A program made the translations under genes and the position numbers. This document shows, piece by piece, positions 1 through 42,504 of a DNA stretch of 42,504 bases (positions are counted from its first letter, which is position 1; every line of letters starts with the position of its first letter). The stretch is from a candidate division TA06 bacterium B3_TA06 (GTDB lineage: Bacteria > Hydrothermota > Tepidihabitantia > B3-TA06). Where the stretch lies: NCBI GenBank assembly GCA_005223075.1, contig NJBO01000016.1:1-42504 (forward strand), in the 5' to 3' direction. Under the pieces are notes generated by a model. It made no database searches. It saw nothing but the letters and a program-made list of their open reading frames with translations, and had not been told where the DNA came from.

Positions 1-322
1 CGGCCTTGAGTCACAGCCTATTTACTCGTGCTTTAGAGTCAAATAAAAATTGTAGTACGGTTGCTGTGTTGTAATTTTGAAACTAAACCGCTTGAATCGC
101 ACAAAAGAAGCCAGCCTTAAGCGCGTAAGGTACAAAAATTCATAGCTCCATCATTTTCACTTGTCAAGACTGCAAAAAAAATTAAGCAGCTCTTCGGTAA
201 CTTTTTAAAAGCCCGCCAAGAAAGCCTCTTCTTACAACATTCCCGACCCTTCCGCCATCCGCACTGTCACCACCAACTCCTCATCGACCAGAGGCCTTGA
301 TCGGTTCCCAAACCTTAACGCG
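1..322. other. Upstream region without an assigned gene
   Basis: This stretch is AT-rich at the left and no convincing start-to-stop gene was seen in it. From about 209 to 322 the frame of the following LRR gene stays open after a TAA at 206-208, and residues just before the assigned start already read like a leucine-rich repeat (LDRFPNLNAVVMHSIGL). No ATG, GTG or TTG in that frame lies between the TAA and 323. The LRR gene may therefore be missing its original 5' end. Confidence 0.4.
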
Positions 323-1312
323 GTGGTAATGCACTCCATAGGTCTAAGTGATCGGACCCTTAAAGAGCTCAGTGAATTTCCTGATCTAGGGCTCATCTCC
401 CTTTCCTGTCCGCCTACTCCATCGGTTCCCTTTTCCCGGACTATCGAGGTAACCAATGAGGGTCTTGTTCACCTTAAGAATCTTCCCCGGCTCAAGGTGC
501 TTTCCCTGGATGACACCAGGATATCCAGTGCAGGGCTTATCCACCTCAGGGATGTCGAGAGTCTCAGGTTCTTATCCTTGCGAAACAATATATGTGACGA
601 TTATCTGGAGCATTTGGCGGCTCTGCCAAATCTTAAGGTTCTTTACCTGGATCATTCTTATGTTACCGACACTGGCCTGGTAAAGCTTGCCCCGCTTACC
701 GGACTCAAGGTCCTGGGGCTGTCACATACCAGGGTAAGTGATTCGGGCCTTGCGATCATTAAAGGATTTGTGAATCTGCGTTGGCTCCTATTGTCCGAAA
801 CCCAGATAACCGAGGACGGGCTTTCCAATCTTTCCGGTCTATCCGAATTGCGCTGGCTGGATATCTCCAACAACTTTCTCACCGATAAAGGGCTTGCATA
901 CATTAAAGGGCTTGGAAAGATGATATGGATTAACCTTTCCGGCAACCGCATCAGCGATGCGGCCCTTGACAACCTAAAGGGTATGAAGCACCTTCGCTGG
1001 ATATGGCTCAGGAGTACTCAGATTACTGACCAGGGTTTGGTCATCCTGTCTGAATTCAGAAACCTGCATGGGCTCGATCTGCGCAACTGCCGCCGCATCA
1101 CCGACGCCGGCTTGCGTCACCTCGCGAAGTTAAAGAACCTGCGCTGGCTGTATATTGACGGGACCGACATCACCGACGCCGGCCTGCGTCATCTAAAGCG
1201 TTGCAAAAATTTGCGTATGGTTCGATTGTATGACACACGGGTATCAAAGAAAGGGATTGAAAGCCTCCGCAAAGCCCTACCCCACTGTGAGGTGATTGCC
1301 GAACCGTGGTGA
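323..1312 (+). CDS. Leucine-rich repeat protein
   Basis: The protein has about 329 residues and consists almost wholly of roughly 24-residue leucine-rich repeats of the form LxxLxxLxxLxLxxTxITDxGL, about eleven in number. An example is the repeat around DGTDITDAGLRHL near the C-terminus. This repeat type forms a curved solenoid used for protein-protein binding, and no catalytic domain is present. No signal peptide or membrane segment is visible from the GTG at 323, but repeat-like sequence continues upstream in frame without a start codon. The N-terminus is therefore either lost or begins at a rare codon. The stop lies only a few bases before homology to fmdE begins (1314), so the gene sits where the 5' half of an fmdE copy should be. 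Partner and role are unknown. Confidence 0.75.
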   Translation: MVMHSIGLSDRTLKELSEFPDLGLISLSCPPTPSVPFSRTIEVTNEGLVHLKNLPRLKVLSLDDTRISSAGLIHLRDVESLRFLSLRNNICDDYLEHLAALPNLKVLYLDHSYVTDTGLVKLAPLTGLKVLGLSHTRVSDSGLAIIKGFVNLRWLLLSETQITEDGLSNLSGLSELRWLDISNNFLTDKGLAYIKGLGKMIWINLSGNRISDAALDNLKGMKHLRWIWLRSTQITDQGLVILSEFRNLHGLDLRNCRRITDAGLRHLAKLKNLRWLYIDGTDITDAGLRHLKRCKNLRMVRLYDTRVSKKGIESLRKALPHCEVIAEPW

Positions 1313-1313
1313 T

Positions 1314-1564
1314 AGGTTGGTTTGGGCTATACCCTGGGCAAGGGCAACATCACCGTATCCGACGAGGGCGAGCCGCGTGTCCGCTTTGAGCTCGCTGACG
1401 GCTCCGAAGGCATCGAGGTCTGCCTGACCGATGAAGCCAAGGCGCGAATAGCTACCGCCCACGACTGGCACGGCGCGGACAGGCTGGGACGCCAGATGCT
1501 TACCGACCCTGAGGAAGAACTCTTTATAGTTAACCACGCCGTAGCTGCAACAGGTAACCCTTAA
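1314..1564 (+). pseudogene. 5'-truncated second copy of the fmdE-like gene
   Basis: The translation from about 1322 (GYTLGKGNITVSDEGEPRV...) closely matches the C-terminal half of the intact FmdE-like gene at 1823-2260, with long identical DNA runs. The 3' non-coding flanks of the two copies also match for roughly 100 bases after the stops. The half carrying the HGHIGP motif is absent, and the LRR gene ends immediately before the homology begins. The cysteine pair present in the intact copy (GSCCTIG) is replaced by GYTLG. This is a decayed tandem duplicate and is unlikely to be functional. Confidence 0.8.
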
Positions 1565-1682
1565 TATCCTCCCAACATGGAGCTTGCACTATCTTAAGGA
1601 GTAAGCCAATGTAGCCTATTTTTGGTGTGGGATTTACGAGGGGGCTAACTTCCACATCTCTTGAGTTATATCTTATCGGGGT

Positions 1683-1713
1683 CCCAGCGGCGTTGTGAAG
1701 CAACGGCGTGGGG
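1683..1713. repeat. Palindromic repeat, P family (copy 1)
   Basis: An imperfect hairpin of the form CCCaGCGGCGTTG-tgaag-CAACGGCGtGGGG. The TTGTGAAGCAA core is shared with the copies at 13596 and 20167 (TTGCGAAGCAA in the former). Confidence 0.6.
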
Positions 1714-1759
1714 TGATTATTTCATCTTCTCCCGGCTGTAGGCTATAATCTCGGCGTAG

Positions 1760-1782
1760 CGGCAACTCCGCGTTGCCGTTTT
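1760..1782 (+). terminator. Candidate Rho-independent terminator
   Basis: A perfect 7-bp stem (CGGCAAC / GTTGCCG) with a 5-base loop is followed by TTTT. It lies downstream of the fmdE fragment and just before the promoter of the intact fmdE-like gene, so it would insulate the two units. Confidence 0.5.
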
Positions 1783-1789
1783 ATAATCC

Positions 1790-1817
1790 TTGACTAGAAA
1801 GCCCGCTCGCTTAGAAT
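1790..1817 (+). promoter_or_regulatory. Promoter of the fmdE-like gene (leaderless)
   Basis: TTGACT at 1790-1795, a 16-bp spacer and TAGAAT at 1812-1817. The ATG at 1823 follows after 5 bases, so transcription should begin at or next to the start codon. The TTG at 1790 that could pass as a start codon is the -35 box. Confidence 0.65.
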
Positions 1818-1822
1818 CGGGG

Positions 1823-2260
1823 ATGCATAAAGAACTCTCGCACGAGGAGACGCTTGCGTTCCTTGCTCGCTTTCACGGACACATCGGGCCTTATCTGGTG
1901 CTTGGCTACCGGGCTGGGGTTATTGCTAATCGTATTCTGGGTGAAGACCCGTTCTGCAAGCGTGCCCATACCATGACCGGATTTAAGCCCCCGATCTCCT
2001 GCTTTACCGACGGTGTTCAGCTTGGCTCGTGCTGCACCATTGGCAAGGGCAACATCACCGTATCCGACGAGGGCGAGCCGCGTGTTCGCTTCGAGTTAAG
2101 GGATGGTTCCAGGTCTCTCGAAATCTCTCTGAGTGATGAAGCCAAGGCGCGGATAGCTGCTGCCCACGACTGGGACGAAGCCGATCGGCTGGGCCGCCAT
2201 ATGCTTGACGACCCTGAGGAAAAACTCTTCATAGTTACCCACCATACGCCCAGCGGGTAA
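1823..2260 (+). CDS. FmdE-like (formylmethanofuran dehydrogenase subunit E family) protein
   Basis: A 145-residue single-domain protein of the FmdE family (Pfam FmdE). It contains HGHIGPYLVLGYRAG near residue 18 and a second conserved block, SCFTDGVQLGSCCTIGKGN. In this family the histidines and cysteines bind a metal. Stand-alone members occur in many anaerobes that lack methanogenesis, and their reaction is unsettled; they are often linked to tungsten/molybdenum enzymes or cofactor handling. I place the start at ATG 1823, because the upstream TTG at 1790 belongs to the promoter. No ribosome site is needed if the transcript is leaderless. A 5'-deleted duplicate lies immediately upstream. The substrate cannot be told from the sequence. 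Confidence 0.8.
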   Translation: MHKELSHEETLAFLARFHGHIGPYLVLGYRAGVIANRILGEDPFCKRAHTMTGFKPPISCFTDGVQLGSCCTIGKGNITVSDEGEPRVRFELRDGSRSLEISLSDEAKARIAAAHDWDEADRLGRHMLDDPEEKLFIVTHHTPSG

Positions 2261-2414
2261 CCCTTCCTCTCCTCCCGGCATGGTGGCTGGCACTGTCTTG
2301 GGGGCAGGATAGCTTCGGTACGGGATGCACGGGGGGACTTCTAAATCCTTGGATTGCATCTTATCATCGTAATACCGTTCCAGATTCCCCTTACGCTGCG
2401 TTCGATGGATCTAT

Positions 2415-3242
2415 CTACTCAAGGCTTGACAGCTCAACAGTTCGGCCCACGCCGATCTTTAAGAATCTATCCTTGTAGTGCTGTGCAAACAGCTCTATCG
2501 CTCGGTCGCCTGAGCAATGGCAGGGCGCGGCATAGCGCACACCTAGTTCCTTGAACTGAGAGATGATTTTCTTAAGTTGAGCATCGCTGTGGCCTAAAAG
2601 ATGGAACCCGCCCATCACCAGCAACACCTCCTCATCTGTAAGCTCTTTTGCCTTTTCGACGATCTTTACCACGCCGGGATGCGCGCAGCCGGTGATCGCT
2701 ATCAAACCTCTATCTGTGGGTATTACAAGGGACTGTTCCTTTATCATGATTCCCATCTCGCCGGTGGAGAGGGCGTGCTCAGAGATCCTTGCCGGTCCAG
2801 CTACTTCAACGACTTCTGCACCGTGTCCTTTTGCCTCGTTCTTGATACTCGGGGGGAAAGACCTCAGAACGTAAACAGTAACGTTGGGGTTTGCGGAAAG
2901 GAAGCTTGCCAGCCCGCCTACATGGTCCCCGTGCTCGTGGGAAAGCACAACCATGTCCACTTGCTTGGGATCGATCTCCAGCTTTTTCACGTTGGACATA
3001 AGTATCTCGCCGTCGCCGCCTGTATCGAAGAGGATCGTTTTATCCAATCCTTCGATCACACAGGCAAACCCCCAGGCCGGCTCAAGACCTTCCTTCCATA
3101 ACCGATTGTCGTAGACGACGGTTATCTTGAGGCCCTCGATACCTGTCGTCTCGATCTCCTCATCCATGACTTGCTCCTTTTTGTTTGCACGGCAACCGGC
3201 GATCAACGCCGTTGCTAAGATCGCTAAGATAGTCCTTTTCAC
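2415..3242 (-). CDS. Metallo-beta-lactamase-fold lipoprotein (COG1237-like)
   Basis: The 275-residue protein starts with a lipoprotein signal (TALIAGC, Cys17), so it should be membrane-anchored and face the periplasm or outside. The body is a metallo-beta-lactamase fold with the metal ligand motif HEHGDH (in VVLSHEHGDHVGG), GCAHPG, GGFHLLG and PCHCSG. This set is typical of COG1237, the group named after the archaeal dihydropterin synthase MptE-like proteins; a lipobox is unusual for that group. The start is GTG at 3242, chosen because AGGAGGAGG lies just upstream. It is 39 bases downstream of the MGMT-like gene and probably shares its promoter at 3799-3826. The substrate is unknown. Confidence 0.8.
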   Translation of the reverse strand: MKRTILAILATALIAGCRANKKEQVMDEEIETTGIEGLKITVVYDNRLWKEGLEPAWGFACVIEGLDKTILFDTGGDGEILMSNVKKLEIDPKQVDMVVLSHEHGDHVGGLASFLSANPNVTVYVLRSFPPSIKNEAKGHGAEVVEVAGPARISEHALSTGEMGIMIKEQSLVIPTDRGLIAITGCAHPGVVKIVEKAKELTDEEVLLVMGGFHLLGHSDAQLKKIISQFKELGVRYAAPCHCSGDRAIELFAQHYKDRFLKIGVGRTVELSSLE

Positions 3243-3281
3243 CTTTTCCTCCTCCTTGCTACGGAAGCCAAAAAGGATCCT

Positions 3282-3773
3282 CTAAAGCTTGGCCAGACGC
3301 ATCTCGAAGTCTCGAACCTTCCAGGTCTTGCGGATTTTTTCGACGGTGTGGCCCTCGGCCTCAAGCTTCTCCGCGTGGGTTTCCATCCCGCCCGGGAACT
3401 TGGGATTGAGTTCACCCTTGGACTTGAGCACCCGCCAGTACGGGGCGATCTTCTTGCGGCCCGCCGCTCGATCCTCCTCTGCGGCTTTAGCCACTATATT
3501 CAGGAAGATGCCGGTGGTCATGGGGCAGGCACTGTCCGTGCCGAAATCCTCGCACAGTTTGTCCATGATCTGCGCTACCGTGGCCAGTTTGCCCTTTGGT
3601 ATCTTGCGCACGATCCCGTCGATTATCATGGGTGTGGCAATGATCATCTTGCCCTGCCCGAACCTGGGCTGCATCTTCGGCGGGACATCAACCACCTTCG
3701 GCTCAGCCGGCTTTTCCATCTTATCCCGCCAGGATTTCTTGGACTTCCAGGTGATCTTGGATTTGGACTTCAT
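3282..3773 (-). CDS. MGMT-family (alkyltransferase-like) DNA-binding domain protein
   Basis: A 163-residue protein whose core resembles the DNA-binding domain of O6-methylguanine-DNA methyltransferases: RKIPKGKLATVAQIMDKL near the middle and PYWRVLKSKGELNPKFPGG later, in place of the PCHRV active-site loop. The acceptor cysteine of true methyltransferases is replaced by tryptophan, as in Atl1-like proteins that bind alkylated bases and recruit repair. The N-terminus (KSKSKITWKSKKSW) is lysine-rich. The start is ATG 3773, since a perfect AAAGGAGGT lies 9 bases upstream; the longer reading frame to 3860 runs through the promoter. Probably co-transcribed with the downstream lipoprotein. The function is inferred from the family only. 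Confidence 0.7.
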   Translation of the reverse strand: MKSKSKITWKSKKSWRDKMEKPAEPKVVDVPPKMQPRFGQGKMIIATPMIIDGIVRKIPKGKLATVAQIMDKLCEDFGTDSACPMTTGIFLNIVAKAAEEDRAAGRKKIAPYWRVLKSKGELNPKFPGGMETHAEKLEAEGHTVEKIRKTWKVRDFEMRLAKL

Positions 3774-3798
3774 GCTCTCTACCTCCTTTGATCGGCTT

Positions 3799-3826
3799 AT
3801 ACTATACAAAACGAACAAGCTGTCAA
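3799..3826 (-). promoter_or_regulatory. Promoter of MGMT-like / MBL lipoprotein operon
   Basis: On the minus strand TTGACA (3821-3826), a 16-bp spacer and TAGTAT (3799-3804), about 26 bases before the ATG at 3773. Confidence 0.65.
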
Positions 3827-3862
3827 TGATTCTCTCCTCGGCGTTATCTAACAACGACATCT

Positions 3863-3947
3863 CTACCCCCTCCCTTGAGTGGAGGGGGTAGGGGGAGGGT
3901 GATTGGGCTCACCTCCTCCTTAATCCTCCCCCATCAAGGGGGAGGAT
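3863..3947. repeat. CCCTCCC-type palindromes, pair 1
   Basis: Two hairpins: CTACCCCCTCC / GGAGGGGGTAG (3863-3873 and 3881-3891, perfect 11 bp), and ATCCTCCCCC / GGGGGAGGAT (3923-3932 and 3938-3947, perfect 10 bp). Related G/C-run palindromes recur near 20935-21050 and 34549-34700. Confidence 0.7.
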
Positions 3948-4026
3948 TTTTACCACCACACCGTCCCTGCGGGACGACGAGGAGACCTCGAATAAAGGGA
4001 AAAATCAATAAACGCAGTAGCGCCCT

Positions 4027-7000
4027 CTATTTTTTATTTCGGTTTTCACGGCGCAGGGGCGCATCGCCGGAGGTGTTAAGTATCTCCGCAACCACCTCGT
4101 CGAACTCCCTGGCCTTGCCCTTCTTTAACGCGGCTTCGAACTCCTCGGCGGGCAGCTTGGATTTCAGCTCGGCAAGCAGGTTATCTGCTTTATCCCTGGT
4201 GTCTTTTTCTGCGCCAGGGTTCTCAATCACCACCGCGAGAAGTTCCAGCGCCCTATGGGGTTCATCCTTTTGGGCAAGCAGTTGTGCTGTTTCAACTAAA
4301 ATGTCTGCTTCTGCCATCACGCGTTTTATTTTGGTTGCTAACTCTAAGGCATCCCGGAAGTAGCTGTCCGCTTCTTCATATTTGCCAAGAGCGCAGGCAA
4401 CCCTGCCCAGGCCCTTCAGGGAGGAAGATTTCCCCCATGGATTGTCCATTCCCTTAGAAATTTCCAGACCCTCCTGATGCAACCTTCTTGCTTGCACCCA
4501 GGCTCCAAGAGCAAAGGCCACATCGCCCATGTGGTTCAAGCAGAAGACCACACCTTCCCGGTCGCCGACTTCCCTGGAGATATCAAGCGCTTCTGAAAGG
4601 AGCCCTCGCGCTCTTTCGTACTCCTTCTTGTAGAGCGCAGCCTCGCTCATGTTTCCAAGAACGATATCCATCCCCCAGCGGTGCCCCAGCTCTTTGTAAA
4701 TGGCAAGGCTTTCGGCATAGCAGCGGTTCGCCTCGTCATGGGACCCCATCGCCAGAAGGGCGTTTCCCATGTTGTTGAGGGTCCTTGCCAGACCTCGGTA
4801 ATTGCTCATCTTCCTGTGCACTTGTAGGCTTTCTTCACTCTTTGCCCTTGCTTCTTCATACTCCCCCTGATTTATGGCAATACTGGCCAGGCCTGAGAGG
4901 GCATTGCCTATCTCAACCTCGTCGTCGATCTCGCGGCTCAGGACAAGGCTTTCGGCAATGAACTCGCGTGATTTATCGTACTCGCCAAGACGGTGACAGA
5001 TGGTTCCCAGGGCGTTAAGAACAAAGATGATCTCCTTTTTTGCATCGAGCTTGCAGAAGACAGGAAGAGTTCTTTCAAGAAGCGACTTGCCCTCCTGGTA
5101 GTCTCCCAGTCGATAGGTGAACGCTGCTTTGAAGGCTCCGACTTTTGCAGGCACCAGACCTTCGCTTCCCTCGAGCTCTGCCGCCGCCCAGGAAAAGAGA
5201 TCCTTGCCTTCCGCGAAACGCCCTTGATGTTCGTAGAACAAAGAGAGGCTCTCAAGATACTTGGCGATCGTCACGAGGTCCTTTTTCCCCACCGCCCAGC
5301 GGAATCCTGCCCTGACGTTCTCCAGCTCTTCCCTGATCTCCTCTAAGGCTTGCTTTTGCCTTGCGCCCGTAAGCTCGTGCTCTCTTTGATGCAGGGCCTC
5401 CCCCTGGTAGGCGGCGTGGAGGTCTTTTGTCCTTCTATAAACCTCTTCATCCTCAGACAATTTCTCCTCTGCATACCTGCGTAGAACCTCGAGCATTTGG
5501 TAACGACCGAAGAGATCTTTTGTAATGAGCGACTTGTCTATCAGAAGCGAGAGCAGGGGCAGCGAGGCGCCTGCAATCCGCTCTGCCGCTTGGCGGGAGA
5601 AACCAGCTCTGAATACCGAGAGCCTGCGGAACGCTTCTTTCTCCTTCTCGTTCAGGAGCTTCCATGAGTAGTCGAAAACGAGCTTCAGGCTTCGGTGGCG
5701 CTCCGGCACGTCGCGAAGAGAGGTTGAAAGGAAGTCGTAGCCTCGCTCGATCTCCTCGGCTATTTCGGCCAGGGAGAGTGAACGCACCCATGAGGATGCG
5801 AGCTCTATCCCCAGTGGTATGCCTTCCACCAGTCTCGAGATTCGGGCCAGGAAGGGTCTGTCCTTTTCTCCTATCACCAGTCCTGGATCGAGGCGCCGGG
5901 CGTTCTGGGTAAAAAGCTGCACCGCGCTGTAGCTTTCGATGTCCGGGGCGGCTTCCTGGGATGGGAAATCCATCCCAGCGAGCTCCAGTATGGCTTCCCC
6001 TTGAAGGGCGAGCCTCTCCCGTGAGGTAACCAGCAACCTGAGCTTGGGAGCCTGTTGAAGCATCTCGGATAGTATTCCCGCGTCCTTGACCAGGTGTTCG
6101 AAGCTGTCCAAAAGGATGAGCGTCTCCTTCTCCCCGAGGAAGGCAAAAAGCTGGCTCTTAGGCTCCTGGCTGCCGTAGAATGAGAACTCAAATGAGTCGG
6201 CTATAGCCGGAATAAGAAGGTCTGCGGACCGGAGTGAGGCAAGCGCAACGAAGCGCACCCCGTCAGGGAAACGATCCAGGATCTCGGCAGCCGACTGGAC
6301 AGCGAGGCGCGTCTTGCCGATCCCACCCGGGCCGAATATGGTTACCAGACGATTCTCCTCCAAGAGTCTCTTTGCCTCCTCTATCTCTTCCTCGCGCCCC
6401 ACAAAGTTGGTGAGAGCGAGGGGAAGGTTATGTTCTACATATTCCCTCTTAACCCCGACCTTCTCTGCAAGAGGGGTCTCGGAGAAGTCCTCTCTAAGCA
6501 GCCATTTATTGTCTTCCCTCTTTAATACACCCCGGTTTATGAGGTAGGTAAGCCCCTTGCGGAGGAAGGCGGGGAGGCCCCTTGTCTGGCTGTGAAGCCA
6601 GCGGGTGAACTCAGATGGCGGTTCCCAACCCAGGGGGCTGCGCAGCCATACTTGAACTCCCTTCTGGGATAAAGGCTCAAGCTCCAACGTCTCCCAGAGA
6701 TGGGTCTGAATAAACAGTCTGCGGGAGCTCTCGGAGCCCACGGTGTAGGAGAAAGCGACGATTGGTACCTCGCTTGAGGCGAGGAATCCACGCAGAAGCT
6801 GTAGGGTTGCTCCATCAAGCTCAGCGATGTTGTCAATCGCAAAGAGAAGTCTGGTTGTCCTCTTCTTACTTAAGAAATCCTCTAAGGCCTGCGTCAGTTT
6901 TTCTTTGGCTAACGACGTCAAGGGGCTCTCTTCGAATGCCTGCAGCGCCTGGGCAAGTGCAAATCCCGGCCTGAGTTTGGTGGCCGGATTGCCCTCGAGC

Positions 7001-7710
7001 CGGATAACCTCGTAGGCCTGCAGACCTGCAGCCATTGCAATCTCGGCAAGAAATCTTGATCTTCCCGAACCCCGGGGCCCGGTAACCGCAAGCACCCCTC
7101 TCTTCTTCTCTTCCAGCTGCTTGAGAAAATCCTGCACCTGCTGCAGCGCCTCGTCCCGTTCAACCAGGCGGGAGGCTTCATCAAAGGGCAGATGGATACC
7201 CCTTGCAGGGCTCTGCGCCACCACCTGTCCGCGTCCAGCGCGCTTGGCTTCATAAAGTCTGAGATCGGCCTCCTGAAAGAGCTCCTCTGCGCTGCGGCCG
7301 TCTTCGGGAAGACTGACCACCCCGATGCTCACCGAGATTGACAGCGGCGGGTTGCCCTTGAAGGGTTCAGAACCGGTTACCTCCAGAAGCCTGTCGGCAA
7401 GGGTAAGGGCCTGATCCTTGGTGGTGTCGGGCGAGATGAGCAGGAACTCGTCTCCTCCGTAGCGGAAGAGGATGTCACTATCCCTTATGGTGGATCGCGC
7501 ACGCTCTGCAAACTCGGCCAGCACCTCGTCGCCCCGCGAGTGGCCGAAGCCGTCGTTTATGCTCTTGAAATGGTCTATATCCATAAAGAGAAGGGAGAGG
7601 GACCTGGCTTCTTCCGCAGCGCGCTCGGCTTCCTCTCTAAGCCTCGCCTTGAACTCCTCTTTTGAGTAGGCACCGGTGAGGTGATCTCTCGTCATCGATT
7701 GTGAATTCAT
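4027..7710 (-). CDS. GGDEF diguanylate cyclase fused to tandem STAND ATPases and TPRs
   Basis: A 1227-residue cytoplasmic protein. Residues 8-165 form a GGDEF domain with metal ligand D44, an intact GGDEF at 85-89 and an inhibitory RxxD site (RDSD, 76-79), so it should make cyclic-di-GMP. Then comes an AAA-type ATPase with P-loop GPRGSGRS (211-218, lacking the usual lysine) and a Walker B-like LLFAIDNI. A second, NB-ARC/STAND-type module follows (NFVGRE, GPGGIGKT at 460-467, LLVTSRERL), then a winged-helix region, and TPR repeats from about 830 to 1190. The STAND and TPR half resembles LuxR/SARP-type signal-sensing ATPases, so ligand binding may gate the cyclase. The gene stands alone with its own promoter at 7751-7778. 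This domain order is unusual. Confidence 0.85.
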   Translation of the reverse strand: MNSQSMTRDHLTGAYSKEEFKARLREEAERAAEEARSLSLLFMDIDHFKSINDGFGHSRGDEVLAEFAERARSTIRDSDILFRYGGDEFLLISPDTTKDQALTLADRLLEVTGSEPFKGNPPLSISVSIGVVSLPEDGRSAEELFQEADLRLYEAKRAGRGQVVAQSPARGIHLPFDEASRLVERDEALQQVQDFLKQLEEKKRGVLAVTGPRGSGRSRFLAEIAMAAGLQAYEVIRLEGNPATKLRPGFALAQALQAFEESPLTSLAKEKLTQALEDFLSKKRTTRLLFAIDNIAELDGATLQLLRGFLASSEVPIVAFSYTVGSESSRRLFIQTHLWETLELEPLSQKGVQVWLRSPLGWEPPSEFTRWLHSQTRGLPAFLRKGLTYLINRGVLKREDNKWLLREDFSETPLAEKVGVKREYVEHNLPLALTNFVGREEEIEEAKRLLEENRLVTIFGPGGIGKTRLAVQSAAEILDRFPDGVRFVALASLRSADLLIPAIADSFEFSFYGSQEPKSQLFAFLGEKETLILLDSFEHLVKDAGILSEMLQQAPKLRLLVTSRERLALQGEAILELAGMDFPSQEAAPDIESYSAVQLFTQNARRLDPGLVIGEKDRPFLARISRLVEGIPLGIELASSWVRSLSLAEIAEEIERGYDFLSTSLRDVPERHRSLKLVFDYSWKLLNEKEKEAFRRLSVFRAGFSRQAAERIAGASLPLLSLLIDKSLITKDLFGRYQMLEVLRRYAEEKLSEDEEVYRRTKDLHAAYQGEALHQREHELTGARQKQALEEIREELENVRAGFRWAVGKKDLVTIAKYLESLSLFYEHQGRFAEGKDLFSWAAAELEGSEGLVPAKVGAFKAAFTYRLGDYQEGKSLLERTLPVFCKLDAKKEIIFVLNALGTICHRLGEYDKSREFIAESLVLSREIDDEVEIGNALSGLASIAINQGEYEEARAKSEESLQVHRKMSNYRGLARTLNNMGNALLAMGSHDEANRCYAESLAIYKELGHRWGMDIVLGNMSEAALYKKEYERARGLLSEALDISREVGDREGVVFCLNHMGDVAFALGAWVQARRLHQEGLEISKGMDNPWGKSSSLKGLGRVACALGKYEEADSYFRDALELATKIKRVMAEADILVETAQLLAQKDEPHRALELLAVVIENPGAEKDTRDKADNLLAELKSKLPAEEFEAALKKGKAREFDEVVAEILNTSGDAPLRRENRNKK

Positions 7711-7750
7711 CTCGTGGATCTCTCCTATCGGTTGTTCTACATCCCAGCAA

Positions 7751-7778
7751 ACTATACCCTCGACGCAGTAAATGTCAA
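7751..7778 (-). promoter_or_regulatory. Promoter of the GGDEF-STAND gene
   Basis: Minus-strand TTGACA (7773-7778), a 16-bp spacer and TATAGT (7751-7756). The leader is about 35 bases and includes an AGGAGAG ribosome site before the ATG at 7710. Confidence 0.7.
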
Positions 7779-7788
7779 GGTTAAAAAT

Positions 7789-7820
7789 CCTCCCTTTCTG
7801 CTTCGCAGAAAGGATCGGAG
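7789..7820. repeat. Palindromic repeat, H family (copy a)
   Basis: CCTCC, then the hairpin CTTTCTGC-ttc-GCAGAAAG, then GATCGGAG. Same layout as the copies at 12383, 13631, 13750, 19084, 22696, 26474 and 31638. Confidence 0.65.
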
Positions 7821-7849
7821 TAGAAAATCAGTAGGGGCCGATGAGGTTG

Positions 7850-9088
7850 TTATTCGGAGCCTGCTGGCTCAGGGGTTCTGGATGCAATCACCCCCTGAAG
7901 CTCGGCAACCACACCGGCTGTGTTAAATGCTGAAACGTTGCCGACCACCGCTATGATGTAGTTCTTGTCCGGACAATACAGGGCAATTGCCTGAAAACCG
8001 AAAATCTGGCCCTCATGCCCCCATAGTTCCTCTCCTCCGATCTCATGTCGAAAAAGCCCCAGGCCGTAACCGGTCAAGAGAGGTGCGCGAGGATCACGGA
8101 GATCGCAAAAATCCGTCATCTGATGAAGGGTCTTGGCGGACAAGATAGCACCGCCAAAGAGGGAATCCAGAAACCTGCCGATGTCCTCGGCGGTTGAGAC
8201 CATTGCACCGCAAGTATACACCAGACTTGAGTAGGATGTGTTGTCGGGCTTGTGCTTATGGATCCCGGGAAGGGGAACCAGGTCCCTGTCGAAACCGGTT
8301 ATACGGTTGGGAGCGGGTTCATGGGGAGGAAAAAAACTATGCTCAAGCCCAAGAGGTGCAAAGATTCGTTCCCGATAGAGCTCGTGCATAGCCTTGCCGG
8401 TTACCTGTTCGACGATCACACCCAGCAGTATATAATTCATGTTGGAATAAGATTCATCTGTTCCCGGATCGAACAGGGGTTTCTTTCTGGCTACAACCTC
8501 GATAAGTTCTTTAGGGTTCCACATCATGCGGGGATTTATTGCCGCTCTTCCTGCAACAGGAAAACTCCTCATGATATCCGGGATGCCGCTGGTATGATTC
8601 AACAGCTGACGAACGGTGATCCGCTCAGCGTTGGGGAAGTCGGGAAACCACTTTGAGAGGTTATCTTTCAGATCTAGTTTACCTTCATCAACAAGCTTCA
8701 GAACCACAGCGGCGGTAAACATCTTGGTTACACTGGCTACTCCGAGGATGTGATCCTTCCGCATCAAAGCCGTTCTCTTGAAGTCAACCGTTCCGCTGAC
8801 CCCGAACCAGGTTTTGTTATCCGGAGTGCGAACATATGCCTGCAATCCAGGCATTTTGAGATTGTTCACTGCTTCGTCGAGTACACTCTGAAGCCTAGCC
8901 GCTGTCTGGCTATCCATGCTGCCCCAACCCTCAAGATCGCGATCGGCCGGCGGCAGGAAAACTTCGAAATATGGAGCCCGCGCACGCCTCACTGAAAAGA
9001 TTACAATCAAAGCCACCACGATCACCAAAAGGATACATGGCAGCAATACATGCAATCTAAGCATGCTCCAACTTTTCGTTCTCCTCAT
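7850..9088 (-). CDS. Serine beta-lactamase-like hydrolase, membrane-anchored
   Basis: A 412-residue protein with one N-terminal membrane segment (about residues 10-32), followed by an extracytoplasmic domain of the class C beta-lactamase / D-alanyl-D-alanine carboxypeptidase family. The nucleophile motif SVTK is at 119-122, the second motif YSN at 214-216, and an HxG-type third motif lies in WGHEGQIFGF near residue 370. Likely reactions are hydrolysis of peptides, esters or beta-lactams; the family does not fix the substrate. It is the last gene of the operon that starts at 10918, 16 bases after Atl1. The start at 9088 has no strong ribosome site, and an internal ATG at residue 9 is an alternative. 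Confidence 0.85.
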   Translation of the reverse strand: MRRTKSWSMLRLHVLLPCILLVIVVALIVIFSVRRARAPYFEVFLPPADRDLEGWGSMDSQTAARLQSVLDEAVNNLKMPGLQAYVRTPDNKTWFGVSGTVDFKRTALMRKDHILGVASVTKMFTAAVVLKLVDEGKLDLKDNLSKWFPDFPNAERITVRQLLNHTSGIPDIMRSFPVAGRAAINPRMMWNPKELIEVVARKKPLFDPGTDESYSNMNYILLGVIVEQVTGKAMHELYRERIFAPLGLEHSFFPPHEPAPNRITGFDRDLVPLPGIHKHKPDNTSYSSLVYTCGAMVSTAEDIGRFLDSLFGGAILSAKTLHQMTDFCDLRDPRAPLLTGYGLGLFRHEIGGEELWGHEGQIFGFQAIALYCPDKNYIIAVVGNVSAFNTAGVVAELQGVIASRTPEPAGSE

Positions 9089-9104
9089 TCAAACAGCGAT
9101 CAGG

Positions 9105-9413
9105 TTATGGCTTCCACAAGAAACGGTCGAAGTCTATCTTGCCCTGCTCGTCAAGGGTGATGCCCTCCGCTTTCAGCAACTGCTTCTGGATTCTGTACCC
9201 CTCTCCGGTGAGTGAGATGGTGCCTTTGGAGTTTATCACCCTGTGCCAGGACAGGCCCTCCTTTTCTGACATGGAATGAAGGACCCTGACCACCTGTCTT
9301 GCTCCCCGGTAGTTGCCGGCCATCATGGCAATCTGCCCGTATGTTGCCACCTTGCCCTTGGGGATGCGCTTGATCGCCTCAACCACCCGTTCGGTAAAAG
9401 TTTTCTCACTCAT
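9105..9413 (-). CDS. Atl1-like alkyltransferase-like protein
   Basis: A 102-residue protein matching the helix-turn-helix DNA-binding domain of O6-alkylguanine-DNA alkyltransferases (RIPKGKVATYGQIAMMAG, RGARQVVRVLH). The active-site PCHR is replaced by SWHRV, so the methyl-acceptor cysteine is missing. This is the signature of Atl1-type proteins, which flip and shield O6-alkylguanine and hand the lesion to nucleotide excision repair. Its ATG overlaps the TGA of the preceding gene, so translation is probably coupled. The same N-terminal sequence has been copied onto that preceding gene. Confidence 0.85.
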   Translation of the reverse strand: MSEKTFTERVVEAIKRIPKGKVATYGQIAMMAGNYRGARQVVRVLHSMSEKEGLSWHRVINSKGTISLTGEGYRIQKQLLKAEGITLDEQGKIDFDRFLWKP

Positions 9414-9943
9414 TGTACTACCTCTTCTGGATTATTAATCTCTTTCCTTTGCATGAAGGACCAACGAATGTCATTATCATTGAACAAGACGAGGCAGGCA
9501 CCGCCTTCTGTTTTCCTTTTAATATATACTGTGTCTGTGAATAAAATCGGTGCAACGTCGCCGACTTCAGTAAGAGCATAAAAGTTCTTCGGACGCAAAA
9601 AATATTCGGCCGCCTTCCGGTCGTATAGGACGAGGATTGATACAGCGCTTAATCTGCCGTTTTTCTCCAACACCTCCTCTGCTCTGCGTATACTCCATTC
9701 CTTTATTTCTTCCTCGGATAGTGGATGATCAACGTAATAGATTTCGGCAACCAAATCAGGCATGAAAAGGGGTAGTTTCACAATTCCAACCCTTTGAAAG
9801 GGACTTAGCAGATTACACGAGATAAGAGCAATCGTTAAGAAAACCAGATACGCTTTAAGGGCAGTGATTTTCCCGGCTACCATCCCTGTTGGGATGCGTT
9901 TGATGGCCTCAACCACTCTTTCTGTAAACGTATTCTCGCTCAC
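9410..9943 (-). CDS. Atl1 N-terminus fused to a lipoprotein-like unknown protein
   Basis: The first 19 residues (MSENTFTERVVEAIKRIPT) are nearly identical to the start of the Atl1 gene just downstream. They are joined to a sequence that looks like a lipoprotein signal (YLVFLTIALISC, lipobox LISC near residue 43). The rest, to residue 177, is a hydrophilic domain I do not recognise. Translation most likely begins at GTG 9943, since AAGGAGGT lies 5-6 bases upstream. An internal ATG at residue 21 would make a normal lipoprotein start but has a poor ribosome site. The picture is a recombination that placed the Atl1 5' end and its ribosome site in front of an unrelated secreted protein. Whether the longer leader allows export is unknown. 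Confidence 0.6.
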   Translation of the reverse strand: MSENTFTERVVEAIKRIPTGMVAGKITALKAYLVFLTIALISCNLLSPFQRVGIVKLPLFMPDLVAEIYYVDHPLSEEEIKEWSIRRAEEVLEKNGRLSAVSILVLYDRKAAEYFLRPKNFYALTEVGDVAPILFTDTVYIKRKTEGGACLVLFNDNDIRWSFMQRKEINNPEEVVQ

Positions 9944-9952
9944 GGCACCTCC

Positions 9953-10378
9953 TTACTTCTTTACAGGTTTGCGTTTAATGAGGAGCAACTGTTTAACGTC
10001 CTTTAGTGTCTGTTTTGAGGCCACCTTGATGAACAGCCACCGTCCGTCGTGATAGGCTTTGGCTTCTTTGATCATTTGTAAGGTAGACTTGCTGAGATTC
10101 GCTCCTAGAGCCTTTTCTGTCTGAGGAGGGTTGAGCACAACCTGGGCAATAAAACAACCTTTTGCCGGGAAAAGCGAGGTAAGCGCCTTGCCTGACTTAC
10201 GATAACGTCGGGTCCAGCCGTACTTCTTGCCGTAAAAGAGAAACTCGCCTGCTATCTGGTAGTTTTCCTCGATGAACTGAACTAACTCATCCCACAAAGG
10301 CTTCGCCGGACCAAGCGCTGTCGAGATTTCATCGGCTGTTGGTTCATGCTCATTCTCTGTGAATACTCCTACAGCCAT
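9953..10378 (-). CDS. DUF3788 family protein
   Basis: A protein of about 141 residues matching the DUF3788 pattern: GWTRRYRKSGKALTSLFP in the middle and DGRWLFIKV ... LKDVKQLLLIKRKP at the C-terminus. The function of this family is unknown; the fold is small, soluble and probably cytoplasmic. The start is placed at ATG 10378 because GGAGGA lies a few bases upstream. A longer start at 10393 directly abuts the stop of the GNAT gene and is also possible. Second gene of the operon with GNAT, the chimera, Atl1 and the beta-lactamase-like protein. Confidence 0.75.
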   Translation of the reverse strand: MAVGVFTENEHEPTADEISTALGPAKPLWDELVQFIEENYQIAGEFLFYGKKYGWTRRYRKSGKALTSLFPAKGCFIAQVVLNPPQTEKALGANLSKSTLQMIKEAKAYHDGRWLFIKVASKQTLKDVKQLLLIKRKPVKK

Positions 10379-10393
10379 TACTCCTCCATTCAT

Positions 10394-10918
10394 TCAACGT
10401 TCCTTGATAAGATGAATATCCTCCGGTTCCAGAGCGTAAAGCTCCGGATCGACCTTTTCCGCCAGTCTGCAGCCTTCGTGAAGATAAAACCCCACCGCAG
10501 ACTCGGAGGGAACGGACGACACATAAAGGTATCTGGCACCTCGCTTCTTGGCCAGCTGCTCCGCTTCAGCCATCAACCTGGTGGCGATGCCTTGTTTACG
10601 GTAAGCTCTGCTCACATGTAGATAGACTAGCTGCAACATATCCAGGTTGTCTCCTCTGAATTTATGGCCAAGCACGGCAAATCCTGCCAGCCGGTCGCCG
10701 TCCAGCGCGCCCAGGAACACGCCTCCACGATCCACCTCAAATGCGGTCTTGTCCATCACCTTTTTGAAGTGTTCGGGGCTCCAGCCAGGGGCATCCCAGT
10801 GAACCGACATCGATTTTAGCTTCCCACCTTCATACTTGTATCCCCTTCTCACTATCTCAGAGCGATCTATCTCCTCGATCTTACCTACGTCTTTCCTGGT
10901 TAAACGCTCTATCCTCAT
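10394..10918 (-). CDS. GNAT-family N-acetyltransferase
   Basis: A 174-residue GNAT protein with the acetyl-CoA pyrophosphate loop RKQGIATRL, preceded by the strand LVYLHVSRAYR and followed by ARYLYVSSVPSESAVGFYLHEGC. This is the usual order of motifs A and B. It would transfer an acetyl group from acetyl-CoA to an amine; the substrate cannot be named. First gene of an operon reaching to 7850, with a good promoter at 10984-11011. The AGAGGAAA before the ATG gives a moderate ribosome site. Confidence 0.85.
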   Translation of the reverse strand: MRIERLTRKDVGKIEEIDRSEIVRRGYKYEGGKLKSMSVHWDAPGWSPEHFKKVMDKTAFEVDRGGVFLGALDGDRLAGFAVLGHKFRGDNLDMLQLVYLHVSRAYRKQGIATRLMAEAEQLAKKRGARYLYVSSVPSESAVGFYLHEGCRLAEKVDPELYALEPEDIHLIKER

Positions 10919-10983
10919 TCTGTTTCTTTTCCTCTATAATCCTTCAGGCCATACGCACCCTCGGCCGCCAACTTAACCTCGGT

Positions 10984-11011
10984 ATTCTAGAGAACTTCAT
11001 GGCGTTGTCAA
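10984..11011 (-). promoter_or_regulatory. Promoter of the GNAT-DUF3788-Atl1 operon
   Basis: Minus-strand TTGACA (11006-11011), a 16-bp spacer and TAGAAT (10984-10989), about 65 bases before the GNAT start. Confidence 0.65.
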
Positions 11012-11030
11012 TATAAGTTCCCCTTTTCCG

Positions 11031-12296
11031 CTACGTAATTACGTGTCGGGGTGAGGCTATCTCCCTGAAGTGGCCGAGCCTGGTGGCGAAGATGAGGGCG
11101 GCAACCACCACCACACTGCCGCCTGCAAGAAGGGTCAAAGGCGCGCCTATTCGGTCTGCCAGCCAGCCCATCAAGAGGTTACCGAACGGCAGCACCCCCA
11201 GAAGCGACATGGTGTATAAGCTCATGACCCTGCCGCGCTTGTCCTCGTCCACGATGTTCTGCACTAGGGTGTTGGCTGAGGCGAACTGTACCATCTGACC
11301 AAAACCCGCCAGGGCCATTAATCCTATGCTGAGATAGACGTTGCGTGAGAACGAGGAGGCGGCGATGGCCGCGCCGAAGATCGCAGAAGCGATGGGTATA
11401 ACCTTCCACAGCCCAACGAAGCTCTTTCGCGTGCCGATGATTAAAGCCCCGATCACCGCCCCCACGCCCACCGCTCCCATCAGATAGCCGAAGGTGCGCG
11501 AGTCACCAGCGAGCACGTCCTTTGCCACCACCGGCATGAGATTGAGATAGGGTAGGCCCATCAAGGCGATGACCGAGATCAAGACAAGGATGGAGCGGAT
11601 CGAGCCGGTGCCGTAAGCGTATCTGACCCCTTCCTTGAGGTCCTGCACCGGGTGGGAGTCCTTCCGGCGGTTCTCCATGGGCGCAAGTCTCATGAGTAGA
11701 AGACAGCAGATGATGACCAGGTAGGCGGCGGAGTTTGTTAAAAAGCAAATCCCTTCGCCTGCGAACGCCACCACCAGCCCGGCCAGGGAGGGGCCGATGA
11801 GCCTTGCGATGTTGAAGATGGCCGAGTTCAAGGCGATGGCGTTGCCCACGTTCTCCCGCTGCTCCACCATCTGCACTATAAACGCCTGCCTGGCAGGGAT
11901 ATCGAAGGCACGGATAAGCCCGTAAAAGAGGCTTAAGGCGATAATGTGCCAGAGCTGGATGACGTCTGTAAGGGTGAGCACGGCAAGCACAAGCGCCTGC
12001 AGTGATGCAAGGATCTGGGAGGTAAGTATCACCCGGTGGCGGCTTACGCGATCGATGAGTACTCCGGCAAAGGGGGAGATGAAGAAGTTGGGGATCATGG
12101 TGGTGAAGCCCACCACACCAAGGATGAGGGGTGAGTTGGTGATCCGGTAGACCAGCCAGCCTAAGGCCACCCGCTGCATCCAGTAGCCGATAAGCGATAC
12201 CGTGTGCCCACCAAAGTAGAGCCTGAAGTTGCGATAGCCAAACGCACGGGTGAGAAGCTTGAGACCGTCCCTGCGCTTGGTGATGAAGTTCTTCAC
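11031..12296 (-). CDS. MFS transporter (EntS / MFS_3 type exporter)
   Basis: About 421 residues with some twelve hydrophobic segments. The N-terminal pattern FRLYFGGHTVSLIGYWMQRVALGWLVYRITNSP and the DRVSRHRVIL loop are typical of the MFS_3/EntS-like exporter group, which uses the proton gradient to expel small molecules such as siderophores or drugs. The open frame extends to 12494 but that part runs through a promoter and two palindromic repeats. I therefore place the start at GTG 12296, which gives a normal family length; the exact start is uncertain. No partner gene hints at the substrate. Confidence 0.85.
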   Translation of the reverse strand: MKNFITKRRDGLKLLTRAFGYRNFRLYFGGHTVSLIGYWMQRVALGWLVYRITNSPLILGVVGFTTMIPNFFISPFAGVLIDRVSRHRVILTSQILASLQALVLAVLTLTDVIQLWHIIALSLFYGLIRAFDIPARQAFIVQMVEQRENVGNAIALNSAIFNIARLIGPSLAGLVVAFAGEGICFLTNSAAYLVIICCLLLMRLAPMENRRKDSHPVQDLKEGVRYAYGTGSIRSILVLISVIALMGLPYLNLMPVVAKDVLAGDSRTFGYLMGAVGVGAVIGALIIGTRKSFVGLWKVIPIASAIFGAAIAASSFSRNVYLSIGLMALAGFGQMVQFASANTLVQNIVDEDKRGRVMSLYTMSLLGVLPFGNLLMGWLADRIGAPLTLLAGGSVVVVAALIFATRLGHFREIASPRHVIT

Positions 12297-12345
12297 GTTG
12301 GCGACTGACCTGTCTTTTCGGGATACTCTGCGGACATTAAAGGAC

Positions 12346-12373
12346 AGTGTATGGGCTAGAGGTGGATTGTCAA
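12346..12373 (-). promoter_or_regulatory. Promoter of the MFS transporter
   Basis: Minus-strand TTGACA (12368-12373), a 16-bp spacer and TACACT (12346-12351). It lies inside the over-long open frame and supports a start downstream of it. Confidence 0.6.
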
Positions 12374-12382
12374 TAATATAAT

Positions 12383-12462
12383 GCTCCCTTTCACCCGGAG
12401 GGTGAAAGGATCGCAGAACAAGATCCTCCTTTTTCGGCCTTTGGCCGAAAAAGATCGGAGGG
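12383..12462. repeat. Palindromic repeats, H family (copies b1 and b2)
   Basis: Two hairpins side by side. GCTCC + CTTTCACCC-gga-GGGTGAAAG + GATCGCAG; and CCTCC + TTTTTCGGCC-ttt-GGCCGAAAAA + GATCGGAG. The stems differ completely in sequence while the CTCC and GATCG(C/G)AG ends are kept. Confidence 0.7.
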
Positions 12463-12549
12463 ATAAAAGGTAGGCTGGCTTTTCGCCAGTCCATTAATTA
12501 TTATCGGAGTGGAATTATGCTAAGCGAACCTGAGGGTCTCGGCCACGTG

Positions 12550-13209
12550 TTATTTGCCGAAGAAGCGTTTGATCCTTCTGGAAACCCCATTTACGATGTA
12601 TCTCAGGGTAATATCTCCCCTTCTCTTGAAGATGCGGTTCATCAGTTTCGCCTTAAAGCTCCGAACCACGCCGAAACACGCGAACCAGGTCTTGATGCGC
12701 ACGATCTCTTTTATGTCTATGAGCTTGTAGTAGCGCCTGATTATCTGACTACGGGTTTTGAACCTTCGAACATGGGCAGGGTCGTCCAGGGTGGGCAGAC
12801 TGAACACAATGGGTGTTCCTTCTCTGATGTTTTTAATAACGGCAAGGTCGTCAGCCACATGTTCCAGTACTTCAAGCGCCACAATCACGTTGTAATCACA
12901 ATTGTAGCAATTCGGATTCGTAGCGTCCCCAACCGTGAAGTGTAAATTTACCACGTCCTTTGCCATCTTTATGGCTTGCGGACTGAAATCGAAACCATGA
13001 TAGTCCCTATAACCCTCGTCGTAAAGATAATTGGCAAACTGACCTGTTCCGCATCCGATCTCCAGTATCTTAGGTTCATCGATTCGCTTTATGAACTGCA
13101 GGATCTGTGTCCAGAGGACGTAGTAACGGGAATCTTTATAAGGGAGACGATACTCTTCGGAAGTTAAATAGATATTATCATAATAGCTTGAGGTTTTTAA
13201 CTCCCCCAT
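12550..13209 (-). CDS. Class I SAM-dependent methyltransferase
   Basis: A 219-residue protein with the SAM-binding motif I KILEIGCGTGQFANYL near residue 45, motif II-like GFDFSPQAIKMAK, and VIVALEVLEHV after it. This is a Methyltransf_11/25-type fold. The substrate is unknown; similar proteins methylate sugars, lipids or small molecules. The ATG at 13209 has no ribosome site, and the -10 box lies 6 bases upstream, so a leaderless mRNA is likely. It stands between the MFS promoter region and the IS481 remnant. Confidence 0.8.
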   Translation of the reverse strand: MGELKTSSYYDNIYLTSEEYRLPYKDSRYYVLWTQILQFIKRIDEPKILEIGCGTGQFANYLYDEGYRDYHGFDFSPQAIKMAKDVVNLHFTVGDATNPNCYNCDYNVIVALEVLEHVADDLAVIKNIREGTPIVFSLPTLDDPAHVRRFKTRSQIIRRYYKLIDIKEIVRIKTWFACFGVVRSFKAKLMNRIFKRRGDITLRYIVNGVSRRIKRFFGK

Positions 13210-13215
13210 ATTTTA

Positions 13216-13243
13216 AGAATAGGCCATATATCTAGGATGTCAA
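13216..13243 (-). promoter_or_regulatory. Leaderless promoter of the methyltransferase
   Basis: Minus-strand TTGACA (13238-13243), a 16-bp spacer and TATTCT (13216-13221), only 6 bases before the ATG at 13209. Confidence 0.65.
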
Positions 13244-13595
13244 TAGAACCTAGTTCGTGCGCCAAGAGATAGTTACCAGGTGGGTAGAGGGGTGTTGCAG
13301 GTATTTGAGAAAGCGGGGATCTCCTTTAGACTTACAAAAAGAGAACTAAGAAAGGAGATCCACCGCTTATGCAAGTATCTTACCAGAGGTTACACAAAAT
13401 GAACCCCATAGAGGCAAGACGTATGATTATAGAGACTTACCCGAGATGTGCAAGCATCTCGGCAACGGCAAGAGAGATAGGGACATCCAGACAGGTAGTA
13501 CGTAAGTGGATTCGCAGATACGAGGAGGAGGGAGAGAAAGGACTACGGGATCGTTCCCGCCGTCCTCACATCTCGCCTCGCAAAACGTCCTATCA

Positions 13596-13660
13596 CCCCA
13601 AGCGGTTGCGAAGCAACCGCTTGGGGACCCCGATCTTTTCTCCAAAGGAGAAAAGGAGGG
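13596..13660. repeat. Composite palindrome (P family + H family), copy 1
   Basis: A perfect 14-bp stem CCCCAAGCGGTTGC / GCAACCGCTTGGGG with loop GAA (13596-13626). It is followed by ACCCC and a second hairpin, GATC-TTTTCTCC-aaa-GGAGAAAA-GGAGGG. It is inserted in the transposase remnant. Confidence 0.75.
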
Positions 13661-13716
13661 GGCAAACGCTTCTACCCTGCCCACTGGGCATGGGAAGTAA
13701 AGGAGCCGTTCTTTCA

Positions 13717-13780
13717 CCCCACACGAACTGAAGTTCGTGCGGGGACCCCGATCTTTTGTCCCGAAGGGGCAAAAGGAGGG
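13717..13780. repeat. Composite palindrome (P family + H family), copy 2
   Basis: The same layout as copy 1 with different stems: CCCCaCACGAAC / GTTCGTGcGGGG (13717-13744), ACCCC, GATC, then TTTTGtCCC / GGGGCAAAA and GGAGGG. Confidence 0.75.
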
Positions 13781-14277
13781 TTAAAGACGGACTCAGGCGA
13801 GGAGCAGCGTGCCCCTTGGGGCAAGAAGTTGCCCCATAGGGTATTTGGTGGCAAGAGTCCCAGAACGCTGGAGAGACTCCAAGAGACTCTCTATCAGCCC
13901 TGGAACGCTCAGTTGGCAAGGATACCTCTAGGTCGTAAGGGTTACAACGGCAGGGTGGAACGCAGTCACCTTACCGATGATCAGGAGTTCTATCTGCCCT
14001 GTATACTCAGCTGGAAGGATACTGACGATCTCTTGAGATCAGCTCAAACGTGGCAGTATGTCTATAATATCAAAAGGCCTCACTTCGGTAAAGGTATGGG
14101 TGGACTGTCTCCTCTTGCACCCTTGAGGGGCATAAACCAAACTCCAATCTCTTGGTTACAATCGCCTTGATGATAACTTCTGCTTCTTCCCTGTCGTCCT
14201 ACTCGATGATCTCAACCCCCTTTTACCTGGTAACGATGTATTGACCATGGACAACCCTTCCGTTTGGGGGCATTAGC

Positions 14278-14305
14278 TTGACACATCGCACGAGGTGTTT
14301 AGTAT
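14278..14305 (+). promoter_or_regulatory. Candidate promoter of mscS
   Basis: TTGACA (14278-14283), a 16-bp spacer and TAGTAT (14300-14305), about 105 bases before the mscS start. Confidence 0.5.
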
Positions 14306-14411
14306 TAGGGGCTGTGCTTCGGAGATAAAGGAGACTCTTTGGATCTGTAAGTTGCTTGCTTTTGAAAGTCAACGCATCGATCTTTAATCCTTGAACCACA
14401 CGGAGGTGGAT

Positions 14412-15338
14412 TTGAAAGATTTTTTTGCATCTATTGCAACAGCCTGGCCTGCGATCCGCGACTGGCTGCTTTCTACCGGAATCCAGATCGGCATAACGCT
14501 GGTAATAGCCGTGTTACTCACCTGGCTTATAGGGTTCCTTATCAAGCGTGCTCTGCGCAGGACGGAGGCGGCCGAGACGCCGGAGGCCATCGACCGGGCC
14601 AAGCGCCTGAAGACCGTCCTCGGCGCGCTGAGATTACTGGCTGGGGTGGTAATCTGGGTTATTGCGGGTATCACTATCCTGGGTCAGCTCAAGATATCCA
14701 TCGGCCCGATACTTGCCGGGCTTGGTGTTATAGGCGTGGCCGTGGGCTTCGGCGCCCAGAGCCTGGTCAAGGATTTCCTGGCCGGTATCTTCTTGATAGT
14801 CGAGAACCAACTCAGGGTCGGCGATATCGTGCGCATCGGCGACGCAATGGGTGTGGTTGAGACCCTGAGCCTGCGAATAACCCAGGTGCGCGGCCTTAAC
14901 GGTCACCTTTTTACCATCCCCAACGGCGAGATCAAGATGGTGGAGAACATGACCATGAAGTGGGCAAGGGCGATAGTCAAGGTTGGCGTGGCCTACCGCT
15001 CCCAGATAGAGCGGGTGATCGAGGCGCTGGGGAAGGCGGCGGCGGACATCAAGGCTGACGAGGCCTTCGGCTCCTATGTGCTGGAGACACCCCAGATCAA
15101 GGCGATAGATGACTTTGCCGCCTCTTCGATAGACGTGGCGTTGTGGATCAAGACCCAGCCTGCCAAGCAGTGGGATATAGGCCGCATGGCACGCCGCTAC
15201 ATCAAGAAACGCTTTGACGAGGCCGGTATCGAGATACCCTTCCCGCAGGTCACCTTAAGCATCGGCCCCAATGAGGCAGAACTTCTGGCAGTGTTCGGAC
15301 AAGAAAGAAGATCGGCTCCCACCCCGCCACAAGGGTAG
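14412..15338 (+). CDS. mscS: Small-conductance mechanosensitive channel (MscS family)
   Basis: A protein of about 308 residues with three hydrophobic segments; the third is glycine/alanine-rich and pore-like (ISIGPILAGLGVIGVAVGFGAQSLVKDFLAGIF). A beta domain follows (LRVGDIVRIG ... FTIPNGEIK) and an alpha/beta C-terminal vestibule. This matches MscS, which opens under membrane tension to release solutes during hypo-osmotic shock. The start is placed at TTG 14412 because GGAGGTG ends 3 bases upstream; a TTG at 14391 is the longer option. The next gene begins 34 bases after the stop and may be co-transcribed. Confidence 0.85.
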   Translation: MKDFFASIATAWPAIRDWLLSTGIQIGITLVIAVLLTWLIGFLIKRALRRTEAAETPEAIDRAKRLKTVLGALRLLAGVVIWVIAGITILGQLKISIGPILAGLGVIGVAVGFGAQSLVKDFLAGIFLIVENQLRVGDIVRIGDAMGVVETLSLRITQVRGLNGHLFTIPNGEIKMVENMTMKWARAIVKVGVAYRSQIERVIEALGKAAADIKADEAFGSYVLETPQIKAIDDFAASSIDVALWIKTQPAKQWDIGRMARRYIKKRFDEAGIEIPFPQVTLSIGPNEAELLAVFGQERRSAPTPPQG

Positions 15339-15372
15339 GATGTTGACATTTAAAGATCCTTAAGGAGGAAAG

Positions 15373-16533
15373 ATGCGTAAGCTTACAATTTCATTGTTAC
15401 TTATGGTTGCTGTTGTCTCGGCCCAGGAGATATACGGTGAGTGGATCGCCCAGCGCACAGGTGAGATCCTTAAGCTTTCAGAGGACGGAAGCTACATGTG
15501 GGGTTCAAGCGTGGGAAACTTCTGGATCGAGGAGGGGTCGATTCTGTTCCGGGACGCAGCTACCGACGATATCGCAAGCTACGCCCTGGGATTTGGCGGC
15601 GACGTGATGCAGTTCACCGATTACTGGATGGGTGCGAGGACGCTGTTTGTTCGCAAGGGTTCGCCTGCCGAGAACCTTCCTCCCACGATCCTCGAGGACG
15701 TGGAGTCGGTCTCGCCGCCGCTTTTAGCGGAAAAGGACGGGGTTTGGCTGCGAGAGCAGGATACCGAGCTGGCCTTCGAGGTGCTACATTTTATCATCGG
15801 TGAGGCCCTATCTAAAGAGGAAGGCAGCCAGCTTGTGGATGCGTGGATAGCCGAGTTTAAGGCCGCGCCTGCCGAGTTCAAGGCCCGGATAGGTTCATTC
15901 GCCGCCGCACGCGACGAGCTTTACCGCACCCCCGCCCCATGGGAGGTCGGCAAGCTGCGCCGCAGGCTCCTTTCAGAGATTTACAAGGAATCCAAGGATC
16001 TGCCCACAGGCGAACAGTCAGCCTTCATCCGGGCGGTATATCGGCATCTGGAGGTCCTTGCGTTCAACGAGAAAGAGACTCCTGCTCTCACCGACCGCGA
16101 CCTTGAGGTCTATCTTGATTACGTAACCTTCCTTATCACCCTTTCAACCGGCAAGCCGACGGCGTGGCCCCAGGCACAGCGTGACTCGGTAGCGAGCCGG
16201 ATCGTCTCCGAATTCCCGACCTACCCGCTTGCAAAGAGGGAGTTCCTTTGCTCTGCTCAGGTGCTGCTTGGCTACTTCGGCTACGCATGGGACGAGGCTG
16301 ATGCGGCTGAACGCGGCCGAATTGCAAAGGGGATGCTCGGTGACGCCGCTGCATCAGATGTAGACTACGGGATGCTCGCGCCCGGTGTCAGTGTCACCAC
16401 TGCCAAGGGCAAGATGGATGATGCTACACTTGCGGCCCTGGCGAAACTCCTTGCAATGGATCACAAGGCAACGATGAAGGCCTGGGCCGAGGGTCGCAGT
16501 TGGCCATACTACTATGAGATACTCACCCCATAA
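15373..16533 (+). CDS. Secreted protein of unknown function
   Basis: A 386-residue protein with a short signal peptide ending near VSAQ (residue 18). A beta-rich first domain follows, with a lipocalin-like look (GEWIAQRTGEILKLSEDGSYMWGSS), to about residue 95. A long helical, alanine- and acidic-rich domain runs to the C-terminus (AEFKARIGSFAAARDELY; AERGRIAKGMLGDAAASD). I do not recognise the family. A strong AAGGAGGAAAG precedes the ATG. It lies 34 bases after mscS and probably belongs to the same transcript. No sorting tail is present. Confidence 0.6.
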   Translation: MRKLTISLLLMVAVVSAQEIYGEWIAQRTGEILKLSEDGSYMWGSSVGNFWIEEGSILFRDAATDDIASYALGFGGDVMQFTDYWMGARTLFVRKGSPAENLPPTILEDVESVSPPLLAEKDGVWLREQDTELAFEVLHFIIGEALSKEEGSQLVDAWIAEFKAAPAEFKARIGSFAAARDELYRTPAPWEVGKLRRRLLSEIYKESKDLPTGEQSAFIRAVYRHLEVLAFNEKETPALTDRDLEVYLDYVTFLITLSTGKPTAWPQAQRDSVASRIVSEFPTYPLAKREFLCSAQVLLGYFGYAWDEADAAERGRIAKGMLGDAAASDVDYGMLAPGVSVTTAKGKMDDATLAALAKLLAMDHKATMKAWAEGRSWPYYYEILTP

Positions 16534-16563
16534 GAACGCTTGTGATTCTTATGTGGTAAGGCC

Positions 16564-16592
16564 TTGACTATACCTTATATGCAGGATACTAT
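16564..16592 (+). promoter_or_regulatory. Promoter of subtilase 1
   Basis: TTGACT (16564-16569), a 17-bp spacer and TACTAT (16587-16592), 28 bases before the ATG at 16621. Confidence 0.6.
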
Positions 16593-16659
16593 GAACTCCG
16601 GGAGGATCTAAGGAAGCCTAATGCGTGGGCGTTCAGTAGCCCTTTGGAGGGTATGAGCG

Positions 16660-18111
16660 GTGCTCTTAGCCTTGCTTCTTGCCTTGAGCCTCTCCGCAGC
16701 ACAGGATGCAACCTGCTGCAACGAGTTCATCGTTAAAACAGCGAATTTCGGTGCCCTAAAAGGGTTTGCCTCGGGGTATGGGATCGAGGTTGCTCCCTTT
16801 ATAACCTACCCCAACCCCTCGGATGAGGTGCTGGAGCTGTTCGGAGACTACTATCTAGTCACAATACCTGGCGGAGGACGCGTCTCCGTGGATAGCTTTT
16901 ACTTGCTACTTAAAAACATGCCCGGTGTCGAGGAAGTTGAGCCGAACGCAATCCTTCAAGTGGGGCCCGAATTGGAATCCGCGAGCCTAGAAGAGACGTT
17001 TAGCACCCACGATTCAACTTTCGAAGGACCATATATACCTAACGATTGGGGTTATTGGTATCAATGGAATCTCCATACCACGAGAGCAGACTGGGCATGG
17101 AACATAACGAAGGGGGATTCAAATATCGTAATCGCAATAATTGATTCCGGTGTAGATACGTCGCATGTAGACTTGAGGAATAACCTGGTTGCAGGCTACA
17201 ACTTTACCGATAATAACACGGATATTCAAGATACCTACGGTCATGGTACGCGTGTGGCTGGCGTTGTTGCGGCGGAGATAGACAACTACGAAGGTATAGC
17301 CGGTATAGCCGGTGGGTGTAGGGTTATGCCTTTGAGATGCATGGATGATTCGGGTGATGTAAAACTACGCCAGGCGACAAATGCGATTCTGTACGCGGCG
17401 GACAAGGAGGCAAAGATAATTAGTATGAGTTTCTCCGGAGGGGGCAGCTCTGCAGAAAGGCGGGCAATAGATTATGCCTGGCGCAAGGATCGTTTTTTAT
17501 GTGCATCTGCCGGCAATGAGAGTCAGGATACTTCAAATCTTTATCCAGCGGCCTACAAGCATGTTATGTCAGTAGGTGGTTCAAATAGGGATGATGAAAG
17601 ATGGAGTGATGAAGATTGTGGTTCCAATTACGGGGAATCGGTTGATATATACGCGCCCGGAGAACATATTTGGACAACCCTGTTGGGGAGTAATTACGGA
17701 ACCTGTAGAGGGACTTCTTACTCTTCCCCTGCCATTGCGGGATTGGCTGCGTTGATCTGGAGCGTGCATCCTGAATATACAAACGAAGAGGTTTGGGATG
17801 CCATAATCTCAAGTGCGGACACAATAGAGATCGATGTAGGGAAGGTATTAAGGATGAACTGCGATTTGTTCACCGCTTCCGCGCCGAGCATCCAGAAGGA
17901 CACCTTATCCTTCGATTATACCGGCACCAAGCCGACGGACTACAGGCTTACCTTCTACGACGTATCCGGCCGCAAGGTATACGAAACCCATGGATCGGTC
18001 GGCGAGATGGGGCGCATTGATCGTCATCCTCCCTTACCTCACGGCGTTTACTTCTGGGAGATGCGGACCCGGTTTGGCACTGGCACAGGGAAGGTCGTCT
18101 ACTTAAAATAA
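16660..18111 (+). CDS. Secreted subtilisin-like protease 1 with C-terminal sorting-like tail
   Basis: Order of parts: signal peptide; inhibitor-like prodomain with FITYPNPS; and an S8 domain with the triad Asp (IAIIDSGVDTSHVDL), His (YGHGTRVAGV) and Ser (GTSYSSPAIAG). A C-terminal beta domain follows (FYDVSGRKVYE ... HGVYFWEM ... GKVVYLK) like type IX secretion tails. It is one of three paralogues here. Upstream and in the same frame, an ATG at 16621 with an AAGGAAG site would give MRGRSVALWRV, but a TGA at 16654-16656 interrupts the signal peptide. Paralogue 3 has GGA (Gly) there. As written, translation must restart at GTG 16660, which has GGAGGG 8 bases upstream. The gene may be newly damaged or rescued by this restart. 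Confidence 0.8.
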   Translation: MLLALLLALSLSAAQDATCCNEFIVKTANFGALKGFASGYGIEVAPFITYPNPSDEVLELFGDYYLVTIPGGGRVSVDSFYLLLKNMPGVEEVEPNAILQVGPELESASLEETFSTHDSTFEGPYIPNDWGYWYQWNLHTTRADWAWNITKGDSNIVIAIIDSGVDTSHVDLRNNLVAGYNFTDNNTDIQDTYGHGTRVAGVVAAEIDNYEGIAGIAGGCRVMPLRCMDDSGDVKLRQATNAILYAADKEAKIISMSFSGGGSSAERRAIDYAWRKDRFLCASAGNESQDTSNLYPAAYKHVMSVGGSNRDDERWSDEDCGSNYGESVDIYAPGEHIWTTLLGSNYGTCRGTSYSSPAIAGLAALIWSVHPEYTNEEVWDAIISSADTIEIDVGKVLRMNCDLFTASAPSIQKDTLSFDYTGTKPTDYRLTFYDVSGRKVYETHGSVGEMGRIDRHPPLPHGVYFWEMRTRFGTGTGKVVYLK

Positions 18112-18118
18112 CTATCCA

Positions 18119-18145
18119 TGACCTTACGGCCAGGGGTCACTTTTT
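18119..18145 (+). terminator. Weak candidate terminator after subtilase 1
   Basis: A short TGACC / GGTCA stem is followed by C and TTTTT, 7 bases after the stop. The stem is short, so confidence is low. Confidence 0.3.
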
Positions 18146-18237
18146 ATTCCCGGGGGGACGGGCACGCGCTCATCGGGGTGAGAGCCGTGGTGAAATCAGC
18201 TTGGAAGAACGGACTAAAACCTCACATCGAGGATGGG

Positions 18238-18885
18238 TCAGGTTTTGCCTTCTGGTTTACGCATACTCTTCGGGCGGTAGTCGCGGTGGTCAATGCAAGA
18301 ATCGTATGTGGCTTTGTCGATTCTGATCCAGTCGGTCTTGGCAATGCCTCGTCTTTTGTGAGTGGGACTATATGGGAATGCGCAAGCAACCTTAATCCAC
18401 CGGTTCTGCTCCTGAGCAATTATACGTATCTCTTCGGCTGCTTCCGAGAAATCCTGATCCTCACTAAAGATAAGAGCCACGTCGTATTCTCGCCGATGGG
18501 CCAATCTTATAACATCCAGAGCGATTCTCACATCCACACCCTTCTCCTGACCCAATAAGAAGGTATGTTGTGTTCCATCAGGCAAAGTTACTGTTATGTT
18601 GCGATAGCGCAGGGGCCGCGAGAAGATGTAAACTCCTTGATGGCTCAGCACTCTCAGTTTTAGAGACCAGAAATTATGCCAGAAAGCGTTGTCTGAGGCC
18701 TCTGGAATCCCGGTATAGAACCTTACTCGGCTCAATTGCCAACCTTCATTTTGACAAACAAGTTTCGATAAAGCCGATACATCATAATTCGGGTAGGTAT
18801 AGCCAAAGGCTTCCCGAGCCGAATGGAATAGATTTTGTCCGTCTATGAAAGCTATTGCTCGCTTTACTGAAGGTTCGTCTGGCAT
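18238..18885 (-). CDS. NYN-domain (PIN-like) protein
   Basis: A 215-residue protein of the NYN/LabA-type PIN-fold family (DUF88-like). The conserved acidic residues lie in IAFIDGQNLFHS at the N-terminus, KGVDVRIALDVIRLA in the middle and IFSEDQDFSEAA after it. Such domains bind Mg2+ and are predicted RNA nucleases. A GGAGG site precedes the ATG at 18885. The leader of about 60 bases contains a CCCCGC / GCGGGG inverted repeat. The RNA target is unknown and no toxin-antitoxin partner is adjacent. Confidence 0.85.
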   Translation of the reverse strand: MPDEPSVKRAIAFIDGQNLFHSAREAFGYTYPNYDVSALSKLVCQNEGWQLSRVRFYTGIPEASDNAFWHNFWSLKLRVLSHQGVYIFSRPLRYRNITVTLPDGTQHTFLLGQEKGVDVRIALDVIRLAHRREYDVALIFSEDQDFSEAAEEIRIIAQEQNRWIKVACAFPYSPTHKRRGIAKTDWIRIDKATYDSCIDHRDYRPKSMRKPEGKT

Positions 18886-18954
18886 ACTTATCCTCCAAAG
18901 AATAACCCCGCCCGGGCCTTTCGGCGTGTCGAGCGGGGAGCAATTTGTATGATT

Positions 18955-18982
18955 ATTATAGTCAAGATTCGCTCCTTGTCAA
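18955..18982 (-). promoter_or_regulatory. Promoter of the NYN gene
   Basis: Minus-strand TTGACA (18977-18982), a 16-bp spacer and TATAAT (18955-18960). Confidence 0.75.
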
Positions 18983-19083
18983 GCCCTCCTCTGGAACATG
19001 GCCTCCCCTTAACGCCCCCAAGGTCACTAAGTAACCGCGAAAAATCACACTCAACCCTGCGAGTCGGCCCTCGGTCCGTCCGA

Positions 19084-19140
19084 CTGCGATCTTTTACCCC
19101 TAACGGAGTACAAGTGTCCCTTCTGGGACAAAAGGAGCAA
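19084..19140. repeat. Palindromic repeat, H family (copy e, long form)
   Basis: Read on the minus strand it starts GCTCC-TTTTGTCCC-aga-AGGGACA, then ACTTGT and an AGGGGTAAAA arm, and ends GATCGCAG. It lies 3 bases after the lexA stop. Confidence 0.55.
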
Positions 19141-19143
19141 TAA

Positions 19144-19707
19144 TCAGACGTATTCTCTTATAACCCCCAGCACCTTGCCTACGATCTTGAATGGGCCGGT
19201 GATCAGATCGTATGCCGGGTTTTCGGGTTTTAAGGCGTAGGCATCGCCGTGCATCACCAGCCGCTTGACCGTGGCCTCGTCCGCAAGCCTTGCTACCACT
19301 ATGTCCCCGGCCCGCGGCACCTGGTTGGGATCAACCACCGCCAGATCGCCCTCCATGATGCCAGCATCAATCATCGAGTCGCCCTTGACCCGCAGCATGA
19401 ACGAGCGGCGCCACCGGGTGGCGGTGAAGATCTCCTCCACGTCTTCCACGGCAAGATTGGGGATGCCGGCAGGAACACGACCAACTATCGGGATGCCCCA
19501 CGGCTCGATCTGAATCGCGCGAGCGTGGCCAAGTTTACGCTTAATGAGTCCCTGCGCTGCTAAGCCGTCCAGGTGAACCTTGATGGCCTTGGTGCTCGCA
19601 TAACCCAGCCCCTTGGCAATCTCGCGGATCGAGGGCGGGTAGCCGTGCTCTGCCGCAAACCCCCTCACGAACTCGTATATTCGCATCTTAGGGTTTGGCA
19701 GTCTCAA
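19144..19707 (-). CDS. lexA: LexA repressor
   Basis: A 187-residue LexA. The N-terminal winged helix-turn-helix (GYPPSIREIAKGLGYASTKAIKVHL) is followed by the self-cleavage site Ala80-Gly81 (GRVPAGIPNL). The serine/lysine dyad is Ser111 (VKGDSMIDAG) and Lys148 (ATVKRLVM). After DNA damage RecA-bound single strands would trigger self-cleavage and SOS induction. The start is TTG at 19707, because AAGGAG lies 7 bases upstream; an ATG at 19686 is the shorter alternative. I could not identify an SOS box near the promoter. The stop is followed closely by an H-family palindrome. Confidence 0.92.
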   Translation of the reverse strand: MRLPNPKMRIYEFVRGFAAEHGYPPSIREIAKGLGYASTKAIKVHLDGLAAQGLIKRKLGHARAIQIEPWGIPIVGRVPAGIPNLAVEDVEEIFTATRWRRSFMLRVKGDSMIDAGIMEGDLAVVDPNQVPRAGDIVVARLADEATVKRLVMHGDAYALKPENPAYDLITGPFKIVGKVLGVIREYV

Positions 19708-19727
19708 TATTCACTCCTTAATATTAT

Positions 19728-19755
19728 ATTGTAAACAGAAAATCTCTCTTGTCAA
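19728..19755 (-). promoter_or_regulatory. Promoter of lexA
   Basis: Minus-strand TTGACA (19750-19755), a 16-bp spacer and TACAAT (19728-19733). No clear LexA operator palindrome is visible in or around it. Confidence 0.65.
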
Positions 19756-19812
19756 CCCACGGAGACTCGAAGAGGCTTATGCGGCGTTTTTGGATACGTT
19801 CCTTGACAGGGA

Positions 19813-20020
19813 TATCATCGCGAGGGAAAGCGAGGCTCCGAAGGGCGACGCTTGCGGGGTACCGAAGGGCGACACTTGCGGAGCACCGAAGGACGACGCC
19901 TGCGGGGTACCGAAGGGCGACGCTTGCGGGGTACCGAAGGACGACGCTTGCGGAGTACTCTCGTATGTGGCGGAGCATGAGGATCTAATGATACCCTGAG
20001 GATTTCTCGATGCGCTCGAA
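19813..20020. repeat. Mosaic repeat element 1 with expanded 24-bp units
   Basis: It begins near ATCGCGAG and ends with GATTTCTCGATGCGCTCG. It carries five tandem 24-bp units at 19838-19957 (CCGAAGGNCGACGCTTGCGG core, 0-4 differences between units). The tail CTCGTATGTGG and TTTCTCGAT are shared with the element at 22438-22635. Confidence 0.65.
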
Positions 20021-20023
20021 TAA

Positions 20024-20047
20024 GTAGGGGCAAGGCATGCCTTGCCC
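20024..20047 (+). repeat. REP-like palindrome with GTAG head (R1)
   Basis: GTAG at 20024-20027 is followed directly by the perfect 20-bp palindrome GGGCAAGGCATGCCTTGCCC. The GTAG-plus-hairpin layout is that of REP sequences used by RAYT transposases. Confidence 0.6.
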
Positions 20048-20098
20048 TCCCCCCGGCTATCCCGTCGAGCAGATTTGTGGGGTAATAATATGCTGGAC

Positions 20099-20153
20099 AA
20101 AAGATGGTCAAAAGATGGTCAAAAGATACCCAAAAGCTACCCAAAAGTTGGTC
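20099..20153. repeat. 11-bp tandem repeat
   Basis: Five consecutive 11-bp units based on AAAAGATGGTC, with AAAAGATACCC, AAAAGCTACCC and AAAAGTTGGTC variants. No coding role is evident. Confidence 0.65.
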
Positions 20154-20166
20154 AAAACCCCGGGGT

Positions 20167-20197
20167 CCCCGCGAAATTGTGAAGCAATTTCGTGGGG
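20167..20197. repeat. Palindromic repeat, P family (copy 4)
   Basis: CCCCGCGAAATTG-tgaag-CAATTTCGTGGGG, preceded by GGGGT. It has the same TTGTGAAGCAA core as the copy at 1683. Confidence 0.65.
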
Positions 20198-20368
20198 TAG
20201 AAAAAGGTGGACAAGGGCGCGACTCCGTCGAGATTGCAAATTGCAAATATCAAACTGCAAATTTCAAATTGCTCCGCAAGCGTGGCCCTTCGGTGCAAAA
20301 TGGATTGACGGTTTTCGGGGTAAAGTGAAGAATTGGATGTAAAGGTGACGAATTGATGAGTTTTCAGG

Positions 20369-20605
20369 CTATGCAGCGGAAATAGACCAACACTCCAATA
20401 CCAACAGCAAAAGGAATAGTATAGAAAAGGATAACAACAAGATGAGCAGCCTAAGGTGGCATTTTTTTTTTACGGTAAAGGCCAGGGATCGGTATTTCAT
20501 CAACATATCATTGAAGTGCATTTGAGTTTCGAGAACTAACTTGTACTCTTGGAATACCCTCTCGACCTTTTCTCTAGTAGTTTCTTTGAGTGGTGTTATG
20601 TTCAT
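20369..20605 (-). CDS. Small membrane protein, possibly frameshifted
   Basis: From the ATG at 20605 the protein has about 78 residues. It comprises a hydrophilic helical part (KETTREKVERVFQEYKLVLE) and, after KKK, one very hydrophobic segment (LLILLLSFSILFLLLLVL). The start lies immediately next to the TGA of a DNA-methyltransferase 3' remnant, as if the two were once coupled. The KKK is encoded by a run of ten A on the coding strand. In another frame the same 3' DNA also reads as a plausible membrane segment ending VGIGVLVYFRCIA at 20364. A slippage mutation is therefore possible. I do not recognise the family. Confidence 0.35.
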   Translation of the reverse strand: MNITPLKETTREKVERVFQEYKLVLETQMHFNDMLMKYRSLAFTVKKKCHLRLLILLLSFSILFLLLLVLECWSISAA

Positions 20606-20606
20606 C

Positions 20607-20672
20607 TCAAACACCCAACTTCCCCTGTTTGTCCTTATCTTTGGTGATACGCTCCGCCCGCTTGAAGGTTAC
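20607..20672 (-). pseudogene. DNA methyltransferase 3'-end remnant A
   Basis: It encodes VTFKRAERITKDKDKQGKLG and one more residue before TGA. This is the same ending as the methyltransferase fragment at 21216 (ITFKRAERINKDKDKQKKLD). Only about 66 bases of the gene remain. Confidence 0.7.
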
Positions 20673-20775
20673 CTTATTCCTCCTCGACGGGAAAGGAGTA
20701 TCACCTTCCCCCGACACTTCGTGTCGACCCCTTCCATCAAGGAAGGGGAATTCTTCGTCTGGTATGATAATCCCC

Positions 20776-20850
20776 CTCCCTGGTGGACAGTGTGCCCCTT
20801 GGGGTGCTAACTTTACTGCACCCCATAGGGTAGGGGGCTAGGGGGAGGGG
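20776..20850. repeat. 75-bp perfect direct repeat, copy 1
   Basis: Identical over 75 bases to 21141-21215. It contains the stem GGGGTGC / GCACCCC and lies just downstream of methyltransferase 3' remnant B. Confidence 0.85.
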
Positions 20851-20856
20851 TAATGG

Positions 20857-20922
20857 TTACACACCCAGCTTTCCCTGTTTGTCCTTATCCTTGGTGATCC
20901 GCTCCGCACGCTTGAAGGTTAT
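20857..20922 (-). pseudogene. DNA methyltransferase 3'-end remnant B
   Basis: It encodes ITFKRAERITKDKDKQGKLG and one more residue before TAA. It is the second isolated copy of the methyltransferase C-terminus. A third, more decayed trace (DRQGELVV before TAA) lies near 20981-21010. Confidence 0.7.
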
Positions 20923-20929
20923 CCCAATT

Positions 20930-21060
20930 TACCTCCCCCTCCCTTTTATTCCCTCCCACCAGGGGAGGGATAATATAGGGTTAGACCACCAGCTCTCCTT
21001 GTCTGTCCTACATTAATATTACCTCCCCCTTGATGGGGGAGGGCAGGGAGGGGGTGAAAC
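20930..21060. repeat. CCCTCCC-type palindromes, cluster 2
   Basis: Several short hairpins such as CCCTCCC-acca-GGGGAGGG near 20950-20970 and CCTCCCCC-ttgat-GGGGGAGG near 21020-21050. They are related to those at 3863 and 34549. Confidence 0.55.
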
Positions 21061-21140
21061 TCTTATCACCTTCCCCGCCACTTTGTGTTGACCTTTTACT
21101 CGACAGGAATACTTACGCTAACAAGGAAGGGGATTTCCCA

Positions 21141-21215
21141 CTCCCTGGTGGACAGTGTGCCCCTTGGGGTGCTAACTTTACTGCACCCCATAGGGTAGGG
21201 GGCTAGGGGGAGGGG
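21141..21215. repeat. 75-bp perfect direct repeat, copy 2
   Basis: Identical to 20776-20850 and directly abutting the stop of the methyltransferase C-terminal fragment. Confidence 0.85.
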
Positions 21216-21600
21216 TTACACGTCCAGCTTCTTCTGCTTATCCTTGTCTTTGTTGATTCGCTCGGCTCTTTTGAAAGTGATATCGTCAGGCGCTATCTGC
21301 GGAATCTTCAGACGTTCAATTCCCTCCAGAAGTCCTTTGACGGTCAGCACCTGCACCCTGGGGTAGTCCTTGTTCATAATCTCGGAATTGTAGAACCCTG
21401 CCGATGCCGCCTCTGACGGGATGTCGGAGCGCTCGGAAGGCTCGTAAAGAAGGATCAAAGCACCCATCACCGCCTTTTCCCGCTGCATGGTTCCCGCAAG
21501 ATCGCGCACGTATGAGACCTTGGGCTTGGCGTCACTCTTGACCTGAACTATGACCTTCTGCGGACTGCGGCGTTTGCTTCGCGTCAGGTTGGCCCGCTTA
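21216..21600 (-). pseudogene. DNA methyltransferase, C-terminal fragment
   Basis: The frame encodes QKVIVQVKSDAKPKVSYVRD, REKAVMGALILLYEPSERSD, EAASAGFYNSE and YPRVQVLTVKGLLEGI. This is the characteristic tail domain (restriction-endonuclease-like fold) found after the N4/N6 methylase domain in many site-specific DNA methyltransferases. The matching N-terminus lies at 22110-22238, on the other side of a RAYT transposase. The catalytic middle is missing, so the enzyme is dead. The open frame begins within the transposase 3' end at 21635 but has no start signal of its own. Confidence 0.75.
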
Positions 21601-22065
21601 TTATATCTCTCTTGGACCTGAGAAAGGATAATCATCTATAGATTCGACTAACCCTTTGCGAACAGAATTTCCCCAGATGTAACGAGCTACTACCTCTATA
21701 TCTTCATCCTTTCGTAAAATATGATCGTAGTATCCTCGTTGCCAAAGGAGCTTACCGTATGAATTCTTAAATCTATAGGATGTAATTTGTTTGAACGATT
21801 TCATCATTTTGACGAAATCGGTATCTTCACCGCCCCCAAGAAGAAGATGTAGATGGTCTGGCATAAAGCAATACGCCAAGATACTGAATTTTGCTTGTGA
21901 GCAGACGGAGTGAAGGGTTTCTAGGATATCATTGACGACCTTTTCGTCTTTGAAGATCGGCGATTTGTTATGAATGCAGATAGTTATGGAATAAGCGTAT
22001 TGGCCTTTGTAGTCGAGGCATTGAAGTCGGGGAGCAGGTTTTCGTTTAGGAAGTTCCTGAACCAT
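21601..22065 (-). CDS. REP-associated tyrosine transposase (RAYT, Y1 family)
   Basis: A 154-residue Y1 transposase of the IS200-like/RAYT group. The HUH metal site is in CFMPDHLHLLLGG, the catalytic tyrosine probably in WQRGYYDHILR, and the C-terminal block RYIWGNSVRKGLVESIDDYPFSG is typical of RAYTs. These enzymes act on REP hairpins headed by GTAG. A REP-like palindrome with GTAG in the same orientation lies 12 bases upstream of the start (22078-22103). It sits between the two ends of a DNA methyltransferase gene. It appears intact and could be the source of the scattered GTAG-headed hairpins. No clear promoter or ribosome site was found. Confidence 0.88.
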   Translation of the reverse strand: MVQELPKRKPAPRLQCLDYKGQYAYSITICIHNKSPIFKDEKVVNDILETLHSVCSQAKFSILAYCFMPDHLHLLLGGGEDTDFVKMMKSFKQITSYRFKNSYGKLLWQRGYYDHILRKDEDIEVVARYIWGNSVRKGLVESIDDYPFSGPREI

Positions 22066-22077
22066 TCAATCATTATC

Positions 22078-22103
22078 GGGCCGACCTAAAGGTCGGCCCC
22101 TAC
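22078..22103 (-). repeat. REP-like palindrome with GTAG head (R2), at the RAYT gene
   Basis: On the minus strand: GTAG, then GGGCCGACC-ttta-GGTCGGCCC (perfect 9-bp stem). It forms the junction with the interrupted methyltransferase: DPPF is followed by residues encoded by the REP and a stop. Confidence 0.75.
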
Positions 22104-22238
22104 GTCAATAAACGGCGGATCGAGGTAGATAAGGTCAGCCGACTCGGAGGCAATATTTTCCCGCAGAACATCCAGATTACCGCCAAAGTAAAGCTGGTTG
22201 CGAAAGTCCCACCGTCTGGGGCGCCACTCGGTGTTCAT
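22086..22238 (-). pseudogene. DNA methyltransferase, N-terminal fragment
   Basis: From ATG 22238 it encodes MNTEWRPRRWDFRNQLYFGG and then IYLDPPF, the catalytic motif IV of N4/N6 DNA methyltransferases. After this the frame enters the REP and stops at 22086. The true start is 22238, since the promoter's -10 box lies 5 bases upstream; the longer frame to 22271 includes the -35 box. The rest of the gene has been replaced by the REP and RAYT. Confidence 0.75.
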
Positions 22239-22243
22239 AGGTG

Positions 22244-22271
22244 ATAATATACAATGGTTGCCTGTTGTCAA
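22244..22271 (-). promoter_or_regulatory. Leaderless promoter of the broken DNA methyltransferase
   Basis: Minus-strand TTGACA (22266-22271), a 16-bp spacer and TATTAT (22244-22249), 5 bases before ATG 22238. Confidence 0.65.
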
Positions 22272-22437
22272 GGAAAGGAATAAAAACGGAGACCCCTAAA
22301 AGGGGCCTCCAAAGGAGGGGAAGACTCCTGAAAAGCCTTCCATGTCCAACCAAAATACTCCTACCATCGCCTGCTTTAGGCGCGGCATACATAATTATAG
22401 TCATTTGGGGGCGTTTGTCAAGGCCGGTAATACACCT
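22272..22437. other. Non-coding stretch with short palindromes
   Basis: It holds GACCCCTAAAAGGGGCC and CCTCCAAAGGAGG-type palindromes. No gene, promoter or RNA is recognisable in it. Confidence 0.4.
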
Positions 22438-22635
22438 GTCACTGCGAGTAATTTGGAGAGTGCACGGCCCCGAAGAACGACGCTTGCGGAGTACCGAAGG
22501 ACGACGCTTGCGGAGTAATCTCATATGTGGCACTAACCGAAGATATAAGTGCAGCTTGGGATTTTCTCGATCTGGTGCTATGAGATCGCCACCCTTCCCC
22601 GTCTCCTTTGGAGACTGACGGTCGGTCGCAATGAC
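22438..22635. repeat. Mosaic repeat element 2 (MITE-like)
   Basis: Its ends are inverted repeats, GTCACTGCGA (22438) and TCGCAATGAC (22635), matching at 9 of 10. Inside are two 24-bp units (22470-22517) as in element 1, CTCATATGTGGC, TTTTCTCGAT and the hairpin GTCTCC-ttt-GGAGAC (22601-22615). About 200 bp with no coding capacity. Confidence 0.65.
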
Positions 22636-22695
22636 GGGGTGTTTCTTCAGTATATTTGTTTTGTTGCCAGGTGAACCTGAAGATTGACACTACAT

Positions 22696-22765
22696 CTTGC
22701 GATCTTTTATCTTAGGGCTAGGCAACCCTAAGATCACAAGTGTCGCCTTCGTAAAAAAGGAGCAT
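22696..22765. repeat. Palindromic repeat, H family (copy f, long form)
   Basis: CTTGCGATC, a long stem ATCTTAGGG / CCCTAAGAT, then CACAAGTGTC and AAAAGGAGCAT. It shares the CAAGTGTC insert with copy e. Confidence 0.6.
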
Positions 22766-22778
22766 GAGTTTTTGGGGT

Positions 22779-22809
22779 CCCCGCGGGAACGGTTTGCGTT
22801 CACGTGGGG
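22779..22809. repeat. Palindromic repeat, P family (copy 5)
   Basis: CCCCGCGgGAACG / CGTTCaCGTGGGG, preceded by GGGGT and followed by AAAAAGGAGGG, so it is another composite-type unit. Confidence 0.6.
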
Positions 22810-22864
22810 AAAAAGGAGGGTGCTCTCTATGTTACAGTCACGCGCAGCTTACACTCCTAACCTC

Positions 22865-22892
22865 TTGACAAACCTGTATTTAGGAGTATAAT
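22865..22892 (+). promoter_or_regulatory. Promoter of tldD-tldE
   Basis: A consensus TTGACA (22865-22870), a 16-bp spacer and a consensus TATAAT (22887-22892). The leader of about 80 bases ends in AAGGAGGA before the ATG at 22981. Confidence 0.8.
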
Positions 22893-22980
22893 AGGTGTTA
22901 TAAATTATGCATCTCTGGGATCAACCCCTCCAGCCGAGGCAAACACCGTGGTCCCATGGGTTTGTAGATAAGGAGGACTT

Positions 22981-24429
22981 ATGAAGGAATTGACCGAGCG
23001 GGCAGTGGAGACCGCCAGGCTCGCCGGGGCCGACTACGCCGACGCCCGGGTGCTTACCATCCGCGACCAGGAGATATACGTCCAGGACCTTTCACCGAAG
23101 TCGATTCATGATGTCACAGACGCAGGCATCGGGGTGCGTGTTCTAAAGGACGGCGCGTGGGGATTCGCCTCCATAAGCCGCCATGACAAGCGCTCGGCGG
23201 AGAAGGTCGCGCGTGAAGCGGTCACGGTCGCCAAGGCCTCTGCCCTTACCGTTGGCAAGGATAGGGTAAGGCTGGCCGCCGAACCCGTCCACAAGGATCG
23301 CTTCGAGACCAAGCTCCAGATTGATCCCTTCTCGATACCCATAGAAGACAAGTTGGCCATGCTACTTCGAATAAACGAAATCATGCTCGGGGTCAAGGGG
23401 ATCGTCAAAACGCTTGCGAATACCCGTGTCACCCGGCGCCACCAGTTCTTCGCCTCTACCGAAGGTTCGGCAATCGAGACGCTTATAACCACGGTCAACG
23501 CCTTCTACATGGCAACCGCGGTGAGCAAGGGTGACAGCCAGACACGTAGCTTTCAGGACTATCCACTTAACAAGGGCTGGGAGCACATCGTGGCGCAGAA
23601 GCTTGAGGCCAACGCACAGCGCATTGCAGAGGAGGCGGTGGCCAAGCTCTCTGCCGCTTATCCGGACGAAGGCAAGATGGATCTGATCCTTGACCCCACC
23701 CACCTCTCCTTGACCATCCACGAGTCGGTAGGTCACGCGACCGAGCTGGATAGGGTGCTTGGATACGAGGCAAACTTTGCAGGCACGAGCTTTGTAACGC
23801 TGGACAAGAAAGCGGACAAGTTCCGCTACGGCTCGGAGATCATCAACTTCGTGGCCGACAACACCCTTGCGGGCGGGCTTGCCTCCACCGGATACGACGA
23901 CGAGGGGGTGGTCTGTCAGCTATGGGACATTATCCGCAACGGTATCTTCAAAAACTACAGCTCCACGCGCGAGGTGGCGCCACTTGCCGGATACAAGCGC
24001 TCCTTCGGCTCTGCCCGTGCCGACAGCTACGTCTCCATGCCAATCAACCGCATCCCCAACCTTTGTTTGAAGCCGGCGAATAAGAGCATCTCGCCTGAGG
24101 ATCTTGCGGCGGACGTCAAGAGGGGCGTCTGGATCGAAGGCAGAGGAAGCTGGTCAATCGATCAGCGGCGGCTCAACTTCCAGTTCGGCGGAGATCTGTT
24201 CTACGAGATTCGCAACGGCAAGAAGACGAGGATGCTGCGCGACGTCCTTTACCAGTCGATCACCCCGGAGTTCTGGGGTGCGGTGGACAGCATCAGTGGT
24301 AAGAAATACTGGGAACCCAGGGGCTTTAGAACCTGCGGCAAGGGTGAGCCCATGCAGGTAGCCCAGATGACCAACGGCGGACCGTGGATCAGGGTGCGCG
24401 GAATCCGTGTTTCAAGGGGGAAGAAATGA
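22981..24429 (+). CDS. tldD: Metalloprotease TldD
   Basis: A 482-residue TldD-family protein. The metal-binding HExxxH is present as HESVGH (247-252) in LSLTIHESVGHATELDRVLGYEANFAGTSF. Late landmarks include GSEIINFVADNTL, GRGSWSIDQRRLNFQFGGD and EPMQVAQMTNGGP. With its partner TldE it forms a heterodimeric zinc protease that unfolds and trims small peptides, as in microcin B17 maturation and CcdA antitoxin turnover in E. coli. It overlaps tldE by ATGA, has a strong AAGGAGGA site and a consensus promoter. Confidence 0.92.
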   Translation: MKELTERAVETARLAGADYADARVLTIRDQEIYVQDLSPKSIHDVTDAGIGVRVLKDGAWGFASISRHDKRSAEKVAREAVTVAKASALTVGKDRVRLAAEPVHKDRFETKLQIDPFSIPIEDKLAMLLRINEIMLGVKGIVKTLANTRVTRRHQFFASTEGSAIETLITTVNAFYMATAVSKGDSQTRSFQDYPLNKGWEHIVAQKLEANAQRIAEEAVAKLSAAYPDEGKMDLILDPTHLSLTIHESVGHATELDRVLGYEANFAGTSFVTLDKKADKFRYGSEIINFVADNTLAGGLASTGYDDEGVVCQLWDIIRNGIFKNYSSTREVAPLAGYKRSFGSARADSYVSMPINRIPNLCLKPANKSISPEDLAADVKRGVWIEGRGSWSIDQRRLNFQFGGDLFYEIRNGKKTRMLRDVLYQSITPEFWGAVDSISGKKYWEPRGFRTCGKGEPMQVAQMTNGGPWIRVRGIRVSRGKK

Positions 24430-25718
24430 ACACCGATTGGCTAAAGCAAACCATAGAACGCGTGGCCAAACAGAAGGAGGCAGAGGAAGCAAGCCTTTAT
24501 CTTAATATCGAGAATGAGAACCTTTCCCGCTTCGCCGAGAATCATATCACCCAGAACACCACCCGCCACCGTATTCGCCTTTACATGACCGCGGTAATGG
24601 GTCGTCGGAGAGGATCGGCCGAGACCTCGGATGTCTCCTCGCGCGGCGTGCTTTCCGCCCTGCGCAGGGCCGAGGCGGCTGCTAAAGCCTCTCCCGAAGA
24701 CCCCGAGTTCATCGGCTTACCCCGCAGCCAGCGCTACCTCAAGATAGAGCGGTTCTTCCCTCAGACGACCGAGCTCTCCGTGGACGCCAAGGCCAGGGTG
24801 ATCCGCGAGGTAACCGCTGAGGCCGCCTCGCGCAAGATGAAAGCGGCAGGCATCTACAGGACAGGCGACTACGCCGTCTTCGTGGCCAATACCGACGGAC
24901 TTTTTGGCGAGCACCGCTGGACCCAGGCCGAGTTCTCCATAACCGTCCGTACCGAAAACTCGGCTGGCTCGGCCGTGGCCGAGGAGGAGGATCTCGCTGC
25001 TATCAACCCTCAGGCTTTGGCCATCGAGGCGTTCCGTACCGCGGAGATGACCCGTAACCCAAAGGAGATCAAGCCCGGCCGCTACAAGACACTCTTCACC
25101 GCCCGAGCCTTCAGTGAGATGATACCCTTTGTGGTATACCAGATGGATCGCCGCGCCGCAGACGAAGGACGAAGCTTCTTTGCCGATAAGCTCGGCAAGA
25201 AGATACTGTCAAAAAAGATCTCGATGGTCGCAGACCCGCAGAACCCGACGAATCCAGGAAACCCTATCGATCTCTACAACGACGGTGTGGCCCGCAAAGA
25301 GGCGGTATTCATCCAGGAGGGGACGCTTACTAACCTCTGGTGCATGCGTTACTGGGCAAAGAAGCAGCGTATACCACTTGTCTCGCCCTCGTTTAACTTC
25401 TCTATGCTCGGCGGCAGCAGGAGTCTGGATCAGATGATTAAGCGCATAGACCGCGGGCTGCTCGTGATGCACTTATGGTACATCCGGTACGTGAACCCGA
25501 TGGAGTTGATCCTTACCGGGACCAGCCGCGACGGGTTGTTTTTGGTAGAGAACGGTAAGATCAAGTGCGCGGTAAAGAACATGCGGTTCAACGACTCCCC
25601 GATGCGATTTCTTCGCAATCCGGCGTCACTTGGGACAGCGGAGCGCCGCGGCGGGGCAATGATGCTTCCCTCGGTGCTGGTTGCCGACTTCAACTGGTCA
25701 AGCGGGACGACGTTTTAA
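24426..25718 (+). CDS. tldE: TldE/PmbA-family partner subunit
   Basis: A 430-residue PmbA/TldE-type protein without the HExxxH motif, as expected for the non-catalytic half of the pair. Recognisable blocks are FAENHITQNTTRHRIRLYMT, the middle SAGSAVAEEEDLAAINP, and a C-terminal GGSRSLDQMIKRIDRGLLV ... NPMELILTGTSRDGLFLVENG. The start is ATG 24426, overlapping the tldD stop; the open frame to 24384 is inside tldD. The substrate peptide in this organism is unknown and no RiPP precursor was seen nearby. Confidence 0.9.
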   Translation: MNTDWLKQTIERVAKQKEAEEASLYLNIENENLSRFAENHITQNTTRHRIRLYMTAVMGRRRGSAETSDVSSRGVLSALRRAEAAAKASPEDPEFIGLPRSQRYLKIERFFPQTTELSVDAKARVIREVTAEAASRKMKAAGIYRTGDYAVFVANTDGLFGEHRWTQAEFSITVRTENSAGSAVAEEEDLAAINPQALAIEAFRTAEMTRNPKEIKPGRYKTLFTARAFSEMIPFVVYQMDRRAADEGRSFFADKLGKKILSKKISMVADPQNPTNPGNPIDLYNDGVARKEAVFIQEGTLTNLWCMRYWAKKQRIPLVSPSFNFSMLGGSRSLDQMIKRIDRGLLVMHLWYIRYVNPMELILTGTSRDGLFLVENGKIKCAVKNMRFNDSPMRFLRNPASLGTAERRGGAMMLPSVLVADFNWSSGTTF

Positions 25719-25720
25719 TA

Positions 25721-25796
25721 CCCCACGGGATAGCTTCGCTCTCCCGCGGGGACCCCGGATATGCACCCCACGGCGGCACTCCGTTCCGCCGCGGGG
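25721..25796. repeat. Two adjacent P-family palindromes (copies 6 and 7)
   Basis: CCCCaCGGGA ... TCCCGcGGGG (25721-25751) and CCCCaCGGCGG ... CCGCCGcGGGG (25766-25796), both followed by CCCC. They lie directly after the tldE stop. Confidence 0.7.
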
Positions 25797-25820
25797 CCCC
25801 GGGGAGATAAAAAATTTAAG

Positions 25821-25843
25821 GGGCTGGCGAAAGCTAGCCCTAC
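25821..25843 (-). repeat. REP-like palindrome with GTAG head (R6)
   Basis: On the minus strand: GTAG, then GGCTAGC-tttc-GCCAGCCC. The flank TGCTTTC resembles those of R3 and R4. Confidence 0.55.
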
Positions 25844-25862
25844 TGCTTTCTCTGAAGGTCTG

Positions 25863-25890
25863 TTGACAAGCATCTCAAAGTGAATAGCAT
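25863..25890 (+). promoter_or_regulatory. Promoter of the HEPN-like gene
   Basis: TTGACA (25863-25868), a 16-bp spacer and TAGCAT (25885-25890). AAAGGAGGAG then precedes the ATG at 25915. Confidence 0.65.
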
Positions 25891-25914
25891 AAGCAGAATA
25901 AAGGAGGAGCTCTA

Positions 25915-26430
25915 ATGAGCAAGAAATCGAGACATAAACAATACGTTGACATGCCCCAAGCAATAAATGAGGTCGCTGACGAGATCAACCGCACGCTAAA
26001 CGAACGTAAAAAAGACAAATATTTCCAATCGATAATCCTGATGTACAGCTTCATCGAGAACCTGCTCAAGTGGCTTGTCTTTGTGAAGATCATGTGGATG
26101 AAAGCCGATAAGGAACTTAGCGGGAAGGAGATGAAAGAACTCGAGAAGTTTTGCAAACATCTCAGATTTTATGATGCATTGGAGGCGGGTTTAATGATTG
26201 ATTTGGTGGATTTTAATCTATATAAACGGATAAACGATGTGAGAAAAGAGCGAAACGACGTGCTTCATCAATTTTGGATATATCGTCACCGAGACAATTT
26301 GTCAGTGTTAAGAAAAAAGCTGGAGAAGCTTGCAAGAGTGAGCAATACGCTTGTTGGGATTTTTGATGACCTCACTCAAGAAATTGGCATTGAAGAGGTC
26401 TATGAGATACTTTTGTGGGGTGACGGATAA
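25915..26430 (+). CDS. HEPN-like protein (intact copy)
   Basis: A 171-residue all-helical protein. It carries RNDVLH (in VRKERNDVLHQFW), which fits the RNxxxH catalytic motif of HEPN ribonucleases, within a helix-rich setting (MYSFIENLLKWLVF; LEKFCKHLRFYDALEAG). On this basis it may be an RNase of the toxin or abortive type, but I do not recognise a named family and the call rests on one motif. The promoter and ribosome site are strong. A second copy at 28260 has lost the N-terminus and the motif arginine. A REP (R3) follows 10 bases after the stop. Confidence 0.6.
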   Translation: MSKKSRHKQYVDMPQAINEVADEINRTLNERKKDKYFQSIILMYSFIENLLKWLVFVKIMWMKADKELSGKEMKELEKFCKHLRFYDALEAGLMIDLVDFNLYKRINDVRKERNDVLHQFWIYRHRDNLSVLRKKLEKLARVSNTLVGIFDDLTQEIGIEEVYEILLWGDG

Positions 26431-26440
26431 ATACTCTCGG

Positions 26441-26466
26441 GGGCCGACCTTGCGGTCGGCCCCTAC
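26441..26466 (-). repeat. REP-like palindrome with GTAG head (R3)
   Basis: GGGCCGACC-ttgc-GGTCGGCCC followed by CTAC on the plus strand (GTAG head on minus), then GCTTTC. Confidence 0.75.
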
Positions 26467-26473
26467 GCTTTCC

Positions 26474-26528
26474 CTTGCGATCCTTTACCCTAAAGGGCAC
26501 ACGTCACCTTCGGAGAAAGGGAGCATCA
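26474..26528. repeat. Palindromic repeat, H family (copy g)
   Basis: Runs from CTTGCGATCC to GGAGCATCA, with the arm CTTTACCCTaaAGGG. On the minus strand its first three bases (TGA of TGATGCTCC) are the stop codon of the secreted-protein gene. Confidence 0.6.
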
Positions 26529-28100
26529 TTTAAGTAGGATCATCTTCCTTATCTCTCGATAATCACCTGCCTCGAACTTGCAGAAGTAGACTCCGGCCGG
26601 AACCGCCTTGCCTGAGCCATTGCGAGTGTCCCAGGAAACAGTGTGATAGCCAGCATCTTTTCTTCCACTTACCAGTGTTCGCACCGCCCGACCTGAAGCA
26701 TCGTAGATCACGAGGCTAACCTCGCTCTCCCTGGGGAGCTGGTAAGAGACGGTGGTGAAGATCGTGAATGGATTGGGGGAGTTCTGGGTGAGCCGGTATG
26801 CGGTCGGGGTCTTGAACTCCTGCTCTCCGATACCGATCTCCTCGATCGTAACCGTCAGCGAGCCGGCCCGCACAACGGTCTCATCGCTCAACGACTGCAC
26901 GGTCATAATCACAGTATCCACTATCTCTTGCTGCATTACTGCCAGACAGTCGAGGGGCAAGGCTACCCTGACTGGAAGGATTATCCAGTCCTCGCTTGCC
27001 AGCGGGAAGTTGTAGTCGGCGGGTTCCAGCCACCAGTGCTTGGTATCGCTAGTTGTCGCTGTGTAGTTGTCGGGTTCCAGCCCCATATTGCGGATATAGT
27101 AGTTGACCTCCACCGTATCATTATGAGCGATGAATACATCCTGGGAGGGGAAGCAGTCCACCTCGTAGGGGGGATAGTCGAAGTGCAGCCAGAAATGTAT
27201 CCACCAGTTGGGGGCTATGAAGATGAGAACGTCCTTTGGAGGGTCGATGACTATTATGAGTATCTCCAACGAATCCAGGACCGGCTCGGCAGGACCTTGC
27301 GGCAGCCACACCGTGTCAGGCTCAGGATGAACCTCGTCACCAGGATGTCCCCAGTAGAACGCCCACTCGTAGACCTCGTTGTCGCCCTCGTATCCTGCTC
27401 GTGGATCCAGGCCGGTGGTAAAGAAGGAGTTGTTGAACCCGTAGCTTCCGAATACCCCGTAGTACTCCGACCAGTCCCAGCCAGGGTCGCCTGGCTCGGG
27501 GTTACCCGGGAACCAGTGCACATCAGTGGTTGGATCGTCGTAGACCCTGACTATGAAGCTCATTTCAGCGTCGTTTATGAGGTTGTTACCGCCGACTTCA
27601 GGGATCAGGTGGCTATTTTCAAGTCCATCGGAGAGTTTTATCCATGCGGTATCGTTTTCAGCATCGTCTCCGCCGAATATCCAGGCCTTTACGTTTATAC
27701 CTTCAAACGTAAACTCCGCAACGTTCCAGTCATTGTCGTCTCTCTGCCGGAACATCGAAAGATCACTTGGCGGCGGCTCTCCCTCTATGTCATGAGCGAG
27801 GAAGTAGACAACGCCTGGATAGAATGCTGTATGTCCTGAGGAGCTTACCGCCTGCCATCCGTGTTTGTGTTCGTGATAGAAGAAGCCGGCATTGGGATAG
27901 GTGCCGTCGTTGAACCAGTTCGGGAACCTGCCGGCCCATGCCCACTCCTCCCAGTTGGTCGCCTTTCCGTCCCAGATTGTGGGGTCGTGCGGGGTCTCCA
28001 GGCAGTAGCCGCGCATCGGCTCAAACGCTGCTACCTCTACTGCTCCAATCAGCAGCAGCAATGTGGCAAAACATAGCCACTGGAAACATGACTTTCTCAT
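26526..28100 (-). CDS. Large secreted protein with type IX-like C-terminal tail
   Basis: A 524-residue protein with a signal peptide (LCFATLLLLIGAVEVAAF) and a long, aromatic-rich body that I do not recognise (many W, Y, D and G; for example HGWQAVSSSGHTAFYPGVVY and HWFPGNPEPGDPGWDW). A Hep-like or NPCBM-like middle segment is not assignable. From about residue 435 there is a typical sorting tail: YRLTQNSPNPFTIFTTVSYQ, YDASGRAVRTLV, WDTRNGSGKAVPAGVYF and KMILLK. It should be exported and cell-surface attached or released by a type IX-like route. AGGAGGA precedes the ATG. The gene is flanked by two copies of the HEPN-like gene region. Confidence 0.75.
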   Translation of the reverse strand: MRKSCFQWLCFATLLLLIGAVEVAAFEPMRGYCLETPHDPTIWDGKATNWEEWAWAGRFPNWFNDGTYPNAGFFYHEHKHGWQAVSSSGHTAFYPGVVYFLAHDIEGEPPPSDLSMFRQRDDNDWNVAEFTFEGINVKAWIFGGDDAENDTAWIKLSDGLENSHLIPEVGGNNLINDAEMSFIVRVYDDPTTDVHWFPGNPEPGDPGWDWSEYYGVFGSYGFNNSFFTTGLDPRAGYEGDNEVYEWAFYWGHPGDEVHPEPDTVWLPQGPAEPVLDSLEILIIVIDPPKDVLIFIAPNWWIHFWLHFDYPPYEVDCFPSQDVFIAHNDTVEVNYYIRNMGLEPDNYTATTSDTKHWWLEPADYNFPLASEDWIILPVRVALPLDCLAVMQQEIVDTVIMTVQSLSDETVVRAGSLTVTIEEIGIGEQEFKTPTAYRLTQNSPNPFTIFTTVSYQLPRESEVSLVIYDASGRAVRTLVSGRKDAGYHTVSWDTRNGSGKAVPAGVYFCKFEAGDYREIRKMILLK

Positions 28101-28229
28101 TTTGCATCTCCTCCTAAGGTTGATCGTAATCCACCAACTCTAGCTTGGTTTTTATTGCGGGGTTTTATTTGTGTTTCGCCTCCTCTCGCTCGTCGAAGCG
28201 AGCAGTTTTCGGTTTAGCGTCTACATGAG

Positions 28230-28256
28230 ATTATAGTGCTGATTCCGGTTTGTCAA
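28230..28256 (-). promoter_or_regulatory. Promoter of the large secreted protein
   Basis: Minus-strand TTGACA (28251-28256), a 15-bp spacer and TATAAT (28230-28235). The leader is about 125 bases and includes a CTCGCT / AGCGAG hairpin near 28186-28203. Confidence 0.6.
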
Positions 28257-28259
28257 CCC

Positions 28260-28644
28260 TTCGATAATCCTGATGTACAGCTTTATCGAGAACCTACTCA
28301 AGTGGCTTGTGTTTGTGAAGATTACGTGGATGAAGGCCGATAAGAAACGTAGTAGGAAGGAGATGAAAGAACTTGAGAAGTTTTGCAAGTCTCTCAGATT
28401 TTATGACGCAATGGAAGCGGGGTTAATGATAGATTTGGTGGATTTCAATCTATATAAAGGGATAAACGAGGTGCTTCATCAGTTTTGGATATATCGTCAC
28501 CGAGACAATTTGTCAGCGTTGAGGAAAAAGCTGGAGAGGCTTGCAAGAGTGAGCAATAAGCTTGTTGGGATTTTTAATAATGACCTCACTCAAGAAATCG
28601 GTGTTGAGGAGGTCTATGAGATACTTTTGTGGGATGACAGATAA
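28260..28644 (+). pseudogene. HEPN-like protein, truncated second copy
   Basis: DNA homology to 26028-26430 begins abruptly at TCGATAATCCTG and continues through the 3' REP. The first 37 or so codons and the promoter are missing. Compared with the intact copy, 21 bases are deleted, which removes VRKERND and with it the arginine of the RNxxxH motif. The remaining frame is open (MYSFIENLLKWLVFVKITWM ... EILLWDDR) and conserved at most positions. It may still be expressed, but it cannot carry the proposed active site. Confidence 0.75.
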
Positions 28645-28654
28645 ACCCTCTCAC

Positions 28655-28737
28655 GGGCCGACCTAAAGGTCGGCCCCTACGCTTTCTCGTAAGTCGACCC
28701 GTTTGAAGTCCGGGCTGACCTGGATGTCATCCCCTAC
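28655..28737 (-). repeat. REP-like pair with GTAG heads (R4 and R5)
   Basis: R4: GGGCCGACC-taaa-GGTCGGCCC + CTAC (28655-28680). R5, degenerate: GGGcTGAC ... GTCAtCCC + CTAC (28712-28737). Same orientation, 31 bases apart. Confidence 0.7.
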
Positions 28738-28770
28738 GAGAATGAAATACAACCGCTTTCCCGTACACCA

Positions 28771-30240
28771 TTACTCGGCTTGATACACCTCTCCCGCAGG
28801 TTCCCTCAGCCACGGTTTATAAAGAACCAGTTCGCTTACTCCATCGCCTGGACCGGCTGCCGAACCCCACCAGTTGTGCCTTGCATCCACAGTCACCGTG
28901 CTGTCGGTATTGCAAGCCCCGTAGCCTCGATTGTCGGTTATGTTATTGTAGGCAGCGATCAAGTAGGAACCTTCTTCACTTCGTATTCCGTCTCCGCCGT
29001 TGCTGGAAAGGTTGCAATCCTCGATTGTAGCTGAGGAGTTACGAATGATATACACCCCGTGAACGGCGCTTTCGGCTATATCGCTGCCCGTTATCCGGTT
29101 GCCGGTCGAGGTGGAGTCTATGAGGATGCCGTATCGGTTACCGACGATCCTCGTGCCTTCGATTACGGTGGAGTCGGAGAGGTGGCCAAGCCTTATGCCT
29201 ACGCTGTGGTTGTTGCCGATTATGCAGTTTTTGATTGTGTTGCGGTGTCCGTAATGAACAGGGATTGCCTCCCTCGCAGGAGATGTTGCGATGTTGACGC
29301 CGCCAAGGACGTTGTCGCAGATCACGCAGTCCTCGATCACATTGTGGCAGGCCGAATCTGCCAGGAATATCCCTTCCCAGCCGTTTCCTTTGATCGTATT
29401 GGCCTTGATGGTATTATGAAGGCACCTGCCGAACACCAGAAGGCCCCGGCGAAAGCTCCTGTTGATGGTGCAATTGGTTATCCGGTTGTAATCGGCATCC
29501 CACAGATAGAGGCTTCCGCATTCATCGGGCGCGCGTGAGTTGCCGATAACGACACAGGAATCTACCACGTTGGAATCAGCCGAATCCAGCATCAGGCCTG
29601 TCCCGTAGTTGTAGCTTATGCTGTTTCCGATCAGCGTATCGTGCTTGGAGGTATGTAGGCACACCCCGCGTGAGTTGCTGTCTATCTGATTGTCAACAAG
29701 TCGCGCACCAACAACCGAGTAAAGGAAGATGCCCTGGAAGTTGCGGGTTATCCTGTTTCCCTCGATCACAGGATTATCCGCTTCGATGTAAAGTCCGCGA
29801 TCGCTCCAATCCTCGCTTGCAAAGCCGCACTCGTGAAGCTCACTCTGCCTCATCTCGAATAAAGCGCCTTGCCTGACGACGAAGCAAAACCGGGCGTTGC
29901 CCTTGGAATAGCAGGGCAATGAATCGTCGTCATCGTCGCCGTCGGTGATCACCGAACCGTTGCGTACGAACATGGCCGCGCCTGAGTCTACCTCGATGCG
30001 GTACTGACCGTCCTCTCCTACGTTCATCTTGAGCGTGACATGGTCAAGGGTCAAGCTGCCGCCGGGATGAACGGTCAGGTTTTCGTTCAGAACGATCGTC
30101 GTATCCTTAAGCATCACCGTGTCGGATACGCCCCAGGAGGAGGGATCGGATACGTTCTTCCGGGCAAGCGCGAGACCTCCCAAAAATAACACAGCGATGA
30201 GGAACCCCGCGCCCTGCTTTCGCCTACTTTTGTTCGCCAC
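28771..30240 (-). CDS. Right-handed beta-helix protein (NosD/PbH1-like), secreted
   Basis: About 489 residues. An N-terminal hydrophobic segment (GAGFLIAVLFLGGLALA) acts as signal or anchor. The body is made of many PbH1-type coils (NRITRNFQGIFLYS, NQIDSNSRGVCLHTS, NTIKGNGWEGIFLADS, NCIIGNNHSVGIRLG), forming a right-handed parallel beta-helix of the periplasmic copper-binding NosD/CASH type. The C-terminus HNWWGSAAGPGDG is typical of secreted beta-helix proteins. The start is GTG 30240, which overlaps the preceding gene's end by 17 bases and has GGAGAG upstream; the open frame to 30468 is a shadow of that gene. The ligand is probably a polysaccharide or surface structure, by family analogy only. 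Confidence 0.75.
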   Translation of the reverse strand: MANKSRRKQGAGFLIAVLFLGGLALARKNVSDPSSWGVSDTVMLKDTTIVLNENLTVHPGGSLTLDHVTLKMNVGEDGQYRIEVDSGAAMFVRNGSVITDGDDDDDSLPCYSKGNARFCFVVRQGALFEMRQSELHECGFASEDWSDRGLYIEADNPVIEGNRITRNFQGIFLYSVVGARLVDNQIDSNSRGVCLHTSKHDTLIGNSISYNYGTGLMLDSADSNVVDSCVVIGNSRAPDECGSLYLWDADYNRITNCTINRSFRRGLLVFGRCLHNTIKANTIKGNGWEGIFLADSACHNVIEDCVICDNVLGGVNIATSPAREAIPVHYGHRNTIKNCIIGNNHSVGIRLGHLSDSTVIEGTRIVGNRYGILIDSTSTGNRITGSDIAESAVHGVYIIRNSSATIEDCNLSSNGGDGIRSEEGSYLIAAYNNITDNRGYGACNTDSTVTVDARHNWWGSAAGPGDGVSELVLYKPWLREPAGEVYQAE

Positions 30241-31345
30241 TTCGCTCTCCTTTCCGGGTGTGGGTGTTACGGGCGTTGGGAACCCGGCACGAAACCATAC
30301 CCCAAACCGGGGTTTCGATGGTTGGCACTGACCGCACCAGCGCACGCAGGATGCCCCGAACGTCATCAGGCATCTTCTCAAGCAGTCTATCCTTCTCAAG
30401 CGATTTCGCGAACTCCGCTCCATCGGGTTTAGCGAAGAAGCGAAGGTCGGTGAAGCCCATCCTTTCAAGAAGATCCTTGAGACTCACAGGATCGTAGCCG
30501 CGTGCCTCTGAGTATTCACCGTCAACGATCTCTGCCAACGCCTCATCAAATCCAATATTGACCTTTTCAAAGTCCGTAACCGGCATACCTTTTTTCTTGG
30601 AAAGGACAGATTCCATAACCGGCTGTAGCTTGTGGGCGACCTTTCCTTTCATATCAAGCCGCAGCATGTAGCGGCGGTCAACATGGGGTTCTGTGATTCT
30701 TAACTCGTACCACAGCCAGATTTCATCGGTGAAGAATGCCCATGAAGCCTTCTCCCATACGGGACTGAGTTGGTGTGTTACGGGGCGGTCTTCCTCTTCT
30801 ATAGCGACAGGTGATCCTGGCTTGAGCACCCGTTTGACTTCTGCAAGGATGGCTTCAGGATCGCCCATGCATTCCAGGGAGGTGCACAAGGTGGCAGCGT
30901 CGAAGGAGTTATCCTCGAAGGGCAGATTGTTTTCTTCGATCACTTCGAACCGGGTGTTACGGGTGCCGGGGTTTTCCATTCGTTCTGCGATGGCCCGGGC
31001 GGTGGCGATCTCCGAAGGTGACGGATCAACCCCTACCACCTCGTGGCCGTACCGGGCGAGATAAAAGGAGGGAAACCCGAATCCGCAGCCAACGTCAAGG
31101 ACTCGCTGCCTGCCCTGGACCACGTGCGCGAACCACTCGCCCCGGCAACCGGCCATTATTGAACGCTCCCAGTCGTCAGGGTTGAGCTTGCAAGGCTTCC
31201 GATACCAGCCGTCCCAGTCCACACAATCTCGGAAGCGGAACGCCTTGTTGCGAACCAGTCCGCCGGTCTTGCGTGGACGCAGCCTTACCCAGATTTTTTT
31301 CTCCGTCTCGGTTGGTTTAACAACCGGAAAATTTTCTTCGTTCAA
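30224..31345 (-). CDS. Class I SAM-dependent methyltransferase
   Basis: A 373-residue protein with SAM motif I VLDVGCGFGFPSFYLARYG near residue 86, GVDPSPSEIATARAIAERM next, and FDAATLCTSLECMGDPEAIL for motif IV. It has N-terminal (WVRLRPRKTGGLVRNKAFRF) and C-terminal extensions. The substrate is unknown. The start is TTG 31345, chosen because GGAGG lies 7-8 bases upstream. It overlaps the beta-helix gene, so the two are translationally coupled. The nearest promoter is at 31584-31611, about 240 bases upstream, with a tiny open frame between. Confidence 0.8.
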   Translation of the reverse strand: MNEENFPVVKPTETEKKIWVRLRPRKTGGLVRNKAFRFRDCVDWDGWYRKPCKLNPDDWERSIMAGCRGEWFAHVVQGRQRVLDVGCGFGFPSFYLARYGHEVVGVDPSPSEIATARAIAERMENPGTRNTRFEVIEENNLPFEDNSFDAATLCTSLECMGDPEAILAEVKRVLKPGSPVAIEEEDRPVTHQLSPVWEKASWAFFTDEIWLWYELRITEPHVDRRYMLRLDMKGKVAHKLQPVMESVLSKKKGMPVTDFEKVNIGFDEALAEIVDGEYSEARGYDPVSLKDLLERMGFTDLRFFAKPDGAEFAKSLEKDRLLEKMPDDVRGILRALVRSVPTIETPVWGMVSCRVPNARNTHTRKGERSGEQK

Positions 31346-31486
31346 CTCTTTCCTCCAGGTGTTGTCACAAGTAACTCAATTAAGAGACTTACAGTTCCAG
31401 ATTTTATTGGAAACGTATTGGACTAAGGCAGCGTCCCTTAGAACTCCCCCCGAACGCCTGGTTATTTGTGGTCTATCTAGGGTCGG

Positions 31487-31546
31487 CTAGGGTCGGACGA
31501 ACGGAGGGTCGGCCTTCATCCAACTTGCGTTAGTTATGTACAGCAT
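31487..31546 (-). CDS. Candidate 19-residue peptide ORF
   Basis: ATG 31546 follows a perfect AAGGAGGT by 4 bases and lies about 40 bases after a good promoter. The frame MLYITNASWMKADPPFVRP ends in TAG. It may be a leader peptide for the downstream methyltransferase or the 5' stump of a lost gene. GGGTCGGC-type sequence begins at its 3' end. Confidence 0.35.
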   Translation of the reverse strand: MLYITNASWMKADPPFVRP

Positions 31547-31583
31547 CGAAACCTCCTTATGTTTGATCGTTAGCTTCATTATA

Positions 31584-31611
31584 AATATACGCATTCCTCT
31601 AAGGTTGTCAA
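31584..31611 (-). promoter_or_regulatory. Promoter of the small ORF / methyltransferase / beta-helix unit
   Basis: Minus-strand TTGACA (31606-31611), a 16-bp spacer and TATATT (31584-31589). Confidence 0.6.
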
Positions 31612-31637
31612 GTAGCCCCGACAGCCTTCAGATCTTT

Positions 31638-31672
31638 CTGCGATCTTTGCCCTGTGGGCAAAAGGAGCATCA
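31638..31672. repeat. Palindromic repeat, H family (copy h, short form)
   Basis: CTGCGATC-TTTGCCC-tgt-GGGCAAA-AGGAGCATCA. On the minus strand the leading TGA is the stop codon of the cysteine synthase. Confidence 0.65.
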
Positions 31673-32590
31673 ATATAGTCCTTCCACACTGAGATACCGC
31701 TCGCCTGAGTCGGCGAAGACGCAGACGATCAGTTTGCCCTTGTTGTCAGGACGTCTGGCGAGTTCCCGTGCGGCGAAAGCAGTCATGCCTGAAGTGATTC
31801 CGGCAAGTATACCTTCTCTCAATGCAAGCTCCCGGCAGGCGGCAAAGGCGTCTTGCTCAGATACGGTGATTACCTCGTCCAGCAGTTCTCGTTTGAGAAT
31901 CTTTGGCACGAACCCCGGGCTGGTTCCTGCCTGTCGGTGGGGCTTGAATATGCCGGCCGAGATCATAGGTGCTATCTCCGGCTCCACTCCCACGACCTTA
32001 AAGGACGGCTTGCGCGGCTTTATCACCTGGGCCGTGCCCATAAGCGTCCCGGTGGTGCCGAGGCCTGCCACCAGGATGTCTATCCTGCCGTCGGTGTCGC
32101 GCCAGAGTTCCTCTGCGGTGGTCTCGGAGTGTGCACGGGGGTTCGCGGGGTTTGCATGTTGCTCGATGTAGAAGGAGTTGGGAATCTTCTTGAGTAATTG
32201 AAGCGCCCTTTCCTTGGCTCCTTTTGTCCCCTTGCTGGCCGGGGTAAGCTCGAGTTGTGCTCCTAATGCCCGCAGCAGTTGTTTGCGTTCCTGTGATTGG
32301 ATCTCGGACATGCAGATCGTAAGCCTGTAGCCTTTTATTGCACAGATAAACGCCAATGCCAGCCCGGTGTTTCCAGATGTGGCCTCGATTATGGTGCTAT
32401 CTTTATTGATCTTTCCTTCCTGCTCTGCCGCGGCGATCATGTAGGATACCGGCCGGTCCTTGACGCTGTATGGATTAAACATCTCCAGCTTGGCGGCAAT
32501 GGCGGCATCGAGGCCTGCACCGAACTTCTTCAGATATACAATTGGGGTGTCCCCTATAAGATCAAGGATATTCTCTTTAATGTTCACCAC
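31670..32590 (-). CDS. cysK: Cysteine synthase (O-acetylserine sulfhydrylase)
   Basis: A 306-residue PLP enzyme. The Schiff-base lysine is Lys44 in NPYSVKDRP, the substrate loop is EATSGNTGLALA (71-76 TSGNTG), and the PLP phosphate-binding loop is GLGTTGTLMGT. The C-terminal catalytic serine region is FADSGERYLS. It makes cysteine from O-acetylserine and sulfide; CysK and CysM cannot be separated safely here. The start is GTG 32590 or the next GTG at 32587, both just after GGTGGAG. It lies 51 bases downstream of subtilase 2 and may share its transcript. The stop codon is inside an H-family palindrome. Confidence 0.88.
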   Translation of the reverse strand: MVNIKENILDLIGDTPIVYLKKFGAGLDAAIAAKLEMFNPYSVKDRPVSYMIAAAEQEGKINKDSTIIEATSGNTGLALAFICAIKGYRLTICMSEIQSQERKQLLRALGAQLELTPASKGTKGAKERALQLLKKIPNSFYIEQHANPANPRAHSETTAEELWRDTDGRIDILVAGLGTTGTLMGTAQVIKPRKPSFKVVGVEPEIAPMISAGIFKPHRQAGTSPGFVPKILKRELLDEVITVSEQDAFAACRELALREGILAGITSGMTAFAARELARRPDNKGKLIVCVFADSGERYLSVEGLY

Positions 32591-32641
32591 TCCACCTTCG
32601 GGTACACCTGTTCTTCGGGGTCCCCGGTCATTAGAAGGTAA

Positions 32642-34138
32642 TTAGTGTAGATAAACGAACCTTCCCGATCCGGCCCCAACGGCGGTCCTAAGCTCCCAGA
32701 AGTAGACGCCTGAGGAGACTCCTGCATCGCATTCGATTCGTCCTCCTGGGGGTATCTCCCCGTCGTTTGAGTAAACTTCCCGTCCCGCGGCGTTAAAGAT
32801 GCGAAGGGTGTAATTTCTCAACTCAGAGACGCGGTAAGCGAAGCTGATTCGACCTTTTTGGATTTCAGCGCAGCGAATCTTTAAACTGTTTCCCCTGTCC
32901 TCAGCAACCTCAACCACGTCGAGCGCGACCCGTGAGTTTATCCTCAGCTCATGGCTAAAAGGGATGGTGTCTGCCGAGGCGATCATCTTGTCCCATACGT
33001 CTTGATTGGTGTATTCAAGATATACGCTCGCGATCAAAGCCGCCAGACCCGCGACCTGGGGGCAGGCCATCGAGGTTCCGTCGCGCCACCCGTAGTAGCC
33101 GCCCTTCTCGGTCGAGAGGATACCCTCGTAGCCCCCACCCGGCGCAAATATCGCCACGCTCTCCCCGTAGTTTGAGAACTGCCACCTTGAATCCCCGGAT
33201 GTGGTGGCTCCAACAGAGGCAACGTGCTCGTAGGCGGCAGGGTAATCCGATCTTTCTTCCCTTTTGTTGCCTGCTGCCGCGCACAAGAAAAGCCCCTGGC
33301 CCCACGCGTAGTTCACCGCGTCCTCGAGCACCTGAGAATGGGTTCCGCCCAGGCTCATATTGACGACATCTGCGCCGTTGTCCGCCGCATAGATAATCCC
33401 CTGGGCAAGATCCGCGTTCGTATAATCCCCGCCGCTGTCGGCAACCTTTAAGGGCATGATCGAGGCGTTCCCGGCCATCCCGGCTATCCCCTTGGAGTTG
33501 TCGATCTTTGCCGCGGCGATTCCCGACACGTGGGTCCCGTGCCCGTAGTCATCCTCGATATCGCTGGTGTCATCAACGAAGTTATATCCAGGCACGAGGT
33601 TGGCCTGTAAATCCTCATGGTCAGTGTCAGCGCCGGTGTCAAGTATCGCAATAACTACGCCTTCACCAGTTGTAAGGTTCCATGCCCAGTCGGTTTCGGT
33701 GATTATCTTGTCCCACTGCTGCGGAAACATCGGGTCGTTTGGGGTGTAGGGATGATGAAACGTGTCCGGCAGGATTGGGGTTGCGTCCGATCGGGATTCT
33801 GCAAACTCGATGTGTTGGAGAAGGTTCGGTTCGACGAACTCCACGCCGGACAGGTCCTCTAATCTGTGGAGCAGATTTTCAGTTCGCTCGCTGTCTTGAG
33901 CCGACGCGAGCCAGTAGCATCCAAATCGTTCAATAACCTTTGCCGATGGGTTGGGATAGGTGATCAGCGGGCGAAGCTCAAGATCATGATCGGGGGCGAA
34001 GTTGTGCAGCGCCTGTGCGTCTTGCGTCTTTACTATGAACTCGTTGCAGGATTCCTCTCCATAAAGAGCCGATTGAGCCAGCAGAGCAAGTATCACCGCT
34101 CCTGCCAGCATCCCACGGAGAACTGTCCACCTGCTCAT
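32642..34138 (-). CDS. Secreted subtilisin-like protease 2 with C-terminal sorting-like tail
   Basis: A 498-residue paralogue of the proteases at 16660 and 40885. Signal peptide ending near ALYG, then a prodomain with CNEFIVKTQDAQAL and LITYPNPSAKV. The S8 triad is Asp in VIAILDTGADTDHEDL, His in YGHGTHVSGIAAAK and Ser in GTSMACPQVAGLAALI. The C-terminal tail contains FNAAGREVYS, SSGVYFWELR and GRFVYLH, as in type IX cargo. The triad is intact and the motif spacing is normal. It has its own promoter at 34161-34188 and an AAGGAGG site. Confidence 0.88.
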   Translation of the reverse strand: MSRWTVLRGMLAGAVILALLAQSALYGEESCNEFIVKTQDAQALHNFAPDHDLELRPLITYPNPSAKVIERFGCYWLASAQDSERTENLLHRLEDLSGVEFVEPNLLQHIEFAESRSDATPILPDTFHHPYTPNDPMFPQQWDKIITETDWAWNLTTGEGVVIAILDTGADTDHEDLQANLVPGYNFVDDTSDIEDDYGHGTHVSGIAAAKIDNSKGIAGMAGNASIMPLKVADSGGDYTNADLAQGIIYAADNGADVVNMSLGGTHSQVLEDAVNYAWGQGLFLCAAAGNKREERSDYPAAYEHVASVGATTSGDSRWQFSNYGESVAIFAPGGGYEGILSTEKGGYYGWRDGTSMACPQVAGLAALIASVYLEYTNQDVWDKMIASADTIPFSHELRINSRVALDVVEVAEDRGNSLKIRCAEIQKGRISFAYRVSELRNYTLRIFNAAGREVYSNDGEIPPGGRIECDAGVSSGVYFWELRTAVGAGSGRFVYLH

Positions 34139-34160
34139 CTTGCCTCCTTAGTCCGTGTTG

Positions 34161-34188
34161 ACTATATCGGTATTCCAGGCGCTGTCAA
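34161..34188 (-). promoter_or_regulatory. Promoter of subtilase 2
   Basis: Minus-strand TTGACA (34183-34188), a 16-bp spacer and TATAGT (34161-34166). Confidence 0.7.
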
Positions 34189-34253
34189 GAGGCGGCCCGT
34201 AACACTGCCCGCCTTATGTCCTTCGGTTGGCGACCGGCCCGGATGAACTTTTA

Positions 34254-34511
34254 CTAAGGGCCTGCGCCTGCGTTTCGGAGAAGGGAGAAGACCTCGGGCA
34301 GGGTGGGCACCTTGCCTTCGATAACCTTTTCCCCGTTGATGAACACCGCCGGGGTAAACATCACCCCCCGGTTTATCATCTCATTCATGTCGGTGATATG
34401 CTGCACATCGGCGGCGATTCCCATCTCGCTCAATGCCCGCATGAATAACTCCTGGGTTTTGCGGCACTTTGCACATCCCGCCCCGAATACCTCTATCTTA
34501 AGATCAGACAT
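34254..34511 (-). CDS. Small thioredoxin-fold redox protein (TM0996-like), copy 2
   Basis: An 85-residue protein with a CxxC (GAGCAKCRKTQELF) and the cis-proline TPAVFING. This is the TM0996/MTH895 type of minimal thioredoxin or glutaredoxin. It is a close paralogue of the protein at 37661. AAAGGAGACGG precedes the ATG. It is the last gene of the ars-redox cluster, separated from ccdA by 227 bases of palindromic repeats, so co-transcription is likely but not certain. Confidence 0.85.
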   Translation of the reverse strand: MSDLKIEVFGAGCAKCRKTQELFMRALSEMGIAADVQHITDMNEMINRGVMFTPAVFINGEKVIEGKVPTLPEVFSLLRNAGAGP

Positions 34512-34548
34512 ATCCGTCTCCTTTAAGATTATCGGTTTAGTCTAAACT

Positions 34549-34700
34549 CCCCTCCCTTGATGGGAGGGGGTAGGGGGAGGGTGATTCATGATAAAGAAAA
34601 GAACTAATCCTCGTTTGGAGCTCACGCGACACGATGAAGCTACAACGTAGGGTGTAATTCACCCCCACCCTAACCCTCCCCCATCGAGGGGGAGGGAATT
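34549..34700. repeat. CCCTCCC-type palindromes, cluster 3
   Basis: CCCCTCCC-ttgat-GGGAGGGG (34549-34569) and CCCTCCCCC-atcga-GGGGGAGGG (about 34674-34696), flanking some 100 bases with no gene. This is the only gap inside the ars-redox cluster. Confidence 0.65.
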
Positions 34701-34738
34701 CTCAAATCTCGCTCCTTTTCCAAAAAGACCACGCAGCT

Positions 34739-35431
34739 CTAAACACCCAGATAGATGAAATAAAGCCCCACTCCGAACAGCAGTATCCCGGCCACGAGCT
34801 TGATGATCCGGTTGACCCTCTCGGTTTTTTCTGATGAGATGAGCTTCTGGGCGAACGCGGTGGATACCCCGGCGGCGAACACCAGCACCCAGTGGCCAAC
34901 AGCGTATGTCAATAAAAGCCCCATCCCGTAGGGGATGTTCTTGGTGGTGGCGGCAAAGGCAAGGATAAGGGCAAGTATCGGGGCAGCACACGGCGAGGAG
35001 GCGATTCCGAAGAGAAATCCCAATAGCAAAGCGCCCCAGATCCCGGTTTTTTTGACCTTTATCCGCTTTAGCCAGGGAAGCTCGAACTTCAAAAGACCGA
35101 CGAGGTTAAGTCCAACAAGGAACGCGGCACCGGCAAGGATAAAATACCACACCCTTCCTTGAAGGCCAAAAAGACCGCCCACGTAGGCGGCGATACCGCC
35201 CAGAATCACGAAGGTCGCGGTAAGTCCGAGCATGAACATGAGGCTGTAGAAGATAGCCTTCCGGGTGGAACCCTCGGCGTAGCCTCCAACATAGCCGATG
35301 GAGAGGGGTATCAGAGCCAGCACGCAGGGACTGGTGGAGGAAATGATACCTCCGATGAACACACCAAGGAATGCCAGTGCGGGCGCGTTATTTATCCACT
35401 GCTCGACGTTGCCAAGCAATCCTTCCATCAA
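34739..35431 (-). CDS. ccdA: CcdA/DsbD-type membrane thiol electron carrier
   Basis: A 230-residue protein with about six membrane segments and the two redox cysteines in TSPCVLALIPLSIGY (Cys36) and ASSPCAAPILAL (near residue 154). This is the CcdA/DsbD transmembrane family, which carries reducing power from cytoplasmic thioredoxin to extracytoplasmic thiol proteins. It overlaps the stop of the SurA-thioredoxin fusion gene by 4 bases (ATGA), so that fusion is its likely outside partner. It belongs to the ArsR-headed cluster. Confidence 0.88.
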   Translation of the reverse strand: MMEGLLGNVEQWINNAPALAFLGVFIGGIISSTSPCVLALIPLSIGYVGGYAEGSTRKAIFYSLMFMLGLTATFVILGGIAAYVGGLFGLQGRVWYFILAGAAFLVGLNLVGLLKFELPWLKRIKVKKTGIWGALLLGFLFGIASSPCAAPILALILAFAATTKNIPYGMGLLLTYAVGHWVLVFAAGVSTAFAQKLISSEKTERVNRIIKLVAGILLFGVGLYFIYLGV

Positions 35432-36396
35432 TCAACACCCATGGAGTTAAACTGAGTGATAATCTCTTCTTTGCCCATGAATCCCACGTGGCGCGCAACC
35501 TCGCTGCCCTGCGCGTCGTAGAATATCTGGGTGGGGATGACCCGGATGCCTATCGACCGGGTAAGCTCCATGTGCTCGTCTATGTCTATGATAAGCACCT
35601 CTGCCCTGCCCGCATACTCCTTCTTGAGTGCCGTAAGTATGGGCAGCATCTTCTTGCATGGTATGCAGGTTCCTCTGCCGAAGTCTGCAAGCACCGGACG
35701 TCCGGTTACCAGTGCGCGATTCAGGGGATCGTCCGCGGTGTGACGGGCAAGCCACTGCTTGTTCCATGAGATCTGAGCCGACGCCATCAAGGAGGAGATA
35801 AGATCATCCATCGCCTTGGTCTTCTTTTGATTTCCCAGGAAGGTCTCGATGTTGCCTCTGACCTGCTCAAGGCTCGCCCCCTGCATCTCGGCCTTGTGCT
35901 CGTTGTAGTAAGCCTCAATCTCTGCGTCCGAAACGGTAACCGATGAGGTCACCTGACGCTGGAGCGCGGTGATGAGGTCGTCTGCGGCCTTTTCATCGCG
36001 GCTGCCCATGCCCCTCCGTTCGGCTTCCGCAACCAGAAGCTCCTCGGTAACCAATTGATCCAGAAACCCCTTGGGGTGCTTGCGAACGGTCTCCTGTGCT
36101 TCGGTCATCAATTTACCCAGCCGGGCGTTGAAATCCGCCTCGGTTATCTTGTGACCGCTGACCATCACCAGATAGTCCGGCTCCGGCTCCAGAGCTACCG
36201 CAACCACCTCGCCGGTCATGGAGTCGGTTTGAACCAGGGTATCGGATGGCTCCTGAGCGGTTGCCTCCTGAGCAAGGGTGTCGACACCAGACTGCGCTGC
36301 TCGTTGCTTATTCCTGTTCTTGATGAGAACCACTGCCACCACCGCCGCGGCCAACGCGGCGAGGACCACTATGAGGATTATGGTATTCTTCTTCAT
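35428..36396 (-). CDS. Membrane-anchored SurA N-domain / thioredoxin fusion
   Basis: A 322-residue protein with an N-terminal membrane anchor (IILIVVLAALAAAVVAVVLI). A linker rich in A, Q, E and T follows, then a helical domain like the chaperone part of SurA/PpiC (VSGHKITEADFNARL ... GFLDQLVTEELLVAEAERRG ... SDAEIEAYYNEHKAEM) to about residue 210. The C-terminal domain is a thioredoxin with CIPC (244-247) and the cis-proline VIPTQIF. The prolyl isomerase domain is absent. It should work outside the cytoplasm as a thiol reductase with a substrate-binding arm, reduced by the CcdA encoded next to it. Confidence 0.85.
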   Translation of the reverse strand: MKKNTIILIVVLAALAAAVVAVVLIKNRNKQRAAQSGVDTLAQEATAQEPSDTLVQTDSMTGEVVAVALEPEPDYLVMVSGHKITEADFNARLGKLMTEAQETVRKHPKGFLDQLVTEELLVAEAERRGMGSRDEKAADDLITALQRQVTSSVTVSDAEIEAYYNEHKAEMQGASLEQVRGNIETFLGNQKKTKAMDDLISSLMASAQISWNKQWLARHTADDPLNRALVTGRPVLADFGRGTCIPCKKMLPILTALKKEYAGRAEVLIIDIDEHMELTRSIGIRVIPTQIFYDAQGSEVARHVGFMGKEEIITQFNSMGVD

Positions 36397-36460
36397 CTCG
36401 TCTCCTCCTTACCCCTCATGGGGCGAATAAGGGTTATAGCGATTAAAACAAATCCTTGCA

Positions 36461-37651
36461 CTAGGCGCTTCTTGTAAACCAGCTTTTTGTGGCAAGTGAA
36501 ATCTTTACCAAGAGAAGCATCACCGGAACCTCGATAAGCACGCCCACAACCGTAGCAAGTGCTGCTCCTGAAGAAAGTCCAAATAACATCGTTGCAGTGG
36601 CGATGGCTACCTCGAAGTGGTTTGAGGCACCGATCATGGCCGAGGGAGCTGCGTCCTCGTATTTCAATTTGAGAAGCTTCGCCAGGCCGTAGCCCAGCCA
36701 GAAGATGAGGTTGGTCTGGATAAAAAGGGGTATGGCGATCCAGAGAATGGTGAGGGGGTTGGTGAGGATGACATCACCCTTGAAGCTGAAGAGAAGCACG
36801 AGGGTAACGAGGAGCGCAGTGATGGTTATCGGGGTGAGCACCGGCACGAACCGGGCGTTGAACCAGTCCTCCCCCTTGAGCCGGAGGATCAGCTTGCGGG
36901 ACGCATAGCCTGCCGCCAGGGGCAGCGCCACGTAGATCCCCACCGAGAGCAAGAGTGCCTGCCAGGGGATGGGAAGACGCCCAACACCCAAAAGGAACCC
37001 ACCTAAAGGTCCATAGAGTGCAAGCATGGTTAACGAGTTGATGGCCACCATCACCAACGTGTGGGCGTCGTTTCCCTTGGCCAGATACCCCCACACCAGC
37101 ACCATCGCGGTGCACGGAGCGATGCCCAGCAGTATAGCCCCGGCAAGGTAGCTTCGCCACAATGGGACGGCAAGCATCCTGACCCCGTCCACCAGCACAA
37201 CCGTACCCGCGCCGTGGGCGGCACCGACCGGCAGGTTGAGTCCCAGAGGCATCTTCACGTAATCAATGGCATCGGGACCGATAAGCCCGCGGAAGATAAC
37301 CCCCAGGAACAGGATGGCGATTGCGTACATGGTGAAAGGCTTTATCGCCCAGTTGATGAACAACGTGAGCCCGACAGGCTTCAGGTTCTTGCCTGCCGCA
37401 AGCACCTTCCCGAAGTCTATCTTAACCATGATGGGATACATCATAAAGAAGAGACAGATCGCAATGGGTATGGATACCACCGGCGCCCCGTTCACGTTTA
37501 TCGAGAGTCCGTCAAGGAAGGATGCCGCACTGGGTGCTAACTTGCCAAGGCCGATGCCTGCCACGATGCAGAGCAAAACCCAGACGGTCAGATAGCGCTC
37601 GAAGAACCCCAAGCCTTTAGGCTTCTTATCAATAAACGCTTTGCTCTGCAT
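36461..37651 (-). CDS. acr3: Arsenite efflux transporter Acr3
   Basis: A 396-residue protein of the BART superfamily with about ten membrane segments and the family hallmark [15 protein letters not shown], where Cys180 is the conserved essential cysteine. The N-terminus [22 protein letters not shown] and [13 protein letters not shown] also match Acr3. It exports arsenite using the proton gradient. The loop before the cysteine (about residues 122-168) looks some 30 residues longer than I expect for the family. It starts 9 bases after a CxxC redox protein and lies in the ArsR-headed cluster. Confidence 0.92.
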
Positions 37652-37660
37652 GAGGAACGG

Positions 37661-37912
37661 TTACTCCAGGTTCTGCTTGATTAACTTCTTAACCTCCGGC
37701 ATGGTGGGCACCTTGCCTTCGATTACTTTGTCGCCGTTGATGAACACAGCAGGGGTGGACATAATGCCGCGCTTGACCATCTCGTCCACGTCGGATATGT
37801 GCCTCAGGTCGGCTGGAAGGTTCATCTCACTGAGGGCGCGCATAAAAAGCTCCTGCGTGTTCATGCACTTGGGGCATCCTGGCCCGAATATCTCTATCTT
37901 GAGGTTCGACAT
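37661..37912 (-). CDS. Small thioredoxin-fold redox protein (TM0996-like), copy 1
   Basis: An 83-residue protein with CxxC (FGPGCPKCMNTQELF) and the cis-proline block STPAVFINGDKVIEGKVP, almost the same as the protein at 34254. The start is ATG 37912 with AAAGGAGAG upstream; the longer frame to 37981 overlaps the ferredoxin gene. It sits directly before acr3. By position it may reduce arsenic species or a protein disulfide for the pump system. Confidence 0.88.
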   Translation of the reverse strand: MSNLKIEIFGPGCPKCMNTQELFMRALSEMNLPADLRHISDVDEMVKRGIMSTPAVFINGDKVIEGKVPTMPEVKKLIKQNLE

Positions 37913-37931
37913 CTTCTCTCCTTTCTGGGTG

Positions 37932-38204
37932 TTATGAGGCCTGTGCCCGAAGCCTGCGTATCGTCTCGCGCAACTCCGCAAGGCTCATAAAGGAGATCGC
38001 CTCACCCGAACAGAGGTTGACGCAAGCACTGCACCCTAGAACGCAGTTGTGAAGGTTTTCGACAACAGGTCTATTGGAAGCCTCATCCCAGACAAAAACC
38101 TCGTTCTTGCAGAAGTTATAGCATTCCTGGCAGCTCGTGCATTTCTCGTAGTCAATGCTTGGATGCCAGGGGATCTTCTCCCTTGGGATATCGCCAAATC
38201 CCAT
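37932..38204 (-). CDS. Two-cluster 4Fe-4S ferredoxin-like protein
   Basis: A 90-residue protein with two cysteine sets, CTSCQECYNFC and CVLGCSACVNLC, fitting two [4Fe-4S] clusters; the second set has CxxxCxxC spacing. It would carry electrons at low potential. The start ATG 38204 follows the HdrA-like gene by 13 bases. In this operon it is a likely electron donor or acceptor for the HdrA-like protein and the CxxC redox proteins. Confidence 0.85.
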   Translation of the reverse strand: MGFGDIPREKIPWHPSIDYEKCTSCQECYNFCKNEVFVWDEASNRPVVENLHNCVLGCSACVNLCSGEAISFMSLAELRETIRRLRAQAS

Positions 38205-38217
38205 CTCTGATGCTCCT

Positions 38218-38586
38218 TTAGGTCTTTGGGCTCAAGCCTTCAAAGGCTTCAGTTACCCTCTTCATCGCCTCTTCGGTGGTCATGTTGCGAAGGTCAAGGG
38301 CAACCACCTGCTTGGCAAAATCTATCCCTTTCTTCTCAAACGGGTCGCGGAACATCTTCTTCTGCATCCTTGGATCACAGCCGCCGATTACATAGGTAAC
38401 CCCTGGCTTCAGGACCTCTTCAAGGAAGCGGTCGCCGTCATCAACGCAGAGCTGCGGATGAATGACAGCATATTCCGACTCCAGCTCGTTGCGCACGTAG
38501 TTCAAAAGCTTCCAGAAGTTCATGTCCTTGAAACCGGGGCACTCACCGGTGCAGTTGCACATTATAAATCTGGGCTTTTCGCTCAT
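38218..38586 (-). CDS. HdrA N-terminal-like cysteine protein
   Basis: A 122-residue protein. FIMCNCTGECPG at the start, HPQLCVDDGDRF in the middle and VIGGCDPRMQKKMF near residue 75 resemble the N-terminal domain of heterodisulfide reductase subunit A (C-x-C-x-G, then C-x-D, then A/G-C-x-P-R-M). The flavin and ferredoxin domains of full HdrA are absent. Stand-alone proteins of this kind are predicted iron-sulfur or thiol-binding electron-transfer modules. It lies between arsR and the ferredoxin gene. A GAAAGGAGAGAAG site precedes the ATG. The exact role is inference from position. Confidence 0.7.
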   Translation of the reverse strand: MSEKPRFIMCNCTGECPGFKDMNFWKLLNYVRNELESEYAVIHPQLCVDDGDRFLEEVLKPGVTYVIGGCDPRMQKKMFRDPFEKKGIDFAKQVVALDLRNMTTEEAMKRVTEAFEGLSPKT

Positions 38587-38619
38587 CTTACTTCTCTCCT
38601 TTCTTTTCTTTAACGAAGT

Positions 38620-38976
38620 TCATTGATCCCTAAGAGGGCAGCGCCTGCCCTCGGGCTCCTCGGATTCAAGGAGTCTTGCCATCTTCTCGCTATCAGCCAA
38701 GGTTTGCTCATCGTCTCTCCCGGACTCCTCAAGATAGGAAAACAGAGATGGGGGAAGGGAGGCGGCGGCGCGGTAGAATATCCAGCGCCCATCCCTGCGC
38801 TCCTCGATTAGAGCTGCGTCCCGTAATGTTCTTAGAGCGTGGGAGATACGCGACTGTTCCATTCCAAGCACACTCTCCAGCTCGCATACGCACAGCTCCT
38901 GCTTCAATACCAAAAGCATGATCCTCATCCGTGTGGAGTCTGCGAGCGCCCTGAATATCTTGGTTGTCTCTTCCAT
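38620..38976 (-). CDS. arsR: ArsR/SmtB-family metalloregulator
   Basis: A 118-residue winged-helix repressor with KIFRALADSTRMRIMLLVL at the N-terminus, the metal-sensing ELCVCEL (Cys29 and Cys31) at the start of the recognition region, and SRISHALRTLRDAALIEERRDGRWIFYR for the DNA-binding helix and wing. The CxC pair binds As(III), Sb(III) or Cd(II) and releases the protein from DNA. It is the first gene of the cluster reaching to 34254 or at least to 34739. It has no ribosome site and a -10 box 6 bases upstream, so its mRNA is probably leaderless. Confidence 0.92.
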   Translation of the reverse strand: MEETTKIFRALADSTRMRIMLLVLKQELCVCELESVLGMEQSRISHALRTLRDAALIEERRDGRWIFYRAAASLPPSLFSYLEESGRDDEQTLADSEKMARLLESEEPEGRRCPLRDQ

Positions 38977-38982
38977 GACATG

Positions 38983-39010
38983 ATTATATGATCATTTGTT
39001 CATTTGTCAA
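38983..39010 (-). promoter_or_regulatory. Leaderless ars promoter with overlapping operator
   Basis: Minus-strand TTGACA (39005-39010), a 16-bp spacer and a consensus TATAAT (38983-38988), 6 bases before ATG 38976. The inverted repeat ATGAT ... ATCAT (38980-38995) covers the -10 box and is a candidate ArsR site. Confidence 0.75.
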
Positions 39011-39020
39011 GCCTCCCTTT

Positions 39021-39137
39021 GGAATCAGGAGAGACCGATATGACGAACACCCCTCCTGGCGGATATGCCGGGGTTTGACCCTGATTCTGAAGAGGATGGT
39101 ATCTAAAAAGCCGCGCGGAGGCGCAGCCTTCGCGCGG
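39021..39137. repeat. Inverted repeats upstream of arsR
   Basis: GAATCAGG (near 39022) pairs with CCTGATTC (near 39087) across about 50 bases. A second hairpin, CCGCGCGGAGGC-gca-GCCTTCGCGCGG (39111-39137), has a 12-bp stem with one G-T pair. No gene is seen in 38977-39253. Confidence 0.5.
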
Positions 39138-39253
39138 GTCCCTGACAGACTTTATGGTTGGGTTAATCCTTTTTAAGTTTTGGTTTTTGCCTCCTTTATG
39201 TTTATGCTTGCAGGCCAGTCAAAAAAAATCACCACAGGGCTTTAGGGGAGGCT

Positions 39254-39571
39254 CTAGGTTTTCTTAAGGTCGTCGGGGCCCACACACTCGTCTATGTCAC
39301 TAACCCTTTCGAATGTGTCGTAGACATCCGGGGGTATGGTGCATCCGCACATCTGTTCGATTTGATTGATTAAAGGTGGTGCGTCTTCGGGCCAGGAGCG
39401 GCCTCCCAAGCCGTCCAGTGGTGTGTTGGCCGTTACCAGATCGCATGGGACGTTCGCCCATTGGGCGACTGCGTTGTAGATGTCGGTCGTGGTGCAATCG
39501 GCCCAGACAGGGCTTGCAAAAAGCCCAAGAAGCACAACTACACCAAGAAGCAAAGCTATGCGCTTGTGCAT
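39254..39571 (-). CDS. Small secreted cysteine-rich protein, ACP-like pattern
   Basis: A 105-residue protein with a clear signal peptide (ALLLGVVVLLGLFASPVWA) and five cysteines at 26, 43, 75, 77 and 96. The mature part, DIYNAVAQWANVPCDLVTAN, TPLDGLGGRSW, LINQIEQMCGCTIPPDVYD, TFERVSDIDECV, follows the helix and loop rhythm of acyl carrier proteins. A serine sits where the prosthetic-group serine would be (GLGGRSW). A secreted, disulfide-bearing ACP-like fold would be unusual. An AAGGAG site precedes the ATG. It lies 27 bases after the TPR gene, so they form an operon. Confidence 0.6.
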   Translation of the reverse strand: MHKRIALLLGVVVLLGLFASPVWADCTTTDIYNAVAQWANVPCDLVTANTPLDGLGGRSWPEDAPPLINQIEQMCGCTIPPDVYDTFERVSDIDECVGPDDLKKT

Positions 39572-39598
39572 TTCTTACTCCTTGTTTTTAGGGGTTTT

Positions 39599-40738
39599 TC
39601 AGTCTGACAGGGGAATCTCGGAAAGCCAACGCTGGGTTTCTTCCGCTTCCCGCTTAAGCCCCAGTCTGAGGTAGCTTTCGTGGGCCCTTGTTAGCAGATG
39701 CCTGAGCCCGGGAAAATCTAATCCAACCTCGCTGATAGCCGAGCGAAGACTCTCATGCAAACTCTGGAAACAATCCGCGCTGTTGATCTCTGCTGCAAGA
39801 TCAAACGCCTTTCGATACCCCTGAGCGGTTGTTTCTTTGTCACCCTTCCAGGCAGCCGTCTCCGCTCTCGTCAGGGTGATTACGTGTGTGAGTGCCGGGG
39901 AAGGAACCTCTTCGGCCAATCCGGTGGCCTCCTTCAGCAGCAACTCCACCTTGTCAAATTCACCCAGATGGCGATAAACTGTGGCAAGGTCGCATAAAAC
40001 CATGGCAAGGTTTGTGACGTCACCAACCTCTCTGTAGAGTTCGCTTGCCTTTTGGAGTTCTGGAAGGGCATTGGGGAACTCGTCCTGTTTCAGATATATT
40101 GAACCCCTGCGGAAATGGGCACTGGCCTTAAGAACTCTGTCGCCTTTTTGCTCTGCCAACTCATCGAGCTTTTCAACGCTTGCGAGTGCCTCCTGGATGC
40201 TGTCTTCCCGCATAAAGGAGAAAGCCATGCGGCTGTAGCAGACCGCGAGCAAACGCCTCTCGTTTACCTTTTCAAAGCGAGCGCGAACCTTCTTTAGGGT
40301 ATCAAGGGCACGGATATGGTTACACCGTCTTTGGTCAAGCATCGCCATGTTCAAAAGCACCACACCCTCAAGGCGTGTATCGCCATACACCCCGGCCAGG
40401 GTAAGCGCCTCACTCCACGCCATGTCGGCTGCCTCGTAGTTGTTCATGCGGAAAAAGATGCTACCCATGGTAACGGCGCTGTTGTATGAAAGGCGGTGAT
40501 CTCCGCTCCTGTGTGCATGCTCAAGGCCGATTTCTGCATAGGAAAGTGCGCGCCCCAGCTGTCCCTTACGACGACAAGCCTCAGCGGCTATGCGGTTGAG
40601 CTCCGCGCCTTCCTTTTCTTCAGGGTAACACTCAAGCCCTTGTATCGCTAACTTTAGTGCCGCGTCCACCTCACCCTTCTTTAAGGCGACACGGGCTTGC
40701 TCCAGGAACTTCCCGGCCTCTAGATCCTCAACGGGCAT
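39599..40738 (-). CDS. TPR-repeat protein
   Basis: A 379-residue soluble protein made of about eight tetratricopeptide-like helical pairs (for example RAYAEIGLEHAHRSGDHRLS-type units, NLAMVLCDLATVYRHLGEFD and ALPELQKASELYREVGDV). No enzyme domain, signal peptide or membrane segment is present. The repeat style resembles the C-terminal TPR part of the GGDEF-STAND protein at 4027. It probably acts as a protein-interaction scaffold. It has a promoter at 40782-40810 and GCAGGAGTAAG before the ATG. It is upstream of the small secreted cysteine protein. Confidence 0.8.
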   Translation of the reverse strand: MPVEDLEAGKFLEQARVALKKGEVDAALKLAIQGLECYPEEKEGAELNRIAAEACRRKGQLGRALSYAEIGLEHAHRSGDHRLSYNSAVTMGSIFFRMNNYEAADMAWSEALTLAGVYGDTRLEGVVLLNMAMLDQRRCNHIRALDTLKKVRARFEKVNERRLLAVCYSRMAFSFMREDSIQEALASVEKLDELAEQKGDRVLKASAHFRRGSIYLKQDEFPNALPELQKASELYREVGDVTNLAMVLCDLATVYRHLGEFDKVELLLKEATGLAEEVPSPALTHVITLTRAETAAWKGDKETTAQGYRKAFDLAAEINSADCFQSLHESLRSAISEVGLDFPGLRHLLTRAHESYLRLGLKREAEETQRWLSEIPLSD

Positions 40739-40781
40739 AACTTACTCCTGCGCCCTCTTTCTGATGTTTTGATTTAACTCG

Positions 40782-40810
40782 ATTATACTTAGATAAATAT
40801 AGTTTGTCAA
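40782..40810 (-). promoter_or_regulatory. Promoter of the TPR gene
   Basis: Minus-strand TTGACA (40805-40810), a 17-bp spacer and TATAAT (40782-40787). Confidence 0.75.
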
Positions 40811-40821
40811 CCCCTCTAGCA

Positions 40822-40840
40822 TGGTAACGATGTGTTGACC
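40822..40840 (+). mobile_element. Solo IS481-type right-end remnant
   Basis: TGGTAACGATGTGTTGACC matches the right end of the element at 13257-14247 at 18 of 19 positions (TGGTAACGATGTATTGACC). No transposase sequence is next to it. Confidence 0.5.
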
Positions 40841-40884
40841 GGGATCAGCAAGCGAACGCTTTGCTTTCGCCTGGGGCAAAAAAA

Positions 40885-42399
40885 TTACCTCACGTAGACA
40901 AACTTGCCTGAGCTTGTCCCTTCAGATGTCTTGAACCGCCAGAAGTAAACGCCTGAACCGAGAGCGGGATTGCAGGAGATCTCTCCTTTTGTATCCGTTC
41001 TGCCTCTCTCTGCATAAAGTTCTCTGCCCGTGACGTCAAAGATGCGCAGGTTATAGGAAGTAGACGCAGGCAGGTCGTAAGTAAAACGGATAACACCGCT
41101 TTGAACGCTTGCAGCCCAGAGACCGATGGGTTCCGGTTTTCGCTCCTCAACGGCTATAATCTCCATCTCTACAGCATTTCTTGAGTTCATGCGCAGGATC
41201 TTACCAACATCTGAGTCTATGGTGTCGGCACCCTGGATTATGTTATCCCAGACCTGCTGTGGTGTGGCGTGCGGGTATGCGGAGAAGAGGAGCGCGGCCA
41301 GGCCGGCGATCTGCGGGGTTGTAAACGACGTTAGCGATGTGCCGCCGTAGCCTCCGCCGCGTTTGGTCGAGTACCCTCCGGGCGCGAAGATGTCGACCTT
41401 CTCTCCATAATTGGATTGGGGTAATCTGGTATCCTCTTGGTTTGAGGCCCCAACCGCCATCACCCGCTCATACGCCGCAGGATACCCTACATTGGTATTG
41501 CCGGAGTTGCCAACGCCGGCGCATAGGAAAAGTCCCTGCTCCCAGGCGTTGTTGAGTGCGGTCTCAAAAGGCGTGTAGGCACCACCTATAAAACTCATGC
41601 TTATCACCTTTGCACCGTTGTCAGCGGCGTAGTTTACGGCGTTCACAGCCCAGTTGAGATACATCGCACCACTGTTATCTGCTATTCTGAGCATCATGAT
41701 GGACGCAAGCCCTGCGGTGCCGGCTACCCCCAAATTGTTATCCATTCTGGCTCCGGCCATGCCGCAGACGGTCGTTCCATGCCCCTTAACATCCCAAACA
41801 TTCGTATTGTTGAGGGCAAAGTTGTAGCCGTCCACAAGATTATCCACCAGGTCTTCGTGGGTGGTGTCAACGCCGGTGTCTATTATGGCGATAATTACAC
41901 CTTCTCCTTTGGAGGTATTCCAGGCCCAGTCGGTTTCAGCGATCGGCTTGTCCCACTGTTGATCGTAAAGAGGGTCGTTGGGCGTATAGGGATCAGCAGG
42001 GTTCATGCCCTGCGAGGGCGAAAAATCTTCTACCGGCTCTTCATCCCAGCCAGGTGCAAGATACACCCTTGCGTTAGGCTCAACGTAGGCAACTCCTGGA
42101 AGGGTTCCAAGCATCTGGATCCGGTCTTCTGCCGCGGATTTTGACTCGTCCGGGAATGTCAGCACATAAGAGTCGCCGAATAGCTCCATCGTCTCCTTTG
42201 ATGGATTGGGGTAGGTGATCAACGGAGAAACCTCAATCCCATGTTGGGCGGCAAAATCCTCCAGGACTTCAATATCCGCTGCCTTAACGATGTAGGAGTT
42301 AGAAAAGGCTCCATCTTCTTCAGCGGAAAGGCTCAATGGGAAGCACAAGACTGCGAACGCGGCTCCCACCATACTTAAAATCACGCGACGTCCACGCAT
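40885..42399 (-). CDS. Secreted subtilisin-like protease 3 with C-terminal sorting-like tail
   Basis: A 504-residue paralogue. Signal peptide MRGRRVILSMVGAAFAVLCF, prodomain with YIVKAADIEVLEDF and LITYPNPSKE, Asp in IAIIDTGVDTTHEDL and His in KGHGTTVCGMAGA. The serine region reads GGTSLTSFTTPQIAG, where a three-residue near-duplication (TSL then TSF) replaces the usual single GTS. The nucleophile is probably the serine of TSF, but the preceding glycine is then Leu. The tail has FDVTGRELYAERG, GSGVYFWRFK and GKFVYVR. The promoter is at 42422-42450 with AAGGAGGA before the ATG. It may have lower or altered activity. Confidence 0.85.
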   Translation of the reverse strand: MRGRRVILSMVGAAFAVLCFPLSLSAEEDGAFSNSYIVKAADIEVLEDFAAQHGIEVSPLITYPNPSKETMELFGDSYVLTFPDESKSAAEDRIQMLGTLPGVAYVEPNARVYLAPGWDEEPVEDFSPSQGMNPADPYTPNDPLYDQQWDKPIAETDWAWNTSKGEGVIIAIIDTGVDTTHEDLVDNLVDGYNFALNNTNVWDVKGHGTTVCGMAGARMDNNLGVAGTAGLASIMMLRIADNSGAMYLNWAVNAVNYAADNGAKVISMSFIGGAYTPFETALNNAWEQGLFLCAGVGNSGNTNVGYPAAYERVMAVGASNQEDTRLPQSNYGEKVDIFAPGGYSTKRGGGYGGTSLTSFTTPQIAGLAALLFSAYPHATPQQVWDNIIQGADTIDSDVGKILRMNSRNAVEMEIIAVEERKPEPIGLWAASVQSGVIRFTYDLPASTSYNLRIFDVTGRELYAERGRTDTKGEISCNPALGSGVYFWRFKTSEGTSSGKFVYVR

Positions 42400-42421
42400 T
42401 TATCCTCCTTGGTTTAGGCTC

Positions 42422-42450
42422 ATTATATCCCGGATACGAAGAAAGGTCAA
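42422..42450 (-). promoter_or_regulatory. Promoter of subtilase 3
   Basis: Minus-strand TTGACC (42445-42450), a 17-bp spacer and TATAAT (42422-42427). Confidence 0.7.
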
Positions 42451-42458
42451 GTTTTTCT

Positions 42459-42504
42459 AGTTGGTGCGCCAAGAGATAGTTGCCAGACAGGGGTGCAGGC
42501 GCAG
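42459..42504 (+). mobile_element. Left end of a second IS481-type element, cut by the window edge
   Basis: GTGCGCCAAGAGATAGTTGCC starts near 42465 and matches the left end at 13257 except for one base, with CTAGTT just before both. The element continues beyond the window, so its transposase cannot be judged. Confidence 0.6.

Follow-up and report, generated by a model that had tools for sequence, protein, structure and literature searches.

Why should the 3' end of a restriction-modification (R-M) gene recur, without the rest of the gene, downstream of itself? The question is raised by a window of 42,504 nucleotides, the whole of contig C16 of a 2.41-Mb genome of the bacterium B3_TA06 (labelled G000; its relatives are labelled G001, G003, G004 and G005). 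Among named relatives, the nearest are MAGs of candidate division WOR-3 / Candidatus Stahlbacteria. The original prediction held that the last 22 codons of a DNA methyltransferase gene appear twice more here, with a faint third trace, and that either gene-plus-spacer duplications or repeated replacement of methyltransferase alleles had left these tails behind. We refer to the gene-attached tail (g), the orphan tails c1 and c2 and the trace c3, all on the minus strand. Our preferred explanation, to which we give a probability of about 0.58, is that the pile is a stack of 3' ends from serial allele replacement of a methyltransferase/Mrr-like endonuclease gene between lexA and tldD.

The Gene Remnant and Its Surroundings

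Read in the coding direction, the site runs from the N-terminal codons of the gene through an insert with a RAYT (REP-associated tyrosine transposase) and a GTAG-tagged hairpin (22103–21601) to the endonuclease-like part, then through a palindrome, a spacer, c3, a hairpin, c2, the palindrome again, a second spacer and c1 to the relic of a partner gene, which is followed by lexA (Table 1).

Table 1. Features of the gene relic and the tail pile, listed in minus-strand order.
Feature	Positions	Strand	Evidence
Methyltransferase N-terminal remnant, 45 codons (MNTEW..DLIYLDPPF)	22104–22238	-	Translation; matches start of intact homologues
GTAG-tagged REP hairpin GTAGGGGCCGACCTTTAGGTCGGCCC, one end of RAYT insert	22078–22103	-	Sequence; GTAG-REP class per PMC3733652
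RAYT inside methyltransferase relic	21601–22065	-	Y1_Tnp E 1.8e-18; NCBIfam REP_Tyr_transpos
Mrr-like endonuclease C-terminal part of fused methyltransferase-endonuclease, pseudogene fragment	21216–21600	-	90–91% identity to intact G000:C10
Gene-attached tail, 21 codons + stop, ITFKRAERINKDKDKQKKLDV*	21216–21281	-	Alignment
Dispersed palindromic repeat, copy 1 ("75-bp block")	21136–21216	-	Repeat search, alignment
Genome-dispersed REP-like hairpin CCTCCCCC-TTGATG-GGGGGAGG	21011–21059		Repeat search
c3, tail trace reduced to the final 29 bases	20981–21009	-	Matches c2 over 29 bases, no gaps
REP-like hairpin, dispersed in genome	20934–20974		Repeat search
Junction AAATTGGG, REP end / orphan tail c2	20923–20930	-	Sequence comparison
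Orphan tail c2, ITFKRAERITKDKDKQGKLGV*	20857–20922	-	Alignment; synonymous-change analysis
Dispersed palindromic repeat, copy 2	20771–20851	-	Repeat search, alignment
GACACTTCGTGTC palindrome spacer, dispersed repeat	20701–20750		Repeat search
Orphan tail c1, VTFKRAERITKDKDKQGKLGV*, likely original 3' end of resident gene	20607–20672	-	Partner-gene relic directly after
Relic of small membrane-protein partner gene	20369–20605	-	In intact operon G001:C18, gene directly follows methyltransferase stop codon

The gene had been taken for a DNA methyltransferase, but only an endonuclease-like end and the 45 N-terminal codons remain; the frame is incomplete and the N6_N4_Mtase domain is absent from the window copy. 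The open reading frame at 21216–21635 covers the endonuclease-like C-terminal part only, and its Mrr_cat match (PF04471, E 0.008, 16.7 bits) lies below the cut-off of 21. The intact homologue elsewhere in the genome (G000:C10), an open frame of 565 amino acids, reaches 26.1 bits for Mrr_cat, above the cut-off, and matches N6_N4_Mtase (PF01555, E 8.8e-47) and PADLOC MTase_II (2.4e-67). Further intact homologues occur in relatives, and the translations of the intact homologues contain DPPF and DPFCGCGTT motifs. By these domain matches the intact homologues are predicted Type II N6/N4 DNA methyltransferases fused to an Mrr-like endonuclease, and the window gene is, on sequence grounds, a relic of this fusion, with its methyltransferase domain lost and a RAYT mid-gene. 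No relatives of the gene were found in viral contigs in a check for viral carriage. The intact partner, a membrane-protein gene, showed a weak PADLOC match (Hydrolase-TM, 1.9e-11).

The transposase belongs to the RAYT family, scoring 112 bits against NF047646 (REP_Tyr_transpos; cut-off 80), which places this Y1 transposase above the family cut-off. Like REP/RAYT systems described elsewhere (GTAG-tagged REPs, PMC3733652; REPINs, PMC3116915), the site has a RAYT with a GTAG-tagged hairpin, in the relic, and many-copy short palindromes between genes. It differs from them in that the C-rich hairpins separating the tails, and the 76-bp block, belong to other palindrome families than the GTAG-tagged REPs. 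A RAYT with similar GTAG-tagged ends, internally deleted, was also seen in G001:C45 (L080:7713–8064), where it stands opposite, beyond the pile, with block 2 on one side of it and the partner gene's end on the other.

Tail Copies and Their Divergence

Alignment confirmed both predicted recurrences of the gene's 3' end, with the length corrected to 21 codons plus the stop. The orphan tails c1 and c2 are identical at 58/66 positions, whilst the gene tail matches c2 at 49/66 and c1 at 47/66. Across the 2.41-Mb genome the best other match of c2 is c1, with an E value of 3.7e-19 that excludes chance. The third trace is also real, though short: the score of c3 against c2 was reached by none of 500 mono-nucleotide shuffles.

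Besides c1 and c2, orphan tails were found in G001 (C45), G003 (C1), G005 (C39), G004 (C103) and elsewhere in G000 (C6), with a partial, marginal echo beside G005:C11. All those in relatives stand at methyltransferase loci. The tails of C6 and C103 had seemed remote from any methyltransferase, but their flanks place both at a second methyltransferase locus (see below). A widespread repeat lying far from methyltransferases, as the original prediction had considered, was rejected since the tail is present only at methyltransferase loci. Our sampled stretches cover approximately one sixth of the G000 genome, supplemented by searches, and among the 438 ORFs of that sample no other gene had orphan tail copies. 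With no other case there, a general REP-linked copying of gene ends was also rejected. The other echoes inspected in the sample were repeat-like sequence or tandem genes; one control for tail echoes, at L137:5700–7100 (G000:C6), was a tandem pair of whole helix-turn-helix genes.

The codon changes between tails showed how they had diverged. Between c1 and c2, seven codons differ synonymously (one of them the stop codon) and one non-synonymously, where random substitution would give around five non-synonymous changes among the eight (P = 0.0008). For c1 and its G003 counterpart the changes were nine synonymous and two non-synonymous (P < 0.0005). The divergence of the tails is thus coding-like, and because the differences are mainly synonymous, most of it arose inside working genes.

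Three other explanations for the pile were weighed. In the first, a unit of tail plus spacer within one gene was duplicated in tandem, REP copies having slipped or crossed over unequally, and the copies then diverged neutrally. The repeated order of tail, block and spacer would fit such an origin, as would the 99% identity of the blocks, but beside these blocks the gene tail and c2 are only 74% identical; the shortage of non-synonymous changes between c1 and c2 disfavours neutral divergence, and pieces of the spacer occur alone at many other sites. We consider it improbable. The plain gene-plus-spacer duplication offered by the original prediction was not supported, with tails 71–88% identical against 99% for the adjacent blocks, and with block and spacers dispersed.

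In the second, an R-M unit inserted with a long target duplication, on the order of 100 bp, as in Helicobacter, and the inserted genes were later lost. Direct repeats of 66 bp at an R-M gene are what this would leave, and events of the same kind are in the literature (PMC3874152, PMC4978471). Such duplicates would start identical, however, and the orphan should decay neutrally, whereas the orphans here evolved as coding sequence; furthermore, what lies between the tails is REP-like repeats and no R-M gene, and the tails are diverged alleles, which sets the pile apart from this class. We rate this origin a little lower again.

The third explanation was a diversity-generating retroelement, with the downstream copies serving the 3' end of the gene as template repeats. 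Copies of the 3' end do lie downstream with hairpins between them, but template adenines account for only 2–3 of the 17–19 mismatches and the genome has no reverse transcriptase match. We rejected this explanation, giving it next to no weight.

The relic of the partner gene follows c1 as the intact partner follows the intact gene in G001:C18, which makes c1 the probable original end of the resident operon. The tail still attached to the gene comes from a lineage of tails other than that of c1. In most pairs, divergence is greater in the gene tail than in the final ~100 bases of the body, suggesting that the tail may have a history separate from the body's; we counted this against serial replacement.

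Dispersed Repeats Between the Tails

The original prediction reported a perfect 75-bp repeat between the tails and, with the similar spacers, treated it as part of a repeated gene unit. The identity holds, over 76 bp (20776–20851 and 21141–21216, bounded by one mismatch at 20775/21140), but the block is not specific to this gene. It is a palindromic element of ~80 bp with ~25 further sites in G000, and it is also present in G005, which represents another genus of the family; the extra copies are tail-free in the flanks shown. The spacers, likewise, are genome-wide repeats of their own, and the C-rich hairpins, which are REP-like, recur all over the sampled part of the genome. Judged from their sequences and distribution, the 76-bp block and the spacers are genome-wide repeats and not parts of a gene-specific unit.

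The ~80-bp element is restricted to the family and has near-invariant CCCCCTACCCTATG...CAAGGGGCACRCTGTCC around an inner hairpin (sites include L135:9298–9375 and L132:14682–14764). By eye, the sides of the inner hairpin seem to vary pairwise. Since RNAalifold on that alignment showed only two pairs with double changes, we make no claim of a functional RNA; a comparison of the block with Rfam gave no match above the gathering score, and no transposase was assigned to the element.

Other repeats surround the site. A 24-bp tandem repeat, CCGAAGGGCGACGCTTGCGGGGTA, lies at 19829–19964 and recurs at 22461–22500 and, inverted, at 20270–20296. An 11-bp tandem repeat, CAAAAGATGGT / CAAAAGATACC, occupies 20087–20157, and similar arrays of the TTTTGACC type are also present between other genes, some close to each of the two methyltransferase loci.

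The Site in Related Genomes

The site between lexA and tldD, with its relic, is common to G000, G001, G003 and G004, and the gene is a pseudogene in all four of these species. Its internal gaps differ between G000 and G001, whilst G003 and G004 have a common gap. The number of tails varies: G004 has a single one, G003 has two, and G000 has three as well as the trace. The separate G001 assembly also has c3, c2 and block in this order, so the pile did not arise from an error in a single assembly.

Between G000 and G001, lexA and tldD are 98.6–98.8% identical, and the sequence on both sides of the site is 97–99% identical. The pile is 96–98% identical, the 3' part of the gene 89% and the N-terminal part 87%. 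The gene remnant, rather than the pile, has therefore probably been exchanged since these two species split. G000 and G003 are more distant, with only 61–76% identity at third positions of the flanking genes, but their gene tails match at 62/66 positions and their spacers at 57/60 and 62/69, indicating that tail and spacer have passed between lineages.

The comparison of G003 with G004 fits serial replacement less well. Their gene bodies are 95% identical, yet they differ by a clean 165-bp unit of tail plus spacer, and the only tail of G004 is like the downstream one of G003, beginning with its first base. This difference fits a small cassette and recombination with another allele equally well. 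A 95% identical body beside such a unit nevertheless counts against replacement, and insertion or excision of the unit is the simpler account.

A Second Methyltransferase Locus

The second methyltransferase locus, which lies between murA and rlmN, spans the end of C6 and the start of C10 in G000 and corresponds to C18 in G001, C67 in G003 and C103 in G004. Alleles have turned over here between conserved flanks: G000, G001 and G003 have intact alleles with unrelated central recognition regions (~40% identical), whilst G004 yielded no more than remnants of tail and partner, at the end of a contig. The pile is shared across species and across two loci, and the second-locus spacer in G000 matches the window spacer at 152/155 positions.

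The proposed hotspot for R-M genes is supported by these flanks, which enclose intact genes with unrelated recognition regions in three species. Repeated replacement of methyltransferase alleles, the other process that had been put forward, is likewise supported, by the second-locus alleles, by the 11–13% divergence of the remnant against flanks of 97–99% identity, and by the synonymous changes in the tails. Counted against it, an intact new allele and an older orphan tail never stand on one assembled contig, as assemblies break in the repeats. Such breaks were seen at the start of C10, at the end of C6 and in C40 and C45 of G001 (which overlap by 41 bases), and the two sides of the second locus in G000 are separate contigs with a gap.

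Junctions at the Tail Edges

All of the orphan tails have their left edge at an identical base. The bases before the tails are also alike (AAATTGGG, GAATTGGT, AAATAGGA, AATAAG, AAATAAG and AAATAAAAAGG), and, one or two loose exceptions apart, the AAATNRGG-like sequence at these edges does not follow the other REP copies of the sample. As the sequences before the tails resemble each other, and differ from those after most other REP copies, this favours a putative single ancestral REP/tail junction over repeated site-specific insertion. A fixed target tetranucleotide of the IS200 type was rejected because the edge bases differ among copies, and an in-frame REP insertion with the tail still translated was rejected because a stop stands two codons upstream of the tail in c2, C6 and C103. 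No recombinase besides the RAYT was identified in the relic; the edges are precise, perhaps from one ancestral junction.

Integrative elements can use the 3' end of a gene as an attachment site and restore the gene, as e14 does in icd. By analogy, a miniature mobile cassette of tail copy plus REP spacer might insert between two codons, 22 codons ahead of the stop, giving the gene an in-frame replacement tail and, with repeated insertion, stacking the old tails downstream in the manner of integrative elements at gene 3' ends. The identical left edges and the clean presence or absence of 165 bp between G003 and G004, beside a 95% identical body, would suit this cassette. So would the G000/G003 comparison, in which gene tail and spacer are 90–95% identical, as against 85% for the final 111 bases of the body and 80% for the old tail. 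The identity between these two genomes shows no jump at the tail start, however, its best break lying 91 bases upstream; the junctions resemble one ancestral junction rather than repeated insertions, no recombinase of the cassette's own was found, and it was not seen in any other gene of the sample. We regard the cassette as possible but unlikely. Its more specific form, a short non-autonomous element with a spare copy of the last 22 codons and REP hairpins that inserts precisely at the tail start, and so swaps and stacks 3' ends of an R-M gene in particular, is somewhat more doubtful. Although the gain of a new 3' end and the downstream displacement of the old one are shared with integrative elements, no integrase was found here and the units, at 165–359 bp, are below the usual element size.

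Discussion

In the serial replacement that we favour, the original state would have been a gene body followed by tail c1 and the partner gene. Incoming alleles would have brought their own tail and downstream hairpin repeats; recombination would have displaced the older body but not its tail or the partner gene, which then lay behind the new repeats. Homology arms may have been supplied by the 66-bp tails and by the REP-like spacers. A single REP/tail junction may have arisen once by illegitimate joining and then spread among alleles and loci by homologous recombination, and the window copy would later have decayed, losing its methyltransferase part, with the RAYT transposase at the gap. We infer the crossover positions, the order of events and the single origin of the junction from these comparisons.

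R-M genes are described as moving and replacing each other, some with long, variable target duplications on the order of 100 bp (Nobusato 2000 and Furuta 2010, cited in PMC3874152 and PMC3031569). In one Helicobacter case, an R-M cluster may have been the insertion site of another R-M unit, which a direct repeat flanks (PMC4978471). The outcome at our site is alike, in that genes move or are replaced and direct repeats are possible. Here, however, the repeat is the enzyme gene's own 3' end in several stacked copies, and these are diverged alleles rather than identical duplicates, with only palindromic repeats between them. We class the pile as an unusually legible variant of the mobility already known for restriction-modification genes, and not as a new class of system.

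R-M turnover is usually inferred by comparing alleles, whereas here the likely original end sits beside its partner gene. With displaced 3' ends kept in order, a single site allows a count of past replacements and a comparison of that count among species. The site also offers an example, from an uncultured phylum, in which palindromic repeats and short gene ends may serve as homology arms.
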